From positions 248,001-312,000 of the forward strand of contig NC_007498.2 of assembly GCF_000012885.1 (NCBI RefSeq): a stretch of 64,000 nt of DNA, given 5' to 3'. Both the position numbers and the translations under genes were made by a program. Shown here one piece after another: positions 1 through 64,000 of the stretch (position 1 is its first letter; every line of letters begins with the position of its first letter). The DNA is from Syntrophotalea carbinolica DSM 2380. GTDB lineage: Bacteria; Desulfobacterota; Desulfuromonadia; Desulfuromonadales; Syntrophotaleaceae. The notes under the pieces were generated by a model, which saw only the letters and a list, made by a program, of their open reading frames with translations, did no database searches and had not been told where the DNA came from.

Positions 1-301
1 GAACGAAGATGGTGCGGCGGTGATGTTTGCGCCGCTGCCAGAGAAAAAAGACCCGTTGCAGGGTGCAGGCCGCGGTATTCGCCGCGAGCAGGAACAGTAA
101 GCCGAACAACGTGTAAATCCACCAGTTCTGCACACTGTTATGGGCCATGATCCAGCTAGGGAACAGCTGGGTATTGAGTTTGGCGAACACCGGTATGGCC
201 TTGGTGTAAAAACTGCCGATGAAGAGATTGACGGTCAGCAGGGCCAGCAACCACAGCGTCAGACGAATGCCGGCCATGGTTTTCCAGAGTCGTTTAATCA
301 T
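1..301 (-). CDS. resB: ResB-like cytochrome c biogenesis protein, N-terminal part (cut by window edge)
   Basis: Partial gene running off the left edge; 100 N-terminal residues are visible. The start codon overlaps the stop of the upstream ccsA gene (ATGATTAA), which suggests translational coupling. The protein begins with a short basic stretch (MIKRLWKTMAGIRLTLW), a membrane segment at about residues 11-32, a periplasmic loop and a second membrane segment at about 61-80, followed by a basic cytoplasmic stretch. This is the usual N-terminal topology of ResB (Ccs1), which with CcsA moves haem across the membrane and attaches it to apocytochromes c in System II maturation. Assignment rests on topology and on the CcsA neighbour. 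Confidence 0.75.
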   Translation of the reverse strand, partial: MIKRLWKTMAGIRLTLWLLALLTVNLFIGSFYTKAIPVFAKLNTQLFPSWIMAHNSVQNWWIYTLFGLLFLLAANTAACTLQRVFFLWQRRKHHRRTIFV

Positions 302-1148
302 TGCCGTCCTCCAACAGTTTGGGGTTGCGGCAGGCATTCGGTACCGCGCCGTGTACCTGCTGGGCAGCCGTGACCTGGCCCGCGTTGTCGGTATCCTTGG
401 TCGGATTGAGCACGGTCAGATGCGCCGCCACCTGCAGCGCATATGCCACCACCAGCACCACCAGCGCTCCGGACAGTGCCCAGCGGGCTTTTTGACGCAG
501 GTTGAAGGCATGATCGAAGTGGGTATGCAAATAGCCGCAGTAGAGACACCAGATGGCGGCCGACTGCAGATGCCGTTCGCCCCAGTGAAAAGCCGCGCCC
601 CAGCCGAGATAGCTCCAGACGGCGCCGATGACCTGGGCCAGGCTGTAGAGGATAAAGCCCCAGATGGCCAGCTGGTTGAAAAGCTCGTCGTTGTTTCGCT
701 GCCGTAACTGTTGCCAGGCATACCAGCCGCTGGCCAGGAAGCAGGCGACGGCCAGCACTTCCAGGAAGAAGAACATCGGCGAGGACCAGGTGGCGGTAAA
801 GGGGCCAGGCGGCGGAATCTGCACCGGCAGGGCCAGCGTAATGAGCATGGTCAGCGTTACCAGCCAGCTCATGGAAGCTCCTTGCTGTTGGCGGCCGCGC
901 AGTGCGAAGAACAGTCCCAGCAGGGCCAGACACCAGGGCAGAAACAGAGCGCCGTTGAAGACTCCGTCGAGGGAGAAGATCCCCCAACGCCAGCAGCGGC
1001 TGAGCTGGCTGGATGAATGCAGAGCGAAACCGATCCCCAGCAGCCAGCAGCTTGAGCGGTATTGTTTAAATAGATAAAAGAGAAGGCTGCCGGCATAAAC
1101 GCCGGCAGCCACATTGAATAACACCGAGGAGGTAGTTGCTAAAGTCAT
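294..1148 (-). CDS. ccsA: CcsA/ResC-like cytochrome c assembly membrane protein
   Basis: 284-residue polytopic membrane protein with about eight hydrophobic segments. A tryptophan-rich element at residues 183-193 (WGAAFHWGERH) sits where CcsA proteins carry the WWD haem-handling motif, followed by a membrane helix ending in histidines 208 and 210. The motif is degenerate compared with the textbook WGxYWxWDPKE, so this is a divergent member. CcsA proteins deliver haem to apocytochrome c together with ResB, encoded immediately downstream. It lies 42 bp after the TonB-dependent receptor gene on the same strand, probably in one transcript. Confidence 0.75.
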   Translation of the reverse strand: MTLATTSSVLFNVAAGVYAGSLLFYLFKQYRSSCWLLGIGFALHSSSQLSRCWRWGIFSLDGVFNGALFLPWCLALLGLFFALRGRQQQGASMSWLVTLTMLITLALPVQIPPPGPFTATWSSPMFFFLEVLAVACFLASGWYAWQQLRQRNNDELFNQLAIWGFILYSLAQVIGAVWSYLGWGAAFHWGERHLQSAAIWCLYCGYLHTHFDHAFNLRQKARWALSGALVVLVVAYALQVAAHLTVLNPTKDTDNAGQVTAAQQVHGAVPNACRNPKLLEDGND

Positions 1149-1190
1149 GCAGAATCCCCTTGCAGAGGAAAATTACAATTTCCTTGAATT

Positions 1191-3152
1191 TTAATAAGTG
1201 AAGCTGAGGCCGGCCAGGAAGTTACGGCCGGGTGTCGGTCTGCCTACTTCGTAATAATCGCGGTCGGTCAGATTGTTAATCTCAAAAAATGCATTGCCTT
1301 CAACTCCCCACAATTCGCCAACTCGTTGTTCCACGCGAGCGTTTAACAGGAAAAAGTCTGGGCTTCTGGTCCAGCCATTATATTTGTCGTCGTAAAACTG
1401 CCGATTGGTATAGGAGAGCTGCATTGAAGTCGTCAGGCCGAAAGGGAAAAGGTAACGCATGTCGAGATTGACCCGATGGCGGGGACGGCCTTCAAGTTCT
1501 CGTCCCTTATCTTTATCCTCGGTTCTCATGTAGGTGTAGTTAAGGCCAACCCAGAAATCATCCGTGACATCAGCCCCCAGGGCGACCTCTACCCCTTTGG
1601 TTGTTGCTTCGCCAATATTGATATATACGCCTAATTCTTCTCCATCCACCATGACATCGATCTGGTCGATCAAGTTGTCAATATCGTTATAAAAGGCCGA
1701 TACGGAAAATGTTACGGTGTCGGTAAACGCATGAGTCAGGCCGACTTCGTATGTGATGGTTTCCTGGGGATCGAGGTCTGGATTGCCGCCTGCCATCTCG
1801 CTGTAAAGTTCCTTGAGATGAGGGAAACGGATTTTTCTGCCGACCGAACCGTGTAGACTTGTCATTTCGGTCAGCGTCACCACTGCGCCGATTTGGGGAT
1901 TAAAGGAATCTATGCTATCCGGCACTGGCATATCACCGGCTTCACGTGGATCGTAGTAGTCATAACTGGCACCGACAACAATGGCCAACCATTCGAGAGG
2001 TTTGATTTCATCCTCAAGAGCGAAGGTGTAGGTGTCGGCTTCGTAATCCCCGGCATCTGTCCAGAAACCGTCATCGATAACTTTTTCGCTTTGTTGGCAG
2101 TTGTCACGCTGGAAGGAAGCACCGAATTTGACAAAACTCCAACGGCCGAAGTCCAGGAAACTCTGGAGTTCTCCACCGACCGAATAGTTGTCGTATGCCG
2201 ACAACTCATTCCATTTCGGAAAGAACAGTGTGTCTTGATGATCGGCATAGAAAACACGAGCTTTAATTTTTAGCCAATCGGTGAATTTCTTTTGCCCGAC
2301 GAGGTTGACATGCCATTGCTCCCATTGGGGGAAGTACCATTTTCTGGTAGGGACCCCTTTTTCGTTATCATGATAGTCAAAGGTTAGATATAGACTGGTG
2401 TCGGCGTCGGGTTCAAAACCGATTTTTGCATTGATATTGTGCTGGATATAGTCGCTAAAATCACGTTTTCCTCCGTCATCTTCCTTGGACCCCCACCAAT
2501 CTTCGTCATAATCATCAGATAATTTCCAGCCGTTTGAATGGCGGTAACTGTACCCAAGCCAATAATTGAATTTGCCGATGGGCGCTCCCACTCCGAAACT
2601 ATATTCCTCAGTCCCGTAGTCGCCCCAGGCAGCGGTTGCCGTAGCGGAAGGTTTGCTTGTGGCTTTTTTGGTGATGATATTGATGACGCCGCCCAATGCA
2701 TTGGCGCCATAGAGAACCGAAGAGGCACCCTTTGTGACGGTAATCTTTGAAATCGAACTGGTCGGAATTTGGGCAAGGTCCAACTGGCGGGAATATTGCT
2801 CATAAACTGGCACGCCATCAATCAGGATTTTGACGTCCTGATCGCTGAAGCCACGGATTTGAACGAAACTTTCATTTTTGCTGGAACTGCGAGCGACATC
2901 CACGCCTGGCAACATCTCCAGCGCTTCGGCCAGGGTTCGTGCGCCCCGCTGTTTCATGTCTTCGGCGGTTACTTCGGTGACGGTGGTGGCCAGGTTAACG
3001 ACCTGTTCTTCGCCGCTGACGATAACTTCACCCAGGGTGAAAACTTGCTCATCATCCAAGTTTTCTGTTACTTCCGCAGCCTGCACCGGCCATGCGGTCA
3101 GTAAACAACCGGCCAGCACCCATGCCGACATCCAAACACATCTTTTCGTCAT
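1191..3152 (-). CDS. TonB-dependent outer membrane receptor
   Basis: 653 residues. A signal peptide occupies about residues 1-25 (ending PVQAA), then a TonB-box-like stretch (TLGEVIVSG), a plug domain at about 50-165 (LPGVDVARS, IRGFSDQDVKILIDGVPVY, LYGANALGGVINI) and a long beta-barrel rich in alternating aromatics, ending in a terminal Tyr as outer-membrane barrels do. The family imports chelated metals, cobalamin, haem or similar ligands using TonB energy; the ligand cannot be read from sequence. Being first in an apparent operon with ccsA and resB makes haem or iron plausible. A ModE-like site lies in its upstream region, so a molybdenum link is an alternative. Confidence 0.9.
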   Translation of the reverse strand: MTKRCVWMSAWVLAGCLLTAWPVQAAEVTENLDDEQVFTLGEVIVSGEEQVVNLATTVTEVTAEDMKQRGARTLAEALEMLPGVDVARSSSKNESFVQIRGFSDQDVKILIDGVPVYEQYSRQLDLAQIPTSSISKITVTKGASSVLYGANALGGVINIITKKATSKPSATATAAWGDYGTEEYSFGVGAPIGKFNYWLGYSYRHSNGWKLSDDYDEDWWGSKEDDGGKRDFSDYIQHNINAKIGFEPDADTSLYLTFDYHDNEKGVPTRKWYFPQWEQWHVNLVGQKKFTDWLKIKARVFYADHQDTLFFPKWNELSAYDNYSVGGELQSFLDFGRWSFVKFGASFQRDNCQQSEKVIDDGFWTDAGDYEADTYTFALEDEIKPLEWLAIVVGASYDYYDPREAGDMPVPDSIDSFNPQIGAVVTLTEMTSLHGSVGRKIRFPHLKELYSEMAGGNPDLDPQETITYEVGLTHAFTDTVTFSVSAFYNDIDNLIDQIDVMVDGEELGVYINIGEATTKGVEVALGADVTDDFWVGLNYTYMRTEDKDKGRELEGRPRHRVNLDMRYLFPFGLTTSMQLSYTNRQFYDDKYNGWTRSPDFFLLNARVEQRVGELWGVEGNAFFEINNLTDRDYYEVGRPTPGRNFLAGLSFTY

Positions 3153-3190
3153 AAAACCTCCTTGAAAATGCTATGTAAACCCCACAATAC

Positions 3191-3236
3191 AGTCATTTCT
3201 TCTCCTCAGGTCGTCGAGGCGTTTTACGAAATGACT
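3191..3236 (-). promoter_or_regulatory. Leader hairpin upstream of the TonB receptor
   Basis: Inverted repeat with 9-bp arms AGTCATTTC (3191-3199) and GAAATGACT (3228-3236) plus an inner pair CCTC (3204-3207)/GAGG (3216-3219). It ends about 39 bases before the receptor start codon, so in the minus-strand transcript it would form a two-stem hairpin just ahead of the gene. It could be a regulator operator or an RNA element; no known riboswitch was recognised. Confidence 0.4.
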
Positions 3237-3457
3237 TTCAGAAAATAGAAAAGCGTGTAGCACGATGGTTTTATTTTGGCATGCCATCGCGAAGTGCGAT
3301 TTCCGATATAACATTGAAGAAATAACGAGGGTTGCAAGTGTTCATTACATTAAAATGAAATTAGTGGTGCCATTGTTCCCAAAAAGACAAATTCTTCGTG
3401 TTTTTGTGCAGACACGATGCTGCCATACCGTATATTATAATGTCAAAAAATTTTTGG

Positions 3458-3497
3458 GGGATCCAGAGGTGTTTGGAGGGATCCGGGGATGTTTAAG
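3458..3497. repeat. Two-copy imperfect 20-bp tandem repeat
   Basis: GGGATCCAGAGGTGTTTGGA (3458-3477) is followed directly by GGGATCCGGGGATGTTTAAG (3478-3497), 15 of 20 positions identical. Function unknown; it could be paired regulator sites or a simple local duplication. Confidence 0.45.
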
Positions 3498-3587
3498 GGT
3501 CAAGTTGGCGGGTAGCCAAAAGCGATGAAACTTATAACCGCCTCAGGGGACAAGGCGGTTACAAGCCCTCGCAAAAAAATCCCAGCA

Positions 3588-3616
3588 ATCGCTATATAAC
3601 AAACGGAATAACGCAA
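3588..3616. promoter_or_regulatory. ModE-like (molybdate regulator) binding site
   Basis: The left half ATCGCTATATA (3588-3598) matches the classical ModE half-site. After seven bases the right half carries AATAACG, a partial match to TATATAACGAT. The site lies between the TonB receptor and the lipoprotein gene, far from the mod genes. ModE represses or activates molybdenum genes when molybdate is bound. No modE gene is present in this window, so this rests on the motif alone. Confidence 0.45.
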
Positions 3617-3854
3617 CACAAGTGAAAACTTTTTAAAAATTAATGATTTATTGTATACAATCCGTGCTATTGGGGGCATGTAAATATTTGTCACCGGCAA
3701 TATTTGGTTACCCTCTGGCGGCTCTCGCCAGCAGTAACTATCGGGCAATTGGCGTGTTTGTGCCTGTGTGGCGTGTGTCGGTAAAAGTATGTCACGCGAT
3801 AACACCGCGGTTGCCTGCTACAATTTATGCAGAATACAAAAAGAGGGAGGCCAT

Positions 3855-4208
3855 ATGACTAACAGAGGCTTTAGGAACGGGGCGGGATTGCTGATTCTTA
3901 TGTTGCTGATGGTTGCGTGTGCATCCGGAGCGTCGCGATCGTTGCTGAAGGACGATTACGTGGCTATGACCGACCAGGAACTGGTGGTGTACTATGACCA
4001 GCTTAACGAGGCCATCGCCAAGGAAGAGGGCGGTGCCGGTGGTTTTGGCCTTGGGCTGGGACTGGGTGTCGGCAGCGGGTCTTTTTCACTGGGAGCCAGC
4101 CAGGGCATGTATGTGGACGATCCGACCGAGGAGTTGCGTGTTCGGCGGAATCAGGTGCGTCTGGAAATGGCGCGACGCGGCTTGGAGCCTGCGCAGACCA
4201 AACCGTAA
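3855..4208 (+). CDS. Small predicted lipoprotein, function unknown
   Basis: 117 residues starting at an ATG preceded by a good ribosome binding site (AGGGAGGCC). The N-terminus is a lipoprotein signal with hydrophobic core LLILMLLMVAC, the lipobox Cys being at about residue 22. The mature part contains a glycine-rich segment (GGAGGFGLGLGLGVG) and a charged C-terminal helix. It probably sits in the outer membrane or periplasm. I do not recognise a named family. It converges with the EF-G gene, with only ten bases between the two stops. Confidence 0.7.
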   Translation: MTNRGFRNGAGLLILMLLMVACASGASRSLLKDDYVAMTDQELVVYYDQLNEAIAKEEGGAGGFGLGLGLGVGSGSFSLGASQGMYVDDPTEELRVRRNQVRLEMARRGLEPAQTKP

Positions 4209-4218
4209 AGAGACATTT

Positions 4219-6294
4219 TTACAGCAGACCGTAAAGGGTCTGGATTTCGTCGGGGGCCGGATCGTAATGGGAAAACTCCATGGCAAAGGTGCCGCGCCCA
4301 CGGGTGACGCTGCGCAGTTCGCCCATGTAGTCGAACAGTTGGGACAAGGGTGCGCGGGCCTGAATTAATTCGGACTCCGAGCGGGTTTCCAGCCCGTCGA
4401 TACGGCCGTGCTTCTGTTGCAATGAACCGATAACCTGGCCGGCGTGTTCCGTCGGTACGGTCAATTCCAGCGCCATGACCGGTTCCAGCAGTGTCAGGCC
4501 GGCCTGGGTGGCGGCCAGGCTGAGTCCGCGTTGGGCTGCTGCAAGCAGGCCGATCTCGGTGGTGAGCCCTGGCTCGAAGGGCGCTTCGATGATGGTGATT
4601 TCCACATCGGTCAGGGGGTAGCCTGTCCGGATGCCGGCCGCACAGCTTTGGTGCAGACATTTTTTGAGCTCTTCGCGAAGTCGGGCAGGCAGTGGATTCT
4701 CATCCTCCGGCAGGACGATCCGCAGGCCTTTGCCGCGTCCCGAGGGGGCGATTTCCAGAGTGACCTCGCCGGATTGAATCCGGCCTTCCGTTTCCCGGTG
4801 GAACCGCTCATGATGTCTGGCACTGTTCTGAACGGTTTCCCGGTAGACGACCTGGGGTCTGCCGGTACGAACCTCGACGCCGAATTCACGGTGCAGGCGG
4901 TCGGTAATGATTTCCAGGTGTAGCTGTCCCATGCCGGTGAGAATGGTCTGGCCGGTATCGGCATCCTCCCGTACCCGGAAGGTCGGATCCTCCCACAGCA
5001 ATTTTTCCAGGGCTGCGGGGAGCTTTTCACGATCATCGATGTGGCGGGGTTCCACCGCCAGCGAGACGACGGGTTCCGGGATCCGCAGCCCTTCCAGGCG
5101 CAGGGGCTGCTCGGCACGGCACAGGGTGTCGCCGGTAAGGGCATGTTTGAGCCCGACGGCGGCAACGATGTCGCCGGCCTGCACCTCGGTGACGCGTTCG
5201 CGTTTATGGGCATGCATGCGAAACAGTCTGGCTACTTTTTCCGCTACACCTTGTGTCGAGTTGAGGATTTCGTCGCCAGCCCGCAGGCTGCCTGAATAAA
5301 CCCGCAGGTAGGTGAGTTTGCGTCCTGCGTCCGACAATACCTTGAAGGCCAGCGCGCAAAGCGGCCCTTGCGGGTCGCACGGCAAAAGGGCCGGCTCTGC
5401 AGTCGCATCTTGGTGATTCGGGGGGGAGGCTGCAATCGGCGGGGCTTGCAGGGGCGAGGGCAAATAGTCGATCACGGCATCGAGCAGCGGCTGAATGCCT
5501 TTGTTGCGCAGTGCCGATCCCAGGAAAACGGGGCACAGACGGCATGTCAGCACGCCACGCCGCAGAGCCGCGCGCGTGCGCGCGGCTTTTATCGGTCGGC
5601 CTTCGAGGAAGTCCGCCAGGATGGCATCATCGAAGTCCGCAGCTGCTTCAACGATCTGTTCCCGCGCCGCCGCCACTTCGCTCTGCCGTTCCTCGGGTAT
5701 ATCACAGGTTTCTACGGTGGCTCCCTGATCGGTCTCGCTAAAGGTCAGACAGCGTCCTTCCAATACATCGATAACCCCGGCGAAATCCCCTTCGATGCCA
5801 AGTGGCAGGTGCATGAGTACCGGTCGTGTCGTAAAGCGTTTTCGCATCTGTTCCAGAACGCGCCGGTAATCGGCGCCGATGCGATCCATTTTATTGATCA
5901 GGCAGATGCGCGGCACGGCATAGCGGTCGGCCTGACGCCAGACCGATTCGGTTTGGGCCTGCACCCCTTCGACGGCGCTGAAAATGACCACTGCGCTGTC
6001 GAGTACCCGCAGGGATCGTTCGACTTCGATGGTGAAGTCGATGTGGCCGGGCGTGTCGATAAGATTGATGCGGACGTCCCGCCAGTGACAGCAGGTGGTG
6101 GTGGCGGTAATGGTGATGCCGCGTTCCTGCTCCTGCTCCATCCAGTCCATGACGGCGTTGCCGTCGTGAACCTCACCGATGCGATGGCTTTCGCCGGTGT
6201 AAAAAAGCACCCGTTCCGAAACGGTGGTTTTGCCGGCGTCGATGTGGGAGATGATCCCGATGTTGCGCAGGTTTTTGAGATCCGGGCAGGTCAT
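4219..6294 (-). CDS. fusA2: Elongation factor G, second type (EF-G2-like)
   Basis: 691-residue translational GTPase. The GTP-binding domain shows G1 (SHIDAGKTT, about 16-24), the switch region ([12 protein letters not shown]), G3 (DTPGHIDF) and G4 ([10 protein letters not shown]), followed by EF-G domains II-V. EF-G moves tRNA and mRNA through the ribosome and helps recycle it. It stands alone rather than in the rpsL-rpsG-fusA-tuf operon, and the SHIDAGKTT form of the P-loop is usual for secondary EF-Gs, so this is probably a paralogue and not the main factor. Its start lies 31 bp downstream of the preceding minus-strand gene. Confidence 0.88.
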
Positions 6295-6325
6295 GGCACC
6301 TCACGCATGTGGGTGGGAAATGACT

Positions 6326-8146
6326 TCAGTCTTGCCGGACTTGGGAGAGGATCTCCATATCCAGTCCGTTGTATTCGAAGTATTCGCGTTCGAGTTCTTC
6401 CACGTAAAAACGGTCCAGACCGCTGTTGCTGAGAAAATCGTCACGCAACTCACTGTTGCGATCGGCGATAACGCGCGGCAGCAGATTGTGCAGATACAGC
6501 TCTTCCATCTGCACGTGGTGTATCACCCGGCGGAAGAGTTTTTGCAGCAGTTCGTCGTCGATGGTACCGCTGAGGCCTGTTTCGCGCACCACTTCGGCCA
6601 GCAGTTGCTTCTGTTCCTGGGCTGTGCTGTAACGTGAGTAGAAATTGCGAATCCGCTCCTTGGTGTGGATAAGCAATTTGGTGAACATTTCTTCCTGCTG
6701 GCAAATGTCGTTGAGCAGGCGTTGCAGGCCCTGCATGGTCAGCCTGCCTTCTTCGATCGCCGTTAATCCTTTGTGCAGTGCCAGGACCTTGCGCCGGCCG
6801 AATTGCCCGAGGTAGCGGTTTTGCATAATGCCGCTGAAAAACAGCTCGTCAAACAGTGCGCTGCCGAGTACGTCGAATTCTTTCTTGTTGTTCAAAAGGC
6901 TGCGGACCAGTTCTTCGCTGAAGCGAACCTTGTCCATAAAGGCCAATTCGTTGATGTGTTCCGAGGTACTGTCGAACCGATCAAAGTACGTGATGATCAA
7001 CGAGAAATTCTCTACCAGGAAAACATCGGCGCCGTCGCGCACCTTTTCGTCGCAGGCCTTGGCGGCCTCCAGCAACATCTGTTCGAATGCATAGTCGCGG
7101 TTTTGTACGGCCCGGCGCTTGGCTTTAAGCAATTGTACCAGGTCTTCGCCGTCGATGCGGGCATCGATCTGCCGTTCATGCAGAAAGATGCCTTCGAGAA
7201 TCTGGCGGGTATCCGACAGATAATCCTGTTCATCGGAACTGGCCAGCAGTTCCGGTTTAAGGACTTCATCAAGGGCGTAAAACAGGGCCGAGGGAATTTT
7301 GCTGCGCACCGACAAGGTTTTGAGCCGGGTTAAACGTGCGTTTTCGGCAGGTTCGATACGCCCGTTGAGCTTGCATCCGACCAGGATGTTTTTATATTCG
7401 TCGACGATGCGCCGATTGGCCGCATGTTTGTACATGACATCGATGCGGATACGTTCCTGCTGGTAGCTGTCGATATCCAGGGTTTCGGCCAGCTGCACCA
7501 ACTTGGCGTATTCGGGATCGGGAATGTTCTGGTATTTGTGGTAGAGATCGCGAAAGGCATCGTGATAACGCTGGTGTTTGGTATGGATGAGTTTGATCAG
7601 GTAAAGGGCGCTGCGATGGCCGAGCAGCGGCAGCAGTTCATCGACTAACTGTCCATCATCCCCGTCGCCAACGAAAGGGAACCGCTTCAGATCCTTGCCG
7701 GCCAGACGCAAAATCTCTTCCTGCTGCTCATGCCGCGGTCCCGATACGGAACCGAAAATGAAAAAGAAGTAGTTATGGACGGCGTTGCCTTCCAGGAATA
7801 CCCGGTCGTATTCCTCGCAACCGTCAGTGCGGTTGGAAAACAGCAGGGACCCGTCGTCGCGGCTGCTGGTGCCGAACATGACCAGTCGGTTGCGCACTTC
7901 CTCTTTGATAAGATCGGCCAGAGGTTGCTCCACGCCGAACATATATTCACAGAAGGATCCCCCGTTGCCTCGATGGGTCAGACCGTCGGCATCAAGGATC
8001 AGTTCGTTGCCGGGAGAGAAAATACGCAGCGAATGGTCTGAAGATTCATAGAAGTAACTTCGATAGGCCTCGGGCGAGGCGACGGTAACGTAGTATTCGA
8101 TACTATCGTTGACTTGGCCGTGAAGGCGGACTTCCTGATATCTCAT
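6326..8146 (-). CDS. Large conserved-type soluble protein, function unknown
   Basis: 606 residues, mostly charged and helical, with no signal peptide or membrane segment. The N-terminal ~150 residues look like a beta-rich domain; the remainder is long helices rich in Leu, Glu, Arg and Lys (for example LVQLAETLDIDSYQQERIRI). I recall similar ~600-residue proteins in Geobacter-type genomes (possibly the family TIGR04442), but cannot assign a function. The start codon overlaps the stop of the upstream metallo-hydrolase gene (ATGA), so the two are probably cotranslated. Confidence 0.65.
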   Translation of the reverse strand: MRYQEVRLHGQVNDSIEYYVTVASPEAYRSYFYESSDHSLRIFSPGNELILDADGLTHRGNGGSFCEYMFGVEQPLADLIKEEVRNRLVMFGTSSRDDGSLLFSNRTDGCEEYDRVFLEGNAVHNYFFFIFGSVSGPRHEQQEEILRLAGKDLKRFPFVGDGDDGQLVDELLPLLGHRSALYLIKLIHTKHQRYHDAFRDLYHKYQNIPDPEYAKLVQLAETLDIDSYQQERIRIDVMYKHAANRRIVDEYKNILVGCKLNGRIEPAENARLTRLKTLSVRSKIPSALFYALDEVLKPELLASSDEQDYLSDTRQILEGIFLHERQIDARIDGEDLVQLLKAKRRAVQNRDYAFEQMLLEAAKACDEKVRDGADVFLVENFSLIITYFDRFDSTSEHINELAFMDKVRFSEELVRSLLNNKKEFDVLGSALFDELFFSGIMQNRYLGQFGRRKVLALHKGLTAIEEGRLTMQGLQRLLNDICQQEEMFTKLLIHTKERIRNFYSRYSTAQEQKQLLAEVVRETGLSGTIDDELLQKLFRRVIHHVQMEELYLHNLLPRVIADRNSELRDDFLSNSGLDRFYVEELEREYFEYNGLDMEILSQVRQD

Positions 8147-9003
8147 AAACCGATCCGGTGGTTGGTTTCGTGGGTTGACTGTGGGGCAGACAGTGGTCGG
8201 GTAGCGGTGCTTTGGGCATCCTTGACGAAAAGACTGAAGCGTTGTCCGTCGTAGGCCAGTTCGATTCCGGGCGGCAAGTCCCGGCTGTCGCGGGCATGGC
8301 TTACTTCATGGCAGATATGGGTCAACAGGGTGCGGCGTGCCCCCAGCCGTTGCGCCAGTTTGATGGCTTCGTCGATGGAAAAGTGCGTCGGATGGGAGCG
8401 AAAACGCAACCCGTCCAGTACCAGTACTTCCAATCCCCGAAGGTGTTCCAGTGAAGCTTCGGGGATGACGTTGCAGTCGGTCAGATAGGCAAACGGGCCG
8501 ATGCGGTAACCGCTGGCCTCACCGGGTCCGTGTTGCATGGCAACGGGCTCAACAGGCAATCCGAACAGGCTGAAGGGGCCCCGGACATCCCAGGGGTCAA
8601 GCCGGGGCCGAAACCCGACGCCTCCCTGCGTATCGAAAATATAGCTGAAATTCCGGCGAATAACAGACATGGTAGCCGGGGATCCGAAAATCGGGATGGA
8701 TTCCTTGGATACCATATTAAAAGCTCGCAGATCGTCGATGCCGTGTACATGGTCGGCGTGGGCGTGGGTATAGAGCACGCCGTCAACGTGTGTCAGGCTC
8801 TCGCGCAGGGCCTGTTGATGCAAGTCGGTACCGGTGTCGATCAGTATGTTGCGTGCTCCCCATGAAATCAGCGCGCTGCAACGGGTGCGCCGGTCACGGG
8901 GATCGGATGAACGGCATACGTCGCAGTTACAGCCGAGCATGGGGACCCCGGTGCTGGTGCCGGTGCCGAGCAGCACAATATTCATCGTTTGAGAGCGTAT
9001 CAA
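8143..9003 (-). CDS. MBL-fold metal-dependent hydrolase, PhnP-like
   Basis: Metallo-beta-lactamase-fold protein. The N-terminal strand-loop (VLLGTGTSTGVPMLGC) is followed by a CxCxxC-type segment (CNCDVC) typical of PhnP-like proteins, then the metal motif HAHADHVHG and a later conserved His (LTHICHEV). PhnP-type enzymes hydrolyse cyclic phosphodiesters; other family members act on different phosphodiesters, so the substrate is open. The TTG at 9003 has a GGAG six bases upstream; ATG at 8985 is an alternative that would begin directly at MNIVLLG. It overlaps the next gene by four bases. Confidence 0.8.
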   Translation of the reverse strand: MIRSQTMNIVLLGTGTSTGVPMLGCNCDVCRSSDPRDRRTRCSALISWGARNILIDTGTDLHQQALRESLTHVDGVLYTHAHADHVHGIDDLRAFNMVSKESIPIFGSPATMSVIRRNFSYIFDTQGGVGFRPRLDPWDVRGPFSLFGLPVEPVAMQHGPGEASGYRIGPFAYLTDCNVIPEASLEHLRGLEVLVLDGLRFRSHPTHFSIDEAIKLAQRLGARRTLLTHICHEVSHARDSRDLPPGIELAYDGQRFSLFVKDAQSTATRPLSAPQSTHETNHRIGL

Positions 9004-9387
9004 TACAGGCTCCGGTTTGTTCTATGGATTGGCCGTTGCGCAGGAGTTGTCCAAAAGGGTCAGCATTAAATGACAGGATTAACCGCACAGGAGACCGTCT
9101 ATCACGTTAACGCCTTATTACAAGATGGCAAAATAACATTTTTATGGAGTTTCTGGCAATAATTAGTGGCCTTTGCGATGGTGCTTTATGTTTGCAAGTG
9201 ATTGCATCGCGGGAAAAAGGGCATTAAACTCCTGGTGCCATGGACGTGTTTGTGCTGGCTGCCGCGCCACCGTTTCGGGTGTAGCGAACTTACAAGGCAG
9301 GCCGTTTTTTATATTAAATGATCGTGCGGATCGGAACACTACCCGAGCCATGGTCGGGTTTTTCGCCATGAAACCGAGAAAGGATGC
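9004..9387. other. 384-bp divergent intergenic region upstream of pepA
   Basis: Spacer between the minus-strand hydrolase and plus-strand pepA. The only structure seen is a small terminator-like hairpin close to the pepA start (9341-9363). No convincing gene; the open frames crossing it are shadows. Confidence 0.5.
9341..9363 (+). terminator. Terminator-like hairpin in the pepA leader
   Basis: ACCCGA (9341-9346) pairs with TCGGGT (9354-9359), followed by a T run. It ends about 30 bases before the pepA start and no plus-strand gene lies upstream, so it would act on the pepA transcript itself (attenuation) or be fortuitous. Confidence 0.35.
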
Positions 9388-9393
9388 ATGTTT

Positions 9394-10887
9394 ATGCAAA
9401 TCGTTGTTGGCTGTATGCCCGCTTTGACCTTGAAGACCGACTGCTTGATGCTTGGCGTCTGGCAGGATCGCACCGATACGCCGCTTCTCAAGGAGCTTGA
9501 TACTGCCTTGCATGGTGCTTTAGGGCAATCCGTCGACAGCAAAGCTTTCGTCGGCAAGGAAGGTGAAACCCTGCTGTTTCAGACCGGTGCCGGGCTGCCG
9601 GCGGCACGCGTGTTGCTGATCGGCCTGGGGGCGTATGCGCAAGCGGATTGCGGAGCTATGCGCAGGGGGGCCGCCGAGGGTGCTCGGGTGTTGCAGCAGC
9701 AACGTGTCAAGCGGGCCGGTCTGGCTTTGTCGGAAGCGCCGGCAGGCCTGCCGTTGACGCAGGCCGTGCAGGTTTTGGTCGAGGGCCTGCTTCTTGCCTC
9801 GTATCGGTTTGACCGGTTTCTTACACAAAAACGGGAAGATTTGCCCCCCCTGCTTGAAACGCTTGATATTTTGATCGCAGATCAGGGTAGCCTCGAAGGT
9901 GTTGCCGCCGCCGTCGAGAGGGCGCGGCATATCGGCCATGGCGTCGCCCTGGCTCGCGATCTGGTTAATCAGCCCGGGAATGTCAAGTCCCCCGAGTTTT
10001 TAGCCGAGCGGGCTCGACAGCTGGCCGGAGAATGTGGTTTGTCCTGTACGGTGTTGGAACAGGAGCAGCTTGAACGCGAAGGGTTCGGCGCCCTCCTTGC
10101 GGTGGCCCAGGGCAGCGCGCGTCCGCCGCGGCTGATTGTGCTCGAGTATCGCGGCGGGGCTCCGGACGAGAAGCCTCTGGCGCTGGTCGGCAAGGGGGTG
10201 GTGTTCGATTCCGGCGGTATTTCCCTGAAACCGGGGGAAAAGATGGATGAGATGAAGATGGATATGGCCGGAGCCGCAGCGGTTTTCGGGGCGATGTCGG
10301 CCGCGGCCGGTCTGCGGCTGCCCGTCAACCTGGTTGCCATCGTGCCTGCGGTGGAGAATCTGCCCTCCGCATCCGCCTATCGCCCCGGCGATATTATCAC
10401 ATCTTTGTCCGGGCGTACCATCGAGGTTCTCAATACCGACGCCGAGGGGCGTTTGATCCTTGCCGATGCTTTGACCTATGCCGGTCGTTTTGAACCGCGC
10501 GCCGTCATCGATCTGGCGACCTTGACCGGGGCCTGTATTATCGCCCTCGGCCACGAGGCTTCCGCGGTCTTCAGTAATCGCGACGAGCTGGCGCGGAACC
10601 TGATTCGGGCCGGTGAAACCAGCCGGGAGCGCCTCTGGCAATTGCCCTTGTGGGACAGTTACGACAAGCAGATCAAAAGCGAGATCGCCGATATGAAAAA
10701 CACCGGAGGCCGGCCTGCGGGTACCATTACCGCGGCTGCTTTTCTGCAGCGGTTTGTTCCTGACTGTCCATGGGCTCACATCGACATCGCCGGTACGGCC
10801 TGGGAGGCTAAGGGCACGGCCCTTTGTCCCAGGGGCGGCACGGGGGTCGGCGTGCGTCTGTTGATCGATCTTCTGGAGCAGGAATGA
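9394..10887 (+). CDS. pepA: Leucyl aminopeptidase (M17)
   Basis: 497-residue cytosolic aminopeptidase. The C-terminal catalytic domain has the M17 metal-binding elements: VGKGVVFDSGGISLKP with MDEMKMDMAGAA, and the family signature NTDAEGRLILADAL near residue 345. It releases N-terminal amino acids from peptides using two metal ions. ATG at 9394 (MQIVVG) is nine bases after an AGGA; an ATG at 9388 is only three bases from it and less likely. Length is normal for PepA. Confidence 0.93.
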   Translation: MQIVVGCMPALTLKTDCLMLGVWQDRTDTPLLKELDTALHGALGQSVDSKAFVGKEGETLLFQTGAGLPAARVLLIGLGAYAQADCGAMRRGAAEGARVLQQQRVKRAGLALSEAPAGLPLTQAVQVLVEGLLLASYRFDRFLTQKREDLPPLLETLDILIADQGSLEGVAAAVERARHIGHGVALARDLVNQPGNVKSPEFLAERARQLAGECGLSCTVLEQEQLEREGFGALLAVAQGSARPPRLIVLEYRGGAPDEKPLALVGKGVVFDSGGISLKPGEKMDEMKMDMAGAAAVFGAMSAAAGLRLPVNLVAIVPAVENLPSASAYRPGDIITSLSGRTIEVLNTDAEGRLILADALTYAGRFEPRAVIDLATLTGACIIALGHEASAVFSNRDELARNLIRAGETSRERLWQLPLWDSYDKQIKSEIADMKNTGGRPAGTITAAAFLQRFVPDCPWAHIDIAGTAWEAKGTALCPRGGTGVGVRLLIDLLEQE

Positions 10888-11183
10888 TTCCTTTTTCAAA
10901 AGGCGGATAGTACGGACGCTCTGTCGGTCCGGGGATGGTGCAATGTCTTGGATTTTTTCGCGCTGGCGGCAAAAAAAGGCTTGAAATCCAAAAAAATGCC
11001 GTCCGGCGTTTGCGCACCCGGCAACCCTGTGTTATTAGGTTTTGCTGATTATGCCTCTCCTATGGGTCGGGCATGGCCGCATACCGGGGCCTCGGCGGAC
11101 ATGTGCGGGGAGTGGGAACCTGGAAAAAAGAGGTCCGGATTTCGAGCCGGCAGGGCCGGAAACAACGGAAGGAGCAAGCAGGT
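10888..11183. other. 296-bp spacer upstream of the cold-shock gene
   Basis: No gene is supported here. The stretch is GC-rich with several short inverted repeats (for example CGGAC/GTCCG soon after pepA, and CCGG-rich arms near 11080-11160), so it may form a structured long 5' leader for the cold-shock mRNA, as is known for cspA-type genes, or hold a small RNA. I could not match it to a known RNA family. Confidence 0.35.
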
Positions 11184-11384
11184 ATGATTCAGGGTACGGT
11201 TAAGTGGTTCAACGATGCCAAAGGTTACGGTTTTATCACCCAGGATGACGGTCCCGATGTTTTTGTGCATTACTCCGCCATTCAGGTCGACGGGTACAAG
11301 TCTCTCAATGAAGGCGAACGGGTCAGCTTCGAAGTCAGCCAGGGCAGCAAGGGGCCGCAGGCCTCCAACGTAGCCAAAGTTTGA
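11184..11384 (+). CDS. Cold-shock domain protein
   Basis: 66-residue single cold-shock domain, [18 protein letters not shown]..., with both nucleic-acid-binding motifs: RNP1 (KGYGFI) at about residues 14-19 and RNP2 (DVFVHYSAI) at about 28-36. Such proteins bind single-stranded RNA or DNA and act as RNA chaperones. A strong ribosome binding site (GGAAGGAG) precedes the ATG, and a clear intrinsic terminator follows 22 bp after the stop, so it is a single-gene transcript. Confidence 0.95.
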
Positions 11385-11406
11385 TCCTTCCGATTTTAGC
11401 TTACCG

Positions 11407-11438
11407 GGCTCCGCATGCATGTGCGGAGCCTTTTTTTT
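11407..11438 (+). terminator. Intrinsic terminator of the cold-shock gene
   Basis: Perfect 9-bp stem GGCTCCGCA (11407-11415)/TGCGGAGCC (11422-11430) followed by eight T. Confidence 0.92.
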
Positions 11439-11586
11439 GGGGGCAATGCCGACAATTTGCAGGGAAAACACCCTGAATCTTGACTTTCTCCGGGGGGATT
11501 GATAGTTTCACTGTTTGGTGATTTTTATCAATCGTCCAGACCCGTTACCGGACCTGATTCTCCCGGAAAGGATATGTACATTGCCC

Positions 11587-12873
11587 ATGAACCGCAAAAT
11601 AACCGTCCCGGAAGCCATGCTGCCGAGGGGGGTCAAGGACTTTCTGCCCAACAAGGCCGCCAAGCTCGAGTATCTCAAACAGTCCCTCAAGGATGTTTTT
11701 CATCGCTGGGCCTTTCGCCCCATCATGCCGCCCACCCTGGAATACCTGGATGTACTCGAACGTGGTCTGGGTGCGGGGCTGCGCGACAAAACCTTTCGTT
11801 TCGATGATCGGCAAAATGGCAAGCTGGTGGCCTTTTGTCCGGATATCACGCCCCAGGTAGCCCGGATCGTCGCTACCCGAATGAAGGGCGCTCCCCTGCC
11901 TCAGCGCCTTTGCTATAACGGTAAGGTTCTGCGTCATACCGAACAGCAGGCCGGCAAAGATCGGGAGATCATACAGTCCGGAGTGGAATTGATAGGTTTG
12001 CAGGGGCCCGAGGCCGATGCCGAGATGATCGCCATGGCGATCGAATGCCTGCAATCGCTCGGCGCCACCGAGTTTACCGTCGACATAGGCCAGGTGGAGT
12101 TTTTCCATGGGGTGATGGATGGCCTGAACCTTCCTGCGCCACAGGCCCTGGCAGTACAGCAGGCGATTGCGCGCAAAGACGCATCGGGTCTTTCGGAGCT
12201 GTTGTCGGAGCTTTCGCTTGACGATCGCAAATACGCAGAGGTCATGGCTTTGCCGCGCCTGTTCGGCGGGCGTGAAGTCCTCGACCGGGCTGCGGACATC
12301 GTGGTTAACGACCGCTCGCGCCGGGCCTTGGAAAATCTGCGTCAGATACTTGCGGTCCTCGAAGCTTACGGCGTAGAGGAGCATGTGACGTTTGACCTCG
12401 GGGAGTTGCGTGGTCTTGGCTACCACACCGGCGTAACCTTTCAGGGCTTTCTCAGCGGGATGGGTACGGCTGTCTGCTCGGGGGGGCGTTACGATACCCT
12501 CACGGCACGTTACGGCATGGATGCGCCGGCCACGGGGTTTGCCTTTAATCTGCTCAATCTGCTGATGGCTCTCGACCGGACCCTCGAAAGCGCCGCTGTT
12601 CAGCCTTTTGATGTCATGATTCTGCAAAGCGGGCCGGACAAGCGTGCAGCGCAGAGCCTGGCGCGTGCCCTGCGCGATCAGGGCTATGCCTGTGCCCGCG
12701 ATATTATTGAACGTTCTCTGCAGGACAGCCTCGATTATGGCCGGAAAATGCATTTCCGCCATGTTATGGTGGTGGCGGACCAGGCAGGCGACGTGCGGCT
12801 GATACGGCTCGCCGACGGCAGCGAACAAACGATTTCCCTGCAAGCGGTTCTCGCTGGAGAATTTCGCCTGTAA
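11587..12873 (+). CDS. hisZ: ATP phosphoribosyltransferase regulatory subunit (HisZ)
   Basis: 428-residue HisRS-like paralogue. N-terminal LPRGVKDFLPNKAAKLEYL and the class II core (FCPDITPQVARIVATRM, LCYNGKVLRH, QSGVELIG) resemble histidyl-tRNA synthetase, as does GGRYDTLTARYG. HisZ pairs with short-form HisG in the first step of histidine synthesis. No hisG is nearby; the gene instead precedes purA by 21 bp, an arrangement I recall from Geobacter-type genomes. ATG 11587 is chosen; TTG 11581 is closer to the AAAGGA. HisRS itself cannot be fully excluded, but the dimer-interface and anticodon-domain sequence fits HisZ better. Confidence 0.8.
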   Translation: MNRKITVPEAMLPRGVKDFLPNKAAKLEYLKQSLKDVFHRWAFRPIMPPTLEYLDVLERGLGAGLRDKTFRFDDRQNGKLVAFCPDITPQVARIVATRMKGAPLPQRLCYNGKVLRHTEQQAGKDREIIQSGVELIGLQGPEADAEMIAMAIECLQSLGATEFTVDIGQVEFFHGVMDGLNLPAPQALAVQQAIARKDASGLSELLSELSLDDRKYAEVMALPRLFGGREVLDRAADIVVNDRSRRALENLRQILAVLEAYGVEEHVTFDLGELRGLGYHTGVTFQGFLSGMGTAVCSGGRYDTLTARYGMDAPATGFAFNLLNLLMALDRTLESAAVQPFDVMILQSGPDKRAAQSLARALRDQGYACARDIIERSLQDSLDYGRKMHFRHVMVVADQAGDVRLIRLADGSEQTISLQAVLAGEFRL

Positions 12874-12876
12874 TAG

Positions 12877-14190
<1,314 letters not shown>

Positions 14191-14284
14191 GGTGAAATAA
14201 GGTAGAAATCTGATCATTCGGTGGCAATGAGCGAGGCCTTTTCACGGTTGAGAAAAATTAATCGTGCCATCGCGAAAAAAAAGG

Positions 14285-14313
14285 TTGACTCGCTGAGAGC
14301 TTTCACGTATAAA
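14285..14313 (+). promoter_or_regulatory. Sigma-70-type promoter of tRNA-Lys/Glu copy 1
   Basis: TTGACT (14285-14290), 17-bp spacer, TATAAA (14308-14313), 17 bp before the mature tRNA-Lys 5' end. Identical boxes and spacing precede the second copy. Confidence 0.85.
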
Positions 14314-14330
14314 GTGGCCTCCGTCGCAAG

Positions 14331-14406
14331 GAGCCGCTAGCTCAGTTGGTAGAGCATCTGACTTTTAATCAGATGGTCGTAGGTTCGATCCCTACGCGGC
14401 TCACCA
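14331..14406 (+). tRNA. tRNA-Lys (anticodon TTT), copy 1
   Basis: 76-nt cloverleaf: acceptor GAGCCGC/GCGGCTC, D-arm GCTCAGTTGGTAGAGC, anticodon loop CTTTTAA flanked by TCTGA/TCAGA, T-arm GTAGG-TTCGATC-CCTAC, and encoded CCA. Differs from copy 2 in two T-loop bases. Confidence 0.97.
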
Positions 14407-14411
14407 TTTAA

Positions 14412-14489
14412 GTCCCTATCGTCTAGCCTGGCCTAGGACACCGCCCTTTCACGGCGGCGACGGGGGTTCGAATCCCCCTGGGGACGCCA
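14412..14489 (+). tRNA. tRNA-Glu (anticodon TTC), copy 1
   Basis: 78-nt tRNA: acceptor GTCCCTA pairing with the 3' GGGGAC, anticodon stem CCGCC/GGCGG with loop CTTTCAC, T-arm GGGGGTTCGAATCCCCC and encoded CCA. Five bases after tRNA-Lys, in the same transcript. Confidence 0.96.
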
Positions 14490-14496
14490 AAGTCAA

Positions 14497-14527
14497 CAGC
14501 CCCACTGCCCACGCGGTAGTGGGGCTG
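14497..14527 (+). terminator. Hairpin after tRNA-Glu copy 1
   Basis: 13-bp stem CAGCCCCACTGCC (14497-14509)/GGTAGTGGGGCTG (14515-14527). Only a short T-containing tail follows, so it is a weak intrinsic terminator or a 3'-processing barrier. The homologous hairpin in copy 2 keeps pairing through matched changes. Confidence 0.7.
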
Positions 14528-14582
14528 TCTGCATATGCGCTTTGCTGTAATGCTGCAGCGATCACTTTTTGGGAAGGGTTGT

Positions 14583-15041
14583 ATGTCCGAATCCCGCTCC
14601 ATGGTGGAGATTTTCAGCGATGGTGCCTGTTCCGGCAATCCGGGGCCTGGCGGTTTCGGTACCCTGTTGCGGTGCGGCGAACGTGTTCGCGAACTGTCGG
14701 GTTTCGATCCTGAAACGACCAACAACCGCATGGAATTGCTTGGCGCCATTGCCGGGCTGGAAGCTCTTACCCGGCCTTGTCGGGTGCGTTTGACTACCGA
14801 TTCCCAGTATGTCTGCAAGGGGATGACGGAGTGGATTCACGGCTGGCAAAAAAAAGGTTGGAAAAACTCCAAAAAAGAAGACGTCGCCAATCGTGACCTC
14901 TGGGAGCGGTTGCTGGTGCTTGTCTCCAAACATGAAGTCAGCTGGCACTGGGTGCGTGGCCATGCCGGGCATGCGGAAAACGAACGTTGCGACGAGCTTG
15001 CCCGTCAGGCTATCGCCGATGGTTGTTCCTCCGTTGTTTGA
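14583..15041 (+). CDS. rnhA: Ribonuclease HI
   Basis: 152 residues. Catalytic acidic residues are visible in [14 protein letters not shown] (first Asp), NRMELLGAI (Glu), TTDSQYV (Asp) and the C-terminal [14 protein letters not shown] (Asp). It cleaves the RNA strand of RNA-DNA hybrids. The ATG follows GGGAAGGG at a proper distance. The gene is wedged between the two tRNA-Lys/Glu copies, 56 bp after the hairpin of copy 1 and just before the promoter of copy 2. Confidence 0.96.
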
Positions 15042-15078
15042 TTTTTTTCTTGTCGGCTGGAAACTCTCATCTTAAAGG

Positions 15079-15107
15079 TTGACTCGCCGAGAGCTTTCGC
15101 GTATAAA
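15079..15107 (+). promoter_or_regulatory. Sigma-70-type promoter of tRNA-Lys/Glu copy 2
   Basis: TTGACT (15079-15084), 17-bp spacer, TATAAA (15102-15107), as in copy 1. Confidence 0.85.
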
Positions 15108-15124
15108 GTGGCCTCCGTCGCAAG

Positions 15125-15200
15125 GAGCCGCTAGCTCAGTTGGTAGAGCATCTGACTTTTAATCAGATGGTCGTAGGTTCGAATCCTACGCGGCTCACCA
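15125..15200 (+). tRNA. tRNA-Lys (anticodon TTT), copy 2
   Basis: 76-nt tRNA as in copy 1 except for the T-loop (TTCGAAT instead of TTCGATC). CCA encoded. Confidence 0.97.
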
Positions 15201-15205
15201 TTTAA

Positions 15206-15283
15206 GTCCCTATCGTCTAGCCTGGCCTAGGACACCGCCCTTTCACGGCGGCGACGGGGGTTCGAATCCCCCTGGGGACGCCA
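15206..15283 (+). tRNA. tRNA-Glu (anticodon TTC), copy 2
   Basis: 78-nt tRNA identical in sequence to copy 1, five bases downstream of tRNA-Lys. CCA encoded. Confidence 0.96.
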
Positions 15284-15290
15284 AAATAAA

Positions 15291-15321
15291 CAGCCCCACC
15301 GCCTATTCGGCGGTGGGGCTG
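15291..15321 (+). terminator. Hairpin after tRNA-Glu copy 2
   Basis: 13-bp perfect stem CAGCCCCACCGCC (15291-15303)/GGCGGTGGGGCTG (15309-15321). Matched substitutions relative to copy 1 (ACTGCC/GGTAGT against ACCGCC/GGCGGT) preserve the stem. Confidence 0.7.
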
Positions 15322-15341
15322 TCTTCGTTAAAAGTCCCACC

Positions 15342-15370
15342 TTGGATATCCTTTAAAACTGTGTTATTCT
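15342..15370 (+). promoter_or_regulatory. Candidate promoter of the nuo operon
   Basis: TTGGAT (15342-15347), 17-bp spacer, TATTCT (15365-15370), 51 bp before the nuoA start and just after the tRNA-Glu hairpin. Each box matches consensus at four of six positions. Confidence 0.4.
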
Positions 15371-15420
15371 TGGCGATATTTACTGTTGGTTCAGTCTTGA
15401 CTGTCCGAGGGGAAGACCGC

Positions 15421-15846
15421 ATGGTTTCAGAACATATCTCCACGCAACAGGTCGGCCCTGACGCACTGTTTTCGCCTCTGGGTTGGGACCTTCTGGCCTT
15501 GGCCCTCTACGTTGCTCTGGCTTGTATCATTGTCGTCAGCCTGCTGCTGGCGGCCCGTTTTCTGGGTCATCGCAGTCGCACCCCCCTTAAAAACCTGCCC
15601 TATGAATGCGGTGTGGAACCGACCGGCCCCGCCCGGCCGGGTTATCCCGTTCCTTTTTATCTGACTGCCATCTTTTTCGTGGTCTTCGATGTCGAGGTGG
15701 CGTTCATTGCATCCTGGGCGGTGGCCTACGATCTGCTGGGTTGGGCCGGTCTTGCGCAAATCGCTTTTTTCATCATTACCTTGCTGGTCGCGCTGATCTA
15801 TCTCTGGCGCCGGGGAGCCCTTGACTGGGGGCCGCAGCGCCGCTGA
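15421..15846 (+). CDS. nuoA: NADH-quinone oxidoreductase subunit A
   Basis: 141 residues with three membrane helices (about 25-47, 80-100, 108-130). The conserved NuoA loop is clear: LPYECGVEPTGPARPGYPV, then FYLTAIFFVVFDVEVAF. It is a small membrane subunit of complex I at the join between peripheral and membrane arms. ATG 15421 follows CCGAGGGGAAG; an upstream in-frame start at 15313 would lie in the tRNA hairpin and is rejected. It is the first gene of a complete nuo operon. Confidence 0.95.
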   Translation: MVSEHISTQQVGPDALFSPLGWDLLALALYVALACIIVVSLLLAARFLGHRSRTPLKNLPYECGVEPTGPARPGYPVPFYLTAIFFVVFDVEVAFIASWAVAYDLLGWAGLAQIAFFIITLLVALIYLWRRGALDWGPQRR

Positions 15847-15860
15847 GGATACTGTAACGG

Positions 15861-18245
15861 ATGAGCGAATCGATTCCTAAAAATATCATTCTTACGACCC
15901 TGGACGATGCCATCAACTGGGGACGAAAAAACAGCATGTGGCCCATGTTTTTCGGTCTGTCCTGTTGTTTTGTCGAGATGATGGGCAGCATGACGCCACG
16001 CTTCGACCTGGCGCGCTTCGGCGCCGAAGTGTTGCGCGGTACGCCGCGCGAGGCCGACCTGATGGTTATCGCCGGTACGCCGTTTAAAAAAATGGCGGCC
16101 AGCATGCTGCGTGTCTACGAGGAAATGGCCAACCCCAAGTGGGTGATCGCCATGGGCAGTTGCGCCAATTCCGGCGGCATGTACGATGTTTACAGCGTCA
16201 TGCAGGGGGTTAACCAGGTGCTCCCGGTGGATGTCTATATTCCCGGTTGCCCGCCGCGCCCGGAGGCTTTCATGCAGGGCCTGATGACGCTGCAGGAGAA
16301 GATTGCGCGGAAAGAGAGCCCCGCCAGGCCGGTGCTGAATCTGCGCGGTGGGAATGAGGGTACCACGGTACCGATCCTTATCGACGGTTCCAGTAAAACC
16401 CGGGATACCCGCGGGCCCGGATACGGCCATTGCCCTATTCGCGGAACGGCTCAGCAGCATCCCGACTTCAAGGGCCATCGCGCTGCCGGCATGTGGGGCC
16501 CGCCCCAGCCGAAAATCGCTTTCTCCGCGTCAACCGCACCGCTGCTGGAGCAGCTTCGGGAACGTTTCGGCGATGACGTTCGGCAGGAGGAAGGTGCCGA
16601 TATGCCGACGTTGGTGGCTGACCCCGCCCAGGTGCCGGAGTTGTTGCGGTTTCTCAAGCAGGACATCGATCAGCCGTATGAGCGCCTCGAGGATCTGACG
16701 GCCATCGACGAAACGGCACGCAGCCAGCGGCCCGCTCATGATCTGACGATGGTCTATCACCTGCTGTCGTTTGAGCGGGCAGGTTATCTGCGGGTCAAGG
16801 CGCCTTTGAGGAACGACCGGGCCGAAGTTCCCTCTATCACCGGGCTGTGGCCGGCAGCCAACTGGTACGAGCGCGAGGCCTTCGATATGTTCGGTGTTCG
16901 GTTCGCCGGTCATCCGGACCTGCGGCGGATTCTTATGCCGGAAGGCTGGCAGGGGCACCCGCTGCGCAAGTCTCATCCGAGCCGCGCCACCGATATGCCG
17001 CCATTTACCCGTGATACGGCCACGACCATGGTGCCGCCGGAGGGTTCCCATTTCTTCAGTAACCGGGCCCCGGTCGACAATCAGTCGCTGTCCATCCTCA
17101 ATCTGGGGCCCCAACACCCGGGGACGCATGGCATACTGCGGGTGATTCTGCAGCTGGCCGGCGAAGAGATCGTCGATCTCGATTCGGAAATCGGCTACCA
17201 TCACCGGGGCGCGGAGAAGATTGCCGAGCGCCAGCATTGGAACCAGTACATCCCTTATACCGATCGTATCGATTATCTGGCCGGATCGTTGAACAATCTG
17301 GCCTATCTGTATTCCGTGGAAACGCTGTGCGGGGTCGAAGTACCGCCGCGGGCCCGTTATATCCGCGTCCTGCTCAGCGAACTGTTCCGTATCGCCAGCC
17401 ACCTGGTATGGCTGGGAACTTTTGCCCACGATGTCGGCGCCATGACGCCGGTGTTCTACGCCTTCGACAGCCGCGAGAAGATTTTTGACATCATCGAGCT
17501 GATCACGGGTGGGCGCATGCATCCCGCCTGGTTCCGTATCGGTGGCGTGCCCGACGATCTGCCCGATGGCTGGCTGGCGGCGGTCGAAGCTTTTACCAGA
17601 GATTTCGAAGCTCGCATCGACGAGTTTGACCGTTTGCTCACCGGCGGCCCCATTTTCCGCGCACGCACCGAAGGTATCGGAACCGTCAGCCGGCAGCAGG
17701 CCGTTGAGCTGGGTTTCAGCGGTCCCAACCTGCGCGCCACCGGGCTGGCCTGGGACCTGCGCAAAAGCATGCCGTATGGCGGTTACGACGAGTTTGACTT
17801 CGATGTGGTTACGGCCGGGGGAGGAGACTGTTTCGCCCGCTACCTGGTGCGTCTCGGAGAGTTGCGTCAGAGTTTGCGTATTGTGCGCCAGGCTGCCGAG
17901 GGTATGCCGCAAGGGCGCTGGATAAGCGACCAATATCGGTATGCTTATCCCAAACGGGAGGATGGTCTGCAGGATATCGAAAGTCTTATTCATCACTTTC
18001 TGCATGTCAGTCGTGGCCCTGCGGCGCCCCGCGGCGAATGTTATCGGGCCATTGAATCGAGCAAAGGTGAATGCGGCTACTACGCCGTCAGCGATGGCGG
18101 TACCGGGGCCTATCGTCTGCGCATCCGCACGCCGAGTTTTCCCCACCTGCAGGCCTTGCCGCAGTTGAGTCGCGGCCGGTTGGTGGCTGATGTTATCACT
18201 ATCCTCGGCTCGCTCGACTATGTGCTTGCCGACCTGGACCGCTGA
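15861..18245 (+). CDS. nuoBCD: Fused NADH-quinone oxidoreductase subunit B/C/D
   Basis: 794 residues joining three complex I subunits in one chain. Residues ~1-155 are NuoB, with the N2 cluster ligands Cys35, Cys36, Cys101 (GSCANSGG) and Cys130 (PGCPPRP). Residues ~205-390 are NuoC ([11 protein letters not shown] at ~335, GHPLRKSHP). Residues ~410-794 are NuoD, from [15 protein letters not shown] through the quinone-site region [14 protein letters not shown] to the C-terminal [14 protein letters not shown] linker of about 50 residues joins B to C. The frame is open without interruption. CD fusions are common; the triple BCD fusion is rarer and I recall it from relatives in this order. Confidence 0.95.
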
Positions 18246-18246
18246 T

Positions 18247-18735
18247 ATGGCGACAGTACTTTCGGAAAAACAGATCGCGCAGCTCAAGCGCCGCGTCAAG
18301 GAAACCCCCCATCCGCGAGAAATGGTGTTGGACGTGCTGCACGCCATTCAGGATGCCAACGGTTGGGTTTCCGACGAAGGCGTGGAGCTTGCCGCCATTA
18401 TCCTCGGGCTTTCGCCCTTGCAGGTCGAAGAAATCGCGACCTTTTACGACAAGATTTACCGTTGCCCCGTGGGGCGCAAGGTTATTCATGTCTGCGATTC
18501 CATCTGTTGCTGGAGCCGGGGCGGCGAGGCGCTTATGCTGCGGTTGCAGCAGTTGCTCGGTATTGCGCCGGGTGAAACCACCGCCGACGGTATGTTCACC
18601 TTGCTGCCGACCTGCTGTCTGGGAGCCTGCGGCGAAGCTCCGGCGGTACGTATCGGCAAGACCCTTTATGGTCAGGTTGCCCTGGAGCAGCTCGAGTCGA
18701 TTCTGGACAGCGAACGAACGGAGGTGGCGTCATGA
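18247..18735 (+). CDS. nuoE: NADH-quinone oxidoreductase subunit E
   Basis: 162 residues, thioredoxin-like [2Fe-2S] subunit of the NADH-oxidising module. Helical N-terminus, then ligands in VCDSICCW (a Cys-x4-Cys spacing can be read) and in TCCLGACGEAP (Cys-x3-Cys). The start lies immediately after the nuoBCD stop and the end overlaps nuoF, as in a tightly coupled operon. Confidence 0.95.
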   Translation: MATVLSEKQIAQLKRRVKETPHPREMVLDVLHAIQDANGWVSDEGVELAAIILGLSPLQVEEIATFYDKIYRCPVGRKVIHVCDSICCWSRGGEALMLRLQQLLGIAPGETTADGMFTLLPTCCLGACGEAPAVRIGKTLYGQVALEQLESILDSERTEVAS

Positions 18736-20009
18736 GAACCTGCGAGCCGCTGCTGTTCAAAAACCGCCGCGCCGGACAGACGGTGTTTCTTGAGGGGTAT
18801 CGCAAGACCGGCGGTTACCGGGGATTGCAGAAAGCCCTGCAGGACATGACGCCGGCATCCGTGCGTGAAGAGGTCAAGGCTTCGGGACTGCGCGGTCGCG
18901 GCGGTGCCGGTTTTCCAACCGGCGTGAAGTGGTCGTTTTTTCCCAGTGACAATGCCGGTGAAAAGTATCTGGTGTGCAACGGCGACGAAATGGAGCCGGG
19001 TACCTTCAAGGACAGGCAACTGCTGCTGGCCGACCCGCATCACCTGCTGGAAGGGGTGATCATCTCCTGTTATGCCCTCGGCATCGGCACCGCCTATATC
19101 TTTTTGCGCGATGCCTACCGGCAGTGCGCCGCCAATCTGGAGCGGGCCATTGCCGAGGCCGAAGAGGCCGGTCTGCTCGGGGACAATATCCTCGGCAGCG
19201 GTTTCTGTTGCGAAGTCCATGTGCATCGCAGCGCCGGTCGCTATATTTGCGGTGAGGAAACCGCCTTGCTCAACAGTCTGGAGGGGTTGCGTCCCAATCC
19301 CCGTTCCAAACCGCCTTTTCCGGCGGTTAAGGGCCTGTTCGGCAAGCCGACGGCACTGAACAATATCGAGACGCTGGCCAACATTCCGCATATCATTACC
19401 GGCGGAGCCGCCTGGTACAAGGGGCTGGCGCTGACCGAGCAGGGTGCCGGTACCAAACTGTACGGGCTGGCCGGGCATCTGGAAACGCCCTGTTGCGTGG
19501 AGCTGCCCCTCGGTATGCCATTGGGTGAACTGATTCGCGATTTCGGCGGAGGCGTCTGGCAGAATCGTTCTTTCAAAGCCTGTCTGCCCGGCGGCGCTTC
19601 GACGCCCTATCTGACCGCCGAACATATGGATGTGGCCCTCGACTACGAACCCCTCGAGCAAGTCGGCACCCGGCTTGGCACCGGCGGGGTCGTGGTGTTC
19701 GATGACCGTACCTGCATGGTGGCGGTAACCCTTAATCTGCTGCGGTTTTTCGCTCGCGAGAGTTGCGGCTGGTGCACTCCCTGTCGCGACGGACTGCCGC
19801 TGGTCTGCTGGCTGTTGGAGCGTCTGGAGCGGGGCGAAGGAAGTCGCGAGGATCTGGCCATGCTGCGGGAGCAATTGCTGCATATCAACGGTCGTTCCTT
19901 CTGTGCCCTGGCTCTGGGGGCCATGGGGCCGGTAGACGGGTTGTTGCGGCATTTCGCCGAAGAACTGGAAGACCATGTTCGATTGGGGCGCTGTCCTTTC
20001 CAAGCCTGA
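18732..20009 (+). CDS. nuoF: NADH-quinone oxidoreductase subunit F
   Basis: 425 residues, the NADH- and FMN-binding subunit. Visible are the NADH-site glycine-rich GRGGAGFPTGVKW, the FMN-site NGDEMEPGTFKDR, ICGEETALLNSLEG, and the N3 [4Fe-4S] ligands ESCGWCTPCRDG plus the later Cys of SFCALALGAMGP. Its four-base overlap with nuoE indicates coupled translation. Confidence 0.96.
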   Translation: MRTCEPLLFKNRRAGQTVFLEGYRKTGGYRGLQKALQDMTPASVREEVKASGLRGRGGAGFPTGVKWSFFPSDNAGEKYLVCNGDEMEPGTFKDRQLLLADPHHLLEGVIISCYALGIGTAYIFLRDAYRQCAANLERAIAEAEEAGLLGDNILGSGFCCEVHVHRSAGRYICGEETALLNSLEGLRPNPRSKPPFPAVKGLFGKPTALNNIETLANIPHIITGGAAWYKGLALTEQGAGTKLYGLAGHLETPCCVELPLGMPLGELIRDFGGGVWQNRSFKACLPGGASTPYLTAEHMDVALDYEPLEQVGTRLGTGGVVVFDDRTCMVAVTLNLLRFFARESCGWCTPCRDGLPLVCWLLERLERGEGSREDLAMLREQLLHINGRSFCALALGAMGPVDGLLRHFAEELEDHVRLGRCPFQA

Positions 20010-20048
20010 GACAGGCTGACTCCTTAACCACCTTGAGATTTATTTAGC

Positions 20049-22445
20049 ATGCCGACTTTGACTATCGACAACCAGACCGTCACCGTGCCGGAGGGAACCA
20101 ACGTTCTCGAAGCCGCAAGACAACTCGGCATCGAGATCCCGCATTTTTGCCACCACGAGGCGCTTGGTTCCGTCGGTGCCTGCAGGCTGTGCGCCGTCAA
20201 GGTCATAGATGGCCCGGTCAAGGGCATTCAGATGTCCTGCATGCTCCCGGCAAAGGACGACATGGTGGTCGATACCGGTTGCGCAGAGGTGCTCGCTTAT
20301 CGGGCTCAGGTGATCGAATGGCTGATGACCAACCATCCTCACGATTGTCCGGTCTGCGACGAAGGCGGCGAGTGTCAGTTGCAGGATATGACCGTCGCCG
20401 GTGGGCACGGCATCCGACGTTATACCGGTCCTAAACGGACCTATCGGAATCAGGACCTGGGGCCGTTTATTGCCCATGAAATGAATCGCTGCATCCAGTG
20501 TTATCGTTGCGTGCGTACCTACCAGGATTATTGCGGTGGCACCGATTTCGGTGTCCTGGGATCGCGCCAACGCCTTTATTTCGGCCGTTTTACGGATGGA
20601 CCGTTGGAAAGTCCCTTTGCCGGCAATCTGGTGGATGTGTGCCCGACCGGTGTGTTGACCGATAAAACCTACCGTTTTAAAAGTCGCGTTTGGGATTTGC
20701 AGGAAGCTGCTTCCATCTGCCCCCACTGTTCCCTCGGTTGTGCCGTCTCTGCCGGCGCGCGTTACCGGGAATTGCAACGTCGACGGGCCCGCACCAATAT
20801 CCAGACCAATGGCCACTTTATCTGCGATCGGGGACGTTTCGGCTACGGTTACGTCAATCATCCCGAGCGTCCGCGCAATCCGTTGGTCGGACACCGGCGG
20901 GTGACCCGGCAGGAAGCTCTGGCCTCCTTGCAGACGCAGCTGCATGAGTTGGTCGAGTTATTCGGCTCCGGCAGTATCGGGTTGCTTTCCTCGTCCCGCG
21001 CCAGTCTCGAAACGCAGTTCCTGGTCCAACGCTGGGCGGCCTCTCTCGGTAGCGACCGGCTCTGTTTCGAAGCCCATCCGCGGCGGGACCTGGCAGCGCG
21101 TGTCGCGGCTTCCCAGCGTCCCGAGCGCATGGCAAGCCTGGCGGATATCCGTCAATGCGATGTGGCCGTGGTCATCGGTGCCGATCCCCTGGCCGAGGCC
21201 CCGATGCTGGCATTGGCCTTGCGTCAGGCCGCACGTCGTGGCGCCCGCATAGTGATTGTCGATCCGCGGCCGGTGGAAATGCCCATGACCTGTGAGCGAC
21301 ACGTGGTGTCATCGGGCCAGATGTCTCGTTTGCTGCAAGCACTCGGTCAGCCCCGGCAATCCGATTTTGCCTCCAATCTGGAGGAACTCGGCGGGTCGCT
21401 GGGACGCGCCTTGCTGGAGGCCCAAAGCCCCGTGCTCATCGGCGGTACCGATGTGCTCGGGCCAGGCGGCAGTCAAGCGTTGCTGCGGGCAGCGCAAGCC
21501 TGTTCGGAGCAGCAGAGCCTGTGTCGCAGCATGTTGTTGTTGAACGGGCCCAACAGCTTTGGCGGAGCCATGCTGAGTGGCGACGGGCCGAGCTTCGATA
21601 CCCTGCTGGAGGGTATAGAGCAGGGTCGTATCAAGGCCTTATTGTGTTTTGAGGCCGATGCCCTGGCCGATTTTCCGGATCGCAAACGCTGCCGTGCGGC
21701 TCTGGCGCGTCTTGATCTGCTGGCGGTGTTCGATTGCGCTGCCACCGCCACCGTTCAGGAGGCCGATCTTTTCTTTCCGACCACTGCTCTCGAGGAAACC
21801 GCCGGCACCCTGATCAACAACGAAGGCCGCATGCAGGCCTTCGCCAAGGTTTTTGCCGCAGGGACGCCTCTTTCCGAAAGTGTCGATGGCGGTCATCCGC
21901 CACGCTTTTTCAGCCGTGAGATACCCGGTTCTCAACCGCAGCCGGCCTGGGCCACGCTGGCCGGTTTGTTGGGCCGGGAGGCCGACTCTGCCGCCTTGCG
22001 TTGCGAACTCGAAAAGGCCGATGACTGCTTTGCCGGCCTGAGCATGCTGGCGGCCGGCGATGAAGGCCGGCGTATTGCCGCGGCGCGACCGGCTCCACCT
22101 GTGCCCGAGGAGGGTGTCGGCAGTGCTGCCGCCGCCGACCAGCTGCAGTTGCTGGTTACCGAAACCCTTTACGGCTCGGAATTGCTCAGCGACCTTTCGT
22201 CCTGCCTGCAATCGGTCAAGCCGGAGCCCTATGTCATGCTGCATCCGCAGGATGCCGCACGGCTGAAACTGGAAGAGGGCAAGATGGTGAGATTATGTAC
22301 GCCTGTCGGGGAACTGGATCTGAAGCTTCGCCTCAACGGGGATATGGCCACCGGCATGGCCATCGTGCCGCGGTTGCGTGGAACCCTGCTTGAACCGCTG
22401 GTGCCGGGAGTCGAACCGTTGTCCTGCCGCATCGAGAAAGCCTGA
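20049..22445 (+). CDS. nuoG: NADH-quinone oxidoreductase subunit G
   Basis: 798 residues, the large iron-sulfur subunit. N-terminal ferredoxin-like [2Fe-2S] (CHHEALGSVGACRLC, MSCML), His-ligated [4Fe-4S] (HPHDCPVCDEGGECQLQ), N4 and N5 region (CIQCYRCVRTYQDYCGG, CPTGVLTDK), then the molybdopterin-oxidoreductase-like fold. The extra cluster ligands typical of N7 (CPHCSLGC ... ICDRGR) are present. The C-terminal part is long and low in conserved motifs, as usual for NuoG. Confidence 0.95.
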   Translation: MPTLTIDNQTVTVPEGTNVLEAARQLGIEIPHFCHHEALGSVGACRLCAVKVIDGPVKGIQMSCMLPAKDDMVVDTGCAEVLAYRAQVIEWLMTNHPHDCPVCDEGGECQLQDMTVAGGHGIRRYTGPKRTYRNQDLGPFIAHEMNRCIQCYRCVRTYQDYCGGTDFGVLGSRQRLYFGRFTDGPLESPFAGNLVDVCPTGVLTDKTYRFKSRVWDLQEAASICPHCSLGCAVSAGARYRELQRRRARTNIQTNGHFICDRGRFGYGYVNHPERPRNPLVGHRRVTRQEALASLQTQLHELVELFGSGSIGLLSSSRASLETQFLVQRWAASLGSDRLCFEAHPRRDLAARVAASQRPERMASLADIRQCDVAVVIGADPLAEAPMLALALRQAARRGARIVIVDPRPVEMPMTCERHVVSSGQMSRLLQALGQPRQSDFASNLEELGGSLGRALLEAQSPVLIGGTDVLGPGGSQALLRAAQACSEQQSLCRSMLLLNGPNSFGGAMLSGDGPSFDTLLEGIEQGRIKALLCFEADALADFPDRKRCRAALARLDLLAVFDCAATATVQEADLFFPTTALEETAGTLINNEGRMQAFAKVFAAGTPLSESVDGGHPPRFFSREIPGSQPQPAWATLAGLLGREADSAALRCELEKADDCFAGLSMLAAGDEGRRIAAARPAPPVPEEGVGSAAAADQLQLLVTETLYGSELLSDLSSCLQSVKPEPYVMLHPQDAARLKLEEGKMVRLCTPVGELDLKLRLNGDMATGMAIVPRLRGTLLEPLVPGVEPLSCRIEKA

Positions 22446-22448
22446 CCC

Positions 22449-23441
22449 ATGAATGATACGTTACTGACCCTCATTCTGATTGTCATCAAACTGGGCCTGG
22501 TGCTGGGGACGGTGCTCACCCTGGCGGCTTATATGGTGCTGGCGGAGCGTAAAATTCTCGGGCGCATGCAGATGCGCTACGGACCGAACCGGGTCGGCTG
22601 GGGTGGGATGTTGCAGCCCCTGGCTGATCTTATCAAACTGCTTTGCAAGGAAGACTTGATCCCGCAGCGCGCCGATCGCTGGGTTTTCATGCTGGCGCCG
22701 GCCATCTCCACCATCACGGCACTGCTGGCTTTTGCCGTGATCCCCTTCGGAGCGCCGCTGCAACTTTTCGATCGCAGCCTGCCGATGGTGATCTGCGATC
22801 TGAATATCGGGCTGTTGTATCTTTTCGCCCTGTCCTCCCTTGCGGTTTACGGTGTCGCCTTGGGCGGTTGGGCCTCACACAGCAAATATGCCCTGCTTGG
22901 CGGCCTCCGCGCCATGGCGCAGATGATTTCCTACGAACTGGCCATGGGACTTGCCATCGTACCGGTTGTCATGACGGCCCGGTCCTTTTCCCTGACCGCC
23001 ATCGTTGAAGCGCAGCAGTCTCTGCCCAACATGCTCAGGCACCCGCTGGCGTTCTTTATCTTCCTGGTCGCCATCATGGCCGAATCAAAGCGTACCCCTT
23101 TCGATATGCCCGAGGCCGAAAACGAGCTGGTGGCCGGTTTTCATACGGAATATTCCGGCATGCGGTTCGGCATGTTTTTCGTCGGGGAATACCTCAACCT
23201 GATCGTTCTGGGGTCCATGCTGACGGTGCTGTTTCTCGGCGGCTGGTACGGGCCACTGTTGCCGGGAATCTGCTGGTTTCTGATCAAGGTACTCGGAGTG
23301 GCTTTTTTCTTCATCTGGGTTCGCGGCACCATGCCGCGGCTGCGTTATGACCAGTTGATGGCTTTCGGTTGGAAAATCCTGGTGCCGCTGGGGTTGTTGA
23401 ATATTCTGGTTACAGCTGCATGGCTGATTTGGCGAGGCTGA
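22449..23441 (+). CDS. nuoH: NADH-quinone oxidoreductase subunit H
   Basis: 330-residue membrane subunit with about eight helices that forms part of the quinone chamber. Family motifs: [20 protein letters not shown] near the N-terminus and [20 protein letters not shown] with [14 protein letters not shown] in the middle. Three bp after nuoG. Confidence 0.96.
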
Positions 23442-23442
23442 C

Positions 23443-23973
23443 ATGAGTTTGTGGAAAGACATCAAGGGGACCATCCTGCCGTTCTGGGTGACCCTGCGCT
23501 ATTTGTTTCGCCGGCCGGTGACCGTCTGTTATCCCGAGCGTAAGCAGACGCCGGCGCCGCGATACCGGGGGCGGCTGGTGTTGACCCGCGATCCGGACGG
23601 CGAGGAGCGCTGTGTGGCCTGTCATCTATGCAGCGCCGCCTGTCCCGTCGATTGCATTTCCATGCAGGCAGCCGAGCGTGAGGACGGACGTCGCTACGCC
23701 GCCTGGTTTCGCATTAATTTCTCCCGCTGCATTTTTTGCGGTCTCTGCACCGAAGCGTGTCCGACCCTGGCTTTGCAGATGACGTCCGAATATGAACTGG
23801 CTACCCGCGAGTTGCTGCAGGTGATCTATGAAAAGGACGAGTTGCTGATCGACGGTTGCGGGAAAAATGCCGAGTATAATTTTTACCGGCGGGCAGGTAT
23901 CGGCGTGGTCGCACCGCGCGGCGCCAATCCAGGGGAATCGTCTCCGGAGGATGTGAAAAGCAACCTGCCCTGA
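23443..23973 (+). CDS. nuoI: NADH-quinone oxidoreductase subunit I
   Basis: 176 residues with two [4Fe-4S] ferredoxin motifs, [15 protein letters not shown] and [13 protein letters not shown], carrying electrons between NuoG and NuoB. N-terminal amphipathic segment and [19 protein letters not shown] as in the family. Directly follows nuoH. Confidence 0.96.
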
Positions 23974-24063
23974 CAACAGCGGCTGCAGGTGCAATGAACG
24001 CCCGGTATCCATGCCGGGTTTGGCAGTCTCAGCCTTCGATTGTGAGGTGTGCGAGGAAAATAT

Positions 24064-24579
24064 ATGGCGACCTTGTTGTTTTACATATTGGCGGTAATCA
24101 CCTTGCTGGCGACGCTTTTATGCCTGACCCGGAAGAACCCGGTGCATGCCGTGCTCTACCTGGTACACGCCCTGTTTGCTGTGGCTTTGCTCTATTTTTT
24201 GCTCGGCGCGCCACTGCTGGCCGCCTGGCAGGTGATTCTGTACGCCGGCGCCATCATGGTCCTGTTTCTTTTCGTTATTATGCTGATCGATCCGTCTCTG
24301 GCCGAGAAACGCCGTCCCGGTGGCTGGCCTCGCTGGTTGCCTGCCGCCCTCCTGAGCGGATCGTTGCTGGCCTGCGGAGGCGCCCTGATCGTGATGGATC
24401 CTGTCGCGACCGGTGGCATCGTTTCGTTTCAGTTGACCCCGAGGGCGTTTGGACGCGCGCTGTTTGAAAACTACGGTCTGGCCGTGGAAATCATCTCCCT
24501 GATTCTGTTGTTTGCGGCGGTGGGCGCGTTTCATCTGGGTCGTCGCCATGATTCCACAACCAGGGAGGATGTTTCATGA
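24064..24579 (+). CDS. nuoJ: NADH-quinone oxidoreductase subunit J
   Basis: 171-residue membrane subunit with five helices. Conserved NuoJ section: YFLLGAPLLAAWQVILYAGA followed by IMVLFLFVIMLI. ATG 24064 follows GCGAGGAAAATAT; an in-frame GTG 15 bases upstream overlaps that binding site and is rejected. It ends overlapping nuoK. Confidence 0.93.
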   Translation: MATLLFYILAVITLLATLLCLTRKNPVHAVLYLVHALFAVALLYFLLGAPLLAAWQVILYAGAIMVLFLFVIMLIDPSLAEKRRPGGWPRWLPAALLSGSLLACGGALIVMDPVATGGIVSFQLTPRAFGRALFENYGLAVEIISLILLFAAVGAFHLGRRHDSTTREDVS

Positions 24580-24881
24580 TCGTACCCCTCGGACAGGTAT
24601 TGATGCTTGCCGGCCTGTTGTTTGTGGCCGGGCTCGTAGGGGTTTTGCTGCGGCGCAACCTGATCATGATATTGATCGGGGTGGAGATCATGCTCAATGC
24701 CGTCGGCCTTGTGCTGGTCGGGGCTTCGGCCTATTGGCGGCATCCGGATGGGCAATTGGTGGCGCTTTTGTTGATGGCGGTGGCTGCGGCAGAGGTCACC
24801 ATCGCCCTGGCATTGGTTGTTTATCTGAAGCGCAGTCGCGGTACGATCGATATCAACCGCTTTGACGGGATGAAGGGATGA
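24576..24881 (+). CDS. nuoK: NADH-quinone oxidoreductase subunit K
   Basis: 101 residues, three membrane helices, with the conserved acidic residue in IGVEIMLNAVGLVLVG and the second in AAAEVTIALALVVYL. Mrp-like small membrane subunit of the proton path. Overlaps both neighbours by four bases. Confidence 0.95.
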   Translation: MIVPLGQVLMLAGLLFVAGLVGVLLRRNLIMILIGVEIMLNAVGLVLVGASAYWRHPDGQLVALLLMAVAAAEVTIALALVVYLKRSRGTIDINRFDGMKG

Positions 24882-26728
24882 TGGGCGAGTTGCTGTTTCT
24901 GATACCGTTGCTGCCATTGTGCGGCGCCCTGATCGTCATGTTTGCCGGAGGCCTTCTGTCTCGCCGGGTGCTGGCAGGTGTGGCCATTACTTCGGTTGCC
25001 GCTTCGGCGGCGGTGACTTTATGGTTGTGGCCGTTGGCCGTGAACTCAACCCGCGTTTCTCTGTTTACCTGGCTTGAGGCCGGCGCTTTGCGAGTCCCGG
25101 TGGAGATTCTTTTTTCCCCCTTGTCGGCGGCCATGGCGTTGATGGTCACGTCGGTATCCGCTTTGATCCATCTGTATGCCGCTTGCTATTTGCATCACGA
25201 ACCCGATACCCGGCGCTTTTTCGCGTTGTTCAATCTGTTTGTCTTCGCCATGCTGGTCATTGTGCTGGCGGATAATCTGCTACTGTTGTTCCTCGGTTGG
25301 GAGGGCGTCGGATTCTGTTCCTATGCGCTGATCGGATTCTGGTATCGCAACCCGGAGTTTGCTGCCGCCGGACGTAAGGCTTTCCTGGTAACGCGGGCCG
25401 CAGATGTGCTGTTCGGTATCGCTCTGTTGTGGCTGTTCCGCCTGACCGGGACGCTGTCCATGGAAGCTATCAACAGTCAGGCAGCCTCGATGTCCCCCAA
25501 CACGGTTACGCTGATCGCCCTGCTGCTGTTGGCAGGGGCCTGCGGTAAATCGGCTCAGTTGCCGTTCAGTTCCTGGCTGCCGGATGCCATGGCGGGACCG
25601 ACGCCGGTCTCGGCTCTGATTCATGCCGCCACCATGGTGACGGCCGGCGTCTATCTGTTGTGCCGGTTATTCCCTTTGATCGCACTGTCCCCAACCGCCC
25701 TGGCCGTCATTGGCCTGGTTGGCACCGCAAGCGCTTTTTATGGTGCTATCTGCGCGTTGGTGCAACGGGATATCAAGCGGGTATTGGCCTATTCGACCAT
25801 CAGTCAGGTCGGCTATATGTTTGTCGCCGTGGGGGCCGGCACGGTTACCGGGGCCATGTTTCATTTGCTGACCCATGCCTTTTTCAAAGCGCTGCTGTTC
25901 ATGGTGGCCGGGGTGGTCATCCATCTGGCTGCCGGCGAGCAGGACCTGTTTCGATTGGGGCAGTTGTCCCGACGGGCTCCGTTGCTGTTCTGGTTGCTGT
26001 TGGCCGGGGCTCTGGCTCTGGCCGGTGTGCCGTTGACCAGTGGGTTTTTCTCTAAAGATACCATCCTGGCGGCATGTTTCGCTCGTCACACCCCCTGGTG
26101 GACGCTGCTTGGTGTGGTGGGCTTGATAACCGCTTTGCTGACCGCCATGTATGCGCTGCGCCTGGTTTATCTGCTGGCCGCCGATCGTGCCGCCGCGGCA
26201 GGTCGCGGTCCGACGCCGCGCAGCATGGCCTGGCCGATGCTGCCGCTGGCGGTGATGGCTCTGGTTGGCGGTCAACTCAACCTCCCGGAACTGTGGAAAG
26301 GCCGAACCATACTGCAAGGTTGGTTGCAGACGGCATCCGGGATGCCTGTATCCCACGGTCTCGAATGGTCTCTTGCCGCCGTTACGCTGTTGTTGGTGGT
26401 TGCTGCCTGGCTCGGTGTGCGCAGGCATTATCGCCTGGCACCGGCACCTTCCGATCGTGCCGGTGTGCGTTTTCTGGCCGCAGGCTGGCAACTTGACGCA
26501 GTGATCCGTCGCGGATTGACGGCCCCTTTCGAAAAGACCGGCTACCTGCTGCAAAGAACGGTCGAACGCTTGTTGACCACGGTCTTACCCGCCGGTCTCG
26601 GCCGCTTGTGCCAGGCCACGGGGCAGTATCTGCGAAGCATCACGTCCGGCTATGTCAGCCACTACCTTGCCGCCATGGCCTGGGGTACGGTGTTGTTGCT
26701 GGCTATGTTGCTGCTGGTGTTGTGGTGA
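24878..26728 (+). CDS. nuoL: NADH-quinone oxidoreductase subunit L
   Basis: 616 residues, the distal antiporter-like subunit. Core motifs: FLGWEGVGFCSYALIGFWY (conserved Glu), LPFSSWLPDAMAGPTPVSAL, YSTISQVGYMFVAVGAG and the Lys-bearing helix before THAFFKALLFMVAGVVIH. The C-terminal region (~530-616) holds the segment expected for the lateral helix. Proton translocation arm. Confidence 0.95.
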   Translation: MMGELLFLIPLLPLCGALIVMFAGGLLSRRVLAGVAITSVAASAAVTLWLWPLAVNSTRVSLFTWLEAGALRVPVEILFSPLSAAMALMVTSVSALIHLYAACYLHHEPDTRRFFALFNLFVFAMLVIVLADNLLLLFLGWEGVGFCSYALIGFWYRNPEFAAAGRKAFLVTRAADVLFGIALLWLFRLTGTLSMEAINSQAASMSPNTVTLIALLLLAGACGKSAQLPFSSWLPDAMAGPTPVSALIHAATMVTAGVYLLCRLFPLIALSPTALAVIGLVGTASAFYGAICALVQRDIKRVLAYSTISQVGYMFVAVGAGTVTGAMFHLLTHAFFKALLFMVAGVVIHLAAGEQDLFRLGQLSRRAPLLFWLLLAGALALAGVPLTSGFFSKDTILAACFARHTPWWTLLGVVGLITALLTAMYALRLVYLLAADRAAAAGRGPTPRSMAWPMLPLAVMALVGGQLNLPELWKGRTILQGWLQTASGMPVSHGLEWSLAAVTLLLVVAAWLGVRRHYRLAPAPSDRAGVRFLAAGWQLDAVIRRGLTAPFEKTGYLLQRTVERLLTTVLPAGLGRLCQATGQYLRSITSGYVSHYLAAMAWGTVLLLAMLLLVLW

Positions 26729-26765
26729 TGTTGATCGAATCCTTTACTCTCCTTGCGAGCCAAGC

Positions 26766-28241
26766 ATGAATGGTCTGATGCAGACATCCTGTTTATCTGT
26801 TTTGCTTTTGCTGCCGTTGGCCGGAGCCCTGGCCTGTCTGGTCTGGGACCGACGTGCCGCCGTTATTACGGTACTTCTGGAAGCGGGCGTAGCGCTGTCT
26901 TTCTTCTCGGGTGGGACCTTGCCTTCGCAGCGCTGGATACGTTTTGAGGATTGGCCCTGGATAGAGCGTTACGGTGCCCGATTTTCCCTGGGGCTTGACG
27001 GCCTTTCGCTGTTGATGGTGTGGCTCACCCTGATTCTGCTGGCGGTGGCTATCGGCATTTCCTGGCAGCGCTATCGCCAGGCCGGCTACTATGCTCTGCT
27101 GCTCACCGGGGGCACCGGCATTCTGGGTGTTTTTCTGGCTCAGGATCTGTTGTTGTTCTATCTGTGCTGGGAAGTCATGTTGCTGCCGCTGGTACTGTGT
27201 ATATTTCTGTGGGGTGGCGCACAGCGCGTACAGGCTGCATTCAAGCTGTTGGTATTTACTCTGGCCGGAAGTCTGCTAATGCTGCTGGCTTTTCTGACTT
27301 TGTATATTCTGCATGGCCGGCAGACCGGCGACTACAGTTTTGCATTGCAGACCTTGACAGCGACGGTTGTTCCTTCCGCTATTGCCCCCTGGCTTTTTGG
27401 TTGTCTGGCTGTGGCTTTTCTGGTCAAGGTGCCTGTTGTGCCTGTGCATGGTTGGTTGCCCGATGCCTACCAGGAAGCGCCGACCGCGGTTACTTTGTTA
27501 CTGTCCGGCGTGCTGGCCAAGGCGGGTATTTTCGGTCTCTTGCGGGTGGCCATGCCCTTGTTGCCGGCGACCTGGCAAAGCTTTGCACCTGTACTGGCGA
27601 TACTTGGACTGCTGAGTATCGGCTATGGCGGCTGGCTCGCTTTTGTGCAGACCGACCTCAAGCGCCTGGTTGCTTATGCTTCCGTAGCCCATCTCGGGTT
27701 TATTGTTGTCGGCATGGCCGCCGGCAATGCCATCGCATTGCAGGGTAGTCTGCTGCAATTGTTTAACCACGGGGTTACCACCGCCGCTCTGTTTGTGCTG
27801 GTGGCCCTGGTGAAGCGGCGAACGACCAGTCGTCAATTGCCCGATCTGGGGGGGCTGTGGGCTCGTACTCCGCAGCTTGGCGCAATGTTTTTACTGTTTT
27901 CGCTTGCCACCCTGGGATTGCCGGGGCTGAATATTTTTACGGGGGAAGTGCTGATTCTGTTGGGCGCATTTCGTGCGCAGGCCTGGTGGGGTGCAGTCGG
28001 AATGGCCGGTGTTCTGCTTGCGGCCTGCTATACCCTGCGTATGGTGCAGGGCGTGTTGTGGGGTGTCCCCCGTGGCCCCGATCCCATGCCGGATATGAAG
28101 CGCGGTGAAATGGCCCTGCTTGCGCCGCTCGCGGTCCTGGTTTTCTGGTTCGGCCTTTACCCTCTGCCTTTTTTAAAGCTCCTCAGCGGTCCAGTTGAAC
28201 AGATTCTAGTGCAACTTGCCACGAAAGGGGGGCTGCCATGA
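26766..28241 (+). CDS. nuoM: NADH-quinone oxidoreductase subunit M
   Basis: 491 residues, antiporter-like subunit: GLDGLSLLMVWLT, LLFYLCWEVMLLPL (conserved Glu), KVPVVPVHGWLPDAYQEAPT and YASVAHLGFIVVGM. ATG 26766 lies 37 bp after nuoL; an upstream in-frame start inside nuoL would add a Cys-rich tail foreign to the family. Confidence 0.95.
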   Translation: MNGLMQTSCLSVLLLLPLAGALACLVWDRRAAVITVLLEAGVALSFFSGGTLPSQRWIRFEDWPWIERYGARFSLGLDGLSLLMVWLTLILLAVAIGISWQRYRQAGYYALLLTGGTGILGVFLAQDLLLFYLCWEVMLLPLVLCIFLWGGAQRVQAAFKLLVFTLAGSLLMLLAFLTLYILHGRQTGDYSFALQTLTATVVPSAIAPWLFGCLAVAFLVKVPVVPVHGWLPDAYQEAPTAVTLLLSGVLAKAGIFGLLRVAMPLLPATWQSFAPVLAILGLLSIGYGGWLAFVQTDLKRLVAYASVAHLGFIVVGMAAGNAIALQGSLLQLFNHGVTTAALFVLVALVKRRTTSRQLPDLGGLWARTPQLGAMFLLFSLATLGLPGLNIFTGEVLILLGAFRAQAWWGAVGMAGVLLAACYTLRMVQGVLWGVPRGPDPMPDMKRGEMALLAPLAVLVFWFGLYPLPFLKLLSGPVEQILVQLATKGGLP

Positions 28242-29632
28242 CCTGGAATATGCTGCTGGCTTTACTCCCGCTGCTGGTCCTTTTTGGCGGAAGCATCACC
28301 GTCCTGTTTCTCTCCGAGCGCCGGGCTTTGCTGTCTGCTGCCATGTGTGCTGTGGTTGCAGCGGGTTTTGCCTGGTGGCCAGCCAGTCTGGAGGCTGCCG
28401 GTACGCCGCTTGTTGCGAGCAATCTTTTTGCCCGCGGCTGCCTGACTTTGTGGGCACTGCTCGGCGCCGCCACCTGCCTGTTGTCGGATCGCTACCGGGG
28501 CAGCCGCAAATTGGCTGCGCGGGAGTATGCCGCGCTGACGCTGTTTGCCGTGTTGGGCATGGCGATCTTGTCGGCAAGTACATCGCTGGTCAGTTTGTTC
28601 CTCGGGCTGGAGTCCATGACCCTCGCTTTTTATGTCCTTATTGCCGTTGATCGGGAAAATCCTACCGGCGCCGAGGCGGGACTTAAGTATTTGCTGCCGG
28701 GGTTCCTGGCAAGTGCCCTGCTGGCTTTCGGGATCGCTCTTGTCTACGCGGCTACCGGTACTTTTGAGCTGTCTGCTGCCATATCCCTGTCGATGGCAGG
28801 GGCGCCCATGCCGTCCATCGCCCTGCTGGGGTGGACTTTGATTATGGCTGCAGCCGCCTTCAAGGCTTCTTTGGCGCCTTTCCACCTCTGGACTCCCGAT
28901 GTCTACCAGGGGGCCTCCGCACCGATCGCAGGATTTCTGGCGAGCGGCTCCAAGGGGGCTGTTTTCGCCGTTTTGCTCGGTAGCGCTCCTTTGGCTCTTA
29001 TCGTGCCGTTGCGGCCTCTGCTGGGAGGTTTGGCAGCCTTGTCCATGATTTGGGGAACCCTGGCTGCCCTGAGGCAAACCAATCTCAAACGGATGCTGGC
29101 CTATTCCTCCGTGGTGCACATGGGGTATCTGGTGCTGGCGGTTCTGAGCAATCGGTCGGCGGGCATGGAGGCCGGTCTGTTTTATCTGCTTACCTACAGC
29201 GCCGCCACCGTGGGTACCTTCGGTCTGCTCGCTTCCATGGTGGATTCCGGAGGCGAACCCCAGGACTATGCCGCCCTGGAAGGGTTGGCCGGCAGATCTC
29301 CCTGGCGTGCCGTCCTGCTCACCGGCCTGCTGTTGTCGCTTGCCGGGTTTCCGCCTTTGGCCGGATTCATGGGTAAGTTTGTTCTGTTCGGCGCCGCCCT
29401 GCAGAGTGGCTACGTGGGCCTGGTGGTCCTGGCCTTGTTGTCTTCACTGATTTCCTGTTATTACTATCTGCGTCCTGTGCTGTATCTGTTTCGTGTCCGC
29501 CAGGGCGCTCCCACTGTCCCAGCCTTCAACAACTGCGAACGGCTGATCTTTGTATTGTGTGCCGGTGTCACCCTGGTTGCAGGGCTTTATCCCGGGCCTT
29601 TTTTCCGGTGGTTTGGCGCCATGCTGCCCTGA
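28238..29632 (+). CDS. nuoN: NADH-quinone oxidoreductase subunit N
   Basis: 464 residues, antiporter-like subunit: FLGLESMTLAFYVLIA, FKASLAPFHLWTPDVYQGA, YSSVVHMGYLVLAVLSN and PPLAGFMGKFVLF. Last gene of the operon, overlapping nuoM by four bases. All 14 subunits are present and intact, including the NADH-oxidising E, F and G. Confidence 0.95.
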   Translation: MTWNMLLALLPLLVLFGGSITVLFLSERRALLSAAMCAVVAAGFAWWPASLEAAGTPLVASNLFARGCLTLWALLGAATCLLSDRYRGSRKLAAREYAALTLFAVLGMAILSASTSLVSLFLGLESMTLAFYVLIAVDRENPTGAEAGLKYLLPGFLASALLAFGIALVYAATGTFELSAAISLSMAGAPMPSIALLGWTLIMAAAAFKASLAPFHLWTPDVYQGASAPIAGFLASGSKGAVFAVLLGSAPLALIVPLRPLLGGLAALSMIWGTLAALRQTNLKRMLAYSSVVHMGYLVLAVLSNRSAGMEAGLFYLLTYSAATVGTFGLLASMVDSGGEPQDYAALEGLAGRSPWRAVLLTGLLLSLAGFPPLAGFMGKFVLFGAALQSGYVGLVVLALLSSLISCYYYLRPVLYLFRVRQGAPTVPAFNNCERLIFVLCAGVTLVAGLYPGPFFRWFGAMLP

Positions 29633-29650
29633 TACTTGTAGGGAGGTTTT

Positions 29651-30055
29651 ATGCATATCTCCGATCGTATCGAGCAATTCCTTTCCTCCAGCGCCTTTGC
29701 CGTGGCCGGGGCGTCGACCAACCGCGATAAGTACGGCAACAAAGTGCTCCGTTGCTATCTGCAGCATGATCTGCGGGTCGTGCCGGTAAATCCGCACGCC
29801 TCAAGTGTCGAAGGGGTTGCCAGCGTAACCCGTGTTGCCGACCTGCCGGAGGATATTCAAAGTCTCTCCATCATTACTCCGCCGGATATTACCGAGCAGG
29901 TGGTTGAACAAGCTATTGCCAAAGGCATACGCCATATCTGGATGCAACCCGGGGCGCAGAGTGCCCGGGCCGTTGCGCGCTGCGAGGAGGCCGGCATCAA
30001 TTTGATTGCCGACGGCAGTTGCCTGCTGGTGGTACTGGGGTATCACGAATCCTGA
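29651..30055 (+). CDS. CoA-binding domain protein (YccU-like)
   Basis: 134-residue Rossmann-type CoA-binding protein. N-terminal FAVAGASTNRDKYGNKVLR is the characteristic nucleotide loop and KGIRHIWMQPGAQS the second family signature; it ends with an in-line Gly-Ser-Cys (ADGSCLLV). The family resembles the N-terminal domain of succinyl-CoA synthetase alpha; the cellular role is unknown. It follows nuoN by 18 bp with its own ribosome binding site and could be read from the nuo transcript. Confidence 0.88.
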   Translation: MHISDRIEQFLSSSAFAVAGASTNRDKYGNKVLRCYLQHDLRVVPVNPHASSVEGVASVTRVADLPEDIQSLSIITPPDITEQVVEQAIAKGIRHIWMQPGAQSARAVARCEEAGINLIADGSCLLVVLGYHES

Positions 30056-30480
30056 CAGCCACCGAAGGCGAGTTTCCGTATTTGCCGGCAGGGGTTCACG
30101 TCGCCAATTGCAGTCTGAACATGCGCCTGGAATACGCTATGTTTCTTAACTTGACGTATACAGCTAGGGAGACTAACTTCGCTTTATAGCGGAATTTTTT
30201 CTTGCCCTTGCGTTGTTTAGCGTGATATATAGCGAAGGTGTTCATACAACTGTTGTGGATCAGGGCGCAACGTTCTCTGTTGCCTGAAATATGTTTTAAC
30301 CCACATCCCGTTCGTTGCGATTATCCTTTCTCATTTGTCGTGTGACGTAGAGGGTTTGACCTTTTCTCTGATGCGGAGCATTGGATGCCGTCTCTATCTC
30401 GGGGGGCGAATTATCTCCCGTAACGGCAGGGGGAATCTAAAGTATTTTGGATTTTTACAGGTCAAACAGGATTTTTGAGA
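30056..30480. other. 425-bp intergenic region with ModE-like repeats
   Basis: AT-richer than its surroundings and without a supported gene. It holds the inverted repeat at 30177-30237 and marks the border between the nuo operon and the molybdenum island. Confidence 0.5.
30177..30237. promoter_or_regulatory. ModE-like inverted repeat
   Basis: CTTCGCTTTATA (30177-30188) and TATATAGCGAAG (30226-30237) are inverted copies matching at 11 of 12 positions, and both resemble the ModE half-site (CGCTATATA). The spacing of 37 bp is far wider than the usual 6-7 bp. The left arm also forms its own near-palindrome, CGCTTTATAGCG, so each arm may be a separate binding site. It lies about 250 bp upstream of the first small gene of the molybdenum island. 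Confidence 0.45.
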
Positions 30481-30678
30481 ATGGATGACAGCAAAGAACG
30501 TGATGTTCGTCGGCAGGTGGTTACCAATATAAGAGTGCCTAACTCTGTCTGGAAAAAACGCCTATGTGACACTTTTCTTGATTTAAATCTCATTCCTGAA
30601 CGTTTTTCAGGAAAACTGATGGTCTCCTTCAAAAACGGTGGCATCAGCTATATCGAAAAAACCGAGACATTTAAGTAG
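30481..30678 (+). CDS. Small protein, YezD/DUF2292-like (paralogue of 32445-32678)
   Basis: 65 residues; AGGA lies 11 bases before the ATG. The C-terminal part (FSGKLMVSFKNGGISYIEK) matches 18 of 24 residues of a second small protein 2 kb downstream. The codons differ mostly at third positions outside an identical 23-base block, which shows that both are translated. The pattern of two short beta strands ending in IEK recalls the small YezD/DUF2292 family, a low-confidence match from memory. Function unknown. It is followed by a hairpin and terminator that are also duplicated downstream. Confidence 0.7.
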   Translation: MDDSKERDVRRQVVTNIRVPNSVWKKRLCDTFLDLNLIPERFSGKLMVSFKNGGISYIEKTETFK

Positions 30679-30681
30679 ATT

Positions 30682-30723
30682 GCGCTAATTTCGGCCTCTG
30701 CCCAGAGTGCAGACCCAACGAAA
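30682..30723 (+). promoter_or_regulatory. Attenuator-like RNA leader, copy 1
   Basis: Nested pairing: GCG (30682-30684) with CGC inside the following terminator arm, TTTCG (30689-30693) with CGAAA (30719-30723), and an inner stem TCTGC/GCAGA (30697-30701/30709-30713). The outer pairing uses bases of the terminator 5' arm, so the two folds exclude each other. Copy 2 (32709-32748) keeps the same stems with different loops. The ligand is unknown; a molybdenum-cofactor riboswitch is a possibility I cannot confirm. Confidence 0.5.
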
Positions 30724-30767
30724 CCCGCATTCAATACCAGTATCGATGGTATTGCTGCGGGTTTTTT
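30724..30767 (+). terminator. Intrinsic terminator after the first YezD-like gene
   Basis: CCCGCA (30724-30729)/TGCGGG (30756-30761) with an inner AATACC/GGTATT stem, followed by six T. It lies about 90 bp before the zinc-ribbon gene, so it may control read-through. Confidence 0.85.
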
Positions 30768-30857
30768 GTGTTTGAAATTTAATGTGATCGTAAGTGCATA
30801 AAGTTAAATAATTTTTCAGTCCAACAAAGGAAAGAAGTTGGTTAACACGGAGGTTTT

Positions 30858-31028
30858 ATGGCTATTGTAAAATGTGCGATTTGTGGGGAAGAGGCAGATA
30901 GCGAGCATTACGCTGTCAAGCAATGTTCAAATTGTGGTTTATGGTTTTGTTATAAGCACCTTGGCCAATATAAATCTCAGTGCATTGTCTGCAAAAAATA
31001 TGCACTCAAAAATAAGTACGGCAGGTAA
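30858..31028 (+). CDS. 56-residue zinc-ribbon protein
   Basis: Short gene with an excellent ribosome binding site (CGGAGG, 5 bases before ATG). The product has three CxxC pairs: CAIC (6-9), CSNC (24-27) and CIVC (42-45), with His16 and His35 nearby, consistent with one or two structural zinc sites. No further domain. It lies 37 bp before the NifX-like gene and probably forms a two-gene unit with it. Function unknown; it could be a metal or redox accessory protein. Confidence 0.75.
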   Translation: MAIVKCAICGEEADSEHYAVKQCSNCGLWFCYKHLGQYKSQCIVCKKYALKNKYGR

Positions 31029-31065
31029 ATTGGCATAAAACGAAACGAATCAAGGAGTACGAAAA

Positions 31066-31491
31066 ATGAAAGTTTGTTTTCCTATATCCGAGGATCTCGG
31101 AATCCAAAGCGTAATTTACGGGCATTTCAACTCAGCACCTTTTTTTCTTCTGGTGGATTCAGAGACCAGGGAGACGCAGACGGTGTCCAATTGCGATCCC
31201 CATGAGCCTTTTGCCGGGTGTAATCCTTTTGGTGCGCTGAAGGCCTACGAGATCGATGGTATCATCGCTGCCGGCATGGGAGACAGTGTCCTTCAAGCCA
31301 TGAATCTTTGCGGACACCGCGTATTCGAGGCACAATCGGAACATCTCATCGAAAATATGGAGTTGTTTTTGGAAAAGAAACTTCCAGAAAGCGAGATTCA
31401 GAATAGCGCTGCGGCAGGAAGATGCTCCGACGGTGAAGAAGATACAAATGAATCCGGTTCAGGAGGGTGCGATCACGATCACGAGCATTGA
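31066..31491 (+). CDS. NifX/NafY-type dinitrogenase iron-molybdenum cofactor family protein
   Basis: 141 residues. The PF02579-type fold is visible: MKVCFPISEDLGIQSVIYGH at the start, FFLLVDSETRE, a middle loop with Cys (NCDPHEPFAGCNPFGAL) and AAGMGDSVLQAMNLCGHRVF. Such proteins bind or carry metal clusters such as FeMo-co precursors, and stand-alone versions occur away from nitrogenase genes. The C-terminal tail is acidic and ends CDHDHEH, a likely metal-binding stretch. Its place at the edge of a molybdenum enzyme island supports a metal-handling role. The ATG follows AAGGAGTACGAAA. Confidence 0.85.
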   Translation: MKVCFPISEDLGIQSVIYGHFNSAPFFLLVDSETRETQTVSNCDPHEPFAGCNPFGALKAYEIDGIIAAGMGDSVLQAMNLCGHRVFEAQSEHLIENMELFLEKKLPESEIQNSAAAGRCSDGEEDTNESGSGGCDHDHEH

Positions 31492-31507
31492 CAGCTGAAA
31501 ATCAGTT

Positions 31508-31538
31508 AGTGTGCATCCTGAGTTTCCGGATGCACACT
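31508..31538 (+). terminator. Strong hairpin after the NifX-like gene
   Basis: Perfect 11-bp stem AGTGTGCATCC (31508-31518)/GGATGCACACT (31528-31538), 17 bp after the stop. No T run, so it may need Rho or act as an mRNA-end stabiliser. Confidence 0.55.
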
Positions 31539-31833
31539 ACGTGTATTCATAAGGGCACGGGCCTTTCCGGATGAAAACAAGTTGTGTCTTATCTCCCGGA
31601 GCCGGTGTCCCAGTGGTGTCCAGTGTGTTGTTTCGATGTCGGCAATCCGGCAACCGTAATTCATTCATGGGAGATATGACATCTGAGAATACCTGAGCCG
31701 ACGTCTCCCTGGAGTAATCCTGGGCGAATAGTCCGAAGCGGTATGCTGCCCGTTTTTCAGTAGGGGACGCCAGACTATCGGGGATCTGGCAGATTATTCT
31801 TAGTGCCATCCCCCGTGCTCTATTCTTATCCAT
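31537..31833 (-). CDS. Unrecognised small ORF (98 aa), doubtful
   Basis: 98-residue frame whose ATG overlaps the stop of the upstream minus-strand ORF by eight bases (ATGGATAA). It has no good ribosome binding site of its own. No family recognised. It may be the second half of a gene broken by a frameshift, or noncoding. This ~950-bp stretch has no other supported gene. Confidence 0.25.
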   Translation of the reverse strand: MDKNRARGMALRIICQIPDSLASPTEKRAAYRFGLFAQDYSRETSAQVFSDVISPMNELRLPDCRHRNNTLDTTGTPAPGDKTQLVFIRKGPCPYEYT

Positions 31834-32092
31834 TCACAATAAGCTTTTCGCGGCTTTCCAACATTTGTACAGTTCGAGTTCTGTTTTGCCTGTGCTGCAA
31901 GAGGTGTAGGGCATCCGGCCGTTCGACAAGGTCACTGCCAAGGATTTTGTCTTTATGATGCGGGCATTTCCACTCCGCAACGGAACCCGTCGTTTTTAGC
32001 TGTTCTCCGAACTCCAAACCGTCAGTTGTATATCCTTCAGCTAAGCCGGGTGGTTGTGCGCTGATGCCTGTCGACACACTCAAAACATTCAT
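31826..32092 (-). CDS. Unrecognised small ORF (88 aa), doubtful
   Basis: 88 residues beginning MNVLSVSTGISAQPPG, with AGGA seven bases before ATG. No family recognised. Followed in the next frame by the 98-residue ORF with an eight-base overlap. Could be a real two-gene unit, a frameshifted relic or chance. Confidence 0.3.
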   Translation of the reverse strand: MNVLSVSTGISAQPPGLAEGYTTDGLEFGEQLKTTGSVAEWKCPHHKDKILGSDLVERPDALHLLQHRQNRTRTVQMLESREKLIVNG

Positions 32093-32444
32093 GGGTGAGT
32101 CCTGCTTATTCCCTCCATATCTCTTTTGCGATTGTCAGAAATAGTTGTTTACGGTAATTTCTAGGTTTTTTTATCCGTAACTGTTATTTTTGTCTTGCTT
32201 GTTAATATCCGCTTTGTTAAAACGAGTCTCACGTAAGTCAATCGCCGTTGAAAAAAACGGTGTTTTGAATCTGCATTGTTTAGCCTTGCCGCTGATCGTG
32301 GATGTGCCGGGGGGGCTTGTATGTTGGCAAATTTTTAATAAAGGGAGCTTTGTCTGGGAGGTACGACGGCGTATTTCTGAAGAGCGGAAGTCGTCCAGTC
32401 TGTAGTTCCTCGCGGAATTCATTGCCAAACACGCGGGTGGAAAC

Positions 32445-32678
32445 ATGCATATCCCTGAACTTTGTTATCAGGACAAACTATTGGAACAAAAATCTCGGAC
32501 CCGAGCTCAAAAGTATACTGGCCAGGGGGGACCCAAAAATGTTGCCTCCTGCAAGAGAGCGATCGCAAACTTTTTGGCGAATACCGAATTGATCACGCCG
32601 GATTTCTCCGGCAAGCTGGTCATTTCATTTAAGGAGGGTGGCATCAGCTATATCGAAAAGGTCGAACAGATCAAGTAG
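32445..32678 (+). CDS. Small protein, YezD/DUF2292-like (paralogue of 30481-30678)
   Basis: 77 residues. The last ~37 residues (FSGKLVISFKEGGISYIEK) are homologous to the protein at 30481-30678; the N-terminal parts differ. The start is uncertain: ATG 32445 has only a weak site (GGTGGA). As with the first copy, a structured leader and terminator follow directly, here ending 25 bases before the molybdopterin-binding gene. Confidence 0.65.
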   Translation: MHIPELCYQDKLLEQKSRTRAQKYTGQGGPKNVASCKRAIANFLANTELITPDFSGKLVISFKEGGISYIEKVEQIK

Positions 32679-32708
32679 CCACATCTTTAGATCAGTAAAA
32701 ACAGTCAC

Positions 32709-32748
32709 GCGCTTATTTCGTCCTCTGCGTTAAGCAGACTTCGCGAAA
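32709..32748 (+). promoter_or_regulatory. Attenuator-like RNA leader, copy 2
   Basis: Same architecture as copy 1: GCG (32709-32711), TTTCG (32716-32720)/CGAAA (32744-32748), inner TCTGC (32724-32728)/GCAGA (32734-32738) with a shorter loop. Extending the outer stem would use CGC of the terminator arm. It immediately precedes the terminator and the molybdopterin-binding gene, so it looks like a read-through switch for the aldehyde oxidoreductase unit. Confidence 0.55.
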
Positions 32749-32794
32749 CCCGCATTGATTCCAAGATTTTGGGGATATCAATGCGGGTTTTTTT
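32749..32794 (+). terminator. Intrinsic terminator in the leader of the molybdopterin-binding gene
   Basis: Perfect 11-bp stem CCCGCATTGAT (32749-32759)/ATCAATGCGGG (32777-32787) followed by seven T, ending 24 bases before the ATG at 32819. Being so close to a start codon argues for attenuation as well as simple termination. Confidence 0.9.
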
Positions 32795-32818
32795 ATTCGT
32801 ACAGAAGGAAAAAAAGGC

Positions 32819-33844
32819 ATGTTAGAAATCGTTCCGGTTGAAGAGGCTGTAGGCAAAATTCTTTCTCACGATATCACCCGTATCGTGCCGGGAGAATTGA
32901 AGGAGCGAGCCTATAAAAAAGGCCATATGATCACCGATGAGGATGTGCCGAAACTCAAGCAACTCGGGAAAGACCACATCTATATCCTGAACCTCGCCGA
33001 GGGACTGGTGCATGAGAACCTGGCTGCCGAGCGGATTGCAAGAGCGATCTGCGGTCCGTTCCTGGGTTACGGAGAACCGAATCAAGGTAAAATCGAATTG
33101 ACTTCGGAACTCAACGGTCTGCTGAAAATAAACATTCCCCTGCTGCAAAAACTCAATGAAATTCCGGATGTCACCATTGCAACCCGGTTAACCAATCAGC
33201 CAGTGGGAGTCGGTTCGACAGTGGCGGGCACCCGCATTATTCCCTTGTTTACCCAGGAAGAAAATCTTCTTCGCCTTGAAAGTCTCTGCTCCAAGCATCC
33301 CCCTTTGATTTCGATAAAGCCCTTCCAGCCCTGGCGGATAGGGCTGATTACCACGGGAACGGAAGTGTTTTATGGCCGGATTCCGGATGGTTTCGGGCCG
33401 ATCGTAAAAAGTAAATTTGAAGCGATGGGCAGCGAAGTGTATCGGCAGGATATCGTCCCGGATGAAATTCAGGTCATCGCCGCCGCCATCAACGAACAAG
33501 TGTCTGAAGGTGCGCAGATGGTTGTTCTGACCGGCGGCATGTCTGTCGATCCCGACGATCTAACCCCTGCCGCCATACGAGCTACAGGTGCCAGGGTTAT
33601 TACTTATGGCGCCCCTACCTATCCGGGCGCCATGTTTATGATGGCGGAACTGGATGGAACCCCCATTATCGGGTTGCCCGGTTGCACCATGTACCACAAG
33701 GCCACCATCTTCGAACTCGTTGTTACGCGCCTGCTGGCCGGGGAAACCGTAACGCGATCAGATATTGTGGCATTGGGCCATGGAGGGATTTGTGCCGGAT
33801 GCCAGGTTTGCCATTACCCCAACTGCGGATTCGGCAAAGGTTGA
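32819..33844 (+). CDS. Molybdopterin-binding protein (MoeA/MoCF-like) with four-Cys tail
   Basis: 341 residues. The central-to-C-terminal region is a MoCF/MogA-like molybdopterin-binding domain: IGLITTGTEVFYGRIPDGFG, then VVLTGGMSVDPDDLTPAAIR and GAPTYPGAMFMMAELDGTPIIGLPGC. The N-terminal ~170 residues resemble a shortened MoeA domain (VEEAVGKILSHDITRIVPG). The C-terminus ends with Cys325, Cys328, Cys331 and Cys336, a possible metal or [4Fe-4S] site absent from MoeA and MogA. It lies 64 bp before the aldehyde oxidoreductase and probably loads or modifies its cofactor. Confidence 0.85.
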   Translation: MLEIVPVEEAVGKILSHDITRIVPGELKERAYKKGHMITDEDVPKLKQLGKDHIYILNLAEGLVHENLAAERIARAICGPFLGYGEPNQGKIELTSELNGLLKINIPLLQKLNEIPDVTIATRLTNQPVGVGSTVAGTRIIPLFTQEENLLRLESLCSKHPPLISIKPFQPWRIGLITTGTEVFYGRIPDGFGPIVKSKFEAMGSEVYRQDIVPDEIQVIAAAINEQVSEGAQMVVLTGGMSVDPDDLTPAAIRATGARVITYGAPTYPGAMFMMAELDGTPIIGLPGCTMYHKATIFELVVTRLLAGETVTRSDIVALGHGGICAGCQVCHYPNCGFGKG

Positions 33845-33908
33845 GAGTTCGCATTGCCCGAAGTATCGATATTTTAACTAGAAACGAACAACAAGGAGGA
33901 AGACAGGC

Positions 33909-36764
33909 ATGATCAAGAAGACTTTAAACGTCAACGGTATCGACCGTGTCCTGATCGTCGATCAGGAATCGCTGCTTAGCGATGTTTTGCGCAAGCAGTT
34001 GCAACTGACTGGTACGAAAGTCGGTTGCGGAACGGGTCAATGCGGCGCTTGCAGCGTTATCGTCGACGGCAAACTGGTGCGCTCCTGTGTCACCAAAATG
34101 AAGCGAATTCCGGACCTGGCCAAAATCACCACCATCGAAGGCATCGGATCGCCCCTGAACCTGCACCCCATTCAGAAGGCGTTTGTCAAAAACGGCGCGA
34201 TTCAATGCGGTTTTTGCACCCCCGGCTTTGTCGTATCCACCAAGCTGCTCCTCGAGCAGAACCCCGATCCGACCCGCGAAGAAGTACGGGACTGGTTCCA
34301 GAAACATCGCAACGCCTGCCGCTGCACCGGCTACATCATGATCGTCGATGCCGTCATGGACGCTGCCAAGGTGTTGCGCGGCGAAATGGCGGAATCCGCC
34401 CTCGATTTCAAATTACCGTCTGACGGCAAAGTTTACGGTACCTGTATGCCGCGTCCGACATCGGTTCCCAAAGTTTGCGGTCTGTGGGATTTCGGGGAAG
34501 ATATGCGTGAGCAACTCCCGGACGATACCCTGGAATGCGCCCTGGTGCAGGCGGAAGTAGCCCATGCCAATATCAAGGGCATCGATACCTCCGAAGCGGA
34601 AAAAATGCCTGGTGTTGTGAAAGTCGTCACCCACAAGGACATCAAAGGCAAAAACCGCATCACCGGCCTGATCACCTTCCCCACCAATAAGGGGGATGGC
34701 TGGGATCGTCCGATTCTCAACGATGAGAAGGTCTTCCAGTTCGGCGACGTTCTGGCCATTGTTTGCGCCGATACCCGTGAACACGCCAAGGCCGCAGCCA
34801 AGAAGGTCGTCCTCGATCTCGAGGTTCTGCCGGCTTACATGAACGCCCTTGCCGCCAAGGCCGAGGATGCCATCGAGATCCATCCCGGTACTCCCAACGT
34901 TTACTACGATTGCATCCTTAAAAAGGGTGAAGAGACCAAGCCTTACTTCGACAAAGCTGCTCATGTCATCGAAGGCACCTACTACCTGGGTCGGCAGCCG
35001 CATATGCCCCTCGAGCCCGATGTCGGTTTCGCCTATATCGATGACGAGGATCGCGTGGTGGTGCATTCCAAATCGATCGGCATCCATCTGCATCACGCCA
35101 TGATCTGCCCGGGTCTCGGCCTCGAGCCCGAAAAGCTGGTGCTCCGGCAGAATCCCACCGGCGCCACCTTCGGCTATAAGTTCAGCCCGACCATGGAGGC
35201 CCTGGTCGCCGCCGCTACTATGGCCACTGGTCGCCCATGCTTCCTGGGCTATGACTGGTTCCAGCAGCAGACCTACACCGGCAAACGGTCCCCGGCATTT
35301 CTGAATGTGCGTCTGGCCGCGGACGAGGACGGTAAATTCCTTGCCGTGGAAACCGACTGGGATCTCGATCACGGTCCCTATTCCGAGTTCGGCGATCTGG
35401 TCACCTGCCGCCAGGCCCAGTTCACCATGGCCGGTTACGATATCAAACACTTCCGCGGCCACGGCCGTACCGTCGCTACGAACCACGCATGGGGTTCGGC
35501 TTTCCGCGGGTATGGGTCGCCGCAGGCCTTTTTGGCCGGCGAATCGCTGGTCGATGAACTCGCCCAGAAAATGGGCGTCGACCCCTTCGAACTGCGTTAC
35601 AAGAACATCTATCGTCCCGGTGCCACCACTCCGACCGGGCAGGAGCCTGAAGTTTACTGCTTTGAAGAGATGTTCGATATCCTGCGTCCCAAATACAAGG
35701 ATGCACTGGAACGGGCAAGGGTCGGTTCCACTGAAACCAAGAAGCGCGGCGTCGGTATCTCCCTCGGGATCTACGGTTGCGGTCTGGACGGTCCGGACAC
35801 CTCCGGTGCCTGGGCTCAGTTGGAAAAAGATGGCAGCGTGACCATCGGCACCGCGTGGGAATGCCACGGTCAGGGTGCGGACATGGGTACGGTGGCCTTC
35901 GCCCATGAAGCCCTGCGTCCGCTGGGCCTGACCCCTGAGCAGATCCACCTGAGCATGTGCGACACCTCTCTGCATCCCAATGCCGGTCCCTCCGGTGGTA
36001 GCCGTCAGAATGTCGTCTCCGGGAATGCCATTCATGCAGCCGCCGTCAATCTGCTCGATGCCATGCGCAAAGACGACGGTACCTATCGCACCTACGACGA
36101 AATGATTGCCGACGGCATCGACGTCAAGCATGAAGGTACCTTTACCACTCCCTGTACGCATATGGACCTCGACGATCAGCAGGGTAATCCCTTCTGCATC
36201 TACATGTATGCCTTGTTCATGTCCGAGGTGGTGGTGGACATCACCACCGGCAAGACCGAAGTGGTGAAAATGACCTATGTCGGCGACAACGGCACCATTA
36301 CCAATCGCCTGTTGGTCGACGGCCAGGTGTATGGCGGTCTGGCTCAAGGTATCGGCCTGGGTCTTAGTGAGGACTTCGAATTTATCCAGGCCCATTCGCA
36401 CATGATCGGCGCCGGGTTCCCCTTCATCAAGGATGTGCCCGATGACCTGGAGCTGATTTACGTCGAAACGCCTCGTAGAGACGGGGCCCTCGGACAAGGT
36501 GGTTGTGGTGAAGGTCCGCTTACTTCTCCCCACGTCTCCATTATCAACGCCATCGATCACGCTTGCGGGGCACGTATCCGCGCCTTGCCGGCATATCCCG
36601 AGAAGGTTCTGCAGGCACTGCAGTCCGAGAAAAAGTCCTTCGATGTGGAGGACGCACTGGAAGGCGGCTGGATTTGCGACAGCGTCGATGCAGAACCGCC
36701 TAACAAGAAGAAGAAAGCCAAAAAAGCAGCTGGGACGGGTGCCTCGGTTGCTGCTGCCGATTAA
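33909..36764 (+). CDS. mop: Molybdenum aldehyde oxidoreductase (xanthine oxidase family, Mop-like)
   Basis: 951 residues, closely similar along its length to Desulfovibrio gigas Mop as I remember that sequence. Plant-type [2Fe-2S] ligands Cys40, 45, 48, 60; second [2Fe-2S] ligands Cys100, 103, 137, 139; then the molybdopterin domains (GLITFPTNKGDGWDRPI, GRQPHMPLEPDV, ATNHAWGSAFRGYGSPQAF, NAGPSGGSRQN). The catalytic Glu is at about residue 868 in GCGEGPLTSPH. It has no FAD domain, as in Mop, so electrons should go to a separate acceptor. The C-terminus carries an extra ~40 residues with a Lys-rich run (NKKKKAKKAA) absent from Mop. Oxidises aldehydes to acids; substrate unproven. Good ribosome binding site (AAGGAGG). 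Confidence 0.93.
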   Translation: MIKKTLNVNGIDRVLIVDQESLLSDVLRKQLQLTGTKVGCGTGQCGACSVIVDGKLVRSCVTKMKRIPDLAKITTIEGIGSPLNLHPIQKAFVKNGAIQCGFCTPGFVVSTKLLLEQNPDPTREEVRDWFQKHRNACRCTGYIMIVDAVMDAAKVLRGEMAESALDFKLPSDGKVYGTCMPRPTSVPKVCGLWDFGEDMREQLPDDTLECALVQAEVAHANIKGIDTSEAEKMPGVVKVVTHKDIKGKNRITGLITFPTNKGDGWDRPILNDEKVFQFGDVLAIVCADTREHAKAAAKKVVLDLEVLPAYMNALAAKAEDAIEIHPGTPNVYYDCILKKGEETKPYFDKAAHVIEGTYYLGRQPHMPLEPDVGFAYIDDEDRVVVHSKSIGIHLHHAMICPGLGLEPEKLVLRQNPTGATFGYKFSPTMEALVAAATMATGRPCFLGYDWFQQQTYTGKRSPAFLNVRLAADEDGKFLAVETDWDLDHGPYSEFGDLVTCRQAQFTMAGYDIKHFRGHGRTVATNHAWGSAFRGYGSPQAFLAGESLVDELAQKMGVDPFELRYKNIYRPGATTPTGQEPEVYCFEEMFDILRPKYKDALERARVGSTETKKRGVGISLGIYGCGLDGPDTSGAWAQLEKDGSVTIGTAWECHGQGADMGTVAFAHEALRPLGLTPEQIHLSMCDTSLHPNAGPSGGSRQNVVSGNAIHAAAVNLLDAMRKDDGTYRTYDEMIADGIDVKHEGTFTTPCTHMDLDDQQGNPFCIYMYALFMSEVVVDITTGKTEVVKMTYVGDNGTITNRLLVDGQVYGGLAQGIGLGLSEDFEFIQAHSHMIGAGFPFIKDVPDDLELIYVETPRRDGALGQGGCGEGPLTSPHVSIINAIDHACGARIRALPAYPEKVLQALQSEKKSFDVEDALEGGWICDSVDAEPPNKKKKAKKAAGTGASVAAAD

Positions 36765-36790
36765 TTCTCTGCAGCGAGTGTAATACCCCT

Positions 36791-36838
36791 GCCTCCGGCA
36801 TCGGCAAGTTCCGGGTGTCGGTGCCGGAGGCTTTTTTT
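36791..36838 (+). terminator. Intrinsic terminator after the aldehyde oxidoreductase
   Basis: Perfect 10-bp stem GCCTCCGGCA (36791-36800)/TGCCGGAGGC (36822-36831) followed by seven T, between mop and the dicluster protein. Downstream genes therefore probably have their own promoter or depend on partial read-through. Confidence 0.9.
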
Positions 36839-37011
36839 GACAGGTCATCAGTACGATGGAGGGCGTCAGACTGCCCTTCATCGCGTTCTTTTATCTGATA
36901 CCGGCGTCACAATTCTGCGCATCTAATCTTAATCAGGGGACTGATCCCGTGTTCGTTCAGGAGGCGCTACGGCGTTTGCTGAGCTATAGCTTAGAGAGAA
37001 GGAAGCACTCG

Positions 37012-39327
37012 ATGGAAAAAGAACAACGCATCGCGTGGGAGGCCCGATGTATTCAGGAAGAGCCTCCGGCCTGTTCGACAACCTGTCCCCTGCATGTCGA
37101 CATCCGTCAGTTCATGCGGGAGATGGCTGATGGCAACATGGAAGAGGCTTACAAGGTGTTGTGTAAAAATCTGCCTTTTCCCGGGATATTCGGACGCATC
37201 TGCAATCATCCTTGTGAGACAAAATGTCGTCGCGGGGAAGTTGGCGAGGCGCTTGGCATCGGGTCTCTGGAGCGGTTTTGCGTGGAATTTCATGGCGTGC
37301 CGGATCGGGTTAAACTGCTGCCCCGCAAAAGCAAGACGGTGGCGGTTGTCGGCGGCGATGTTGCCGGCCTGGTCGCTGCCCATGACCTGCGCAAAAAAGG
37401 CTACGGAGTCACCTTGTTGGAAACGGCTTCGCAATTGGGCGCGACGTTTCGCAAATTTTCCGAAGATCTGCTACCGGATGCGACGCTTGAAGACGAGCTG
37501 GCCGTTCTGAAAAATATGCGGGTGGAGATACTGCTTGGTGCCGTTCTGGACGACGCTGCGTTCGAAAACCTTTGCGGCGAATTTGACGCTGTATTCATCG
37601 ATCGCACCTGCCCAACTTGTGCATCCCTGCCCCTTGATAACGATGCTTCCGGTCTGATTGCCGTCGATCCTGTTACCGGTGGAACTTCGCGACCGGAAGT
37701 GTTTGCCGGTGGGCAAGGCGGCGATGTGCCGATCATGCTGGCTGCCGCAGGTCGCAAGGGGGCGTTGTCTATCGAGCGTTTTCTGCAGCAGGCCCATATG
37801 ACCATCGGCCGGGAAAACGATGGGCCTTACGAAAGCCGGCTTTACACCAACCTCGAAGGAATCGCACCTCTTGACCGGGTTCGTCCCGCGGATGTCGATG
37901 CCGGCTATACAGCGGATGAGGCGATGCGGGAAGCGGCTCGTTGCATCCAGTGCGAATGTCTTGAGTGCGTCAAGGTCTGTCAGTATCTGGCGCATTACAA
38001 AAAGTATCCGAAGAAATATATTCGTCAGTTTTTCAACAACGAAAAGGTATTGCTTGGCGCCTCCCACAGCTCCAACCAGACGATCAACTCTTGTACCCAT
38101 TGCGGGTTGTGCGCAGCTGTTTGCCCCAATGATCTTCACATGGGGGAAGTCTGTCTTGAGGGGCGCTACGCCATGTTGCAGGGCGACTATATGCCCCCCT
38201 CGGCCCACGAATTCGCTTTGCAGGATATGGCGTTCAGTACCAGCGACGAGTTTGTTCTGTCCCGTCATCAACCGGGTACCCGGCAGAGTGCCTATCTTTA
38301 TTTTCCCAGTTGCCAGTTAAGTGCCACAGCCCCTGGAGAGGTTTTGCAATCGTACCGTGTGCTATGCGAAAAGCTGTCCGGCGGGGTCGGCATTCTACTT
38401 GGGTGCTGCGGAGCACCCGCCTTCTGGTCCGGTCGTGATCCCCTTTTTCGCGAGACCCTGGATACCATCCGCAAGCAATGGCAGGCCATGGGACAGCCCA
38501 AAGTGATCACCGCCTGCTGCACCTGTCAGAGCGTGTTCAAGGAGCATCTTCCCGAAATATCCTCAACGTTGCTTTGGCAGGTTCTGGAAAACAACGCGCT
38601 CATCGATAAGGCGCTCCGGGAAGAGGTTGCCGGTCATGCGGTCGCGGTGCTCGATCCCTGCAGCACCCGCCACGATCCGCAAGCTCAAAGCGGTGTGCGA
38701 CGCATTCTCGGCGATCTTGGGTTTACCGTTGAGGAATTGCCCCTTTCCGGAGCAATGGCCGAATGTTGCGGATACGGCGGATTGGTTTTCAACGCCAATC
38801 CCCAACTGGATAACGCCATCGTCACTCGCCGTGCGGAGTACAGTGAGCGGGACTATCTGGCTTACTGCGCCATGTGTCGCGATAAATTCGTTAACGTGGG
38901 TAAGCGTACGGCGCATCTTATCGAGTTGCTGTTCCCTTCTGTGGATGGCAACGACCCCTGGGCGCGCGGCTGGATTTCCTGGTACGAGCGTCGCAAGAAC
39001 CGTCAGCGGGTAAAGGACGAACTGCTGGCCGATCTTGGTGAAACCGTGGAGCGTGCCATGGAACCTTATGACAAAATCGTTTTGCACATCGACCCCGAAC
39101 TGCTTCGCACTATTGACAGCCGCCGCATCCTGGAGAGCGATCTGCGCCAGGTCGTTCACCATGCCGAAAAGACGGGCAAGCGCCTGCGTCATAACCAGAA
39201 TGGCCAGTTTCGCGCCAACCTCAAATTGGGCAATACCACCTTTTGGGTTGATTACGCCCCCGATGGAGAAGGTTACCGGGTTCACAATGCTTATTGTCAC
39301 CGTATGAACGTTACGGGGGTGAAGTAA
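37012..39327 (+). CDS. Iron-sulfur flavoprotein-like oxidoreductase with CCG domains (dicluster protein)
   Basis: 771 residues. N-terminal GltD-like Cys region (Cys21, 25, 64, 68, 72), then a short Rossmann segment at ~108-270 whose nucleotide loop reads VVGGDVAGL, so the middle Gly of GxGxxG is Asp and the second dinucleotide domain is missing. Next come two [4Fe-4S]-type motifs, CIQCECLECVKVC (~312-325) and CTHCGLCAAVCP (~361-372). Two heterodisulfide-reductase-like CCG motifs (~464 and ~583) and a novel C-terminal ~85 residues end the chain. Likely an electron carrier for the aldehyde oxidoreductase or its maturation. ATG 37012 follows GAGAAGGAAG; the in-frame start at 36856 is rejected. 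Similar proteins occur beside D. vulgaris DVU_1559-type enzymes. Confidence 0.85.
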   Translation: MEKEQRIAWEARCIQEEPPACSTTCPLHVDIRQFMREMADGNMEEAYKVLCKNLPFPGIFGRICNHPCETKCRRGEVGEALGIGSLERFCVEFHGVPDRVKLLPRKSKTVAVVGGDVAGLVAAHDLRKKGYGVTLLETASQLGATFRKFSEDLLPDATLEDELAVLKNMRVEILLGAVLDDAAFENLCGEFDAVFIDRTCPTCASLPLDNDASGLIAVDPVTGGTSRPEVFAGGQGGDVPIMLAAAGRKGALSIERFLQQAHMTIGRENDGPYESRLYTNLEGIAPLDRVRPADVDAGYTADEAMREAARCIQCECLECVKVCQYLAHYKKYPKKYIRQFFNNEKVLLGASHSSNQTINSCTHCGLCAAVCPNDLHMGEVCLEGRYAMLQGDYMPPSAHEFALQDMAFSTSDEFVLSRHQPGTRQSAYLYFPSCQLSATAPGEVLQSYRVLCEKLSGGVGILLGCCGAPAFWSGRDPLFRETLDTIRKQWQAMGQPKVITACCTCQSVFKEHLPEISSTLLWQVLENNALIDKALREEVAGHAVAVLDPCSTRHDPQAQSGVRRILGDLGFTVEELPLSGAMAECCGYGGLVFNANPQLDNAIVTRRAEYSERDYLAYCAMCRDKFVNVGKRTAHLIELLFPSVDGNDPWARGWISWYERRKNRQRVKDELLADLGETVERAMEPYDKIVLHIDPELLRTIDSRRILESDLRQVVHHAEKTGKRLRHNQNGQFRANLKLGNTTFWVDYAPDGEGYRVHNAYCHRMNVTGVK

Positions 39328-39534
39328 ATGAAGTTTTCCGAAGAAGAAGTCCAGAACTGGAAATGCGAGGCATGCGGAGAAGGCCTGGTTATGAGAAAAG
39401 TCGAATTCGCCTATATGAAGGGCTCTTTCCACGTGGAATTGCCGGCCTGTCCCAAGTGTGATCTGGTGTTGATTACCGAAGAGCTGGCCATGGGTAAGAT
39501 GGCCGAGGCGGAAAAGGCTCTTGAAGACAAGTAA
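39328..39534 (+). CDS. Small zinc-ribbon redox-type protein (DVU_1557-like)
   Basis: 68 residues, start directly after the previous stop. Two CxxC pairs, CEAC (14-17) and CPKC (about 41-44), form a rubredoxin- or zinc-ribbon-like site; the rest is charged. I recall a protein of this size at the matching place in the Desulfovibrio cluster, annotated only as a redox protein. Tight linkage with its neighbours suggests it is a partner of the dicluster protein. Confidence 0.75.
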   Translation: MKFSEEEVQNWKCEACGEGLVMRKVEFAYMKGSFHVELPACPKCDLVLITEELAMGKMAEAEKALEDK

Positions 39535-39535
39535 T

Positions 39536-40264
39536 ATGCCATACGTCTGTCCCCTGAATAAACCCAACCTGTATGAGTCTCTGGCGTTGCGCAAGGCTAC
39601 GGGACCGGCCATTCGGCCGGGCGGCTTGTCGGTTCTGGAAGAGGTATTGGAGCGTTATCCTTTCAATGAGGGTGCTCGGGTGCTGGATGTCGGTTGCGGC
39701 ATGGGGACCAGCGTCGCATGGCTCAGGTCTCGATGTGGTCTGCGTGCCAGCGGTATGGATCTGTCGCGCGCTTTATTGAGCGAGGGAGCACAGCAGGAAT
39801 CTCGTTTGCCATTGGTGCAAGCCAGGGCCGAACGGTTGCCGGTAGCCGACAATTGTTGCCACGGGGTGATCTGCGAATGTGTCCTGTCCCTGGTAAGCGA
39901 TGCGAAACGGGTACTTAGCGAATTTTACCGTGTTCTCACGCCCGGGGGGCTGCTCATCATGAGCGATATTTATCGGCGTAATCCGTTAGATAGCGATCAG
40001 AGCCTGCCTTGCGCAAGTTGTTTTTCGGGGGCCAGTGGCCGCGAGGGGGTTCTGAGGTGGTTGACCGACACCGGATTTACCCTGCATTTGTGGGAAGATC
40101 ATTCGCACTTGCTGAGAGAGCTTGCCGCAAAATTGATTTTTATGCACGGCTCCATGTCCGCATTCTGGGAGCAGTTTGCCGGGGAAACCGACGGTTCGAA
40201 GATGGAGCAGGCGGTGCAGGCCATGCGTCCCGGTTATTATCTGATCGTAGCCGGAAAGGCGTGA
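39536..40264 (+). CDS. SAM-dependent methyltransferase (TrsM/DVU_1556-like)
   Basis: 242 residues, class I methyltransferase. Motif I VLDVGCGMGTSVAWL at about residues 45-59, the acidic strand ASGMDLSRALL, the post-motif GVICECVLSLVSDAKRVLSEF and LTPGGLLIMSDIYRR. The C-terminal third has CASCF and a helix rich in aromatic residues. The substrate is unknown; being conserved with a radical SAM protein in this neighbourhood suggests a small molecule or cofactor. It starts one base after the preceding stop with only a weak binding site, so translation is probably coupled. Confidence 0.85.
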   Translation: MPYVCPLNKPNLYESLALRKATGPAIRPGGLSVLEEVLERYPFNEGARVLDVGCGMGTSVAWLRSRCGLRASGMDLSRALLSEGAQQESRLPLVQARAERLPVADNCCHGVICECVLSLVSDAKRVLSEFYRVLTPGGLLIMSDIYRRNPLDSDQSLPCASCFSGASGREGVLRWLTDTGFTLHLWEDHSHLLRELAAKLIFMHGSMSAFWEQFAGETDGSKMEQAVQAMRPGYYLIVAGKA

Positions 40265-40414
40265 TTCAATAATCGATTTGCGGGATTTTATTCCAAATTT
40301 AACGAGTTGTCCGATTGACTGTGCTTCTATATGGAAAAGCCTTCTCTTCGGGTTTTTCATCACCATGAAGTTCGGCAACGGTGCGAGCGAAGCCCTGAAT
40401 AAAAGGATAAATCG

Positions 40415-40861
40415 ATGAGCAATGAGATGTTTCGCATGTTGGAACTGGTGACCAATGGTTACTACTGCAGCCAGATACTATTGACGCTTGGACTGGACAA
40501 CCGTGGCCAGCATAATCCGGATCTGATACGCACCATGGCAGGTCTTGCTCATGGTGCTGGATTCGGCCAGGGAACCTGTGGGGCGTTGACGGGAGGCGCC
40601 TGTCTGTTGGCCTATTATGCCGGGAAGGGGGCGGATGAAGAAGAGGAAAACGAGTCGTTCATGATCATGCGCAATCGGCTGGCCGAGTGGTTTATCGACT
40701 CGGTAGGGGAGCAGTACGGCGGTATCGACTGCGAGACCATTGTCGGTGACGGAGAGGACAAACAACTGCGCTGCGGCCAGATTGTCGGCAATGTGTATGC
40801 CTGTGTCATGGCACTGCTGGAAGAGTACGGTATAGATCCGAAAGGCGGTGCCGGTGAGTAG
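40415..40861 (+). CDS. C-GCAxxG-C-C family redox protein
   Basis: 148 residues with the Cys pattern that names the family: Cys18 (YYCSQ), the core GQGTCGALTGGACLLAYY, then later Cys in IDCETI, RCGQIV and YACVM. The family is thought to bind a metal or redox cofactor, and members often sit beside metalloenzyme genes. Preceded by a 150-bp gap holding a small hairpin (GAAAAGCC/GGGTTTTTC near 40334-40366) and a good binding site (AAAGGATAA). Its end overlaps the next gene start. Confidence 0.85.
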   Translation: MSNEMFRMLELVTNGYYCSQILLTLGLDNRGQHNPDLIRTMAGLAHGAGFGQGTCGALTGGACLLAYYAGKGADEEEENESFMIMRNRLAEWFIDSVGEQYGGIDCETIVGDGEDKQLRCGQIVGNVYACVMALLEEYGIDPKGGAGE

Positions 40862-42260
40862 TTGCATAACAACGCCCTGGATGACCGAAAGTCTTTGTCC
40901 GACCTGTCTGCAGCGTGTTGCGGCGGAGCGCGTGGTCGAGAACGATGTGGTGTGGCTGGTCAAGACCTGCCCCGAACATGGCACGACCCGTACCGTCCTT
41001 TGGCGCGGAGCGCCTCTGTTGTCCGATTGGCAATGGCCGAAGATCCCGTCCCGGCCGCCGGTATGTTTTACCGAACCGGACCGTGGCTGTCCCTACGACT
41101 GCGGGCTGTGTTCCAACCATGGCCAGCATACCTGTTCGGCGCTGCTGGAAATCACCGAACGCTGCAATATGGCGTGTCCGGTATGCTTTGCCGACAGCGG
41201 CAAAAACGCCGCTGCCGATCCTACCCTGGAGACTATTGACGGCTGGTTGCAGGCGGTGGGACGCGCCAGCGGCTTTGAGATCGTCATTCAACTTTCGGGC
41301 GGCGAGCCGACGGTACGCGAGGACCTGCCGGAGATTATCCGTCGGGTGCGGCAGCGCGGATTCGGTTTTGTGCAGATCAATACCAACGGTTTGCGACTGG
41401 CTGAGGATCCTGCCTACGCTCGTCAACTGTACGATGCGGGCCTGACCTCGGTATTTCTCCAGTTCGACGGCACCAGTGACGAGATATACCGGCAATTGCG
41501 TGGCCGGGACCTGTATTCCGTGAAGGTCAGGGCCATTGAGCATGCTGTCCGGAGTCACTTGGGCGTGGTGCTGGTACCGACTCTGGTGCCGGGTATCAAT
41601 CAGCAGGATGTCGGTAATATCCTGCGGTTCGGAATGCAATACGCTCCAGGCGTTCGCGGTGTGCATTTCCAGCCTGTAAGTTATTTCGGTCGTTATCCGC
41701 AGCCGCCGGAAAACGATCGGCGCCTGACTCTGCCGGAGATCATCCGTTCTATCGCGGAACAGACCGAGGGACTTTTCCAGGTGGAAAATTTTTCTCCGCC
41801 CGGATGCGAGCATAGTCACTGCTCGTTTCACGGCAATTTCGTGCTGCTGGAAAACGGCGATGTCTGCGCACTGGGCAACAACGGTTCGGCCTGTTGCAGC
41901 AAGCCGACCCCGGCGGCGGAAGGGGCCGAGAAGTCAAAGGCCTTTTTGACCCGGCAGTGGGCGGCTCCGGAGGTCGAAACCCCTGCGGGGAAATCTGCCG
42001 GGCCCCAAGAGAACTGTTGCCGCTCGCCGAGAACGCCTAGCCTTGACGAATTTTTGCAGCGGGTCAAGACCCATACCTTTGCGGTTTCCGCCATGGCTTT
42101 TCAGGATGTATGGAATGTCGATCTGGAGCGTACCCGCAATTGCTGTATCCATGTGGTCTCTCCGGATGGGCGTCTGGTACCGTTTTGCCTGTATAACCTG
42201 ACTTCGGCCGATGGGGAGGCTCTGCATCGTGGCAAGTGGCATGCGAATAACCCCGCTTGA
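40848..42260 (+). CDS. Radical SAM protein (TrsS/DVU_1554-like)
   Basis: 470 residues from GTG 40848; GTG 40854 or ATG 40881 are also possible. N-terminal zinc-ribbon-like Cys (CPTC 17-20, CPEHG, CPYDCGLC 81-88) precede the radical SAM motif C106-x3-C110-x2-C113 (CNMACPVC), then QLSGGEPTVREDLPE. The C-terminal half is Cys-rich (HSHCSFHG, VCALGNNGSACCS, ENCCRS, RNCCIHV) and may hold extra clusters. The layout recalls MoaA-like and thiolating enzymes. I believe some family members are selenoproteins; here I see no in-frame TGA and Cys throughout. Reaction unknown. Confidence 0.85.
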   Translation: MPVSSCITTPWMTESLCPTCLQRVAAERVVENDVVWLVKTCPEHGTTRTVLWRGAPLLSDWQWPKIPSRPPVCFTEPDRGCPYDCGLCSNHGQHTCSALLEITERCNMACPVCFADSGKNAAADPTLETIDGWLQAVGRASGFEIVIQLSGGEPTVREDLPEIIRRVRQRGFGFVQINTNGLRLAEDPAYARQLYDAGLTSVFLQFDGTSDEIYRQLRGRDLYSVKVRAIEHAVRSHLGVVLVPTLVPGINQQDVGNILRFGMQYAPGVRGVHFQPVSYFGRYPQPPENDRRLTLPEIIRSIAEQTEGLFQVENFSPPGCEHSHCSFHGNFVLLENGDVCALGNNGSACCSKPTPAAEGAEKSKAFLTRQWAAPEVETPAGKSAGPQENCCRSPRTPSLDEFLQRVKTHTFAVSAMAFQDVWNVDLERTRNCCIHVVSPDGRLVPFCLYNLTSADGEALHRGKWHANNPA

Positions 42261-43593
42261 AGATTGGATTGCGGGCAAGCTCGGGGTAACGGGTAAGCCG
42301 GTCGAGCTTATGGAACGTTTACGAATTCGGCAGCTGGAACTGCTGAACGCGACTCTTGCCCACGCTGCGCGGCATAGCCCTTTTTACCGTCGGCGCCTGG
42401 GGGACTGCCGACCGTTGGTTTCTCTGTCCGGACTCGCCGACCTGCCCTTTACGACCTCAGCCGACCTGTCCGAGCAGGGTCTGCAAATGCTGGCGGTTTC
42501 CCAGGGGGAAATCAAGCGGATCGTGACGCTACGCAGTTCCGGTACCACCGGGCAGGCCAAACGGGTCTATTTCACGCGTTCCGATCTGGAATATACCAAG
42601 GCGTTTTTCCGTTGCGGTATGTCTCGTATGTTGCAACCGGGCCAGCGTGTGCTTGTGCTGCTGCCGGGGGAGTTACCGGACAGCGCCGGTCGCTTGCTGG
42701 CGGATGCCCTGCAGCAACAGGGTATTTCCTGCCATGTGGCAGGCCTGGTTAGCGATCCGGGTGCCATAGCGGCGTTGTTGGTCGAAGAACCCTTTGACTG
42801 CGTCGTAGGTATCCCGGTGCAGGTCCTGGGTGTGGTGCGCCATCCCCTGGCGGCGGAGGTGCCGACGCATCGTATCGGCAGTGTTTTCCTGACTTCCGAT
42901 TATGTTCCTTCGGCGTTGGTTGGGGAGATCCGCAGGGTGTGGGGGTGTCCGGCCGTGAACCACTACGGCATGACGGAGCTGGGCCTGACGTGCGGCGTGG
43001 AGTGCCATGCTCTGGACGGATACCATTTGCGGGAGCCTGACTTGTATTTCGAGGTCGTCGACCCCGTCTCGGGAGCTGCGTTGCGGGCGGGGGAAACAGG
43101 GGAAGTGGTGGTTACGACCTTGACCCGTCTCGGCATGCCTCTGATTCGTTATCGTACCGGCGATCTTGCCAGATTCATGGCGGAGCCTTGCCCCTGCGGC
43201 AGCGTGCTGCCGCGACTGGGTAAGGTGCAGGGGCGCCTGGCGGCGCGGGTCGATCTCGGCGGGCTTTTGAAGCCGTGTATGTCCGATCTCGACGAAGCCC
43301 TGTTCAGCCTGCGCGGTCTGCTGAACTTTCGTGCCGTATTGACCATGCTGGATACCGACCGAAGCACACTGCAACTGATGATTGAAACCTTGCCGGGCGC
43401 CGAGCGGCGGACCCGGGATCATGTCGATCGGCGTTTGCCGACCATTCCGGCCTTGAGGGCGGCGGTCGCCGCCGGACGCCTGGTTTTGCAGCCAACGGTG
43501 CTGGCCGATGCCCCCCTGTCGGTTTCCGCGACCGTTAAGCGTATTATTGAACAACCTCAAAAGGAGAATGCCAACCTTGAAACAGCTTGTTAA
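42241..43593 (+). CDS. AMP-dependent CoA-ligase-like adenylating enzyme (DVU_1553-like)
   Basis: 450 residues, phenylacetate-CoA-ligase type. ATP loop LRSSGTTGQAKRVYF near residue 98, NHYGMTELGLTCG, the hinge motif LIRYRTGDLARF and the Cys-rich CPCGSVLPRLGKVQGR seen in PaaK-like enzymes. Such enzymes activate a carboxylate as an acyl-AMP and often transfer it to CoA. It could activate an acid made by the aldehyde oxidoreductase, but its fixed place among cofactor genes suggests a role in maturation. It overlaps the end of the radical SAM gene and the start of xdhC. Confidence 0.85.
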   Translation: MRITPLEDWIAGKLGVTGKPVELMERLRIRQLELLNATLAHAARHSPFYRRRLGDCRPLVSLSGLADLPFTTSADLSEQGLQMLAVSQGEIKRIVTLRSSGTTGQAKRVYFTRSDLEYTKAFFRCGMSRMLQPGQRVLVLLPGELPDSAGRLLADALQQQGISCHVAGLVSDPGAIAALLVEEPFDCVVGIPVQVLGVVRHPLAAEVPTHRIGSVFLTSDYVPSALVGEIRRVWGCPAVNHYGMTELGLTCGVECHALDGYHLREPDLYFEVVDPVSGAALRAGETGEVVVTTLTRLGMPLIRYRTGDLARFMAEPCPCGSVLPRLGKVQGRLAARVDLGGLLKPCMSDLDEALFSLRGLLNFRAVLTMLDTDRSTLQLMIETLPGAERRTRDHVDRRLPTIPALRAAVAAGRLVLQPTVLADAPLSVSATVKRIIEQPQKENANLETAC

Positions 43594-44632
43594 GTCGCTT
43601 TGCGGGTTCCTCGATGCCGGTGAGGATCTGGCTGTCGCGACCATCCTTACCCGTAGCGGTTCGGCACCTCGCACTGCCGGTACCAAAATGATCATTCGGG
43701 CCAACGGCGAAATCTGCGGTACCATTGGTGGCGGCCTGGTGGAGGCTCGTGCTCAGGCGACTGCGCCCGAGATTTTCGCAACCCATCAATCTCGTACTTT
43801 TGTCTTCGATATGACCGGTGACGATGCCGATAGCATGGATATGATCTGCGGCGGCGAAGTCGAAATTTTGCTGGAATATGTACCGGCCTGCGAGGAAAAC
43901 CGCATTGTGTTCGATGCCTGGCAGGAGGCATTGCAGACCGGGCGCAAGTGTCTGCTGGTCACCCCCTTGCCGACGGAAAATCCGCAGTCCCCCCTGCAAA
44001 GATGCCTTCTGCACGCCGATAGCACATGCTTCGGCCCGGTACCCCTGCCGGAGGAAATCCGGAAGGGGTTGCTCGAGGCAACCCGCAACTGCCGTTATCC
44101 TACGCTGCTGCAAGTAGCCGGAGGACAGTTTTTCGTCGAACCGAGCTTCGTGCCGGCGACCCTGTTCCTGTTTGGCGCGGGGCACGTCTGCCAGCCGACC
44201 GCGGCTTTGGCCACCATGGTCGGATTCAACACCGTGGTTTTCGATGATCGTGCCGAATTCGCCAATCGTCAGCGGTTTCCCAGGGCCGACGAGATTGTCG
44301 TGGTGCCATCCTATGAGGACTGCATGGCCAATCTGGATATCGACAGCCATAGCTATCTGGTCATTGTCAGCCGCGGTCATCGCCATGATCAAAGCCTGCT
44401 GCGGCAGGCCGTGCAAACCGATGCCGGTTACATCGGCATGATCGGCAGTCGCGGCAAGCGTGACAAGATTTACCATAACCTGGAAGCCGAAGGCATCTCC
44501 CGGGAGACCCTGGATAAGGTTTATTCGCCTATCGGTACCGCAATCGATGCCGAAACTCCGCAGGAAATTGCCGTCAGCATTGTCGGCGAACTGATCAAAG
44601 TTCGCGCGGCCCTTCAGCGGAACCATGACTGA
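43568..44632 (+). CDS. xdhC: XdhC-family molybdenum cofactor insertion/sulfuration protein
   Basis: 354 residues. N-terminal XdhC/CoxI domain (ATILTRSGSAPRTAGTKMII, CGTIGGGLVEARA) and C-terminal Rossmann domain (LFLFGAGHVCQPTAAL, VIVSRGHRHDQSLLRQAV, YIGMIGSRGKRDKI). XdhC proteins bind molybdenum cofactor, help its sulfuration and insert it into xanthine-oxidase-family enzymes, so the client here is the aldehyde oxidoreductase. AAGGAG lies close before the ATG. It overlaps both neighbours. Confidence 0.93.
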   Translation: MPTLKQLVKSLCGFLDAGEDLAVATILTRSGSAPRTAGTKMIIRANGEICGTIGGGLVEARAQATAPEIFATHQSRTFVFDMTGDDADSMDMICGGEVEILLEYVPACEENRIVFDAWQEALQTGRKCLLVTPLPTENPQSPLQRCLLHADSTCFGPVPLPEEIRKGLLEATRNCRYPTLLQVAGGQFFVEPSFVPATLFLFGAGHVCQPTAALATMVGFNTVVFDDRAEFANRQRFPRADEIVVVPSYEDCMANLDIDSHSYLVIVSRGHRHDQSLLRQAVQTDAGYIGMIGSRGKRDKIYHNLEAEGISRETLDKVYSPIGTAIDAETPQEIAVSIVGELIKVRAALQRNHD

Positions 44633-45767
44633 GCCGTTAGCCGCCGTTATCCTCTCCGCCGGGTTCTCCTCCCGTATGGGGGATTTCAAGCCGTTGCTGC
44701 GCCTGGGGGAAGAGACCGCGTTGGAGAAATCCGTCAATCTTTTCCGCCGGGCCGGTATTGAGCACCTGCAGGTGATACTCGGTCATCAGGCCGAGCTGTT
44801 GATGCCGCTGGTTGCAAAGCTGGGGGTTGCCCACACCGTCAACCCCCGATATCGGGAGGGCATGTTCACTTCGGTGCAATGCGCCATGCGCCAGCTGCCA
44901 GACAGTATCGGGGCTTTCTTTCTGCTTCCGGTGGATATGCCCCTGGTGCGGGAGCAGACCCTGCAGACCGTGCGGAAGGCCTGGCAAACCAGTGACAAGG
45001 GGATTGTGCATCCGGTGTTCTGGGGCAGGCGCGGGCATCCGCCGTTGATCAGCACAAGTTATCGACAGATGATTCTGGACAGCCGTAGGGAAGGTGGTCT
45101 CAAGGCGCTATTGCTGCCATTTGGCGAAGACAGTATGGAAATCGAAGTGCCCGATGAACATTGTATCCTCGATATGGACAGGCCCCAGGATTATGCCTAC
45201 CTGCGTCATCGCTGGGATCGTTACGCCATGCCATCGTATCGCGAATGCGAGCATTTGCTGGCCCATCACTTTGCCGTTTCCGCCCCCGTGGCGGAGCACT
45301 GCCGGATGGTGGCCCGCGTGGCTCTGACGCTGGCGGTGCGTTTGAACAGGGCAGGCCTGCCCATGGATCGGGAACAATTGCAGGCCGCCGGCCTGCTGCA
45401 CGATTGCTGTCGTCAGTATCCGGACCATGCGATTGTCGCCGCCAGAGCCTTGCAGGAACTCGGTTTTCCAAAGATCGCTGAACTGGTTGCTACGCATATG
45501 GAAATCGTGCCATCGGCGAGTAGCGACCCGTCTCCGCACGAGGTGCTGTACCTGGCGGACAAACTTGTTGCAGGGCCGCATTTGGTAAGCCTCGATGATC
45601 GGTTTGCCGCCAAACGGATACGTTTTGCCGATCAGGCATCTGCTCTTGCGGCGGTCGAGCGGCGCCAGGGAATCGCCCAGCGAATACTGGAAAAATGCGA
45701 AAACAGGTTACGGCAATCTCTTGCGGACGTACTGGCTCCCGATGCACTGGAAGCGTTGAAAGGATAA
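44625..45767 (+). CDS. MocA-like nucleotidyltransferase fused to an HD domain (DVU_1551-like)
   Basis: 380 residues. The N-terminal ~200 are a MobA/MocA-type nucleotidyltransferase: VILSAGFSSRMGDFKPLLRL, YREGMFTSVQCAM, LLPVDMPLV and WGRRGHPPLIS. MocA adds CMP to molybdopterin to give the dinucleotide used by this enzyme family. The C-terminal ~170 form an HD phosphohydrolase domain (HCRMVARVAL, LLHDCCRQYPDHA). The fusion suggests that nucleotide addition and removal or control are linked. It overlaps xdhC by eight bases. Confidence 0.9.
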   Translation: MTEPLAAVILSAGFSSRMGDFKPLLRLGEETALEKSVNLFRRAGIEHLQVILGHQAELLMPLVAKLGVAHTVNPRYREGMFTSVQCAMRQLPDSIGAFFLLPVDMPLVREQTLQTVRKAWQTSDKGIVHPVFWGRRGHPPLISTSYRQMILDSRREGGLKALLLPFGEDSMEIEVPDEHCILDMDRPQDYAYLRHRWDRYAMPSYRECEHLLAHHFAVSAPVAEHCRMVARVALTLAVRLNRAGLPMDREQLQAAGLLHDCCRQYPDHAIVAARALQELGFPKIAELVATHMEIVPSASSDPSPHEVLYLADKLVAGPHLVSLDDRFAAKRIRFADQASALAAVERRQGIAQRILEKCENRLRQSLADVLAPDALEALKG

Positions 45768-45779
45768 GCGTTAACTCCC

Positions 45780-46451
45780 ATGCCATATTCCGACCATAAA
45801 TGTTGCACTCTCTACCTGGTTCGGCATGGAGATTCCCGCCAGGACAAGCTCAAACGCTATATCGGTCAGTGCGACCCGCCGCTTAATCCGCGCGGTCGTG
45901 CCCAGGCCAGATTTCTGCGGTTGCAATTGGCCGATATCGACTTGCACCGCGTCTATTGCAGTGATCTGCGGCGCTGCCGGGAAACCGCCCGCATCGTGGC
46001 AGGCGGAAGAGGCCTAAGAGTGCGATCCCTGAGAGCCTTGCGGGAGATCGCATTGGGGCGCTGGGAGGGGTTGCCCGTGGCGGAGGTTCAGCGTCGGTTC
46101 CCCGGAGAATACGAGCGCCGGGGCAAGGAGATGATGACCTACAGGCCGCCCGACGGGGAAAGTTTTTCCGATCTTCAGGCGCGTGTCGTACCGGCGTTTC
46201 TGGATATCCTTAGCCGCGAATCCGGACATGTTCTCATGGTCGGGCATGCGGGTGTCAACCGCGCGATCCTGTGTCATCTACAGAAACGTCCCCTCGCAGA
46301 GCTGTTTCGCATCCCTCAAACCTACGCTGGCCTCAACATCATTCAGCGCCACGGTGACAGCATCGTCGTGCGCGCCGTGAATATTCCCCCCGAGTTGTCC
46401 GGTTGGTCGTCATTGGCCGAGGTACCTTTGGGGAGCAGGGCCGGATGGTGA
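45780..46451 (+). CDS. Histidine phosphatase family protein (CobC-like)
   Basis: 223 residues with the phosphohistidine RHG motif at 15-17 (YLVRHGDSRQDK), PPLNPRGRAQARFL, the second-site LREIALGRWEG and a later His in VLMVGHAGVNRAI. It resembles alpha-ribazole phosphatase (CobC) and phosphoglycerate mutases. No cobalamin genes are near; its place after the MocA-HD fusion suggests dephosphorylation of a nucleotide or cofactor intermediate. Confidence 0.85.
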   Translation: MPYSDHKCCTLYLVRHGDSRQDKLKRYIGQCDPPLNPRGRAQARFLRLQLADIDLHRVYCSDLRRCRETARIVAGGRGLRVRSLRALREIALGRWEGLPVAEVQRRFPGEYERRGKEMMTYRPPDGESFSDLQARVVPAFLDILSRESGHVLMVGHAGVNRAILCHLQKRPLAELFRIPQTYAGLNIIQRHGDSIVVRAVNIPPELSGWSSLAEVPLGSRAGW

Positions 46452-46543
46452 AAAGGAGATATTGTTGCGGATGCTGGTGTCTGTTGTCTGGCGGGCCGAG
46501 CATCGCTTCGAAATGACTGCTCATCAAGGGAACCTTCGCGCTC

Positions 46544-47245
46544 ATGATCACACCTATCGTCTTGTCCATAAAGGTTGCATTGCTGGCTGTGAGTATCGAT
46601 GCCGTACTGGGTACCTTGCTGGCGCGTGCTCTGGCACGCAGGAGCTTCCCCGGCAAAAATCTGGTCGAATCCTGCATCATGCTGCCCATGGTGCTGCCGC
46701 CAACGGTTCTGGGCTATGGTCTGCTTATACTGCTTGGCAAGCGTGGTTTGTTGGGGCGTCTGTTGCAGGAGATGTTCGGTCTGCAGATCGTGTTTACCTG
46801 GTGGGCCGCCATCGTGGCTGCGGCGGTGGTTTCCTTTCCCCTGATGTATCAAAGCGCCAAAGCCGCGTTTTGCAGTGTCGATGTTTCCCTGGAACAGGCC
46901 GCCCGCACTCTGGGCTCCGGGGAAGGCCGGGTTTTTCTGCGTGTCACTCTGCCCCTTGCTTATCCCGGGCTGCTTGCGGGGTTGGTATTGGCGTTTGCCA
47001 GAGCTTTGGGCGAGTTCGGCGCAACATTGATGATTGCGGGCAATATTCCGGGGAAGACCCAGACCATCCCGCTGGCCATCTATTTTGCGGTGGAAACCGG
47101 CGACAATCAGCTGGCAAGAAATCTGGTGCTGGCCATTACAGTCATGGCTTTCGGGGCTTTATTCTGGCTGAACAGCTGGTCGAAAAAGAAACTTCAAACC
47201 CTGCAACAGGGAGGCGATGTGCGTGTTAAAAGCAGCCATAGTTAA
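46544..47245 (+). CDS. modB: Molybdate ABC transporter permease
   Basis: 233 residues, about five membrane helices. Starts as typical ModB (PIVLSIKVALLAVSIDAVLG), then LPMVLPPTVLGYGLL and the EAA-loop region RTLGSGEGRVFLRVTLPLAYPG, ending near RALGEFGATLMIAGN. Forms the membrane channel for molybdate or tungstate. Its end overlaps modC by 29 bases. Confidence 0.93.
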   Translation: MITPIVLSIKVALLAVSIDAVLGTLLARALARRSFPGKNLVESCIMLPMVLPPTVLGYGLLILLGKRGLLGRLLQEMFGLQIVFTWWAAIVAAAVVSFPLMYQSAKAAFCSVDVSLEQAARTLGSGEGRVFLRVTLPLAYPGLLAGLVLAFARALGEFGATLMIAGNIPGKTQTIPLAIYFAVETGDNQLARNLVLAITVMAFGALFWLNSWSKKKLQTLQQGGDVRVKSSHS

Positions 47246-47924
47246 AAAATTCCCGACCTTCGCCATAGAGGCCGAATTGGCTTTTGAACAGGGTATTCTG
47301 GTGTTGTTCGGTCCTTCGGGGTGCGGCAAAACCACCCTTCTAAACTGTCTGGCCGGCCTGCAAAAACCGAGCGAAGGGCAGATTTCCCTGGGCGAAAGGG
47401 TTTTCTTCAGTTCCGCGAAAAAGATCAATGTGCCGGCACGTCTGCGGCGCATCGGGTATGTTTTCCAGGATTATGCATTGTTTCCCCACATGACGGTCAA
47501 GGACAATGCACTGTATGGAATCCCGTCAGGGGCCTGCCGCTGGGTGGAAAAGGGCGCAGAGGCCATCTCGGTGTGCGAAGTGCTCGACATGCTTCGCATA
47601 ACGCATCTGCAACAGCGCTATCCGGGCCAGCTGTCCGGTGGTGAGAAACAAAGAGTCGCTTTGGCCAGGGCACTTATGATGGCGCCGGATCTGTTGTTGC
47701 TGGATGAGCCGCTGTCCGCTATCGATTCCGGGACCCGGCAGGCGCTTCAACAGGAATTAAAAAAAATTCAGCGTACCTGGAACATTCCGTTTGTCCTGGT
47801 GACCCATAGCCGCAAGGAAATGGATGCACTGGCCGATGAAGTGGTTTTCCTCAAGGAGGGTAAGTCCGCGGCATCCACCACCTGGGCATTGCCTGTCGGT
47901 TGTACCACAGGTCAGTGGATCTGA
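47217..47924 (+). CDS. modC: Molybdate ABC transporter ATP-binding protein, short form
   Basis: 235 residues. Walker A GPSGCGKTT, Q-loop YVFQDYALFPHMTV, signature LSGGEKQRVALARAL, Walker B LLLLDEPLSAID and switch His in LVTHSRKEMDAL. It stops soon after the ATPase domain and lacks the C-terminal MOP (TOBE) domain that makes typical ModC about 350 residues, so feedback through that domain is absent. A small GTGCCC/GGGCAC hairpin (47926-47941) follows the stop. The ATG follows GGGAGGCG. Confidence 0.93.
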   Translation: MCVLKAAIVKKFPTFAIEAELAFEQGILVLFGPSGCGKTTLLNCLAGLQKPSEGQISLGERVFFSSAKKINVPARLRRIGYVFQDYALFPHMTVKDNALYGIPSGACRWVEKGAEAISVCEVLDMLRITHLQQRYPGQLSGGEKQRVALARALMMAPDLLLLDEPLSAIDSGTRQALQQELKKIQRTWNIPFVLVTHSRKEMDALADEVVFLKEGKSAASTTWALPVGCTTGQWI

Positions 47925-48013
47925 TGTGCCCTGGCGGGCACGGGGGGGAACCGTTATCCGTTGTGTTAACAAGGCAGTCTTGCAAAAAATAGCTATCTGA
48001 AAGGAACCGTGTC

Positions 48014-48760
48014 ATGGATTTACTGCAACAGGCCCAGATTAAATTGGCGACTCTCTGCGATGCTCACCAGCTGGATAAAAACAGCTGTGTTACGGTCAGG
48101 GTTCTTACGCCCGACGAGGCCATCGGTGCCAACGCGGATAAGGATTTCGTCATAAAAAAAGGTAAGGAACGGGTCATCGAGGCTTGCTGGAACGGCATAT
48201 GCGGCCAGGCTTTTACGGATCAACCCCATGATTGGCAGGGCCGCCTGGACCAACTGTTGGCTATGGATCTGGACAGCGCCGACCAGCGGGCCGTATTCAC
48301 TGCAGGGTTGAATGCCGTATTGCGCGGGATCGAGCAGGCGGACGGAACCATTCACTGTAAAGACGACGAACCGGCGCAGTGCGGGGAGGAATTCACCCTG
48401 CAGCTGCATCGGCGTTTTGGCGTAAAACGTTTCGGCATGATCGGGTTGCAGCCCGCCATTCTCGATGCCATGGTGGAGGGCTTCGGTTCTGTGAGGACGC
48501 GCGTGGTGGATCTCAACGCGGACAATATCGGGCACAAGCGTTGCGATGTGATGGTCTGGGATGGTGAAAAGGATCTCGACAAACTCATCGAGTGGTGCGA
48601 GGTGGGCGTTGCCACCGGTTCCACGGTTGTTAACGGCAGTATCGATCAATTGCGGGAGAAATTCGAAGAGGCCGGAAAACCCCTGGTGTTTTTCGGTAAT
48701 ACCATTTCCGGCGTTGCTTCGCTGATGAATCTGGAGCGGATTTGCCCCTTCGCCCACTGA
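48014..48760 (+). CDS. DUF364-type protein (putative metal-chelate handling)
   Basis: 248 residues. The C-terminal half has the DUF364 look: RFGVKRFGMIGLQPAILDAM, CDVMVWDGEKDLDKLIEWC, then VGVATGSTVVNGSIDQLREKF and LVFFGNTISGVASLMNLERI. The family occurs beside metal-transport and molybdenum genes and has been called heavy-metal chelatase-like, without a proven reaction. It sits between modBC and modA, so a molybdate- or cofactor-linked role is likely. GAAAGGAACC precedes the ATG. Confidence 0.75.
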   Translation: MDLLQQAQIKLATLCDAHQLDKNSCVTVRVLTPDEAIGANADKDFVIKKGKERVIEACWNGICGQAFTDQPHDWQGRLDQLLAMDLDSADQRAVFTAGLNAVLRGIEQADGTIHCKDDEPAQCGEEFTLQLHRRFGVKRFGMIGLQPAILDAMVEGFGSVRTRVVDLNADNIGHKRCDVMVWDGEKDLDKLIEWCEVGVATGSTVVNGSIDQLREKFEEAGKPLVFFGNTISGVASLMNLERICPFAH

Positions 48761-48800
48761 ACAAAAGGGGGGCTCGGCCTATCTTACGGGAAATCGCGTC

Positions 48801-49070
48801 ATGATCAACGATGATGAACTCATAGCGTTGTTTAACGCACCGACACGGGTGTTAAAAGCGGAGAAAGTGTTGCGCAAAGCCGGGCTTCCATGCCGTCTGA
48901 TCCCGGCCCCGCGCGAGGTGGCCGAAGGGTGTGCGCTGGCTTTGCGGTTTAACGTCTCCGAACAGGACGCGATCCTCGCGGAACTCCACCGCCAGGCGCT
49001 GCAGCCCCGAAGAACCTATCGAAAGCAGGACGGATATTTCCATCTGATTCCCCTTAAACAGGATCCCTGA
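48801..49070 (+). CDS. DUF3343-type small protein
   Basis: 89 residues: DDELIALFNAPTRVLKAEKV, LRKAGLPCRLIPAPREVAEG, CALALRFNVSEQDAILAEL. This pattern (hydrophobic strand, Cys loop, PxPRE) matches DUF3343, a small putative Se/S-carrier-like family encoded beside selenium and cysteine-desulfurase genes. It is followed at 35 bp by just such an aminotransferase-type gene. Confidence 0.8.
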   Translation: MINDDELIALFNAPTRVLKAEKVLRKAGLPCRLIPAPREVAEGCALALRFNVSEQDAILAELHRQALQPRRTYRKQDGYFHLIPLKQDP

Positions 49071-49105
49071 ACCGATCATTCCTGCCAATTTTGCCGGAGG
49101 GAAAT

Positions 49106-50308
49106 ATGGCCATTTATCTGGATAACGCCGCCACCACCTTCCCCAAACCCGAAAGCGTCTACCGCGCCATCGATTTTACCTTTCGTAATCTGGGCGTCAG
49201 CCCGGGGCGAGGCAGCTATCAGTTTTCTCTGGAAGCGGGACATCTGGTGCTGGATGTCCGGGAAACCGTTGCCGAGTTTTTCGGTATCGAGGATGCTTCA
49301 CGTGTGGTGTTTTACGCCAATGCCACCGAGGCTATCAACGTGGCCTTGTTCGGGCTATTGCAGCCAGGCGATCGGGTCATTACCTCGACCATAGAGCATA
49401 ATGCCGTCAGCCGTCCCCTGCACGCCCTGGCGCGGCACGGCGTCGAGTTGATTCGGGTTTCACCCGATGCCGACGGGCGTATTCCGCCTGAAGCCATTCG
49501 CGAAGCCGCATGCCGTGCAGCGGGGCCGATTCGCATGGTGGTTCTCAGTCACTGTTCCAATGTCACCGGAGTTGTTCAACCCATCGAGGAGATCGGTCGC
49601 TGGTGTCGCAGCGAAGGAATCGTGTTTATGGTCGACGCGGCGCAAAGCGCCGGCGTACTGCCCATCGATGTGGAAACCATGGGCATCGATCTGCTGGCGG
49701 TACCGGGCCATAAATGCCTGCTGGGACCGCCGGGAACGGCGATTCTCTACGTCGGCCCCGAGCTTCACCTGAAACCGCTGCTATGGGGGGGCACCGGCGG
49801 CAATTCCATGTCGCCGCTGATGCCGGATGCCTTGCCTGAACGGTTGGAAAGCGGCACCCTCAACACACCTGCACTGGCCGGCTTGCTCGCCGGTATCGAA
49901 TTTGTGTCCCGAACCGGCCTGCAACAGATTCATCTTCATAAGACGAGCTTGTTAAAGCGGCTGCTGCGCGGGTTGCATAACCTGCCCGGTATCCGGTGTT
50001 ATCCTCATGCCGGAGCGCAGCATGGGGGAGGGGTGTTGTCTTTCAATGTGGAGGGTCGTGATCCGGCGGAAATCGGTTTTTTGCTCGATGATGTGTATGG
50101 CATCTGCGTACGTACCGGGCTGCACTGCGCCCCCGATGCCCATCGCAGTATCGGAACCTTGCCCAGCGGCACCATCCGCGTCAGCCCCGGTGTGTTTAAT
50201 ACCGACAAAGATATCGATGCCTTGCTTGGGGCTCTGAATGACATGCTCGGGAACCGGCGCCGGGTGGGAGCCGGTTGCCGGAACCACCGCACCCCGTTTT
50301 TCCCATAA
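49106..50308 (+). CDS. Cysteine desulfurase-like protein (class V aminotransferase)
   Basis: 400 residues, PLP-dependent. IYLDNAATTFPKPESVY at the start, LSHCSNVTGVVQPIEEI, the PLP Lys at about residue 203 in VPGHKCLLGPPG, and the active-site Cys loop TGLHCAPDAHRSIG. It matches the subgroup (EF2568-like) often found with DUF3343 and selenium-dependent molybdenum hydroxylase genes, which supplies sulfur or selenium. It could provide the terminal Mo ligand for the aldehyde oxidoreductase with XdhC. GGAGGGAAAT precedes the ATG. Confidence 0.9.
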   Translation: MAIYLDNAATTFPKPESVYRAIDFTFRNLGVSPGRGSYQFSLEAGHLVLDVRETVAEFFGIEDASRVVFYANATEAINVALFGLLQPGDRVITSTIEHNAVSRPLHALARHGVELIRVSPDADGRIPPEAIREAACRAAGPIRMVVLSHCSNVTGVVQPIEEIGRWCRSEGIVFMVDAAQSAGVLPIDVETMGIDLLAVPGHKCLLGPPGTAILYVGPELHLKPLLWGGTGGNSMSPLMPDALPERLESGTLNTPALAGLLAGIEFVSRTGLQQIHLHKTSLLKRLLRGLHNLPGIRCYPHAGAQHGGGVLSFNVEGRDPAEIGFLLDDVYGICVRTGLHCAPDAHRSIGTLPSGTIRVSPGVFNTDKDIDALLGALNDMLGNRRRVGAGCRNHRTPFFP

Positions 50309-50347
50309 TGATGCGCAATATCTATCGCCATTGAGGAGGGATTCATC

Positions 50348-51166
50348 ATGCGTCTGGTCACGATGCCTTTGCTCGCTGTGTTGTTTCTTGCTTGCTTCGG
50401 TGCGGGGGTACCGAATGCAAGGGCCGAGGGCGACTCCGACACGATGTTGAGTATAGCCGCCGGCGTCGGTCTCAAAGACGCGCTGTTCGCCATTCAAAAG
50501 GCTTATGCGAAAAAACAACCTTCGGTAGCGCTGGAGTTCAATTTTGCCGCCTCCGGGTTTTTGCGCAAACAGATCGAGCAGGGGGCCCCTATCGACCTGT
50601 TTCTGGCTCCCGGGCGCCAACATTTCAATGCCTTGCTGAGTGCCGGGTACACCGATTCCGGACATTCCTGCGCGCTGCTCGGCAATCGCCTGGTATTGAT
50701 TGTTGCCCGGGAAAAACAGCACGCCATTCACGGTTTTTCCGACCTGGAGGCCGCCGCGGCCAGCATGAGTATCGGTATGCCGGATATGGTGCCGGCCGGT
50801 ACCTATGCCCGCCAGGCCCTTGAACATCTCGGCATGTGGGAACTCCTTGAACAACGTATGGTGTATGGCAAGAGTGTTCGCCAGGTACTGGCCTATGTCG
50901 ATTCGGGGAATATCGATGCCGGCATGGTGTTCGCTTCCGATACGGCGTTGTTGACCAGTGCCGTGGTAGCTGCCGTCGCCCCGGCGGACAGTCACAAACC
51001 GATCGTTTTCTCCATGGCCGGGATGCTCAAAAGTCCTCATCCCGAAGCGCTGCAGGACTTTATGGCGTTTCTCAAGGGCCAAGAGGCCGCCGCGATTTTC
51101 GCTCGCTACGGTTTCACGCCGCTGTTGTCCGGAGCCTCTCGGGCAGAGGTCGCCTCTCATCCCTGA
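50348..51166 (+). CDS. modA: Molybdate ABC transporter substrate-binding protein
   Basis: 272 residues. Signal peptide ~1-26 (cleavage after ARA). Mature ModA features: LSIAAGVGLKDALFAIQKAY, NFAASGFLRKQIEQGAPIDLFL, the oxyanion-site VPAGTYARQALEHLG and DAGMVFASDTAL. It captures molybdate or tungstate in the periplasm for ModBC. Unusually, it is separated from modBC by three other genes. Confidence 0.93.
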   Translation: MRLVTMPLLAVLFLACFGAGVPNARAEGDSDTMLSIAAGVGLKDALFAIQKAYAKKQPSVALEFNFAASGFLRKQIEQGAPIDLFLAPGRQHFNALLSAGYTDSGHSCALLGNRLVLIVAREKQHAIHGFSDLEAAAASMSIGMPDMVPAGTYARQALEHLGMWELLEQRMVYGKSVRQVLAYVDSGNIDAGMVFASDTALLTSAVVAAVAPADSHKPIVFSMAGMLKSPHPEALQDFMAFLKGQEAAAIFARYGFTPLLSGASRAEVASHP

Positions 51167-51286
51167 ACCGGCTCCGAGTTTCGGCAGGAAGATGCTTCGA
51201 TGTGGTCTGCGCCAGGTGTTCGTCGGGATCGCTTGCGCGGAATGTTTCCGATGGGCAGCCCCGGGGGGCCGGCTCGAACAGATTAA

Positions 51287-51317
51287 AAGCCCTCGACCGG
51301 TGGACGGTCGGGGGCTT
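51287..51317 (+). terminator. Hairpin terminator after modA
   Basis: AAGCCCTCGACCG (51287-51299) pairs with CGGTCGGGGGCTT (51305-51317), with GGGTTTTC following. About 120 bp after modA; it may also serve the converging lipoprotein gene. Confidence 0.7.
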
Positions 51318-51375
51318 GGGTTTTCAGCCTGGGGAAAGAGCGTTTTGGGTTATCAAGGCAGTCGGCGGCGGTTTT

Positions 51376-51771
51376 TCAGGGCAGGTCGGGGAAGGGGCTG
51401 ACGATCTTCCAGGCATGGGCTCTATATTCCCATTCCAAACGAACCTTCAAGTTTTTAAGCGTATTGGAAGGGAGTCGGTAGTATTCATAGTTTGACCAGG
51501 AAATAGCCCGTTTCTGGTCGGGGCCTTCGAACTCCACGCCTTCCGGCTTGATTTCGAGCACACGAATGTCGCCCCGTTTGGGAAACTTGTCCTGAAAGTC
51601 CTGCCGGAATTCCTGGGCCATGAAACTTGCCGCGCTGCCATAGTCCTGCCAGACCAGACGCTTGGCGAACTCTTTATGGGTGTCGCCATACATATCGGCC
51701 AGGTTGGATTTCAGCACCGGCGCGCAGGCCCCTATACACAAGATCAGCAAAAGCAGGTATACTCGCTTCAT
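51376..51771 (-). CDS. Small predicted lipoprotein, function unknown
   Basis: 131 residues. Lipoprotein signal MKRVYLLLLILCIGAC with the lipobox Cys at residue 16. The mature part is charged and mixed alpha/beta, with a C-terminal WEYRAHAWKIVSPFP that resembles the end of small NTF2-like folds. No family recognised. It converges with modA. Confidence 0.7.
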   Translation of the reverse strand: MKRVYLLLLILCIGACAPVLKSNLADMYGDTHKEFAKRLVWQDYGSAASFMAQEFRQDFQDKFPKRGDIRVLEIKPEGVEFEGPDQKRAISWSNYEYYRLPSNTLKNLKVRLEWEYRAHAWKIVSPFPDLP

Positions 51772-51842
51772 GTTTTCCCCCCTGTTGTTTAATCAGTATC
51801 GTCCCGAATCCGTTATCTCAAACACAGAAGACTGTTGCGACT

Positions 51843-52097
51843 ATGAAAAAAATCGAACTCTATACCAAAAGCCATTGTCCCTATTGCCGTCGCGCCAAAG
51901 ATCTGCTGCATATCAAGAAGGCGATTTTTGTCGAGTACGATGTCACCAACGATCCGGCCAAAGAACAGGAAATGCGGGAGCGCTCCGGTCGCATGACCGT
52001 GCCGGAAATTTTTATCGATGAGTCTCTTGTCGGCGGCTGCGACGATCTGTATGCGCTCGAACAACAAGGGATCCTGGACGGCATGCTGCGCGATTGA
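51843..52097 (+). CDS. grxC: Glutaredoxin (GrxC type)
   Basis: 84 residues, complete glutaredoxin: active site CPYC at Cys12-Cys15 (KSHCPYCRRAK), cis-Pro loop TVPEIFID and GSH-site GGCDDLYAL. It reduces disulfides with glutathione or a related thiol. Single gene converging with the methyltransferase gene, two bases apart. Confidence 0.95.
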   Translation: MKKIELYTKSHCPYCRRAKDLLHIKKAIFVEYDVTNDPAKEQEMRERSGRMTVPEIFIDESLVGGCDDLYALEQQGILDGMLRD

Positions 52098-52099
52098 GG

Positions 52100-53929
52100 T
52101 CAGCCGCGTATGACTTCGATCAGAGCCACGGCTATATCTACCTTGCCAAACGGCGGCATCAGGTAGAAGCCGTCGACGCGGCCCCGGCCGGCTTCGATTA
52201 ACTCCCGGGCGATGGCCAGGCCCTGGCGTTTGCCTTCCTCGCCGCGCGTGCCGCGCATGCGTGCGCGCACCGTTTCCGGCAGCAGGATGCCGGGCACCTC
52301 GTTATGCAGAAATTCGGCATTGCGTTCGCTGACCAGCGGCAGGATACCGACCAGGATCGGAATCCGGATATCCGCCAGACAAGCGAGCATGGCGTCAAGA
52401 ACGTCGACCGAATAGATCGGCTGGGTCTGGACAAAGCGGGCCCCGGCGGCAACTTTCTTTTTCAAGCGTCGCAGCTGACCGCTCATGTCCGAAACGTTGG
52501 GATTAAAGGCCGCTCCGGCCTGGAAGCGTGTCGCCTCGCCAAGTTCCCCCCCCACCAGGGTGTGCCCGTTGTTGAGGGCGCTAAGCAGTTGCAGCACGCC
52601 GATGGAGTTCAGATCGAAGACGTTGCTGGCTCCGGCTTCGCCGCCGACCGCAACGGGATCGCCTGTTACCGCCAGCACATTGCGCAGTCCCAGCAGATGG
52701 GCGCCCATCATCTCCGAGTGCAGACCAATGAGGTTACGATCCCGCCCGGTGACGTGAATGATCGTTTCTATGCCGATCTGGTCCTGAATCTGTTTGGCAA
52801 GGGCGATATTTCCCATACGGATACGGGCCAGGGGGTTTTCGGCCAGGCTGATGGCATCGGCGCCGGCGTCCGCCAGGCGTCGGGCTCCCGCCAGGATCTT
52901 GTCGCAATCCAGTCCCCGAGGCGGGTCGAGTTCCACCGTGATGATCGGACGCTTTCCCCAGGCAGACAGAAAGCCTCGGTGTTCCGGTCCCGGTTCGGTG
53001 GCCACGGTGGCTGCCTTGGGCAGCGCGGGAACCACACAGCGGGCTGCGGGTTTGAGATCGGCCACGGCGGCGGCCAGGGCGCGGATATGTTCCGGCGTGG
53101 TGCCACAGCAGCCGCCGATCAGACGTGCCCCGGCCTCGACCATTTCCCGCCCGCGGGCGGCAAAGTATTCGGGCGTCGCCAGATAGATGTAGCGGCCATC
53201 GACGTATTCGGGAAAACCGCTGTTGGCAAAGCCGGACAGGGGGCAATCCGTTTCGGCTGCCATGGTCCGCAACACCGCCAGCACATCCCTGGGGCCGGAT
53301 CCGCAATTGGCTCCCACCAGCGATGCCCCGGCAGCCACCAGGCGGCGGGCCGCTTCGTCTGCGGTAACCCCTTCCCGGGTTCTACCGCCTTCGAAAAAGG
53401 CCATCTGTGCCACGATCGGCAGGCCGATCCGGCTGGCGACGGTTACAGCCAGTTCCAGTTCTTCGAGGCTGGCAAAGGTTTCCAGCAACAGCAGGTCGGC
53501 GCCACCTTCGGCCAGACCTTCCATCTGTTCGCGAAACAGCTCGCGACGCTCATCGCCGGCAAGATCGGCGGTTTCGCCGGGGGTGCGGCCTAAAGGACCG
53601 ATGGCTCCCGCCACCAGCGCTTCGGATCCGGCTGCCTGGCGGGCCAGTTGTGCGCCGAGGCTATTGATCGATCGCACCTGATCTTCCTGGCCTATCGCCG
53701 CCAGGCGCAACCGGTTGGCGGCAAACGTGTTGGTCTCCAGCAGTTGGGCACCGGCGGCCAGGTAATCCCGATGTATCTGCCGCACCGTTTCCGGATGTTG
53801 CAGGTTCAGGAGTTCAAAGCAGGTCGACAGAGGTACCCCACGATGGTAAAGCAGCGTTCCCATGGCCCCGTCGCCGACGATAACGCCTTGTTCCAGACGT
53901 TCCATCAAGCTTTTCTCAGCGCGTTTCAT
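52100..53929 (-). CDS. Bifunctional homocysteine S-methyltransferase / methylenetetrahydrofolate reductase
   Basis: 609 residues. N-terminal ~300: homocysteine methyltransferase with VGDGAMGTLLYHRG and zinc ligands in GANCGSG and GGCCGTTPEH. C-terminal ~300: MetF-like FAD enzyme (TVELDPPRGLDCDKIL, NVLAVTGDPV, VQTQPIYSVDVLDAML). This is the YitJ-type fusion coupling methyl-folate production to homocysteine methylation; the methyl donor is not provable here. ATG 53929 overlaps the Nudix stop (ATGA) and follows GGAGCCAGG; longer frames upstream run into the Nudix gene. Confidence 0.9.
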   Translation of the reverse strand: MKRAEKSLMERLEQGVIVGDGAMGTLLYHRGVPLSTCFELLNLQHPETVRQIHRDYLAAGAQLLETNTFAANRLRLAAIGQEDQVRSINSLGAQLARQAAGSEALVAGAIGPLGRTPGETADLAGDERRELFREQMEGLAEGGADLLLLETFASLEELELAVTVASRIGLPIVAQMAFFEGGRTREGVTADEAARRLVAAGASLVGANCGSGPRDVLAVLRTMAAETDCPLSGFANSGFPEYVDGRYIYLATPEYFAARGREMVEAGARLIGGCCGTTPEHIRALAAAVADLKPAARCVVPALPKAATVATEPGPEHRGFLSAWGKRPIITVELDPPRGLDCDKILAGARRLADAGADAISLAENPLARIRMGNIALAKQIQDQIGIETIIHVTGRDRNLIGLHSEMMGAHLLGLRNVLAVTGDPVAVGGEAGASNVFDLNSIGVLQLLSALNNGHTLVGGELGEATRFQAGAAFNPNVSDMSGQLRRLKKKVAAGARFVQTQPIYSVDVLDAMLACLADIRIPILVGILPLVSERNAEFLHNEVPGILLPETVRARMRGTRGEEGKRQGLAIARELIEAGRGRVDGFYLMPPFGKVDIAVALIEVIRG

Positions 53930-54522
53930 GGCCTGGCTCCATAAAGATCCCCCGGCGGCAGTTGACCGGTACGTTGCAGAAATTGGCGCAGGATCGCCCC
54001 GGTGAGCCCCCAGATCTGATAATCCTCGACGTTGAAGAAACAGACCGGATAGAGCCGCCCTCGGTGCTCCCAGTTTTCGGTATGGTAAATGCCGGGATCG
54101 CACAGTTGCGCCACCGGCACTTCAATCACTTCAGCTATTTCATGATGGTTGGCGGCAAAGGGATAGCCGCTGGGGATGGTGCCGACAAAGGGCACGACGT
54201 GGAAGCCGTACACGGAAATGAAGTCATCCAGCCGGCCCAATACCGTGATGTCTTGCGGACGGATACCCATTTCTTCTTCGGTTTCGCGCAGGGCCGTGGC
54301 GCAGAGGTCGGTGTCGTCCCTATGGGCCCCACCGCCTGGAAAGGCGATTTCCCCGGCGTGATGAGACAGATGCGCAGTGCGGCGGGTAAAGAGAATGGTG
54401 TCGGAAGCGTCCTTGGGGTAAAACAGCAGCATGACGGCCGATGGCTTGAGCCCCCCCGGTTCGATGTGGCGGCAGGTATGTCGCGACAGGTCGTGACGGA
54501 CCTGTTCGGGATCCAGCATCAC
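53926..54522 (-). CDS. Nudix hydrolase, CoA pyrophosphatase type
   Basis: 198 residues. Nudix box [14 protein letters not shown] followed by [13 protein letters not shown]; the first Glu of the generic box is Asp, as in CoA-diphosphatase-like enzymes. [21 protein letters not shown] precedes it. Likely hydrolyses CoA or related dinucleotides. Overlaps rpe and the following gene by four bases each. Confidence 0.88.
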
Positions 54523-55184
54523 CGAATTTCTCCTGCTGCCGCCGTTTTCAGAGAGGCAATGGTGGCGGCATAGTCGTCCGTACCGTAAACAGCGCTCCCC
54601 GCCACCATGACCTGGGCACCCGCGCCGGCGATGCGGGCAATGTTGTCAAGCTTGACGCCGCCGTCGACTTCGAGTTCCACAGAGAGCCCGCGGCGCTCGA
54701 TGGTATTGCGCAAGGCCTCTATCTTGGGCAAACAGGCCGGAATAAACTGCTGGCCGCCAAATCCGGGGTTGACGGACATGATCAGCACCAGTTCAAGCTC
54801 TTCGAGGATCACATCGAGGCAGTTGATCGGTGTCGCCGGGTTAATGGACACTCCGGCCTTTTTCCCCAGGCTATGGATGAGCTGCACGGTTCGGTGCAGA
54901 TGGGGAACGGCTTCGTAATGCACGGTGATGATATCGGCCCCGGCTTTGGCGAAATCGGGGATGTAGCGATCCGGATTTTCGATCATCAGATGCACGTCCA
55001 GCGGCAGGTCGGTTACCCGGCGGGCGGCCTCCACAACCAGTGGCCCGATGGTGATGTTGGGCACGAAATGGCCGTCCATGACATCGATATGGACATAATC
55101 GGCGCCGCCTTTGTCGATGGCGGCGATTTCCTCGCCCAGGCGGGAAAAATCTGCGGACAGAATGGATGGGGCGATTTTGATCAT
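54519..55184 (-). CDS. rpe: Ribulose-phosphate 3-epimerase
   Basis: 221-residue TIM barrel. [16 protein letters not shown], metal His residues in [14 protein letters not shown] and [27 protein letters not shown] and [11 protein letters not shown]. Interconverts ribulose-5-P and xylulose-5-P in the pentose phosphate pathway. Confidence 0.96.
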
Positions 55185-55256
55185 GGTGCTCTCCGTAACT
55201 GGGTAGGGACAAATTTCATGTCTGGGCGCGGTTCGGCGGCAGACGTCATAGCGAGA

Positions 55257-56612
55257 TCAGGGTTGTTTTTCGAACGCCACGGCAAAAAACGCATCCATGT
55301 CGTCGTGGTGTTGGGGCAGGGTGCGCAACGCACCTTGCCTGTCGAACAGTGCATGCCATGCGGCGGGCGTCTCGTTGCGTAAATCACAGCGCGTAAACTC
55401 GGGGTGTTCGTTTGTAAAGGCCCGGATGACGTTTTGGGTTTCTTCTGGGCTGAAAGTGCACAGCGAGTACACCAGCCGTCCGCCCGGCCGCAGTAAAGGC
55501 GCCACGTTGCCAAGGATGGCGCGCTGTATGCGGGCCATCTCTTTGAGGTCGGCAGGCTTGCGTCGCCAGCGGATTTCCGGATTGCGCCGCAAGACGCCGA
55601 GGCCGCTGCAGGGCGCATCGACAAGGATTCGGTCAAAGCTTGCCGGTTCGAGGAAATCCGGCACGCCGGTCAGGTCCCAGGCGTGGCCTTCGATACCCTG
55701 GCAGCCAAGCCGGTTCGCCCCACGGGTGATCAGATCCACCCGTTGGGGGTGCAGATCAAGGGCCACGATGCGGGCGCGATTGTCCGTCAAGGCGGCCATG
55801 TGGGTGGTTTTCCCGCCAGGTGCGGCGCAGGCATCGAGAATGCGTTCTCCGGGTTGCGGGTTCAGCAGATGGCTTATCAGCATGCTGGCCTGATCCTGCA
55901 GTTGGAAAATGCCTTCGGTATGCCCGCTTAAATGCCGTGTTTCTCCTTGGCGGATGTAGATGCCCTCCGGTACGAAGCGGGTCGGCACCGCATCGCAGTC
56001 ACTGGCGTTGAGTGTCGCCAGCAAGGCCTCCCGTTGAATTTTCAGCGTGTTGGTGCGAATGGCGTAGGGTGCCGGTTTCAACATGGCCTGCGCCAGGGCA
56101 CAGGCTTCTTCAGCACCGAATTCGTCGAGCCAGCGGGCGGCCAGCCAGCGAGGCAACGACAAAACATGTTCGAGGTAGTCCAGCGGGTCGCGCTGCCGGT
56201 CGGGCCACGGCAATTGTGCCGCCTGGCGCACCAGACCGCGCAAAATGCCATTGATGAAACCTGTTGCCCGCTGCAGTTTCAGGCGTCGGGCCAGCTCCAC
56301 CGTTTCAAAAACCGCTGCATGGTTGGGAATGCGGTCGAGTTGCAGGATCTGATAACAGCCAAGGCGCAGCAGATTCAGGACGGCCGGCTCAACCTTGGCC
56401 AGCGGCTTGCGGCAAAGCTGTTGCAGGGCAAAATCGAGACGTCCGCGGTAGCGCAAGACCCCATAGACCAGTTCCGTCGCAAGGGCACGGTCGCGCACGT
56501 CCATGTCCGGCAGAGCCTGAAGCGCACTGTCGAGGGCGAGGTCGGCAAAGGCCCCATTGTGCACCTTGTCCAGAATATCGAAAGCGATGTGGCGAGGATC
56601 CTGATCGATCAC
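55257..56612 (-). CDS. rsmB: 16S rRNA (cytosine-967-C5) methyltransferase
   Basis: 451 residues. N-terminal NusB-like helical domain (~1-140, LVYGVLRYRGRLDFAL, ILRGLVRQ), then a Rossmann methyltransferase: ILDACAAPGGKTTHMA (SAM site), VDAPCSGLGVLRRNPEI and the catalytic-Cys element YSLCTFSPEE. Methylates C967 of 16S rRNA. Upstream of rpe with a 72-bp gap. Confidence 0.94.
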   Translation of the reverse strand: MIDQDPRHIAFDILDKVHNGAFADLALDSALQALPDMDVRDRALATELVYGVLRYRGRLDFALQQLCRKPLAKVEPAVLNLLRLGCYQILQLDRIPNHAAVFETVELARRLKLQRATGFINGILRGLVRQAAQLPWPDRQRDPLDYLEHVLSLPRWLAARWLDEFGAEEACALAQAMLKPAPYAIRTNTLKIQREALLATLNASDCDAVPTRFVPEGIYIRQGETRHLSGHTEGIFQLQDQASMLISHLLNPQPGERILDACAAPGGKTTHMAALTDNRARIVALDLHPQRVDLITRGANRLGCQGIEGHAWDLTGVPDFLEPASFDRILVDAPCSGLGVLRRNPEIRWRRKPADLKEMARIQRAILGNVAPLLRPGGRLVYSLCTFSPEETQNVIRAFTNEHPEFTRCDLRNETPAAWHALFDRQGALRTLPQHHDDMDAFFAVAFEKQP

Positions 56613-56694
56613 AGATACGTCCTTTGATTACGGATAAAAGGCGGGGGCATGATATCGCATGCCCCCGCCTGACGATCCGGTTTTAATGCCATGC

Positions 56695-57534
56695 CTACAG
56701 CACGGTCATGTTTTCAAGCCGACGGATACGTTCATCGACCGGCGGATGGGTCGAAAACAGAGACTTCAAACCGCCGCCGCGCAGGGGGTTGACAATGAAC
56801 ATGTGCGCCGTGGCTTCGTTGACTTTCGGCATCGGTTGACGGCTGTTGGCCATCTCCAGCTTGCGCAGGGCGTTGGCCAGATAGTGGGGGTTGCCGCATA
56901 AGGCTGCGCCGCCTCGGTCGGCGGCATATTCCCGTGAGCGGGATATGGCCATCTGTACGAGCATGGCCGCCAGCGGTGCGAAGATGATCAGCAACAGCAG
57001 ACCCAGAGGGTTGCCATCGTCATCGTCGCGTCCGCCAAAGCCTCCGAACAGGGCCGCCCATTGCGCCATGTGCGCCAGGTAGGAGATAGCCCCGGCAATG
57101 GTCGCGGCGATAGAACCGATAAGGATGTCGCGATGCCGGACGTGACTCATTTCATGCGCCATGACCCCCATGAGCTCTTCGCGGGAGAGTACCTGCAGAA
57201 TGCCTTCTGTGGCGGCTACCGCGGCATGCTTCGGGTTACGTCCGGTGGCAAAGGCGTTGGGCGTCGCCTGCGGCAGGATATAGACTTTCGGCATGGGCAG
57301 GGCATTGCGCAGACATAGTTCCTGCACCACACTGAAAAGCGGCCCGCTGCTGACTTCGCGACCGCGGTACATGGCAATGACGATTTTGTCGGAAAACCAG
57401 TACGAACCCAGATTCATGACCGCAGCCATGATCAACGCGAACAGAGCGCCGCCACGACCGCCCATCATTCCGCCTGCCCACACCAGCAACAGGGTGAGCA
57501 CGGTCATAAGGGCTACCGTCCTCAGTGTATTCAT
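56695..57534 (-). CDS. htpX: Membrane zinc metalloprotease HtpX
   Basis: 279 residues. Two N-terminal membrane helices, then [20 protein letters not shown], the zinc motif HEMSH in [13 protein letters not shown], two more membrane helices with a Gly/Asp-rich loop ([12 protein letters not shown]), the third ligand region [12 protein letters not shown] and C-terminal [12 protein letters not shown]. Membrane protein quality control. Confidence 0.96.
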
Positions 57535-57700
57535 GGTTTACCTCGCTTGATAACGTGTTGGTTCTGCATCCTACGCAAGTCGATTCAAGGGCTCAAGACC
57601 CTGCAAACGCCCGATGCTCCATGCCATCGGCGATGCGAAATGATTTTGCACCGGCAGCGAAAGCGTACGGTGTCGATGCGTTGAATTCCTCGCATATCGG

Positions 57701-58528
57701 TTATTCACTGACGACATATGCATCCAGTGCGCGTTGTACGGCATCGATGTCGATGCGGGTATTGAAGCAGGGGCCTTCCGGGCGGGTATTGAAAACGCCG
57801 ACAACCGGTAGCGGATAGGCGTCCCGGATGCCGGAAGTAAGGTCACGTTCGCAGGCCACCGCCACTACCAGCCTGGGGCGTTTTTCCATGAGCAGTTTGC
57901 GGGCCAGAGTACCGCCGGTCGCTACCGCCAGGGTCACGCCGCGTTGTTTTGCCAGTTCCGCCAGATCGCCGATATCGCAGCGGCCGCACCGGGCGCATTG
58001 CTCCACGTCGCCGGTGACCTTGATGGCGCAATCGAATAACTGCAGACAGTGCGGCAGAAGGATCATGGCCTTGGCGGCCGGGACGCGCAGATTGCGGGAG
58101 TGCACCAGCTGGTTGTTGAGATGGATAAAGCACCGCTGCAAGGCGTCGCGGTCAAGGCGCAGAAAAGCACCGATACCGATTACCGCCGGCATCAGGTAGC
58201 GGATCGCAAGCCCGCGTAATTGCGGGAAGATGAACAGATCCCGGCCGGTGATCAGGGTCAGGGCCAGCAGGCCAAGGCCGCCAATGACCACGGCTACCAG
58301 AGCCAGGATTGCCAGGCCGAACCAGTACGGCAACCGGGGGTGAATGGAGGACAGCCCGACACTCGGCAGCCACCAGACCACAAAAGCGCCGGCGCTGAAC
58401 AGACTGCCGACCAGCGCCAACAGAATCAGGAACGGCCGCTGTTGCTTTGCCGTGCTTTGTTCGGCGTTGTTGCAAACCTCTCCACAGGTATGATCGCAGG
58501 TTTTGTCCGCGGTTTTGCGGCAAGCCAT
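57701..58528 (-). CDS. DUF116 membrane protein
   Basis: 275 residues. Cys-rich cytoplasmic N-terminus (CRKTADKTCDHTCGEVC), two to three membrane helices (~35-105), then the DUF116 domain: LLPHCLQLFDC, CARCGRCDIGDLAELA, LAVATGGTLARKLL, VVAVACERDLTSG. The Cys set suggests a metal centre; function unknown. Follows fmt with no gap, an arrangement I associate with this bacterial group. ATG 58528 follows GGGAGACTGAT. Confidence 0.88.
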   Translation of the reverse strand: MACRKTADKTCDHTCGEVCNNAEQSTAKQQRPFLILLALVGSLFSAGAFVVWWLPSVGLSSIHPRLPYWFGLAILALVAVVIGGLGLLALTLITGRDLFIFPQLRGLAIRYLMPAVIGIGAFLRLDRDALQRCFIHLNNQLVHSRNLRVPAAKAMILLPHCLQLFDCAIKVTGDVEQCARCGRCDIGDLAELAKQRGVTLAVATGGTLARKLLMEKRPRLVVAVACERDLTSGIRDAYPLPVVGVFNTRPEGPCFNTRIDIDAVQRALDAYVVSE

Positions 58529-58529
58529 A

Positions 58530-59477
58530 TCAGTCTCCCAACCGTGCACCGGCCGATAGGCTGGTGCCGCGTAGAAAATCGCCTGCCGGCAGTTTTTTCT
58601 TGCCAGCCAGCTGCAACTCGCGTACCCGTAGCACGCCTTCACCGCAAGCGATGCAGACTCCCGTTTCGTCTGCGCTCACCACTGTGCCCGGTTCGGCTTC
58701 GGAACCTTCTTCCGCCACTGTCCGGCCAAGCTTAAGGGTTTGTCCGTTCCAACGGGTGTAGGCACCCGGCCAGGGGCTCAAGCCTCGAACCAGGTTGTGA
58801 ATGACTCCGGCCGGGCGGCTCCAGTCGATGCACCCATCCTCTTTTTTCATCATGGGGGCATAGCAACTCTGCGCATCGTCCTGCGCTTCAGAGCGCAGCG
58901 TGCCGTCGCACAGTCGTCGCAGGGTTTCCTCCATGGCTTCGCGACCGAGCAGCGCCAACCGGTCATGCAATTCTCCGGCGGTTTCTTCGTTGCCGATTTC
59001 GGTGGCGCGTTTTACCAGGATGTCGCCGGTATCGAGTCCCACATCCATAAGCATGGTGGTTACGCCGGTAACCTGCTCCCCGTCGACCACCGCTTTATTG
59101 ATGGGGGCGGCGCCGCGGTAGCGTGGTAGTAGCGAAGCATGCACATTGATGCAACCGTAGCGGGGAATATCCAGGACACTTTTGGGAAGAATCTGGCCAT
59201 AGGCGACGACCACGATAAGGTCGGGCTTGAGGCTGCGTATCTGTTCCACGGCTGACGGATCGCGCAATTTTTCGGGTTGCAAAACCGGCAGGTTATGTCT
59301 CAGGGCCAATTCTTTAACAGGGGGTGGCGCCAGGACTTTGCCCCGCCCCTTGCGCCGATCAGGCTGTGTGAATACGCCGCAAAGATCAACACCGGCTTCG
59401 AGTAACCCCTGCAACGTGGGCAAGGCGAATTCCGGTGTCCCCATAAAAATGGTACGGATACTGGAGGGATCGATCAC
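58530..59477 (-). CDS. fmt: Methionyl-tRNA formyltransferase
   Basis: 315 residues. FMGTPEFALPTLQGLLE, QPDRRKGRGK, catalytic NVHASLLPRYRGAAPINKAV and VTGVTTMLMDVGLDTGDIL, then the OB-fold tRNA domain. Formylates initiator Met-tRNA. Overlaps def by four bases, the usual def-fmt pair. Confidence 0.96.
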   Translation of the reverse strand: MIDPSSIRTIFMGTPEFALPTLQGLLEAGVDLCGVFTQPDRRKGRGKVLAPPPVKELALRHNLPVLQPEKLRDPSAVEQIRSLKPDLIVVVAYGQILPKSVLDIPRYGCINVHASLLPRYRGAAPINKAVVDGEQVTGVTTMLMDVGLDTGDILVKRATEIGNEETAGELHDRLALLGREAMEETLRRLCDGTLRSEAQDDAQSCYAPMMKKEDGCIDWSRPAGVIHNLVRGLSPWPGAYTRWNGQTLKLGRTVAEEGSEAEPGTVVSADETGVCIACGEGVLRVRELQLAGKKKLPAGDFLRGTSLSAGARLGD

Positions 59478-59989
59478 AGCTCCTGCTCCTGTTGACGCTG
59501 GATTTTCTGATATTTTTTGCGAAACATGTTTTTTTTCAACGAAGACAGGTGGTCCACGAAGAGCAGTCCATGCAGGTGGTCAATTTCATGTTGGAAGGCG
59601 ATGGCCAGCAGCCCGGTTGCCTCGCGTTCTACCGTTTGTCCCTCCAGGTTCTGATAGCGAACCTTGACATGCGAGTTACGTTTGATCCGGCAGTAATAAC
59701 CCGGTACCGAAAGGCAGCCCTCTTCTTCGAAGCTATCTCCCTCTCGTTCGATGATTTCCGGGTTGATCGCCACGATCAACTCCGGGTTTTCTTTGGGAGC
59801 GCAATCCATCACAACAAGTTTTTTGTTAATGCCAACCTGCGGGGCGGCCAGGCCCACTCCCGGTGCAGCATACATGGTCTCAGCCATATCCGCCGCCAGG
59901 GTTTTGATTTCCTCGGTGATGGTAAGGATCGGTTCGGATTTATTTTTCAGGACCGGATCGGGATAGTGCCGTATGGGTAAAATCGCCAT
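59474..59989 (-). CDS. def: Peptide deformylase
   Basis: 171 residues with all three motifs: GVGLAAPQVG, EEGCLSVPG (metal Cys) and QHEIDHLHG (metal His pair and catalytic Glu). Removes formyl groups from nascent proteins. First gene of the def-fmt-DUF116-htpX run. Confidence 0.96.
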   Translation of the reverse strand: MAILPIRHYPDPVLKNKSEPILTITEEIKTLAADMAETMYAAPGVGLAAPQVGINKKLVVMDCAPKENPELIVAINPEIIEREGDSFEEEGCLSVPGYYCRIKRNSHVKVRYQNLEGQTVEREATGLLAIAFQHEIDHLHGLLFVDHLSSLKKNMFRKKYQKIQRQQEQEL

Positions 59990-60069
59990 GATATGAACCT
60001 GTTACAAAGCTAGTCAGAATAGAAATGTTACTGTCGATCTTTCATGATAAATGGAGGCCAAGCGCAAAG

Positions 60070-60966
60070 TCAACTGTCATAACCATGTATGCCAGCGTTC
60101 CGCAAAGCATCCTGCATGGCTTCCGCCATGCGGGCCGGGCTGCCGGCAACCTGGACACCGCTGCTGCGCAAGCTGGCTATTTTGTCTTCGGCACGTCCCG
60201 ACCCGCCGCTGACAATGGCACCGGCGTGCCCCATGCGTTTGCCGGGCGGAGCGGTGACGCCGGCGATATAGGCTGCCACCGGTTTGCGCATGTATTGTTT
60301 GATCCATGCGGCAGCCTCCTCTTCTGCGCTACCGCCGATTTCTCCGATGAGAAAAACACCCTCGGTATCCGGATCGTCGTTGAATAAGGCAAGAATATCG
60401 ATGAAGGAGGTGCCGATAATGGGATCTCCACCGATACCGACGCAAGTCGATTGTCCCAGACCGGCATCGCTGAGCTGTTGTACCGCTTCATAGGTGAGGG
60501 TTCCGCTGCGGGAAACGACACCGATGCTCCCCGGGCGGTGAATATCCCCGGGAAGAATGCCGACTTTGCACTGGTCGGGGGTTATCAGGCCCGGACAGTT
60601 GGGTCCGATAAGGCGCATGGCACTGTCGGTCAAGGCCCGATTTACCAGTACCATATCTCGCACCGGGATCCCTTCGGTGATGCAGACGGCTAATCCGACG
60701 CCGGCCTGGTCGGCTTCCAGAATAGCTTCGGCTGCCGCTTGAGGGGGCACAAGAATCATTGTCACATCGGCCTGGCAGCGTTCTACCGCCTCGGCAACGG
60801 TATCGAATACCGGGATGTCCTCAACGTGCGTGCCGCCTTTGCCGGGGGTGACACCGGCTACCACCTGGCTGCCGTAATCGCGGCACAGCAGCCCGTGCCG
60901 GCGGCCTGAACTGCCGGTCAACCCCTGTACCACGATGCGCGAATGACGATCAATGAGTATGGCCAT
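60070..60966 (-). CDS. sucD: Succinyl-CoA synthetase alpha subunit
   Basis: 298 residues. CoA-binding Rossmann start (VVQGLTGSSGRRHGL), VGGTHVEDIPVFDTV-type region, LIGPNCPGLITPDQCKVGI, and the phosphorylated His in KRMGHAGAIVSGGSG. With SucB/C makes succinyl-CoA interconversion with ATP or GTP. Follows sucC by 12 bp. Confidence 0.94.
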   Translation of the reverse strand: MAILIDRHSRIVVQGLTGSSGRRHGLLCRDYGSQVVAGVTPGKGGTHVEDIPVFDTVAEAVERCQADVTMILVPPQAAAEAILEADQAGVGLAVCITEGIPVRDMVLVNRALTDSAMRLIGPNCPGLITPDQCKVGILPGDIHRPGSIGVVSRSGTLTYEAVQQLSDAGLGQSTCVGIGGDPIIGTSFIDILALFNDDPDTEGVFLIGEIGGSAEEEAAAWIKQYMRKPVAAYIAGVTAPPGKRMGHAGAIVSGGSGRAEDKIASLRSSGVQVAGSPARMAEAMQDALRNAGIHGYDS

Positions 60967-60978
60967 CTTGTCGATCCT

Positions 60979-62145
60979 TCAGGCGGAAGGGGAAAGTTGC
61001 CGAACAATGGCGGTGGCCGCAGCAGCCAACCCGTCCTGCCAGCTGATGTTGAGCTGGGTCTGCTGCAGGAGGTGTTTGCCTTCATCGCGCCGTGCTCCAG
61101 CCATGCGCACCACGATAGGTAGCTGACAGCCCACCTGCTCGGCGGCTGCAATGAGGCCTTGGGCTATCAGGTCGCAGCGCATGATACCGCCGAAAATATT
61201 CACCAGAACCCCCTCGACAGCCGGATCCTCAAGCAAAATGCGGAAGGCTTCAACCACCTTGTCCTGATCGGCGCCGCCTCCGACATCGAGAAAGTTGGCC
61301 GGTTGTCCGCCGCATTCGCTGAGCATGTCGAGAGTTGCCATGGCCAGTCCGGCGCCATTGACCAGGCAGCCGATACATCCATCCATCTTGATGTAGGCGA
61401 TATCCGAATGTGCCGCCCGCACTTCCAAGGGGGCCAGCTGGCTCTCATCGAGCCATTCAAGCATTTCCTTCTGGCGGAACAGGGCACTGTCGTCGATAGA
61501 TACTTTGGCATCCATGGCCATCAAGCGGCCCTCTTCGGTTACCGCCAACGGGTTGATTTCCACCAGCGAGGCATCTTTTTCCAGAAGACAGCGATACAGG
61601 GACAATATCACCTTGCTTGCAGCTGCGCTCAGCGGCCCGTCCAGCCCCAGGAACCGTGCAATATCGCGGGCATGAAAGGCGCGCAGTCCCACCAGAGGGT
61701 CGATGGTGAGACGTCGCACGCGCTCCGGTGTCTTGCGCGCGGTCTGCTCAATGTCGACGCCCCCATCGGGGGAGGCAATGAGGCAATAGCGGCCGTTGGC
61801 CCGGTCGAGGGTCAGGGAAAGATACATTTCCCGGGCTACGGGGACGATCTCCTCGACCAGCAGGCTGCCTACATACAGCCCTTGATCACCCGTTTGCGCG
61901 GTGACCAGAGTATGCTGCAGCAAACGCTGGGCAATATTGCGCGCCTGATCCACTGAATTCACCCGGGCGACACCGCCTGCCTTGCCGCGGCCGCCAGCAT
62001 GAATCTGGGCTTTGACAACACAGCGGCCGGCAAAGGCCCTGGCGGCCTGCCCGGTTTCCTCTACGGAACGGGCCAGCCTGCCCTCCGGTATCGGAATGCC
62101 GTATCGGTGGAAGAGCTGCTTGGCTTGGTATTCATGCAGTTTCAT
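60979..62145 (-). CDS. sucC: Succinyl-CoA synthetase beta subunit
   Basis: 388 residues, ATP-grasp subunit: MKLHEYQAKQLFHRYGIPIP, KAQIHAGGRGKAGGV, LVEINPLAVTEEGRLMAMDAK, GLAMATLDMLSECGG and VNIFGGIMRCDLIAQGLI. Encoded just before sucD as usual. Confidence 0.96.
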   Translation of the reverse strand: MKLHEYQAKQLFHRYGIPIPEGRLARSVEETGQAARAFAGRCVVKAQIHAGGRGKAGGVARVNSVDQARNIAQRLLQHTLVTAQTGDQGLYVGSLLVEEIVPVAREMYLSLTLDRANGRYCLIASPDGGVDIEQTARKTPERVRRLTIDPLVGLRAFHARDIARFLGLDGPLSAAASKVILSLYRCLLEKDASLVEINPLAVTEEGRLMAMDAKVSIDDSALFRQKEMLEWLDESQLAPLEVRAAHSDIAYIKMDGCIGCLVNGAGLAMATLDMLSECGGQPANFLDVGGGADQDKVVEAFRILLEDPAVEGVLVNIFGGIMRCDLIAQGLIAAAEQVGCQLPIVVRMAGARRDEGKHLLQQTQLNISWQDGLAAAATAIVRQLSPSA

Positions 62146-62203
62146 TGCGGACTGGCCCCCGTGGTTGAACGTATCCGTTGCAGCGGATCACAAATGCACA
62201 GAG

Positions 62204-62851
62204 CTATTGCTGGGACGCCTTCCAGTCGGCCAGAAAGCGCTCGATGCCGACGTCCGTCAAGGGGTGTTTGGTCAGTTGCATGATGACATTGTAGGGGATG
62301 GTGCAGATATGCGCCCCCTGCAGTCCGGCTCTAAGGACATGTTGCGGGCTGCGAACCGATGCAACGATAATTTCCGTATCGAACCCGTAATTTTCGAAAA
62401 TAGTCAGGATCTCATCGACGCCTTCCATGCCGTCATGCCCGACATCGTCCAGTCGGCCGACAAAGGGGGACACATAGGCGGCGCCGGCTTTGGCGGCCAG
62501 CAGTGCCTGCAGCGGTGAAAAAATCAGCGTCATGTTGACACGGACACCGTCTTTGGCCAGAACGCGGGTAGCCTTCAGACCCTCGCCGGTCATGGGGATC
62601 TTGATCACGATATTGGTCGGATGGTACTGGATCAGTTCGCGCGCTTCGGCGATCATCCCCTCGGCGTCGGTAGCCACGACTTCCGCGGAAATCGGGCCAT
62701 CGATCAATTGGACGATATCTTTAAGGACGTCGGTAAACTTGCGTCCGGTTTTGGCAACCAGGGACGGATTGGTGGTAACGCCATCTACCAGCCCCATTTC
62801 ATGAGCCGCCTTGATCTGGTCGATATCGGCTGTGTCGATGAAAAATTTCAT
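62204..62851 (-). CDS. Transaldolase-like protein (TalC/FSA family)
   Basis: 215 residues, small transaldolase type: [32 protein letters not shown], Schiff-base Lys in [24 protein letters not shown]. Length fits the TalC/fructose-6-phosphate aldolase subfamily. With rpe it serves the non-oxidative pentose phosphate pathway. ATG 62851 follows GGAAGGAGATTCGC. Confidence 0.92.
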
Positions 62852-62908
62852 GCGAATCTCCTTCCGCGACAAGCGGTACAAAGCATGGAGTTTAGGGAAA
62901 AAATGCTC

Positions 62909-63175
62909 CTAGGATTTTCCGGATGTTTCCTGCGAATCGAAGAGCCTTATGCACTCTTCTGAACAGAAATAGTACGTTTGGCCCTTGATAACTTTTTTCA
63001 GGGCCAGACTGCGTGGAATAAAGGTGCCGCAGTGCGGATCGCGAACCATGGCTTCCCCTTCGGGGCGCTTTTCCGGTGGTGGCCGATGGGTGGCGTTTTT
63101 AAATAAGCCCGTCACTGCCGTAACCAGGTAGTAAGATAACAGAAAAAGGAAAAACAGCCATAGAAAACGAAACAT
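62909..63175 (-). CDS. Membrane-anchored YHS/TRASH-type small protein
   Basis: 88 residues. N-terminal membrane helix (FLWLFFLFLLSYYLV), a Pro-rich linker, then a TRASH/YHS-like metal-binding fold: RDPHCGTFIP and YYFCSEECIRLF, giving three Cys. Similar to the small PP0621-like family. Possible metal sensing or handling; function unknown. Directly downstream of folK. Confidence 0.8.
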   Translation of the reverse strand: MFRFLWLFFLFLLSYYLVTAVTGLFKNATHRPPPEKRPEGEAMVRDPHCGTFIPRSLALKKVIKGQTYYFCSEECIRLFDSQETSGKS

Positions 63176-63182
63176 ATGACAC

Positions 63183-63722
63183 TCACCAATGGCCGGGCAG
63201 GCGGCGGATGCCTGCGGTAGAGGGTAGTTGATGCAGCATGTCCCTCACGGTTTGCCGGCGCAAGGGATGGAGCAAGTCCGGGGCCAGGTCCATCAAGGGC
63301 ATAAGGACAAAAGCGCGTTCATGTAAGCGTGGATGGGGTACGACCAGATCCTGTTGTTGGACAATCTTATCGCCGTAAAGAAGCAGGTCTATATCAAGGG
63401 TGCGGGGCCCCCAATGTTCGTGGCGGCATCGACCGAAAGATTGCTCGATAGCCAGACCGGCCGCCAGCAATGCGGGTGCCTCCAAAAAAGTTTCAACCAT
63501 GAGTACGGCATTCAGAAAAGCCGGTTGACCGTCGGGGCCACCAACCGGTTCGGTTTCATAAATGGCGGATGCGGCCAGAACCTTGAGTTGCGGGAGATCG
63601 TGCAATGCCTGCCAGGCCCCTTGGAGGTTGGCAAGGCGGTCGCCGAGATTGGAGCCGAGGGCGAGAAACGCGGTGGTTGGCTGATGGTTACCATTCATAG
63701 CTGAGTATTTAACCATACCCAT
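63183..63722 (-). CDS. folK: 2-amino-4-hydroxy-6-hydroxymethyldihydropteridine pyrophosphokinase
   Basis: 179 residues (171 if it starts at ATG 63698). AFLALGSNLGDRLANLQ, YETEPVGGPDGQPAFLNAVL and the HPPK signature RCRHEHWGPRTLDIDLLLYG, then VPHPRLHERAFVLMPLMDLAPD. Folate synthesis. Neither start has a strong binding site. Confidence 0.93.
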   Translation of the reverse strand: MGMVKYSAMNGNHQPTTAFLALGSNLGDRLANLQGAWQALHDLPQLKVLAASAIYETEPVGGPDGQPAFLNAVLMVETFLEAPALLAAGLAIEQSFGRCRHEHWGPRTLDIDLLLYGDKIVQQQDLVVPHPRLHERAFVLMPLMDLAPDLLHPLRRQTVRDMLHQLPSTAGIRRLPGHW

Positions 63723-63810
63723 TCTTCAGGAGTCAATGTGGCGTGTGTGGGTGCTACCGGAAGAGATGCCGGAAGGGGGGTTGCTTGATGTCTTGTCTCC
63801 CTGCCTTGGT

Positions 63811-63844
63811 GTAAAAAAACGGCCGGGATTTCTCCCGGCCGTTT
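63811..63844 (-). terminator. Terminator of the alcohol dehydrogenase gene
   Basis: AACGGCCGGGA (63818-63828) pairs with TCCCGGCCGTT (63833-63843). On the minus strand it is followed by a run of T (the A run at 63813-63819), fitting the gene that ends at 63918. Confidence 0.88.
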
Positions 63845-63917
63845 CAGACGTACGATACTCGCTGACTTGTCGGGTTGCCCTCTTAAGCGGCCATCCGGCA
63901 AGTCGAGACGGGTATGA

Positions 63918-64000
63918 TTACATGGCAGCCTTGTAGATGTCGATGACCTGGTCCAGCGTAGCAGTACGAGGATTGGTCAGCATGCAGGCATCTTTCTGTG
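63918..64000 (-). CDS. Iron-containing alcohol dehydrogenase, C-terminal end (cut by window edge)
   Basis: Only the last 27 codons are visible, reading ...KDACMLTNPRTATLDQV and ending IDIYKAAM. The DAC-x-TNPR element and the IYKxAM end are typical of type III (iron-dependent) alcohol dehydrogenases. Such enzymes interconvert alcohols and aldehydes. The gene continues beyond the right edge. Confidence 0.8.
   Translation of the reverse strand, partial: QKDACMLTNPRTATLDQVIDIYKAAM

Follow-up and report, generated by a model that had tools for sequence, protein, structure and literature searches.

Moco-II RNAs overlapping terminators and the small basic proteins encoded beside them: a candidate antitermination system near molybdenum genes of Syntrophotalea carbinolica

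The stretch of DNA analyzed here (the window; 64,000 bases of Syntrophotalea carbinolica DSM 2380) carries two modules of the same make-up, each with a gene for a small basic protein, a Moco-II RNA and an intrinsic terminator, placed before genes with molybdenum-related products (Table 1). The duplicated module had been noticed in a preliminary description of this DNA, and that observation is confirmed as described, including the downstream genes (a zinc ribbon and a Nitro_FeMo-Co protein after copy 1, a molybdopterin-binding protein and an aldehyde oxidoreductase after copy 2). Its reading as a shared switch is partly supported by the results below.

Table 1. Features of the two modules and their downstream genes (positions in the window)
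Feature	Position	Strand	Remarks
Small protein 1	30481..30678	+	65 aa, pI 9.6; orthologue in 8/8 Moco-II genomes of the family
Moco-II RNA, copy 1	30681..30728	+	RF01713, 58.3 bits (Infernal against Rfam)
Outer clamp P0, copy 1	30682..30684 with 30726..30728		
CCCGC segment, copy 1	30724..30728		pairs with GCGGG; T-run then ends at 30767
Intrinsic terminator, copy 1	30724..30767	+	its 5' arm, CCCGC, doubles as the 3' end of the Moco-II RNA
Zinc-ribbon protein	30858..31028	+	56 aa; downstream of copy 1
NifX/NafY-like protein	31066..31491	+	Nitro_FeMo-Co, E 7.7e-9
Small protein 2	32445..32678	+	77 aa, pI 9.2; N-terminus differs, C-terminal block same
Moco-II RNA, copy 2	32708..32753	+	RF01713, 50.5 bits (Infernal against Rfam)
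Outer clamp P0, copy 2	32709..32711 with 32751..32753		
CCCGC segment, copy 2	32749..32753		pairs with GCGGG; T-run then ends at 32794
Intrinsic terminator, copy 2	32749..32794	+	overlaps Moco-II copy 2
Molybdopterin-binding protein	32819..33844	+	MoCF_biosynth; after copy 2
Molybdopterin-dependent aldehyde oxidoreductase	33909..36764	+	NF045668, 1617 bits
Pyridine nucleotide-disulfide oxidoreductase/dicluster-binding protein	36856..39327	+	NF045663

The two small proteins share 18 identities in their last 24 residues; the differences between their genes there, claimed earlier to be mainly synonymous, are mostly but not purely so (6, 2 and 14 changes at first, second and third codon positions over 72 nt). 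Among the small-protein genes compared, 5041 of 7398 changes fall at third positions: this is a selected gene, with strong selection on its amino-acid sequence. Its members are 57-84 aa long and basic, with a pI of 9.2-10 for five examples and of 8.0-9.6 for nine weak homologues. No Pfam match to an antiterminator domain (CAT or PRD) was obtained for the window proteins at E 0.1 or for 24 members at E 1, and none of these proteins matched PF10055 (DUF2292/YezD). AlphaFold2 predicts a helix plus a beta-hairpin, with low confidence in both models (pLDDT 59 and 62); a fold search with one of them returned nothing convincing, and a PDB sequence search for the small protein nothing credible.

The nested hairpins seen earlier in both modules are Moco-II RNAs, both copies scoring above the RF01713 gathering score of 35 bits, and the copy 1 alignment together with column and pair counts displays the two-helix core with conserved internal loops. 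The Rfam comparison had been proposed with the Moco motif among the families to be compared; it did return a known RNA family, but the Moco riboswitch itself (RF01055) had no match within the window at its gathering score. The terminator described after each hairpin is likewise present in both copies as a CCCGC/GCGGG stem with a T-run. The GCG:CGC pairing, described as an extension of the outer hairpin, forms a clamp (P0) that closes the Moco-II hairpin and excludes the terminator, and is absent from Rfam's RF01713 structure line. Moco-II was graded by Weinberg et al. (2010, PMC2864571) as a probable RNA and certainly cis-regulatory, with a question mark for riboswitch, and, judging by the literature found, has stayed an orphan since then. 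In the Moco-II literature we found no mention of the P0 clamp, of a terminator overlapping the motif, of the tandems described below or of a link to a small protein, although the additional files of PMC2864571 may mention some of these; among the matches listed, none connects a small protein with Moco-II by title or abstract.

Our collection comprises 73 Moco-II sites, spread over 20 genomes that all belong to one class; besides the two window copies it holds 71 others that match the RF01713 model, three of these just below the gathering score. A strict-filter RF01713 scan of 395 genomes across the phylum recovered only S. carbinolica itself; the remaining genomes came from a pattern scan of the class and from permissive covariance-model scans; another permissive scan, of 38 genomes of the order, found two. 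The exact pattern missed 2 of the 20 genomes (G538 and G581) that the covariance model finds, and the absence of Moco-II from most of the 251 other class genomes is an exact-pattern result; for 34 further genomes, including all nine with the oxidoreductase but without Moco-II, the RF01713 model itself gave no match, although the same model does match in S. carbinolica, the positive control. Outside the class the pattern scan of the phylum yielded three matches, unlike Moco-II, versus four from backward-pattern controls, so we count Moco-II as observed in no other class.

At 59 of the 73 sites the motif ends in a CCCGC that also serves as the 5' arm of a terminator with a U-tail, whereas shuffled downstream DNA gave this overlap at 2.9 sites on average and 8 at most (200 trials); of the 14 sites that lack it, six have no T-run in range. 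The inner helix covaries, with 351 of 360 cells pairing versus at most 326 in shuffles. The extension excluding the terminator also stands: P0 pairs in 216 of 219 cells over the 73 sites versus at most 144 when slid, although it varies at just four of the sites, its shuffle test is marginal (0.0475), and the 72 distinct sites hold one two-sided change (A-U), two G-U pairs and one broken clamp. In folding predictions for 58 of the 59 overlap sites, P0, P1 and P2 form in 47, 55 and 57, respectively, before the 3' arm of the terminator is made; thereafter, at these sites chosen for having a terminator, the terminator forms in 58 of 58 and P0 in none, and forcing P0 and P1 is predicted to cost 12 kcal/mol on average (range 4.5-20). 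Moco-II is thus predicted to be a bistable attenuator, off by default and switched on by keeping the motif closed. Together, the known RNA family, the conserved terminator overlap and the covarying homologues in related genomes uphold the earlier suggestion of one switch at two places; the search for such homologues, the half of that proposal's test that sequence could address, succeeded.

Strong small-protein matches (E < 1e-8) occur in 19 of the 20 Moco-II genomes and in 0 of the 251 other class genomes; in a phylum sample, 0 of 246 other genomes matched at E 1e-5. Of the 28 genomes that encode the aldehyde oxidoreductase, 18 have both Moco-II and the small protein, one Moco-II only, none the protein only and nine neither. 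This set leaves out weaker oxidoreductase matches (at most 501 bits; G408, G492 and G637) and retains G538 and G581, which fall below the cut-off because their matches are protein fragments. The oxidoreductase gene is thus also present in nine genomes devoid of both Moco-II and the small protein, one of which (G406) is 67% complete and carries the gene on a 4.7 kb contig. The RNA, the protein and the oxidoreductase locus are mostly gained and lost together within genera; hence, independent events are few and the co-occurrence is confounded by relatedness, which the Fisher values leave out of account.

Moco-II lies downstream on the same strand within 260 nt of 24 of the 29 strong small genes and within 1.41 kb of 28; one gene (L231, on contig C110 of G582) has no adjoining Moco-II. 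Conversely, at 49 of the 73 sites the 260 nt upstream of Moco-II contain no small gene. One genome (G576) combines eight sites with a single strong small-protein gene, which fits a trans-acting factor. Another (G640; about 240 contigs) has two sites without a strong match genome-wide, and the roughly 1.6 kb ahead of one site likewise hold no small-protein match.

The small-protein pattern resembles that of the DUF2292/YezD family, although the window proteins do not match it and a distant homologue (L227) reaches only a sub-threshold 12.6 bits against PF10055 (cut-off 22). All 13 weak, YezD-like homologues precede another hairpin that overlaps a terminator, and 12 of these 13 loci share one covarying motif (motif A; covariation score 0.445, compared with 0.170 after shuffling and no more than 0.106 after sliding) for which no counterpart was found in Rfam. 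A motif A model recovered L226, which was outside the model-building set, at 42.2 bits, and this locus adds CAG:CUG as the third compensatory pair. L224 and L232, which come from the same genus, are almost duplicates of each other. The model matched none of 30 RF01055 loci, a plasmid search with one YezD-like protein found nothing, and no functional study of YezD/DUF2292 appears among the matches listed. Protein and RNA would change together, the strong-hit proteins standing with Moco-II (28 of 29 genes) and the YezD-like ones with motif A (12 of 12 loci).

With moderate confidence, we read each module as a transcription attenuator worked by the upstream-encoded small basic protein and tied to the state of the Mo/W cofactor. 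With nothing bound, the terminator would win and the downstream molybdenum genes would be off; a Moco-II fold held closed would permit read-through. In a bolder step, the protein encoded just upstream would hold Moco-II closed, acting in trans on the cell's copies, and would belong to a wider YezD-like group whose members each lie next to an attenuator of their own; in turn, either the protein or the RNA would report a Mo/W-cofactor-related state. Co-occurrence and the second protein-RNA pair make the small protein itself the best-supported candidate for the switch input. The bgl operon has an antiterminator gene flanked by two sites, an arrangement paralleled by small protein 2 between two Moco-II sites in four genomes (G395, G399, G403 and G405). 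In BglG, SacY and LicT systems a small RAT hairpin overlaps the terminator and the antiterminator gene adjoins its own site (PMC9981650); the Moco-II hairpin is predicted to be similarly exclusive with its terminator, whereas our small proteins are unrelated to these antiterminators by Pfam and lack their domains. The best reading, in which both contact and signal are inferred, is that the small proteins are antiterminators, each encoded next to its own attenuator, with a logic like that of BglG.

The proposed link to molybdenum or its cofactor is supported by the gene neighbors. Both window copies lie upstream of Mo-cofactor-related genes, and readable Moco-II downstream genes are mostly Mo/W-related: the aldehyde oxidoreductase operon, a formate-dehydrogenase-like operon, and genes for DsrC, for an aminotransferase-V (cysteine-desulfurase-like) protein and for FecCD-type uptake accompanied by FmdE. 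Moreover, RF01055 takes Moco-II's place before the orthologous NifX-MoaB-oxidoreductase operon in three of the nine Moco-II-free genomes (G535, G615 and G620). The four RF01055 RNAs of S. carbinolica itself precede moeA and three genes for aldehyde ferredoxin oxidoreductases (AFOR), which are tungsten enzymes. P3 is absent in all eight RF01055 alignments shown, which come from four loci of other genomes, and RF01055 without P3 was assigned to the tungsten cofactor by Regulski et al. (2008, PMC2408646). This riboswitch has a gene set related to that of Moco-II but differs from it in sequence and structure. The S. carbinolica neighbors and the missing P3 make it a plausible if tentative idea, compatible with the other readings, that P3-less RF01055 reads the tungsten cofactor and Moco-II the molybdenum side, but the replacement before a Mo-type oxidoreductase operon in those three genomes, and the uptake operons common to both RNAs, speak against so clean a division.

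The same neighbors and the same replacement would also suit a self-sufficient Moco-II riboswitch for a Mo-cofactor-related ligand, with the small protein as a co-transcribed member of the Mo/W gene set. RF01055 directly precedes two small-protein genes (L227 and L228) and lies one gene upstream of a third (L231), and small-protein genes behind other riboswitches could simply be controlled metabolic genes. We nevertheless consider this rather unlikely: a strong small-protein match is missing in just one Moco-II genome, distant homologues adjoin a different attenuator, which would not be expected of a protein with metabolic duties alone, and Moco-II follows RF01055 in series at 8 of the 73 sites. 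In these tandems the RF01055 part is predicted to fold like an off-switch in three of the eight (the other five being uninformative or negative) versus the on-switch-like Moco-II, and the two RNAs would therefore respond to different signals. The tandems listed with this family in the available part of a 2022 review (PMC9481103) are Moco and Wco only, and no RF01055/Moco-II tandem is evident by title or abstract among the matches listed.

It is very improbable that a ribosome ending the small ORF merely covers the 5' strand of Moco-II and thereby sets termination, with the peptide irrelevant: the stop codon of small protein 1 ends 2 nt before Moco-II and the gap is 1-12 nt in seven other genes, but it is 29 nt at copy 2 and 25 nt to 1.4 kb in the remainder, many sites have no nearby small gene, and the amino-acid sequence itself is under strong selection. 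That the terminators are simply the usual ends of a conserved small gene's transcript, with a hairpin that is no switch, is scarcely credible, for although a good terminator ends both modules, the RNA is a curated family, its exact overlap is conserved and it also precedes genes without a small ORF.

If the small protein is the missing partner of Moco-II, a riboswitch candidate would be reclassified, tiny proteins of this kind, whose function is not known, would gain a role, and a compact protein-RNA switch could be studied. How these bacteria distinguish the molybdenum from the tungsten cofactor becomes directly testable through the serial placement of Moco-II and RF01055 and the incomplete separation of their Mo and W target genes. 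Somewhat more speculatively than for the window modules, there may be a new class of self-contained antitermination systems, in which helix-plus-hairpin proteins of about 50-85 residues are each encoded upstream of their own attenuator, Moco-II serves as a protein-binding antiterminator instead of an orphan riboswitch, and the units are arranged serially with riboswitches for Moco/W and c-di-GMP. Five Geobacter riboswitch candidates have been reported (PMC11109978), and motif A may be one of these. L225, a candidate for a third protein-RNA pair, is preceded by two c-di-GMP-I-GGC riboswitches.

The duplicated module that the preliminary description had proposed, a small gene followed by a nested hairpin and a terminator, could be located in both copies, and an Rfam search identified both hairpins as Moco-II (see table). 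The RNA is thus a member of a known orphan motif family, which a 2010 table gives as a probable RNA and certainly cis-regulatory, with a question mark as to riboswitch function (PMC2864571); its Rfam structure comprises two inner helices only (P1 and P2). By eye, a possible decayed Moco-II lies at 31950-31995 of the window (ATTTCC...AACGGAACCCGT), and four relatives have a Moco-II at the matching place before small protein 2. Elsewhere in the window, 14331-15280 holds two near-identical tRNA gene pairs as a direct repeat (Rfam tRNA matches at 14331, 14412, 15125 and 15206).

Location of the modules in the window and of composite Moco-II arrangements in the fetched loci (L numbers)
Feature	Location	Remark
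Small gene 1	30481-30678	module 1
Nested hairpin 1	30681-30728	Moco-II (RF01713), 58.3 bits
Terminator 1	30724-30767	overlaps hairpin 1
Small gene 2	32445-32678	module 2
Nested hairpin 2	32708-32753	Moco-II (RF01713), 50.5 bits
Terminator 2	32749-32794	overlaps hairpin 2
RF01055 followed by Moco-II	L121, L135, L143, L144, L146, L147, L148, L149	series
Tandem Moco-II	L042 6294-6413; L033 from 9531; L040 from 1138; L048 near 5324	before uptake genes

The genome of S. carbinolica (3,665,893 bases) carries four Moco-II sites, and its family 32 in 8 of 14 genomes, one of them under the gathering score of 35 bits. A pattern scan matched 18 of 277 genomes of the class Desulfuromonadia (backward control 0), and 15 selected genomes, scanned permissively, yielded 41 sites in 12 of them, two sites being under the cut-off. 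The 73 sites collected from 20 genomes supply the covarying homologs sought in relatives: the inner helix covaries strongly, with 351 of 360 cells paired versus at most 326 in shuffles. The outer GCG:CGC clamp (P0) is paired in 216 of 219 cells versus at most 144 when slid; across 72 distinct sites it shows one two-sided change, two G-U pairs and one lost clamp, and it gives a marginal result when shuffled.

A stem of at least 4 pairs, beginning within the final CCCGC of Moco-II and ending in a T-run, was found at 59 of the 73 sites, against a mean of 2.9 and a maximum of 8 with shuffled downstream DNA (200 trials) and 4 when the adjacent CGAAA was substituted for CCCGC. The other 14 include several imperfect hairpins and most uptake-operon sites of the family. 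In predicted folds of 58 of the 59, P0, P1 and P2 form at 47, 55 and 57 sites before the second terminator arm is made; once the stretch is complete, all 58 form the terminator, for the presence of which they had been selected, and none forms P0, in agreement with the proposal that the extended outer hairpin and the terminator exclude each other. This predicted pattern fits an on-switch with termination by default. The module is very probably an attenuator, in which the terminator would form by default and stop transcription, and the closed Moco-II fold would act as antiterminator.

The 24 alignable small-protein relatives share a near-constant C-terminal block around F-GK----FK-GG----E. The small gene encodes a real, selected protein, because differences in this block between all pairs of 28 copies number 1668, 689 and 5041 at codon positions 1, 2 and 3. 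Among co-occurrence counts of protein, RNA and the molybdopterin-dependent aldehyde oxidoreductase, all weakened by kinship of the genomes, strong small-protein matches (E below 1e-8) occur in 19 of the 20 Moco-II genomes versus none of the 251 other class genomes examined, 10 of which have weak matches; the other 246 genomes of the phylum sample have none at E 1e-5. The sole Moco-II genome lacking a strong match, G640, has no small protein within 1.6 kb before its oxidoreductase-side Moco-II. Nine genomes have the oxidoreductase without Moco-II and none of these has a strong small protein; the distribution of the protein therefore matches that of the RNA more closely than the enzyme's. A downstream Moco-II lies within 260 nt of 24 of 29 small genes and within 1.41 kb of 28, 49 of the 73 sites have no small gene in the 260 nt upstream, and genome G576 combines eight sites with one strong small-protein gene, as would be expected of a trans-acting factor.

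A second protein-RNA pair emerged from 13 loci (L223-L230, L232-L236) chosen solely for encoding weak, YezD-like homologs. No Moco-II was found beside any of these, and each of the 13 genes has a terminator-overlapping hairpin downstream, separated from it by one further gene in L226. Twelve have motif A, spotted by eye and tested afterwards: GGG-(3)-CUU-(1)-CYG-(1)-stem-loop-(3)-CRG-(1)-AAG-CCC, whose CCC is the terminator 5' arm and which GGG:CCC closes as GCG:CGC closes Moco-II; L225 has a hairpin of a third kind. Over the 12 sequences that 11 loci provide, pairing holds in 91.6% of cells, covariation is 0.445 (0.170 when shuffled, 0 of 500; no more than 0.106 when slid), and CUG:CAG becomes CCG:CGG in 5. 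A model of the motif, applied to 1.01 Mb from 91 sources, found the 12 training sites and two others, one in the L226 small-protein operon with a third form, CAG:CUG, and one in L147, where it has no adjoining small gene and belongs to a metal-uptake cluster that also contains Moco-II and RF01055. Rfam searches gave no match at E up to 0.05 for nine loci and none at the gathering score for the remainder. Motif A is a new covarying, terminator-overlapping RNA motif 3' of YezD-like small genes, with no match in these searches. A c-di-GMP-I riboswitch lies downstream of it in L230, L235 and L236.

Of the shared switch originally suggested, the attenuator part stands on the overlap at 59 of 73 sites and the predicted folds; co-occurrence, adjacency and the second pair are what point to the small protein as its factor. 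We lean slightly towards this protein, through putative contact, holding the Moco-II antiterminator; it would do so in trans. The control logic resembles that of BglG/LicT, but the family differs, and their antiterminator domain was not found in the small proteins. The proposed protein partnership of Moco-II is a new variation, and possibly a new class.

Where the gene downstream of Moco-II was readable, it belonged to the oxidoreductase operon, to a NuoE/NuoF/formate-dehydrogenase-like operon or to FecCD-type uptake operons that include FmdE, or it was a cysteine-desulfurase-like gene, DsrC or one of some others. At 8 of the 73 sites the Moco/W-cofactor riboswitch RF01055 (two under its gathering score) is found on the same strand 42-130 nt before Moco-II, a tandem of which no report was found in the literature searched. 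An RF01055 antiterminator pairing before terminator completion, off-switch-like, was obtained at 3 of these 8, the other 5 being negative or uninformative. RF01055 also precedes the same NifX-MoaB-oxidoreductase operon in 3 of the 9 oxidoreductase genomes without Moco-II; S. carbinolica has four, upstream of three AFOR genes and moeA. By eye, a truncated RF01055-like sequence lies directly upstream of Moco-II in G575 (L141, around 1500). Moco-II itself is duplicated before uptake genes: in G401 both copies are complete, with 28 nt between them, whereas the second copy of G000, G402 and G398, which comes after the first, is damaged as judged by eye. In 3 of these 4 cases pairing is possible between the 3' half of the first copy and the 5' half of the second.
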